Below are positions 1-13,630 of a DNA stretch of 13,630 bases, in pieces. The stretch is taken from assembly GCA_026394915.1 (NCBI GenBank), contig JAPLZS010000192.1, positions 1,943 to 15,572 of the forward strand. The letters run 5' to 3'. The translations under genes and the position numbers were made by a program. Under the pieces are notes generated by a model. That model was not told the origin of the DNA, ran no database searches, and saw nothing but the letters and a program-made list of their open reading frames with translations. How positions within the stretch are numbered: the stretch's first letter is position 1; every line of letters begins with the position of its first letter. This DNA comes from Candidatus Woesearchaeota archaeon (GTDB taxonomy: Archaea; Nanobdellota; Nanobdellia; Woesearchaeales; UBA12501).

Positions 1-224
1 GAGTCAACAATCTCATTCAGTATGGACAAGAAAGAGGTCAATGTCTTGGTGGCGCCTGTCGGAGCAGATATCAGTATGTTGTTCCTGCTGTGGATCTCTG
101 TGACTCCGTACAGCTGAGGGAGCGAGAACCCCTTGAATCTGCTGAAGAACCACTTCTTCACTAAAGGGTTCAATATATTCAGCAGAACATCTTCAGTGTC
201 CGGCTTATCCTTGTATTTTACCAA
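1..224 (-). CDS. Lhr-like ATP-dependent superfamily 2 helicase, N-terminal fragment (runs off the window)
   Basis: Not a long open frame in the window because only the first 74 codons are present. Reading the minus strand from a TTG at 224-222 gives a protein whose residues about 30-74 fit the start of Lhr-type DEAD/DEAH helicases: an F-S-L-P-Q-L-Y-G-V Q-motif-like segment, then E-I-H-S-R-N-N-I-L-I-S and a Walker A region A-P-T-G-A-T-K-T followed by L-T-S-F-L. These enzymes are ATP-driven 3'-5' nucleic-acid translocases in the cytoplasm. The TTG start is chosen because GGAGGAG (plus-strand 232-238) lies 7 nt upstream and an in-frame TAG lies a little further upstream, with no ATG between. The Walker A reads GATKT where GxGKT is usual. 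Family assignment is good; the C-terminal domains that separate Lhr from other helicases are outside the window. Confidence 0.75.
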   Translation of the reverse strand, partial: MVKYKDKPDTEDVLLNILNPLVKKWFFSRFKGFSLPQLYGVTEIHSRNNILISAPTGATKTLTSFLSILNEIVD

Positions 225-290
225 GAAAGTGCTCCTCCAAACCCGCTGGTTGGCTGATATTTTGGTCTAAAACACTGAAGTAAGGGGTTG

Positions 291-298
291 TTTATAAG
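291..298 (-). promoter_or_regulatory. TATA box for the helicase gene
   Basis: The minus strand reads CTTATAAA here. It is about 70 nt upstream of the TTG start, which predicts a transcription start near 268 and a leader of roughly 45 nt containing the GGAGGAG ribosome-binding site. Seen directly as a motif; promoter activity is inferred. Confidence 0.45.
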
Positions 299-332
299 AG
301 TTTTCTTTTGACGATTGGGCATATGCAAAGCG

Positions 333-341
333 ATATATAAA
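333..341 (+). promoter_or_regulatory. Upstream TATA-like box for the lysine-rich gene
   Basis: The plus strand reads GATATATAAA within 332-341, a good archaeal TATA element, predicting transcription from about 365. A second candidate lies closer to the gene (391-402). The two promoters in this region are divergent from the helicase promoter at 291-298. Confidence 0.35.
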
Positions 342-390
342 ACAATATGCTCTCTCATTTTGCCATATATGGCCCATATTTGAGTTCCTA

Positions 391-402
391 AAATTTATAT
401 AC
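391..402 (+). promoter_or_regulatory. Proximal TATA box for the lysine-rich EF-Tu-domain-2-like gene
   Basis: The plus strand reads AAATTTATATAC. Archaeal spacing puts the transcript start near 422-426. That makes the in-frame ATG codons at 408 and 414 upstream of the message, and is one reason for preferring the TTG start at 459. Confidence 0.45.
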
Positions 403-458
403 TCATTATGATTATGATTATGAATAGGAATAAAGAGAAACGTAAGAGGGTGAAAAAA

Positions 459-920
459 TTGGCAAAAAAAGCAAAGAAAAGGTCAAAGAGCTCTAAGAAG
501 AGATCCAAGAAGTCAATCTCAAGAAAAGCAAAGAAGAAAGTGGGCAGAAGCATAAAGAAAAGGGGCGCAAAAAAGTCCTTGAAAAAGACAAAGAAGGCTG
601 TCAAGGCAAAGAGAGCAGCAAAAGCAAGGCCGGCAAAGAAAATGGCCAGGGCAGCAAAGGCAATGCCTGATCTTGTGAAAAAAAAGACAGGTGAGATTAT
701 CCATTTCTACACCCATATAAGCGTTGCAGTCGTCAAGCTGGAGAATGAGCTCAGAAAAGGCGACAATATCCTGATAGAAGGCGCTACAACCCACATAAAG
801 CAGAAAGCAGAATCAATGCAGATAGACAGGAAAGACATTGATATTGCAAAGAAAGACCAGGAAATAGGCCTTCTGATAAAGGACAGGGCAAGGGAAGGGG
901 ATATTGTATATAAAGTCTGA
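459..920 (+). CDS. Lysine-rich protein with C-terminal EF-Tu domain-2-like beta-barrel (translation-factor-like)
   Basis: Residues 1-68 are almost only Lys, Arg, Ala and Ser, like a histone H1 tail. Residues about 69-153 form a compact domain with the pattern G-E-I-I-H-F-Y-T-H-I-S-V-A-V-V, G-D-N-I-L-I-E-G, E-S-M-Q-I and R-E-G-D-I-V-Y-K-V. That is the signature of the small archaeal translation elongation factor-like proteins related to EF-Tu domain 2; family members are usually only this domain of about 75-80 aa. There is no GTPase domain. The basic tail suggests nucleic-acid or ribosome contact (inference). The frame is open from ATGs at 408, 414 and 420. I chose TTG 459 because GAGGGTGA (446-453) sits 5 nt before it and the product begins M-A-K-K. 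The alternative starts would add 13-17 basic residues. Confidence 0.75.
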   Translation: MAKKAKKRSKSSKKRSKKSISRKAKKKVGRSIKKRGAKKSLKKTKKAVKAKRAAKARPAKKMARAAKAMPDLVKKKTGEIIHFYTHISVAVVKLENELRKGDNILIEGATTHIKQKAESMQIDRKDIDIAKKDQEIGLLIKDRAREGDIVYKV

Positions 921-1015
921 CTGATTTTGATTATATTTGATGAATAACCCCTTTTATTTATTTTCTTATATGCTGTTATCAGTTTTGATTAGAACATTTA
1001 ATCCTATTCACGCTA

Positions 1016-1030
1016 TTTTGTTTTTCTTTT
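1016..1030 (+). terminator. Possible T-tract terminator after the lysine-rich gene
   Basis: A run of T interrupted by one G and one C (TTTTGTTTTTCTTTT). Archaeal RNA polymerase terminates on such tracts without needing a hairpin. Another T-rich patch lies at 950-966. Weak evidence on its own. Confidence 0.25.
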
Positions 1031-1055
1031 ATAAATGATATGTTATGAAAAATAA

Positions 1056-1103
1056 TGAAAATCAGAGGCTCATATGCTGACGCATATTCGCGCTCGATTT
1101 TCA
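1056..1103. repeat. Nested stem-loop element
   Basis: Outer arms TGAAAATC (1056-1063) and GATTTTCA (1096-1103) pair perfectly. Inside them GAG (1065-1067) pairs with CTC (1093-1095). The tip is a 6-bp hairpin ATATGC (1072-1077), loop TGAC, GCATAT (1082-1087). The whole folds into one extended imperfect stem. It lies in the non-coding gap upstream of the nrdR promoter. It may be a small mobile-element remnant, a structured RNA or a protein-binding palindrome; the sequence does not decide. Confidence 0.55.
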
Positions 1104-1105
1104 GT

Positions 1106-1134
1106 ATTTTCAAATGAACTAGTCATTTGAAAAT
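1106..1134. repeat. 12-bp perfect inverted repeat
   Basis: ATTTTCAAATGA (1106-1117) and TCATTTGAAAAT (1123-1134) are perfect reverse complements with a 5-base ACTAG spacer. It starts two bases after the nested stem-loop and ends about 36 bp before the nrdR TATA box. It could be an operator upstream of the promoter or part of the same palindromic element as 1056-1103. Confidence 0.6.
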
Positions 1135-1169
1135 AATTTCTGCAAAACATATTACAAAAAACAACAATC

Positions 1170-1177
1170 TTTAAATA
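1170..1177 (+). promoter_or_regulatory. TATA box of the nrdR operon
   Basis: CTTTAAATACC around 1169-1179 is a strong archaeal TATA element. The predicted transcript start is about 1197-1202, leaving a leader of roughly 95-100 nt before the nrdR ATG. The two NrdR-box candidates lie at and just after this start. Confidence 0.6.
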
Positions 1178-1185
1178 CCAGCAGA

Positions 1186-1201
1186 ACACTGTATCTTGTG
1201 G
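1186..1201 (+). promoter_or_regulatory. Candidate NrdR box 1
   Basis: ACACTGTATCTTGTGG matches the published NrdR-box consensus acaCwAtATaTwGtgt at 13 of 16 positions (mismatches at 6, 10 and 16). It covers the predicted transcription start, where a bound repressor would block initiation. Confidence 0.65.
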
Positions 1202-1217
1202 TCGTCGAGACCGTCAG

Positions 1218-1233
1218 ACACAACAGGTTGTGT
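1218..1233 (+). promoter_or_regulatory. Candidate NrdR box 2
   Basis: ACACAACAGGTTGTGT has perfectly symmetrical 7-base arms and matches the NrdR-box consensus at 13 of 16 positions (mismatches at 7, 9 and 10). It starts exactly 32 bp after box 1 (16-bp gap), about three helical turns, the spacing known for tandem NrdR boxes. As RNA it could also form a short hairpin in the nrdR leader. Confidence 0.65.
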
Positions 1234-1296
1234 TTGAGGTAGTATCGTGAAGTAGTACAAATTTTGTGCAAAAACAGCGAAAAAAGAAGGTAAAAA

Positions 1297-1773
1297 ATGA
1301 GATGCCCATATTGTTCTTCGGAAGAAAGCAAGGTGATCGACAAAAGGGAGAGCGGCCCAGGCATCACAAGAAGAAGAAGAGAGTGCCTCAAGTGCAAGAA
1401 AAGATTCACCACTTACGAAAAAATCGAGATTCTTGATCTTTCTGTGATAAAAAAGGACAGCAGGAGAGAGCCTTTCAGCAGGGACAAGCTCAAGACAGGC
1501 ATAAAGAAAGCCTGCGAGAAAAGACCTATTGAAGAGGATGCTGTAGACAGGATAGTGAGCGAGATAGAATCAGAGCTCCTCAACATGAAATCAAAGGAAG
1601 TTGACAGCAAGGAGATAGGCGAGATCCTGATGAAGAAACTGAAGAAGCTTGACAAGGTGGCTTACATAAGGTTTGCATCTGTGTATAGGGATTTCAGCGA
1701 TATAGACTCATTCAAGGAAGAGCTTGACAAGCTTGATACAGGAAAGAAGCAAAAAGAGAAAAAGAAGAAGTAG
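1297..1773 (+). CDS. nrdR: NrdR-type transcriptional repressor of ribonucleotide reductase genes
   Basis: NrdR senses the ATP/dATP state through an ATP-cone and represses ribonucleotide reductase operons in the cytoplasm. The N-terminus is a zinc ribbon with Cys3/Cys6 and Cys30/Cys33, including the hallmark R-R-R-R-E-C-L-K-C-K-K-R-F-T-T-Y-E. Residues about 47-140 form the ATP-cone (V-I-K-K-D, F-S-R-D-K-L, Y-I-R-F-A-S-V-Y-R-D-F). The length of 158 aa is typical. The C-terminal K-K-Q-K-E-K-K-K-K tail is an extra basic tail. The start is supported by GAAGGT at 1286-1291, 5 nt before ATG. It is the first gene of a module with nrdD, a redoxin and nrdG, and two candidate NrdR boxes overlap its own promoter, so autoregulation is likely. 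NrdR is mainly bacterial, so its presence in an archaeon suggests old lateral transfer (inference). Confidence 0.95.
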   Translation: MRCPYCSSEESKVIDKRESGPGITRRRRECLKCKKRFTTYEKIEILDLSVIKKDSRREPFSRDKLKTGIKKACEKRPIEEDAVDRIVSEIESELLNMKSKEVDSKEIGEILMKKLKKLDKVAYIRFASVYRDFSDIDSFKEELDKLDTGKKQKEKKKK

Positions 1774-1818
1774 GATAAGAAAAAGATATAAAAAACACTA
1801 AAAAAGGAGAGTAAAGAG

Positions 1819-1872
1819 GTGACTATGTGGCAGAGAGCAAAAACTATTAGGATAAGATGCCTTCAAGGATAA
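1819..1872 (+). other. Possible short leader ORF overlapping the nrdD start
   Basis: A GTG (1819) opens a 17-codon frame ending TAA at 1870-1872, overlapping the first five codons of nrdD. GGAGA at 1806-1810 is 8 nt before the GTG, a better ribosome site than anything directly before the nrdD ATG. It may act as a coupling ORF that delivers ribosomes to nrdD, or the site may simply be chance. Confidence 0.25.
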
Positions 1873-3912
1873 ATCTCATCAAGAAAAGGGATGGAAGAGT
1901 CGTTGAATTCACAAGAGAGAAAATAGTCAATGCTATTTTCAATGCAGCAAAAGCTGTCGGCGGACATGACAGGAGAGTTGCAGAAAGCATTGCTGAAAAA
2001 GTCACGACAATCCTTGAGTTCAAGTATGATGTCGGAGAGATACCCACAGTAGAGGAACTGCAGGACATCGTTGAGTCAGTGCTCATAAAATCAGGCCACG
2101 CAAAGACAGCGAAGGCGTACATGTTATACAGGTACCAGAGACAGAAGATAAGGGAGACAAAGAGCGTAATGATCGATTGTGTGAACACAATCGGAGATTA
2201 TCTTCACCAGGCTGACTGGAGGGTTAATGAGAACAGTAATGAGGCTTTCTCTTTCTCAGGCCTTCTTCTTTACACAGCAGGAAAAGTGATTGCTAATTAT
2301 GCCCTTAATGAGATCTACACGCCCCAGATTGCAGATGCACATAAGAAAGGATATTTTCACATACATGACCTGAACCATGGTTTCATAGGATATTGCGCAG
2401 GATGGTCGCTTAAGAACCTGTTGTTGTGGGGCTTTGGAGGAGTGAAGAACAAGGTCAATGCAAAGCCTGCAAAGCATCTTGGCGTGGTCATACACCAAAT
2501 GGTCAATTATATAGGCTGCCTGCAGATGGAATTCGCAGGAGCGCAGGCATTCTCGAGCATTGACACATTGCTTGCCCCTTTCATAAAGAAAGACAGCCTG
2601 TCTTTCAAGGAAGTCAAGCAGGAGATGCAGAAGCTGGTCTTTTCATTGAACATACCTTCAAGATGGGGAAGCCAGTATCCGTTCTCAAACCTTACATTTG
2701 ACTGGGCAGTCCCTTCTGACATGAAAGATGATTCTGCAATCGTGGGCGGAGTCGAGCAGGATTTCACATATGGAGACTGCCAGAAAGAGATGGATATGGT
2801 CAACAGGGCTTTCCTTGAGGTAATGCTCGAGGGAGATGCAAACGGAAGCATATTCTCATTCCCAATACCGACATACAACCTTACAAAAGACTTCAACTGG
2901 GGCAGCGAGAACGCAAAGAGATCCAAGGTCAATAAGGGCAATGTGCTGCCGGTTAAACATCAATCAGCTGGAGCTGATGAAAAGGCCGGGAAGCATGTGG
3001 GGGCCGGGAGACAGCACAGGAAGCATAGGTGTTGTCACATTGAACATGAACAGGATAGGCTATGAGTCAAAATCAAAAGAGGAGTTCTTCAACAAGATAA
3101 CCTATTATATGGACCTTGCAAAGGAGTCTCTTGAGACAAAAAGAAAAATAGTCAACAAGAACCTTGAGAATGGGCTTATGCCATACACAAAAAGGTATCT
3201 TGGGACATTCAAGAATCATTTCTCCACAATAGGGCTGATAGGCATGAATGAGTGCTGCCTGAATTTCATAGGCAAGAGCATAAAGACTCCTGAAGGGAAG
3301 AAATTTGCGATAGATACATTGAAATTCATGAATGAAAGATTAAGGCAATATCAGCAGGAGACAGGAAGCCTCTACAATCTTGAGGCAACGCCTGGAGAAG
3401 GGGCTTCATACAGGCTTGCGAGAGAGGACAAGAAGATGTATCCTGACATAATAACATCAGGAAAGGATGAGCCTTACCTAACAAACTCAACGCAGCTTCC
3501 TGTGGATTTCACAGATGACGCTGTCGAGGCTCTTGAGCACCAGGATGACCTGCAGACACTGTACACAGGAGGCACGATATTCCATACATTCCTTGGAGAG
3601 AAGGTAAGCAATGCAGACTCCTGCATGCAGCTTGTGAAGAAGATAGCATCGAATACAAGGATACCTTATTTCAGCATCACTCCGACATTCTCGATATGCC
3701 AGGACCATGGGTATATCAAGGGAGAGCATTTCACATGCCCTACATGCAGCAAGGAGACAGAAGTGTATTCAAGGATTGTGGGTTATTACAGGCCGATTGG
3801 CCAGTGGAACAGGGGAAAGAAAGAGGAGTTCAAGGACAGAGTTGAATATTGCGAGTCAAAGACCTTGTCCCACAAATTCGAGAAAGAGATCAAGGTGACA
3901 ACCAATCAATGA
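1857..3912 (+). pseudogene. nrdD: Anaerobic (class III) ribonucleoside-triphosphate reductase, interrupted by a deletion with frameshift
   Basis: NrdD reduces ribonucleoside triphosphates to deoxy forms with a glycyl radical under anaerobic conditions. The first frame (1857-3065) begins with an ATP-cone (residues about 5-98) and contains the first half of the catalytic barrel, with I-G-C-L-Q-M (Cys codon 2517-2519). At about 2917-2920 it leaves homology. The family continuation resumes in another frame at GAT (2920) as D-P-R-S-I-R-A-M-C-C-R-L (Cys codons 2944 and 2947), through T-G-S-I-G-V-V-T-L-N and the zinc site C-Q-D-H / C-P-T-C, to R-I-V-G-Y-Y-R-P with the radical glycine at 3781-3783, stop 3910-3912. 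Roughly 22 conserved residues expected between E-N-A-K and D-P (the T-A-K-Y-G-x-P-Y-F region) are missing. The frame offset implies a loss of 3n+2 bases (about 65-71), or separate events. Either a broken gene or an assembly error; the rest shows no decay. Confidence 0.9.
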
Positions 3913-3920
3913 ACCAGCTC

Positions 3921-3959
3921 ATTTTTTTATTTTAATTTTTCATTTTTTAATTTTCATTT
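3921..3959 (+). terminator. T-rich run between nrdD and the redoxin gene
   Basis: Right after the nrdD stop there are several clustered T tracts of 5-7 bases over about 39 bases, a typical archaeal intrinsic terminator composition. No clear TATA box lies between it and the next ATG, so the downstream redoxin and nrdG genes probably depend on read-through past a partial terminator. Confidence 0.5.
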
Positions 3960-3974
3960 GCGCAAGGAGGAGAG

Positions 3975-4223
3975 ATGATTAACGAATACAAGGTATTCAC
4001 GACAACAGCGTGCCCGAAGTGCCCTAAAGTGAAGGATTTCATAAAGACAACAGGGCTGAAGGGCACTGAGATAAATGCCTCGACAGATGAAGGGCTGAAG
4101 ATGGCCTCGCAGTTTGCTGTATCAACTGTCCCTACAGTGATATTATTCGATGAGAGCGGAAAAGAGGCAAAAAGAGCGCATTCTGTTGATGAACTTAAGA
4201 GAATGCTTGAAGAAAATAAATGA
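3975..4223 (+). CDS. Glutaredoxin/thioredoxin-like redoxin (NrdH-like)
   Basis: An 82-aa thioredoxin-fold protein of the small cytoplasmic redoxin type. The redox motif C-P-K-C is at residues 13-16, after a short first beta strand (Y-K-V-F-T-T-T-A). The cis-proline segment T-V-P-T is at 51-54, followed by V-I-L-F-D and a C-terminal helix. The ribosome site GGAGG (3966-3970) sits 4 nt before the ATG. Its position between nrdD and nrdG suggests it passes electrons to the reductase or keeps its cysteines reduced. Redoxin-dependent class III reductases are known, in contrast to formate-dependent ones; that role here is inference from context. No reductase partner is visible in the window. Confidence 0.85.
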   Translation: MINEYKVFTTTACPKCPKVKDFIKTTGLKGTEINASTDEGLKMASQFAVSTVPTVILFDESGKEAKRAHSVDELKRMLEENK

Positions 4224-4271
4224 ACAGAAAGATTATACAGGAAAAGATTACAATCCTGGTTTGGGCGTGCA

Positions 4272-4985
4272 ATGGTTCTGATAAAAGGTCTCCAAAAAAC
4301 AACATTAGTGGACTATCCTGGGAAGATGGCCTGCGCAGTATTCCTTGCAGGATGCAATTTCAGGTGCCATTACTGCCACAATCCTGACCTCATAGAGAAA
4401 AGCAGATATGATAATCAGAAGACAATAACAGAGGCTGAGTTCTTCGGGTTCCTTGAGAGCAAAATGAAATGGCTTGACGGAGTTGTGATAACAGGAGGAG
4501 AGCCATGCATGAACAATGACCTTTTCAAGTTCATGAAAAAGATAAAAGAGATGGGATTTCCTGTCAAGCTTGACACAAACGGCTCATTTCCAGGCATGCT
4601 GAGATATATAATTGACAATGATCTCGTTGACTATATTGCAATGGATGTAAAGGCGCCTCTTGAAAAATATGAAAAAGTGATCTCTGCAAAAGTGAATGCA
4701 GACGCACTGAGAAGCAGCATAGATGCTGTGAAGAAGGCAGGGAAGGGGGAGAAAGGGATTGATTATGAGTTCAGGATCACTGTTGTGCCTACTCTGCACA
4801 CAAAGGATGACTTAAGGAAAATAGGGGAACTTCTCAAGGGCTCGAAAAAGATTGTGCTGCAGCAGTTCAGCAACAAAATAGTTTATGATCCTGAGTTCAG
4901 CAGCATAAAGCCATATTCAAAAGCAGAGATCAATGAGTTCAGGGAGATGCTTACGCCTTATTCCGGCGAGGTTGAGGTAAGATGA
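4272..4985 (+). CDS. nrdG: Anaerobic ribonucleoside-triphosphate reductase activating protein, radical SAM
   Basis: NrdG uses S-adenosylmethionine and a [4Fe-4S] cluster to place the glycyl radical on NrdD. The cluster motif C-N-F-R-C-H-Y-C has Cys28, Cys32 and Cys35; the SAM-binding G-G-E-P is at 75-78. The opening I-K-G-L-Q-K-T-T-L-V-D-Y-P-G-K is typical of the NrdG2-type activases (about 230 aa), matching the 237-aa length, and supports the ATG at 4272. The 48-nt gap after the redoxin has no clear ribosome-binding site, so translation may rely on coupling or on an unrecognised signal. The gene looks fully intact, which contrasts with the broken nrdD and argues that the nrdD lesion is either very recent or an artefact. 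Its end faces the convergent dCache gene across 48 bases. Confidence 0.93.
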   Translation: MVLIKGLQKTTLVDYPGKMACAVFLAGCNFRCHYCHNPDLIEKSRYDNQKTITEAEFFGFLESKMKWLDGVVITGGEPCMNNDLFKFMKKIKEMGFPVKLDTNGSFPGMLRYIIDNDLVDYIAMDVKAPLEKYEKVISAKVNADALRSSIDAVKKAGKGEKGIDYEFRITVVPTLHTKDDLRKIGELLKGSKKIVLQQFSNKIVYDPEFSSIKPYSKAEINEFREMLTPYSGEVEVR

Positions 4986-5033
4986 GAAGGGCATAGAGAA
5001 TAAATAATGTGCTGACTGACAATAATATGCTGA

Positions 5034-6107
5034 TTAACGCCTCTTTCTTTGATGTCCTGCGTAATCAATCTTATAGTGTCTTTTGTAGTGTGATAATCCC
5101 GTAGTCAATAATATAACAAAAGAGATGATTATAATAAGAACAATGAACAGGTTGAATAAAGTTAGATATAGGATGTAGCTTACGCCAGAGTAATCTACAA
5201 GCTCATTCAAAGGCAGGATAATCTGCATTGTCCATCTTAAATCTTTTATACTCATGGGGCCATAGGCCATTATCTTGGTCACATTCTGCTGCTGTTCATA
5301 AATGCCTTTTTTATGGGAATAAAAGGCGTATACGCCATATCCTTCTCCTCCTTCAAGGCTCTTATTTATGACATCCCATGCAGCAGGATAAACAGCCTTA
5401 TCCACAACCTCACTATAGCTCTTTCCGATATAATCGTTGTTGATATGGTAAAGTATGTTTCCTTCGCTGTTCAGGACAGCAACATAATCCGGCGTTTTCT
5501 CTGAGTTAAAATGGCCAAGAACAAGGTCAAATATATTGCTCATGTCAAGTGTTGAAACAATGACTCCTTTGAAATTGCTTCCATTCGGATTGCATTCTTT
5601 CGCAAGCAAGACAGGAACAGCTATTATCAGCTTTATACTCCCATTGTTCACATAATCCCTGATAAATCTTATTTCTCCGTTTTTTAGCTCCATGAAAAAA
5701 GGCTCATTTGAGTAGTTCAGGTCTAATTTATTTTCTGAATAAGGGATTACGACCTCAGCCATCCCTTTCTCATTTATGTATATGACATCATCCACAACGC
5801 CATTCATTCCGTACTTCAGGGTACGCAGGGATAAATTCAATTCTTTATCGCATTTATCAATATCATATACCATGCCTCTCCTGGACATCGCCAGTATGGG
5901 CTCATCTATTGCCTGGCTGATTGAGAATGAAAGCTCTTTGATCTCATTCTCTCTCAGTTCTGCATAGCTTTCCATCAGCCTTTCTTTTACGAGGGAGTAG
6001 CTGAAATAATTGAACAGCGCAGTCACTATCAGAAGAAACACTGCAAAGCACAGTATTATCTTTACAGCCTTAATCCCTATCATCTCTATTTTTTCTTCCA
6101 TATGCAA
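5034..6107 (-). CDS. Membrane-anchored dCache-domain sensor-like protein without output domain
   Basis: The 357-aa protein has a TM helix at about 16-34, a large extracytoplasmic domain (about 40-305) and a second TM at about 311-336, then a 21-residue basic tail. The outer domain has the two-lobed Cache pattern: the first lobe with V-I-Y-I-N-E-K-G, N-E-P-F-F-M-E-L-K and S-I-K-L-I-I-A-V-P-V; the second with D-Y-V-A-V-L-N-S-E-G-N-I-L-Y-H, Y-I-G-K-S-Y-S-E-V and a closing W-T-M-Q-I-I-L-P. dCache domains bind small ligands in chemoreceptors and sensor kinases. Here no HAMP, kinase, cyclase or methyl-accepting region follows, so any signal must pass to a partner. The start is TTG 6107 (GAGG 9 nt upstream) or ATG 6101. 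The gene overlaps the end of the upstream gene by 38 nt, implying translational coupling. Confidence 0.75.
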   Translation of the reverse strand: MHMEEKIEMIGIKAVKIILCFAVFLLIVTALFNYFSYSLVKERLMESYAELRENEIKELSFSISQAIDEPILAMSRRGMVYDIDKCDKELNLSLRTLKYGMNGVVDDVIYINEKGMAEVVIPYSENKLDLNYSNEPFFMELKNGEIRFIRDYVNNGSIKLIIAVPVLLAKECNPNGSNFKGVIVSTLDMSNIFDLVLGHFNSEKTPDYVAVLNSEGNILYHINNDYIGKSYSEVVDKAVYPAAWDVINKSLEGGEGYGVYAFYSHKKGIYEQQQNVTKIMAYGPMSIKDLRWTMQIILPLNELVDYSGVSYILYLTLFNLFIVLIIIISFVILLTTGLSHYKRHYKIDYAGHQRKRR

Positions 6108-6657
6108 TCTTCTTTTCCTCTATCTTTATTAATTTATATAAAAGGTACATGACTAATATCACAAGTATTGATATAAAGATTATGAGATACACCACATATT
6201 TCTTATAGGTATTATCTGTTTCAGACTGGACTTTGATCACAGAAAACTCTTCGCTGGCAATGCGCTGCTCTTCTTCCGGCCCTTCTGATAATACTGCTTC
6301 AACCTCGAGAGTGTACTTTCCAGGAGGGGTTTCTTTTGGTATCTCTATCCTGCCTATGTCGGATAAATGAGTATCTATTGCAACAGTGACTGTCTTTGTC
6401 GCTATTGTCTGCCCTTCCTCGTCTTTCACATTATAAGACAGATAGACATCCTTCCTTCCAGAAGACCTGTATAGATAAGTATTGACTGTAAAAAGGATAA
6501 AATCGCCTGCAGAGACCTCTTTGAACTGGGCAGGTATCTCTATGCTGATGGCAAGATCAGGATTAGGGCAAGCTTGCGGCAGCATAGCTAATACAAAGAT
6601 GATTGAAAGCAGCATCAGGATGGCTGCTTTACTGCTGGTCTTTAGGTTGCTGCTCAT
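6070..6657 (-). CDS. Single-pass membrane protein with one extracellular beta-sandwich domain
   Basis: The 195-aa product has a signal peptide (hydrophobic 11-27, possible cleavage near A-C-P), an external beta-sandwich domain (about 33-142), a C-terminal TM at about 152-173 and a charged tail. The domain has the layout of archaeal COG1470/CARDB-like surface modules: L-A-I-S-I-E-I-P, D-V-Y-L-S-Y-N-V-K-D-E-E-G, and I-P-K-E-T-P-P-G-K-Y-T-L-E-V. It resembles the last extracellular domain of the preceding 602-aa protein (P-S-D-I-L-P-G-D-Y-V-V), also followed by a TM and an acidic-basic stretch, so the two are probably paralogous at that module. It overlaps the 602-aa gene by 29 nt and the dCache gene by 38 nt. 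Molecular function unknown; a structural partner of its neighbours is plausible. Confidence 0.7.
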   Translation of the reverse strand: MSSNLKTSSKAAILMLLSIIFVLAMLPQACPNPDLAISIEIPAQFKEVSAGDFILFTVNTYLYRSSGRKDVYLSYNVKDEEGQTIATKTVTVAIDTHLSDIGRIEIPKETPPGKYTLEVEAVLSEGPEEEQRIASEEFSVIKVQSETDNTYKKYVVYLIIFISILVILVMYLLYKLIKIEEKKIAYGRKNRDDRD

Positions 6658-8437
6658 TTTTCATCTTCTTGCTCTTTTGTTCTGTCTGGCTGAACTTTGA
6701 TATCTCTTTCAGTATCATTCCATCTTTTTTTATCAGGCGGTCTATCCTTCTCTCCTCATGGATTATTACAAATATCAATATTATTATCAGGACTACAACT
6801 GCAGCTGCAACAGCAATCAGCAGGATGAGTATGCCGTTCTCAGGATTCATGGGCATCTCAATCATAGGTTTCTTCGAGACGCTGAACATGCTGCTTGCGA
6901 CAGCGCTGGATCCATCATAGCTTGCAACTGCAATCACGACATAATCTCCAGGAAGAATATCGCTTGGCAGATAGATCTTCTTTATCATTGCAACCTGGGT
7001 CTCGACATCTGCTGTGCCTGCCTCTTTTACGATTATATTATTGTTAAGATCCTTGATGAACCACTCAATATTCGCTGTGATGCTTCTTGCTTCCTCAAGA
7101 TTGCTGATCTTTAGCCCTGTTACAAGGTTTCCTGCAGGATATATCTCTTCTGAATAGATGTCCATCTCAACATCAAGAAGATTCAGTTCAGACTGGACAT
7201 TTATCACAAATGGGATCTGTATCTTTGTGCTTCCCTGCTCAAGGACAAGCTGGGTCGTGTAGGTATCAGGATTGTTCTCTTCTGTCGGAGCTATCACAAG
7301 CTCCAGATCCTTTGTCTCTCCTGGAGCAAGATCCATTTTATCCCCTATTTTCACAAAACCAATCTTTTCAGTCAAACCTGCGTTTACCTCAAGATCTTTT
7401 TCTGTAGGATTTGAAACTTTTACAATCTCCCTTTCCACCCTGTTCTGCCTTACATCCGCCTTTATTATGGTCGTATCAACTTCAAATCTGCTTTCTGGGG
7501 CATAGATGCTCGAGGCAGGTATGCCGCCGCCGCCCCCTCTTCTTACTGCTGCTTTCTTGTTTGGCGCTGCTGCGGCTGCTGCGCTTGAAGGCTGCTGAAC
7601 AGGCGCAGATGGTGTTTCAGATGGGGTTTCCTCTGATGAATAAGATGAGAAGCCAGTCACATTGAAGACAAGCATGCCTTCTGAATAGTCTACCCTGGTG
7701 CATTCAGAGGCAGGGCATACTGCCCCATCCTTGAGGATCCTTGGATTGTTGAATGAAAGATTATAAAAAGAAAGGGTGGCCTTCTTGTCAAGCCCAGGAA
7801 GCGCTGTCTCATTTATGTATATATAATTAAAGGATATGTTTATGTTGCTGGTTAGGTCAGTATTGCTGCTTATGTTTATTGCCTCTGCAAAGGATATAAT
7901 GCCATAATCTACTTTCTCTATCTTGACATCGCTTATGTTCTGCAGCTCCTGGTCTGACAGGGAATTAAAATCTGTTGTCGAGCCTGAAAAATTAGAGTAA
8001 TTGAGTATGGTGCTCCTGGCCACTACAGAGAGATTATTGCTTTCTGCCCTGTTCTTTGCAGGATCATAGGCATAAAAGGTTATCCAGTTTTTTCCATTGA
8101 ATCCTGCATGCGGAGTGAGTGTCGCTATGCCTGTTGTCTGGTTTATGCTGACTGTGATATTGGCCGGCAATGTGGAATTGAAAGCAAGGGCATCGCCATT
8201 CGGCTCATAGAAATAATAGGAGAGGTATATTTCGCCTGATGTGTCCAGCTCCAATGCCTTGCTGGGGATGCTTGTCCTAAGCATGGGGCTTTCGTCTGAT
8301 ACTGCGAATGAAGCGCTGACTTTATTTATCGTCTTGCCAGTCATTACATGAAACAGGTCTTTGTTTAATCCATACGATGAGAAGATGGCAGCTAATGCAA
8401 TCAGGACTATGACAAGATACCACACTTTTTTATCCAT
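6629..8437 (-). CDS. Large multidomain anchored surface protein
   Basis: The 602-aa product starts with an N-terminal hydrophobic segment (about 5-22; signal peptide or anchor). Next comes a cadherin/Ig-like module with T-G-I-A-T-L-T-P and G-K-N-W-I-T-F-Y-A-Y-D. A central domain has a conserved-looking Cys pair (V-C-P-A-S-E-C) and ends F-N-V-T-G-F-S-S-Y-S. A Pro/Ser/Ala linker with six Ala in a row and a G5 run follows. Then come two NEW3/COG1470-like beta-sandwich domains (N-P-T-E-K-D-L-E-V; L-A-P-G-E-T-K-D-L-E-L-V-I-A-P), a TM helix at about 534-559 and a 43-residue charged cytoplasmic tail. Several N-x-S/T sequons suggest N-glycosylation. The ATG at 8437 lies about 31 bp after a TATA box and has no ribosome site, so the message is probably leaderless. 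The protein resembles DPANN surface proteins of unknown role. Confidence 0.78.
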   Translation of the reverse strand: MDKKVWYLVIVLIALAAIFSSYGLNKDLFHVMTGKTINKVSASFAVSDESPMLRTSIPSKALELDTSGEIYLSYYFYEPNGDALAFNSTLPANITVSINQTTGIATLTPHAGFNGKNWITFYAYDPAKNRAESNNLSVVARSTILNYSNFSGSTTDFNSLSDQELQNISDVKIEKVDYGIISFAEAINISSNTDLTSNINISFNYIYINETALPGLDKKATLSFYNLSFNNPRILKDGAVCPASECTRVDYSEGMLVFNVTGFSSYSSEETPSETPSAPVQQPSSAAAAAAPNKKAAVRRGGGGGIPASSIYAPESRFEVDTTIIKADVRQNRVEREIVKVSNPTEKDLEVNAGLTEKIGFVKIGDKMDLAPGETKDLELVIAPTEENNPDTYTTQLVLEQGSTKIQIPFVINVQSELNLLDVEMDIYSEEIYPAGNLVTGLKISNLEEARSITANIEWFIKDLNNNIIVKEAGTADVETQVAMIKKIYLPSDILPGDYVVIAVASYDGSSAVASSMFSVSKKPMIEMPMNPENGILILLIAVAAAVVVLIIILIFVIIHEERRIDRLIKKDGMILKEISKFSQTEQKSKKMKNEQQPKDQQ

Positions 8438-8463
8438 CTTTTATGAGGTTATTACGGAAAGGC

Positions 8464-8472
8464 ATATAAATA
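8464..8472 (-). promoter_or_regulatory. TATA box for the 602-aa surface protein operon
   Basis: The minus strand reads TATTTATAT, centred about 31 bp before the ATG at 8437. This spacing predicts transcription starting at or within a few bases of the ATG, and no ribosome-binding site is present between, which fits a leaderless mRNA. Confidence 0.6.
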
Positions 8473-8528
8473 GCTTTTGGTCAGATGCGCCTTTCTGCAA
8501 TCATATGATTGATGCGAGATTGATATAA

Positions 8529-8606
8529 TAAAAACTCGCCGCTCGTCGCTATCCACGGGCTAAAGCCCGTGGTTTTACGCTCCTCGTACTAAAAGGCGAG
8601 TTTTTA
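8529..8606. repeat. Nested palindromic element A, IS200/IS605-end-like
   Basis: Outer arms TAAAAACTCGCC (8529-8540) and GGCGAGTTTTTA (8595-8606) are perfect 12-bp inverted repeats. Inside them CCACGGGC (8553-8560) and GCCCGTGG (8565-8572) form an 8-9-bp hairpin around TAAA. The minus-strand GGGCTTTAGCCC core resembles the subterminal hairpins of IS200/IS605 transposons. No transposase is present, so this would be a remnant or a non-autonomous miniature element. It lies in the 224-bp gap between two minus-strand surface genes and could also act as a terminator or leader structure. Confidence 0.6.
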
Positions 8607-8609
8607 GTC

Positions 8610-8661
8610 TTGAAAATTGCGCACTGAAGTGCGGGGTTTTAAACCCTTGCACAATTTTCAA
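8610..8661. repeat. Nested palindromic element B, next to element A
   Basis: Outer arms TTGAAAATTG (8610-8619) and CAATTTTCAA (8652-8661) are perfect; the pairing continues with one mismatch. Inside are a small hairpin CGCACT-GA-AGTGCG (8620-8633) and GGGTTTTAAACCC (8634-8646). The right arm directly abuts the stop codon of the 110-codon secreted-protein frame (8664-8662), so transcripts of that gene end in this structure. Probably part of the same mobile or regulatory unit as element A. Confidence 0.6.
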
Positions 8662-8982
8662 TCAGGAAAACCAGGGAAAAAACTTCAAGAATATGCCCTT
8701 GAACAATGAGATTAAATCCGGAAATCCTGAATCCATGCCAGGGCCGACTGCAGCGCCTGTTATGCCTGGAATCTTTCCAGGAGCGCCAGCACCAGATACG
8801 CTTGCATTGATTCTGTCTGCATTGCTTTCATTGATCTTTTCATTGGCCCCTTCTGCAACAACAAAATACCCTGTGATGCTGCTGGAAGCAGCATGCGCTG
8901 CGCCGGGCAGGATAAGAGATATGAATATTGCTGCTGCAGCAAATGCGACAAATGCGGCAAATACTGATTGCTTGGATTTCAT
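8662..8982 (-). CDS. Small secreted protein of unknown function
   Basis: With a start at ATG 8982 (M-K-S-K-Q-S) the product is 106 aa. A long alanine-rich signal peptide ends at an A-H-A/A site, a typical signal peptidase I pattern. The mature part of about 70 aa begins S-S-S-I-T-G-Y-F-V-V, has a low-complexity Asn/Ala/Gly/Pro middle and ends in a hydrophobic, aromatic segment L-I-S-L-F-K-G-I-F-L-K-F-F-P-W-F-S that could lie on or in the membrane. The frame could also start at 8994 or 8991, but those lie too close to the TATA elements. I do not recognise a family. It sits between two anchored surface proteins, so an envelope role is likely. The stop codon is flush with a palindromic element, which might have replaced the original 3' end. 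Confidence 0.6.
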   Translation of the reverse strand: MKSKQSVFAAFVAFAAAAIFISLILPGAAHAASSSITGYFVVAEGANEKINESNADRINASVSGAGAPGKIPGITGAAVGPGMDSGFPDLISLFKGIFLKFFPWFS

Positions 8983-9000
8983 GGTATACATCATATAACA

Positions 9001-9022
9001 TTATATAAAAAGAATATAAAAA
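9001..9022 (-). promoter_or_regulatory. Twin TATA-like boxes for the small secreted protein
   Basis: The minus strand carries TTTATATTC (about 9012-9020) and TTTTTATATAA (9001-9011) immediately after the stop of the upstream gene. Starts predicted 25-30 bp downstream fall near 8982-8990, giving a leaderless or very short-leader message for the ATG at 8982. Confidence 0.45.
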
Positions 9023-9023
9023 T

Positions 9024-9596
9024 TTACTGCTTTTTCCTGCGCCTGATCCTGAATATCAGGAAGATTATGATCATCAAGGCAATGACTGCTCCTGCAATAA
9101 TGCCTGCAATGAGCATTGTGTTTGTCTTCTCTGGCGCTGGCTTCGGAGGGATCTGCATGTTCTCCCTTGTCCTGGAATCGACGACTTCCACATTTATCTC
9201 AGGAGTGCAGTACACGCCCATTACAGCGGCTCCTTCAGGATTATTTGCTTTCCTGCAGCTTACGCAGAAGTTTTCTGTGTGCTTTCCTGGCTCTGCTGTT
9301 GCCGGCGCTGTGACTGTACCAAGAACGACTGTGCTTTTCCCAGGAGCAATCTCCAATGGGCCTGGATTATCAAACTCAATGATGAGGTCAGACACATTCT
9401 TAAGCACATAGCTGCAGAACATGTTCTCTGGCTCATCTGAACTGAGCTGTATCTGGAACCTGAATCTTCCTGACTCTCCCCTGAGCAGCTGAATCAATGA
9501 CGGGACAGGTGTTTCAACGCCGAAGGCTGCATAAACTGCAGAGACAATAAGCAATGAGATGATGACTATTACGCCTGCTAAAAATATCTTTTTCAT
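9024..9596 (-). CDS. Single-pass membrane protein with NEW3/CARDB-like external domain
   Basis: The frame is open from 9632, but ATG 9596 is chosen: GAGGTGA (plus-strand 9601-9607) lies 4 nt upstream and the protein then starts with a clean signal peptide M-K-K-I-F-L-A-G ending V-Y-A. The mature protein has one beta-sandwich domain with L-E-I-A-P-G-K-S-T-V-V-L-G-T-V-T-A-P and A-E-P-G-K-H-T, the style of NEW3/COG1470 modules. It has four Cys (F-C-S, F-C-V-S-C, V-Y-C), suggesting disulfides. A Pro-rich stalk (I-P-P-K-P-A-P-E-K) leads to a TM at about 160-182 and a short R-I-R-R-R-K-K-Q tail. Length is about 190 aa. It follows the giant surface protein, which lacks its own anchor, so it might tether it (inference). 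Function unknown. Confidence 0.7.
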   Translation of the reverse strand: MKKIFLAGVIVIISLLIVSAVYAAFGVETPVPSLIQLLRGESGRFRFQIQLSSDEPENMFCSYVLKNVSDLIIEFDNPGPLEIAPGKSTVVLGTVTAPATAEPGKHTENFCVSCRKANNPEGAAVMGVYCTPEINVEVVDSRTRENMQIPPKPAPEKTNTMLIAGIIAGAVIALMIIIFLIFRIRRRKKQ

Positions 9597-9663
9597 TCGT
9601 TCACCTCTTTGAAGCTGAAATGATCCTGCCAAAAATCCTGCGGGTTACAGATCAGCGAATCAT

Positions 9664-9674
9664 GATTTATAATT
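9664..9674 (-). promoter_or_regulatory. Possible TATA box for the single-pass membrane protein gene
   Basis: The minus strand reads AATTATAAATC, overlapping the stop of the giant upstream gene. It would give a transcript start near 9640 and a leader of about 45 nt containing GAGGTGA. Read-through from the giant gene is equally possible. Confidence 0.35.
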
Positions 9675-12600
9675 AACGCTTTGCTGTCACATAAGTTATA
9701 TTCAATGAATATGTTCCTGCTGCCAAGCCTGTTGGAGCAATATGCCAATATGTGGGCATTGTCTCATTCTGGGATCCGTCATTGCATGCGTCTGTGATGC
9801 ATCTCTGAAGCCCTGTTGAATAGTTGAAGGACTGGAGAGGGCCTGCTATTGCAGAAGACGCAAGATTTCCTGAATCTGCGTCTCTTGCATTGTCATCATC
9901 GATCTCCAGGTCAGTGCCGTTGAGTTTCCATGTGTTTGACGGCCCTTTTGTAGCATTTGTGGAATTCCACTGTATGTTCAGCACTACATTGCCCCAGTTT
10001 GTCATTGTATAAGCATTTGTTCCTGCGCTCCATGTGTTGACCTTTATGTCTGATCCTCCAAGAGTTATCAATGAGGAATAGTTCACAGATGTGAGCGCTG
10101 AGTATATCCACGTTCCGTTGGCATTGGCATCTCCTGCTGAATCCGGCCTCTGGCCTGCCTGGTCAGTGACATTCACATAATATGCGTATGATGTGCTGTT
10201 TGCAACCCAGAACTGCATTGTGCTGTTCCCTGCAGTGAGGTTTGTGGAAAGATTGTACCTGCAGTTTGAGTTGGTTCTTGTGACTTTCTCCATTGTCCAT
10301 GTGTAGTTATACTGCGTGGGTGTGCATTTTGAATCAGAGAAATTGTAGGCGCACATGTATATCTTTGCCAATCCGTCTCCTGTTGTGTCGCAGTCATTGT
10401 CAAGGTCAGTTGCGTTTATCTGCATTGCTATGTTTGTCGCGTTTGAGTGCGTCTGTGGGGTTATGGAGCATCCTGCTCTTGTGGTGTCCAGGGAGCAGTT
10501 CATGTATCCTGTTGAATCTCCTATGCTGACTGAGGTTATATCAGGCAGGTTGTCTGTCAGGTTGAACTCTGCATTAAGGGCTGTCCTGTTTGCTGATGAA
10601 AGCGGGCTTGCGCCTGCTGACACATTGTCAACTGCCCAGACAGTGACATAGACCATCTTGTTTGCCCATCCGCTGCTCATGCCGCTCGTTCCCCATGGGA
10701 TTGTTGTTGAGAAGAAATCATCATCTCCTGCATAGCCTGAGACTGTCTGTTCTGTCAATACATCATTGCCTCCTGCTGTTGTTCCTGCTATCACATGATA
10801 AGTTATCGTGTCTCCCTCTGCATCTGTTGAATTTGTCCAGTTGAGGTATGGCGTGTCGTCATGGGTGTTGTTCCATGTCTGGTTGTCTGTTGTGTTTATT
10901 GTGAAGTTTGAAGGCGATGTCGGGATTGTGTTGTATAATATGAATGTCTCATTCTTCCTGCTCTCGTTTGCTCCGACGCTGTCATCTGCCCACATCTGGA
11001 CAAGGATTGTGCTGTTGAATGTGCTGCCTGAGATGCTTGTGTTGAATGATATTCCTGTTGTAAGAGAGGTCCCTGTTGCAGGATTTGCGACCTGTCCTGT
11101 GAAGTATGTTGCATCGCCGTATGTCATATTCCCGACCCTGAGGTTGTGCACAATGGTGTCAGCAGGGCAGTGGTCTTTTCCTGCTGTCGTGTCTGCGTCT
11201 GTTGCAGCTGTCCACTGGTATTTCTCGACTGTCCCGTTTATGTGAGTCTTTGCTGCGCCTGTCGAGCTTGCCTTGATCGTTGTCGAGCCTGTCGGAAGGG
11301 AATTGTTGAGGCTGAAGTTGTAGCAGTAGATGTTTGCTGATGCAAGAGGGTTTGCTGCATTGTCGATTGACCTTGCAGCAACAACAAACTGTATCACAGA
11401 AGAGCCGTTATGGGCATATGTTGAGTTTGAGATGTTGTAATAAGGCGTTGTAAGAGCAGATGAATTGCCGTACAGGTCTACTATGTTGCAGTCTGCCAAC
11501 GCATTTGCGACTTCATTCTGGCCGTCATTCAGGTCTGTCTGCAGGTCTGAACATGACTTTGATGTGCTTATGCACAGCTTTGTCTTGACTGCATTGCCGT
11601 CTGAATCTGTCCCGTTTGTCCAGTTGAGATAAGGCCCGTAGCGGTAGTCCATGTGCGTGTTGTTGTTTGTCTGGTCCCACTGGTCTGGCTGGCTTGCGCA
11701 GTTCCTTCCATTGTCCTGGATCGAGAAGTTGCTTGGATCAGCTGGCGGCTGGTTTCCGCCGCTCACTGTGCAGCTCACATTGATATTATCCTGATAAGGA
11801 TCATTGTCAGAAGTGACATTGAACAATGCTGAGAATGTCCCTGCGCTTGCATCATCGCAGCTGAAGTTTATTGCATTTGACTGCCCGTGTATCAGGTCAA
11901 GCGTGTCATCCCATTGTTTTGCTATTGTTGTGCAGTTTCCTGGAACAGGGAGGCAGCTAACTTTTATGTTGTTATTGATCCCAATCGAGTCTATTCTTGC
12001 AGAGTTGTTCACGTTTCCTGCATCCTGCGTGCCTGAGCCTAAGTTGAGCGAAGATATATTGAATGATGCATTCACATCCCTCATGTCGCAGCTTACCGAC
12101 ATGTTCTCCAGCAGAGGGTCCTCGTCAGATTTAACAGTGAAAACTGCTGTGAAATTGCCTGGATTTGTTGAGCTGCAGCTGAAGTTCAGCACATTCGGCT
12201 GGTCAAGCGTAAGGTCAGCTGTATCATCCCAGTTCTCTGTTATTGCTGTGCAGTTCCCGGGAGTCGCAAGGCATGCCACAACAACATTGCTGTTGATGCC
12301 TTTTGAGTCAACCCTGTCAGAAGCGTTAACGTTTGAAGAATATCTGTTTCCGATTCCAAGATTGAGAGATGATGCGTTGAATGATATGTTTGATATTGAA
12401 AAGGAGTTTGCGCTGCTTATTCCCAGATTGGTCGCATTGTCTGTGCAGTTCGCATTCCAGACATAATTCCCGTAATTGAGGTTGATTGTAAGGTTAGCGA
12501 CTGTGTTGTTTGATATGTTCATTATGAATGTGTTGTTCCTTGTGCCGTTTATGGATATGTTGCATTTCATGTCTGTTGACCAGTCATCAGTCGGCCTCCA

Positions 12601-13630
12601 TGTGAAGTTTATTGTTATGTTCGTATTGGTCTTGTTGCCGTTCACCATTGTGACAGGCGTCACAGTAGGGCCTGTCCTGTCCACTATCAGCAGCCTGTTT
12701 ACTGTCTGATTGGCCTTATAGACTGTGGAATTATCTGTGCAGTTTATGGTCCAGTTGTATTTGCCCTCCCTGAGGTTAGTGAATGTGAAGCTGTTCAGGG
12801 AATTGTTCGTTATCGTGGTGTTTGACGTGTTAAGGGCGTTGTTGAACCATAAAGAGCAGTTCATGAATCCTGTGTCGTCCTGCGGGGTGTATGTGAAATT
12901 TATCACAGCAGAGTTATTGTAGGTGTTGTTAAGAGGGTTTCCTGTTGTTATTGCGGGGAAATTGTTGTCAGGCCTTGAGATGAATATATTATCGAATAAT
13001 GTAGAGAAGAACTGGATCACTGATGTGGTGCCTGCATCAAGCGCGCTGTACAATCCTATGTTAGTGACAGTGTAAGTGGTGCATGTTGAACCCCATGCAT
13101 TTGCATTTGAGGCATAAGAGAGTATTGATGATTTATTGGCGACAAGCCATGTATTGTTCACGACTCTTGGCGCGCGATTGTTCACTATCTCCAGCATCTT
13201 GTAGTTCGCACTCACAGTAGTAGGGCACAGTTGCGAGCTGTTTCCCTTGAGAGACATGCAGAGATAGAGCTTTCTGTTGGCTGTTCCGCAGAATGTGCCG
13301 TATATTGTTGTGCCTGAAAGGCCTACGTGCGGCGCGTTTATGTAGAAGCTCATTCCTATTGATGCCTTATCTTTTTCTGTTATTCCGCTGCCAAGCTGGG
13401 TTCCTGTCCAGTTGGTGTACACAGAGTGGTTCTCATTGTCTTCATTGGCAAGCGATTGTATGGTTATGTTGCCAGAGCCGGCTGGATTGCCGACTGTTGA
13501 CACATTTGTGAATGTAGCGGCAGTTGACTGGGCATCATCCTCGCAGGTATGATATCCGACTAGCAGTGTACTGCTCCAGGAATCACGCGCGCTTGGGTTT
13601 GCAGTGAATGTCGAGTTCATTACATCCTCT
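9673..13630 (-). CDS. Giant Asn/Thr/Ser-rich extracellular protein with Ig/FN3-like repeats (5' end outside window)
   Basis: The first ATG in the window is at 13620, but the frame stays open upstream and there is no signal peptide, so the true start is probably beyond the edge. The visible 1315 residues hold, numbered from that ATG: a lectin/LamG-like segment (about 1-215); Ig-like domains with N-C-S-L-W-F-N and N-W-T-I-N-C-T-D (about 225-410); two tandem copies of a roughly 103-aa domain (412-619); FN3-like domains with P-Y-L-N-W-T-N (from about 630 and 904); and a final domain from about 1188 (W-G-N-V-V-L-N, D-A-D-S-G-N, M-P-T-Y-W-H-I). Dozens of N-x-S/T sequons imply heavy N-glycosylation. 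There is no C-terminal TM or sorting signal; it ends V-T-A-K-R. Best read as a surface adhesin or envelope glycoprotein; no enzymatic motif is seen. Confidence 0.8.
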   Translation of the reverse strand, partial: EDVMNSTFTANPSARDSWSSTLLVGYHTCEDDAQSTAATFTNVSTVGNPAGSGNITIQSLANEDNENHSVYTNWTGTQLGSGITEKDKASIGMSFYINAPHVGLSGTTIYGTFCGTANRKLYLCMSLKGNSSQLCPTTVSANYKMLEIVNNRAPRVVNNTWLVANKSSILSYASNANAWGSTCTTYTVTNIGLYSALDAGTTSVIQFFSTLFDNIFISRPDNNFPAITTGNPLNNTYNNSAVINFTYTPQDDTGFMNCSLWFNNALNTSNTTITNNSLNSFTFTNLREGKYNWTINCTDNSTVYKANQTVNRLLIVDRTGPTVTPVTMVNGNKTNTNITINFTWRPTDDWSTDMKCNISINGTRNNTFIMNISNNTVANLTINLNYGNYVWNANCTDNATNLGISSANSFSISNISFNASSLNLGIGNRYSSNVNASDRVDSKGINSNVVVACLATPGNCTAITENWDDTADLTLDQPNVLNFSCSSTNPGNFTAVFTVKSDEDPLLENMSVSCDMRDVNASFNISSLNLGSGTQDAGNVNNSARIDSIGINNNIKVSCLPVPGNCTTIAKQWDDTLDLIHGQSNAINFSCDDASAGTFSALFNVTSDNDPYQDNINVSCTVSGGNQPPADPSNFSIQDNGRNCASQPDQWDQTNNNTHMDYRYGPYLNWTNGTDSDGNAVKTKLCISTSKSCSDLQTDLNDGQNEVANALADCNIVDLYGNSSALTTPYYNISNSTYAHNGSSVIQFVVAARSIDNAANPLASANIYCYNFSLNNSLPTGSTTIKASSTGAAKTHINGTVEKYQWTAATDADTTAGKDHCPADTIVHNLRVGNMTYGDATYFTGQVANPATGTSLTTGISFNTSISGSTFNSTILVQMWADDSVGANESRKNETFILYNTIPTSPSNFTINTTDNQTWNNTHDDTPYLNWTNSTDAEGDTITYHVIAGTTAGGNDVLTEQTVSGYAGDDDFFSTTIPWGTSGMSSGWANKMVYVTVWAVDNVSAGASPLSSANRTALNAEFNLTDNLPDITSVSIGDSTGYMNCSLDTTRAGCSITPQTHSNATNIAMQINATDLDNDCDTTGDGLAKIYMCAYNFSDSKCTPTQYNYTWTMEKVTRTNSNCRYNLSTNLTAGNSTMQFWVANSTSYAYYVNVTDQAGQRPDSAGDANANGTWIYSALTSVNYSSLITLGGSDIKVNTWSAGTNAYTMTNWGNVVLNIQWNSTNATKGPSNTWKLNGTDLEIDDDNARDADSGNLASSAIAGPLQSFNYSTGLQRCITDACNDGSQNETMPTYWHIAPTGLAAGTYSLNITYVTAKR
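11764..12387 (-). repeat. Tandem duplicated domain inside the giant surface protein
   Basis: Two copies of a unit of about 103 residues lie head to tail (12387-12073 and 12069-11764). Shared landmarks are S-S-L-N-L-G, N-V-N, D-S-x-G-I-N, P-G-N-C-T, W-D-D-T-x-D-L, N-F-S-C and N-x-x-V-S-C. By eye about half of the residues are identical. The paired Cys positions are kept, suggesting a disulfide-stabilised beta-sandwich in each copy. Confidence 0.8.

Follow-up and report, generated by a model that had tools for sequence, protein, structure and literature searches.

The two 16-bp boxes directly in front of nrdR in the window (the whole 13,630-nucleotide stretch of DNA analysed here) very probably constitute an autoregulated NrdR operator, which covers the predicted transcription start of an archaeal promoter of the TBP/TFB type and would repress it at high dATP. 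At the level of sequence, this predicted operator is established by the two sites and their spacing, by where they lie relative to the TATA box, by their conservation, and by their co-occurrence with NrdR. Binding, nucleotide dependence and a block of initiation would follow by analogy with bacterial NrdR and with archaeal repressors of similar geometry.

The genes nrdR, nrdD, grx and nrdG follow one another on one strand with nrdR at the head (Table 1), and they would be expressed as one transcript. The window NrdR matches solved NrdR chains. Its Zn-ribbon, which precedes the ATP-cone, contains two CxxC motifs, D15, R17 and RRRR (25–28); D15, R17 and four arginines are the Zn-ribbon residues named in PMC9110341. 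Position 12 is a lysine, where the Streptomyces coelicolor protein contacts DNA through R12. The named archaeal neighbours of the window NrdR are records designated as ‘Nanoarchaeota’, ‘Pacearchaeota’, ‘Woesearchaeota’ and ‘Aenigmatarchaeota’, and the operon is accordingly taken to belong to a DPANN archaeon.

Compared with ACACWATATATWGTGT, which we take to be the bacterial NrdR-box consensus, each of the two boxes agrees at 13 of 16 positions, and the conserved C4 and G13 are present in both. Self-complementarity extends to 14 of 16 positions in box 2 and to 8 of 16 in box 1, and box 1 has G at position 6, where the archaeal profile described below has A at 99%. The box centres are 32 bp apart, corresponding to three turns. 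The 16-bp spacer of the predicted operator is inside the 14–17 bp range that is well bound by bacterial NrdRs (PMC12051234), and it agrees with the rule covering both spacing classes (14–17 or 24–27 bp). Archaeal TATA boxes are described at −26/−27 and the BRE adenines at −34/−33 (PMC4158304). With the start predicted from the TATA box at about 1200, box 1 spans about −14 to +2 and box 2 about +19 to +34, and the pyrimidine–purine steps at 1197–1198 and 1199–1200 would serve as an initiator. Genes for TBP (PF00352) and TFB (PF00382) were found in the own genome, and the TATA box and both boxes are conserved in the alignment with the same-genus locus L037. The sequence-only reading had described two 13/16 sites with starts 32 bp apart, located at and just after the start predicted from the TATA box and directly before an intact nrdR; the coordinates and scores were reproduced, and the nrdR assignment is confirmed by the family model (Table 1). 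At 1105–1135, after the upstream frame and ahead of the nrdR promoter, two 13-bp arms form a perfect inverted repeat around a 5-bp loop; the repeat may be a terminator or an unrelated operator.

Table 1 Features of the nrdR promoter and operon in the window.
Feature	Coordinates	Strand	Evidence and remarks
AA dinucleotide	1166..1167	+	Sequence; BRE position, about −34/−33 with start at ~1200
TATA box TTTAAATA	1170..1177	+	Sequence; about −26/−27 with start at ~1200
NrdR box 1 ACACTGTATCTTGTGG	1186..1201	+	Profile score 14.1; over predicted start site (about 1198–1200)
Spacer, 16 bp	1202..1217	+	Sequence diverged in alignment with same-genus locus L037
NrdR box 2 ACACAACAGGTTGTGT	1218..1233	+	Profile score 18.8; near-perfect palindrome
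nrdR, 158 aa, Zn-ribbon and ATP-cone	1297..1773	+	TIGR00244, 194.2 bits (cut-off 124.65); PF22811, PF03477
nrdD, class III reductase, in two frames (1857–3065 and 2836–3912)	1857..3912	+	PF13597, positions 1–219 and 253–562
Glutaredoxin-like gene (grx)	3975..4223	+	PF00462, 31.9 bits
nrdG-type activase	4272..4985	+	TIGR02495 (NrdG2), 197.1 bits (cut-off 131.15)

Conservation of the boxes was investigated in 99 genomes of one archaeal order, including the own genome; many of them are fragmented assemblies. An NrdR-family match over the cut-off was found in 76 of the 99, and in four more a weaker match was traced to a fusion of the NrdR Zn-ribbon with NrdD. One locus per genome was read (80 loci), and 78 of these, comprising 73 stand-alone nrdR genes and five fusions, had at least 100 bp of upstream sequence. 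When the upstream regions were scanned with the bacterial consensus at a free spacing of 26–50 bp, the best pair was at 31 or 32 bp in 50 of the 78 loci, as against about 5.7 in shuffled sequences. An archaeal profile was then seeded with the relatives' own pairs at 31–32 bp (36 in number, four from fusions), so that only the consensus scan and the loci found later are independent of the profile. With a pair threshold of at least 16 within 260 bp upstream, the archaeal profile detected a pair at 51 of the 78 loci (46 of 73 stand-alone nrdR genes and 5 of 5 fusions). The centre-to-centre distance in these 51 pairs was 32 bp in 31, 31 bp in 16, 33 bp in three and 30 bp in one, and all 51 spacers were 14–17 bp long. 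Across the 80 loci (459,121 bp), pair placements scoring at least 14 numbered 86 with overlapping registers counted, and every one lay in the 260 bp preceding nrdR or a fusion gene; no such pair was found elsewhere in the 459,121 bp, and a control matrix gave none.

Seeding bias was considered as the source of the 31–32 bp spacing and rejected, as the free-spacing scans with the consensus (26–50 bp) and with the profile (17–60 bp) agree. In the latter, for which the profile was still built from 31–32 bp pairs, the best pairs scoring at least 16 were separated by 31–32 bp in 47 of 53 cases, by 30 or 33 bp in four, and by 57 and 60 bp once each, and none was a four-turn pair (40–43 bp). Six stand-alone nrdR loci obtained later (L224, L231, L239, L241, L243 and L245), which were found by motif and are outside the profile seed, all have a pair (scores of 21.6–34.9); five of them come from other orders of the same class. 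A rule that box 2 is stronger than box 1 was also considered, and it was rejected because the difference (30 of 51 loci, p = 0.13) is not significant. TATA-like 8-mers are concentrated 16–30 bp before box 1, with 37 hits against 6.4 expected in the 51 loci, and the end of box 2 is 0–154 bp from the start codon in the 51 genes. The TATA enrichment and the pair positions together indicate that placement of box 1 over the start and of box 2 just after it is common in the order. The absence of such conservation from related archaeal nrdR promoters had been named as what would refute the sequence-only reading; instead, the two sites are found again throughout the order and in loci of further orders of the class, with similar spacing and a similar placement with respect to the TATA box.

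The mechanism that we propose takes the boxes as the operator through which NrdR, the product of the gene immediately downstream, would govern nrdR-nrdD-grx-nrdG. At high dATP levels, a tetramer of NrdR carrying both ATP and dATP would occupy the two boxes, which are on one helix face and three turns apart, and the bound tetramer would bend the start region. The bent and occupied start region would keep RNA polymerase off the TBP/TFB-bound promoter, and this exclusion would shut down both the reductase and NrdR, giving feedback on nrdR. Bacterial NrdR is reported to bind, with ATP plus dATP, to two boxes about three turns apart, to kink each box by nearly 90° and to restrict polymerase access (PMC9110341, PMC12051234). 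Alternatively, NrdR bound to box 2 and the bent DNA could act as a roadblock that hinders promoter escape or early elongation, or NrdR could also activate. We consider this unlikely, while giving it some weight: box 2 is entirely downstream of the predicted start, and the operator is often near the start codon (box 2 ends within 30 bp of it in 29 of the 51 genes), but box 1 covers the predicted start behind the concentration of TATA-like sites, and archaeal repressors with start-overlapping sites are described as hindering polymerase recruitment (PMC4158304).

The nrdD gene of the window is interrupted. Specifically, the frame changes within 2836–3065 and about 34 profile positions are missing near 2925, so that the operon as assembled may not produce an active enzyme. 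The interruption is either an assembly fault or a real loss, and the former is as likely as the latter because no class I/II reductase was found in the own genome, whose assembly is 76% complete in 225 contigs. If the loss were real, the operon could be a relic, dead in this genome through its broken nrdD, in which the sites and the repressor merely persist. The two frames and the missing profile positions would fit such a relic, but it is rather improbable in view of the intact nrdR, the conservation of the boxes in the same-genus L037, the unbroken 747-aa NrdD frame of G002 from the same genus, and the equal likelihood of an assembly fault.

In 27 of the 78 genomes, no pair scoring at least 16 was found before nrdR. 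NrdD and class I/II reductase genes were searched for in 25 of these, G056 was searched for NrdD only, and G068, whose locus L066 is narrowly below the pair threshold, was searched for neither. A pair scoring at least 16 was present immediately ahead of a long class I/II reductase frame in 13 of the 27 (G006, G007, G009, G018, G022, G034, G038, G053, G063, G066, G078, G084 and G095), and G010, G037, G043 and G056 showed either one strong box or a weak pair. With the 51 genomes that have a pair at nrdR or a fusion, the 13 with a pair at a reductase bring the number to 64 of 78. A pair scoring at least 16 was absent from the loci examined in the remaining 14 of the 78 genomes; one of these 14, G060, which has both nrdR and nrdD, showed no boxes in the loci read.

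The boxes go with the presence of NrdR, with G044 and G060 as exceptions, and the following comparisons support this association. Class I/II loci have a pair in 14 of 23 NrdR-bearing genomes versus 1 of 14 NrdR-less genomes (Fisher p = 0.0016). In G008, one of the 14 positives, the pair is that of the nrdR operator. Most of the 23 entered the comparison because boxes are missing before their nrdR, and some loci in both sets are pieces that perhaps stop short of the gene's promoter. Three nrdD genes of two NrdR-less genomes (G020 and G064) have no pair. G044 (95% complete) has a strong pair scoring 38.6 at L246 4133 and a second strong single box at L178 1701, and no NrdR or Zn-ribbon was detectable in this genome; NrdR may have been lost, may be missing from the assembly, or may have been replaced by another reader of the boxes. 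For the window, an alternative reading is that another regulator or a leader RNA hairpin is at work and that the likeness to NrdR boxes is incidental. Besides G044, the inverted repeat 1214–1224/1227–1237, which consists of box 2 plus its flanks, is compatible with this; it is nevertheless very improbable, since most of box 1 precedes the predicted start and would hardly be transcribed, the three-turn spacing is that of NrdR DNA sites, as are C4 and G13 with their strong conservation, and the boxes accompany NrdR, including the fused form.

The significance of the pair was examined in the window with a symmetric profile made from 34 archaeal pairs, from which the window and its whole family were excluded. 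The pair sum was 32.9 (14.1 + 18.8), while in 1000 dinucleotide-shuffled versions of the window the top pair averaged 4.5 and reached at most 18.5. The two boxes are the top-scoring 16-mers of the window, and the third-best 16-mer scores 6.8. A first, looser scan gave three single matches with at most three mismatches against 0.33 expected. In the own genome (76% complete), a single-box pattern with two mismatches matched 32 places, a background level when compared with 28 for the reversed control, and only the nrdR operator holds two such matches 32 bp apart. Chance resemblance can be dismissed as a negligible prospect, for although the boxes agree at just 13/16 each and the single-match count of the first scan was equalled by 3 of 200 shuffles, the pair score was reached by none of the 1000 shuffles and the pair is conserved across the order.

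The NrdR Zn-ribbon is located at the N-terminus of NrdD in eight genomes, five from the first set and three found later (G054, G074, G082, G086, G090, G213, G228 and G257; loci L052, L077, L078, L079, L080, L216, L218 and L234). All eight fusions contain Zn-ribbon, ATP-cone and NRDD domains, with an additional internal LAGLIDADG domain in G213. A box pair is present upstream of each of the eight fusion genes examined (scores of 23.1 to 43.2), and no second NrdR Zn-ribbon was found in the eight genomes, five of which are at least 90% complete. There are two forms: the Zn-ribbon is joined directly to the NrdD cone, the NrdR cone being gone, or a complete NrdR is prefixed. In the one-cone fusions L077–L080 the cone is that of NrdD, with 50–57% identity to the window NrdD cone, and the two-cone fusion L052 has an NrdR cone followed by an NrdD cone. 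A protein search identified a fusion-type N-terminus at E ≤ 0.001 in 178 of 186 candidates. Among the 120 fusion proteins listed, 118 have Zn-ribbon, ATP-cone and NRDD domains, and parsing gave 60 two-cone, 55 one-cone and five unparsed proteins. The first residue of the fusion motif is D in 114 of the 115 parsed proteins among those listed, in a parse whose motif itself demands [DE].R and three arginines. Two JGI fusion records (P0078 and P0083) carry a name with both functions, showing that the fusion architecture is visible to pipelines.

S. coelicolor NrdR is described as a tetramer on its two boxes with ATP and dATP (PMC9110341), and a class III reductase was observed by cryo-EM as a dATP-bound tetramer for which two distinct nucleotide sites in the cone were suggested, as in NrdR (PMC11226230). 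By analogy, the fusion reductase may well be the repressor of its own gene, a single dATP signal stopping both enzyme and gene; a dATP-bound fusion tetramer with four Zn-ribbons would suffice to grip both boxes. With the fusions, a single protein would suffice for experiments on how one nucleotide couples allosteric control of the enzyme to repression of its gene. Upstream of the fusion gene at L077 there are two separate pairs, at −152 (31 bp) and −65 (30 bp), an arrangement like the double operator of Listeria monocytogenes nrdAB (PMC12051234). Other domain combinations were also observed. Intein or homing-endonuclease domains (PF14890, PF14528) occur in fusion NrdDs of 1,068–1,166 aa (P0002, P0012, P0020, P0030, P0048, P0094, P0097 and P0112). 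The NrdR Zn-ribbon and ATP-cone are listed in one predicted protein with AAA-type domains in P0061 and with a PHP domain (PF02811) in P0107; these two may be gene-calling joins.

NrdR is reported to be abundant in bacteria and rare in archaea (PMC12176259, PMC9110341), and the NrdR studies consulted deal with bacteria. An NrdR tree of 89 sequences and 148 columns was computed with 200 bootstrap trees; 38 of 73 eligible order loci and 32 of 62 bacterial rows were sampled, and all 16 archaeal rows and both Aminicenantes rows were kept, the latter as their own group for want of a domain label. In this tree 43 of the 86 inner branches are open; it gives no resolved placement for the archaeal NrdRs and favours neither direction of transfer. 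The 32 bacterial rows form one group in 80% of the 200 bootstrap trees; nearly all of them are Bacillota, since close relatives were what the search retrieved. The two rows of Aminicenantes, which are bacteria, fall among the unresolved archaeal rows. Any transfer would be old and would predate this genome by a long way, given that NrdR and its operators are found repeatedly throughout the order and also in further orders of the class. The sequence-only reading had held that the bacterial repressor and its operator were taken over together and now block archaeal initiation. The NrdR operator on an archaeal promoter stands, given the conserved sites and spacing, the presence of TBP and TFB, and the association with NrdR. 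The joint takeover from bacteria, as a reading of the domain-level distribution, is plausible, and the block of initiation is what we infer from the analogies given above.

A literature search, judged mostly by title, revealed no paper about an archaeal NrdR operator or an NrdR–NrdD fusion, and a search for NrdR with DPANN gave 0 papers. An NrdR-box profile from 2022 was used to scan GTDB representatives and may hold archaeal hits (PMC9110341). With NrdR in 76 of 99 genomes and a pair of bacterial design in 64 of 78, the order provides a compact test of a bending repressor against TBP/TFB initiation. The haloarchaeal nrdR-nrdB-nrdA operons likewise have an archaeal nrdR beside reductase genes, but they differ in belonging to halophiles and encoding class I enzymes, which were proposed to be transferred from bacteria, and no operator is described in the accessible part of that paper (PMC3019208). 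The archaeal repressors TrmBL1/Tgr, MDR1 and Phr have the same placement of the operator, downstream of BRE/TATA and over the start (PMC4158304), and differ from NrdR in belonging to other protein families and responding to other signals. Closest in design is the bacterial NrdR regulation of S. coelicolor nrdRJ and L. monocytogenes nrdDG, which shares the TIGR00244 Zn-ribbon/ATP-cone family, the two 16-bp boxes with a 14–17 bp spacer and three turns centre to centre, and the placement on reductase operons and nrdR itself, overlapping the start region. Unlike in these bacterial systems, the operator predicted here is on an archaeal TATA/BRE promoter served by TBP/TFB, where the boxes follow the TATA box in a narrow range.
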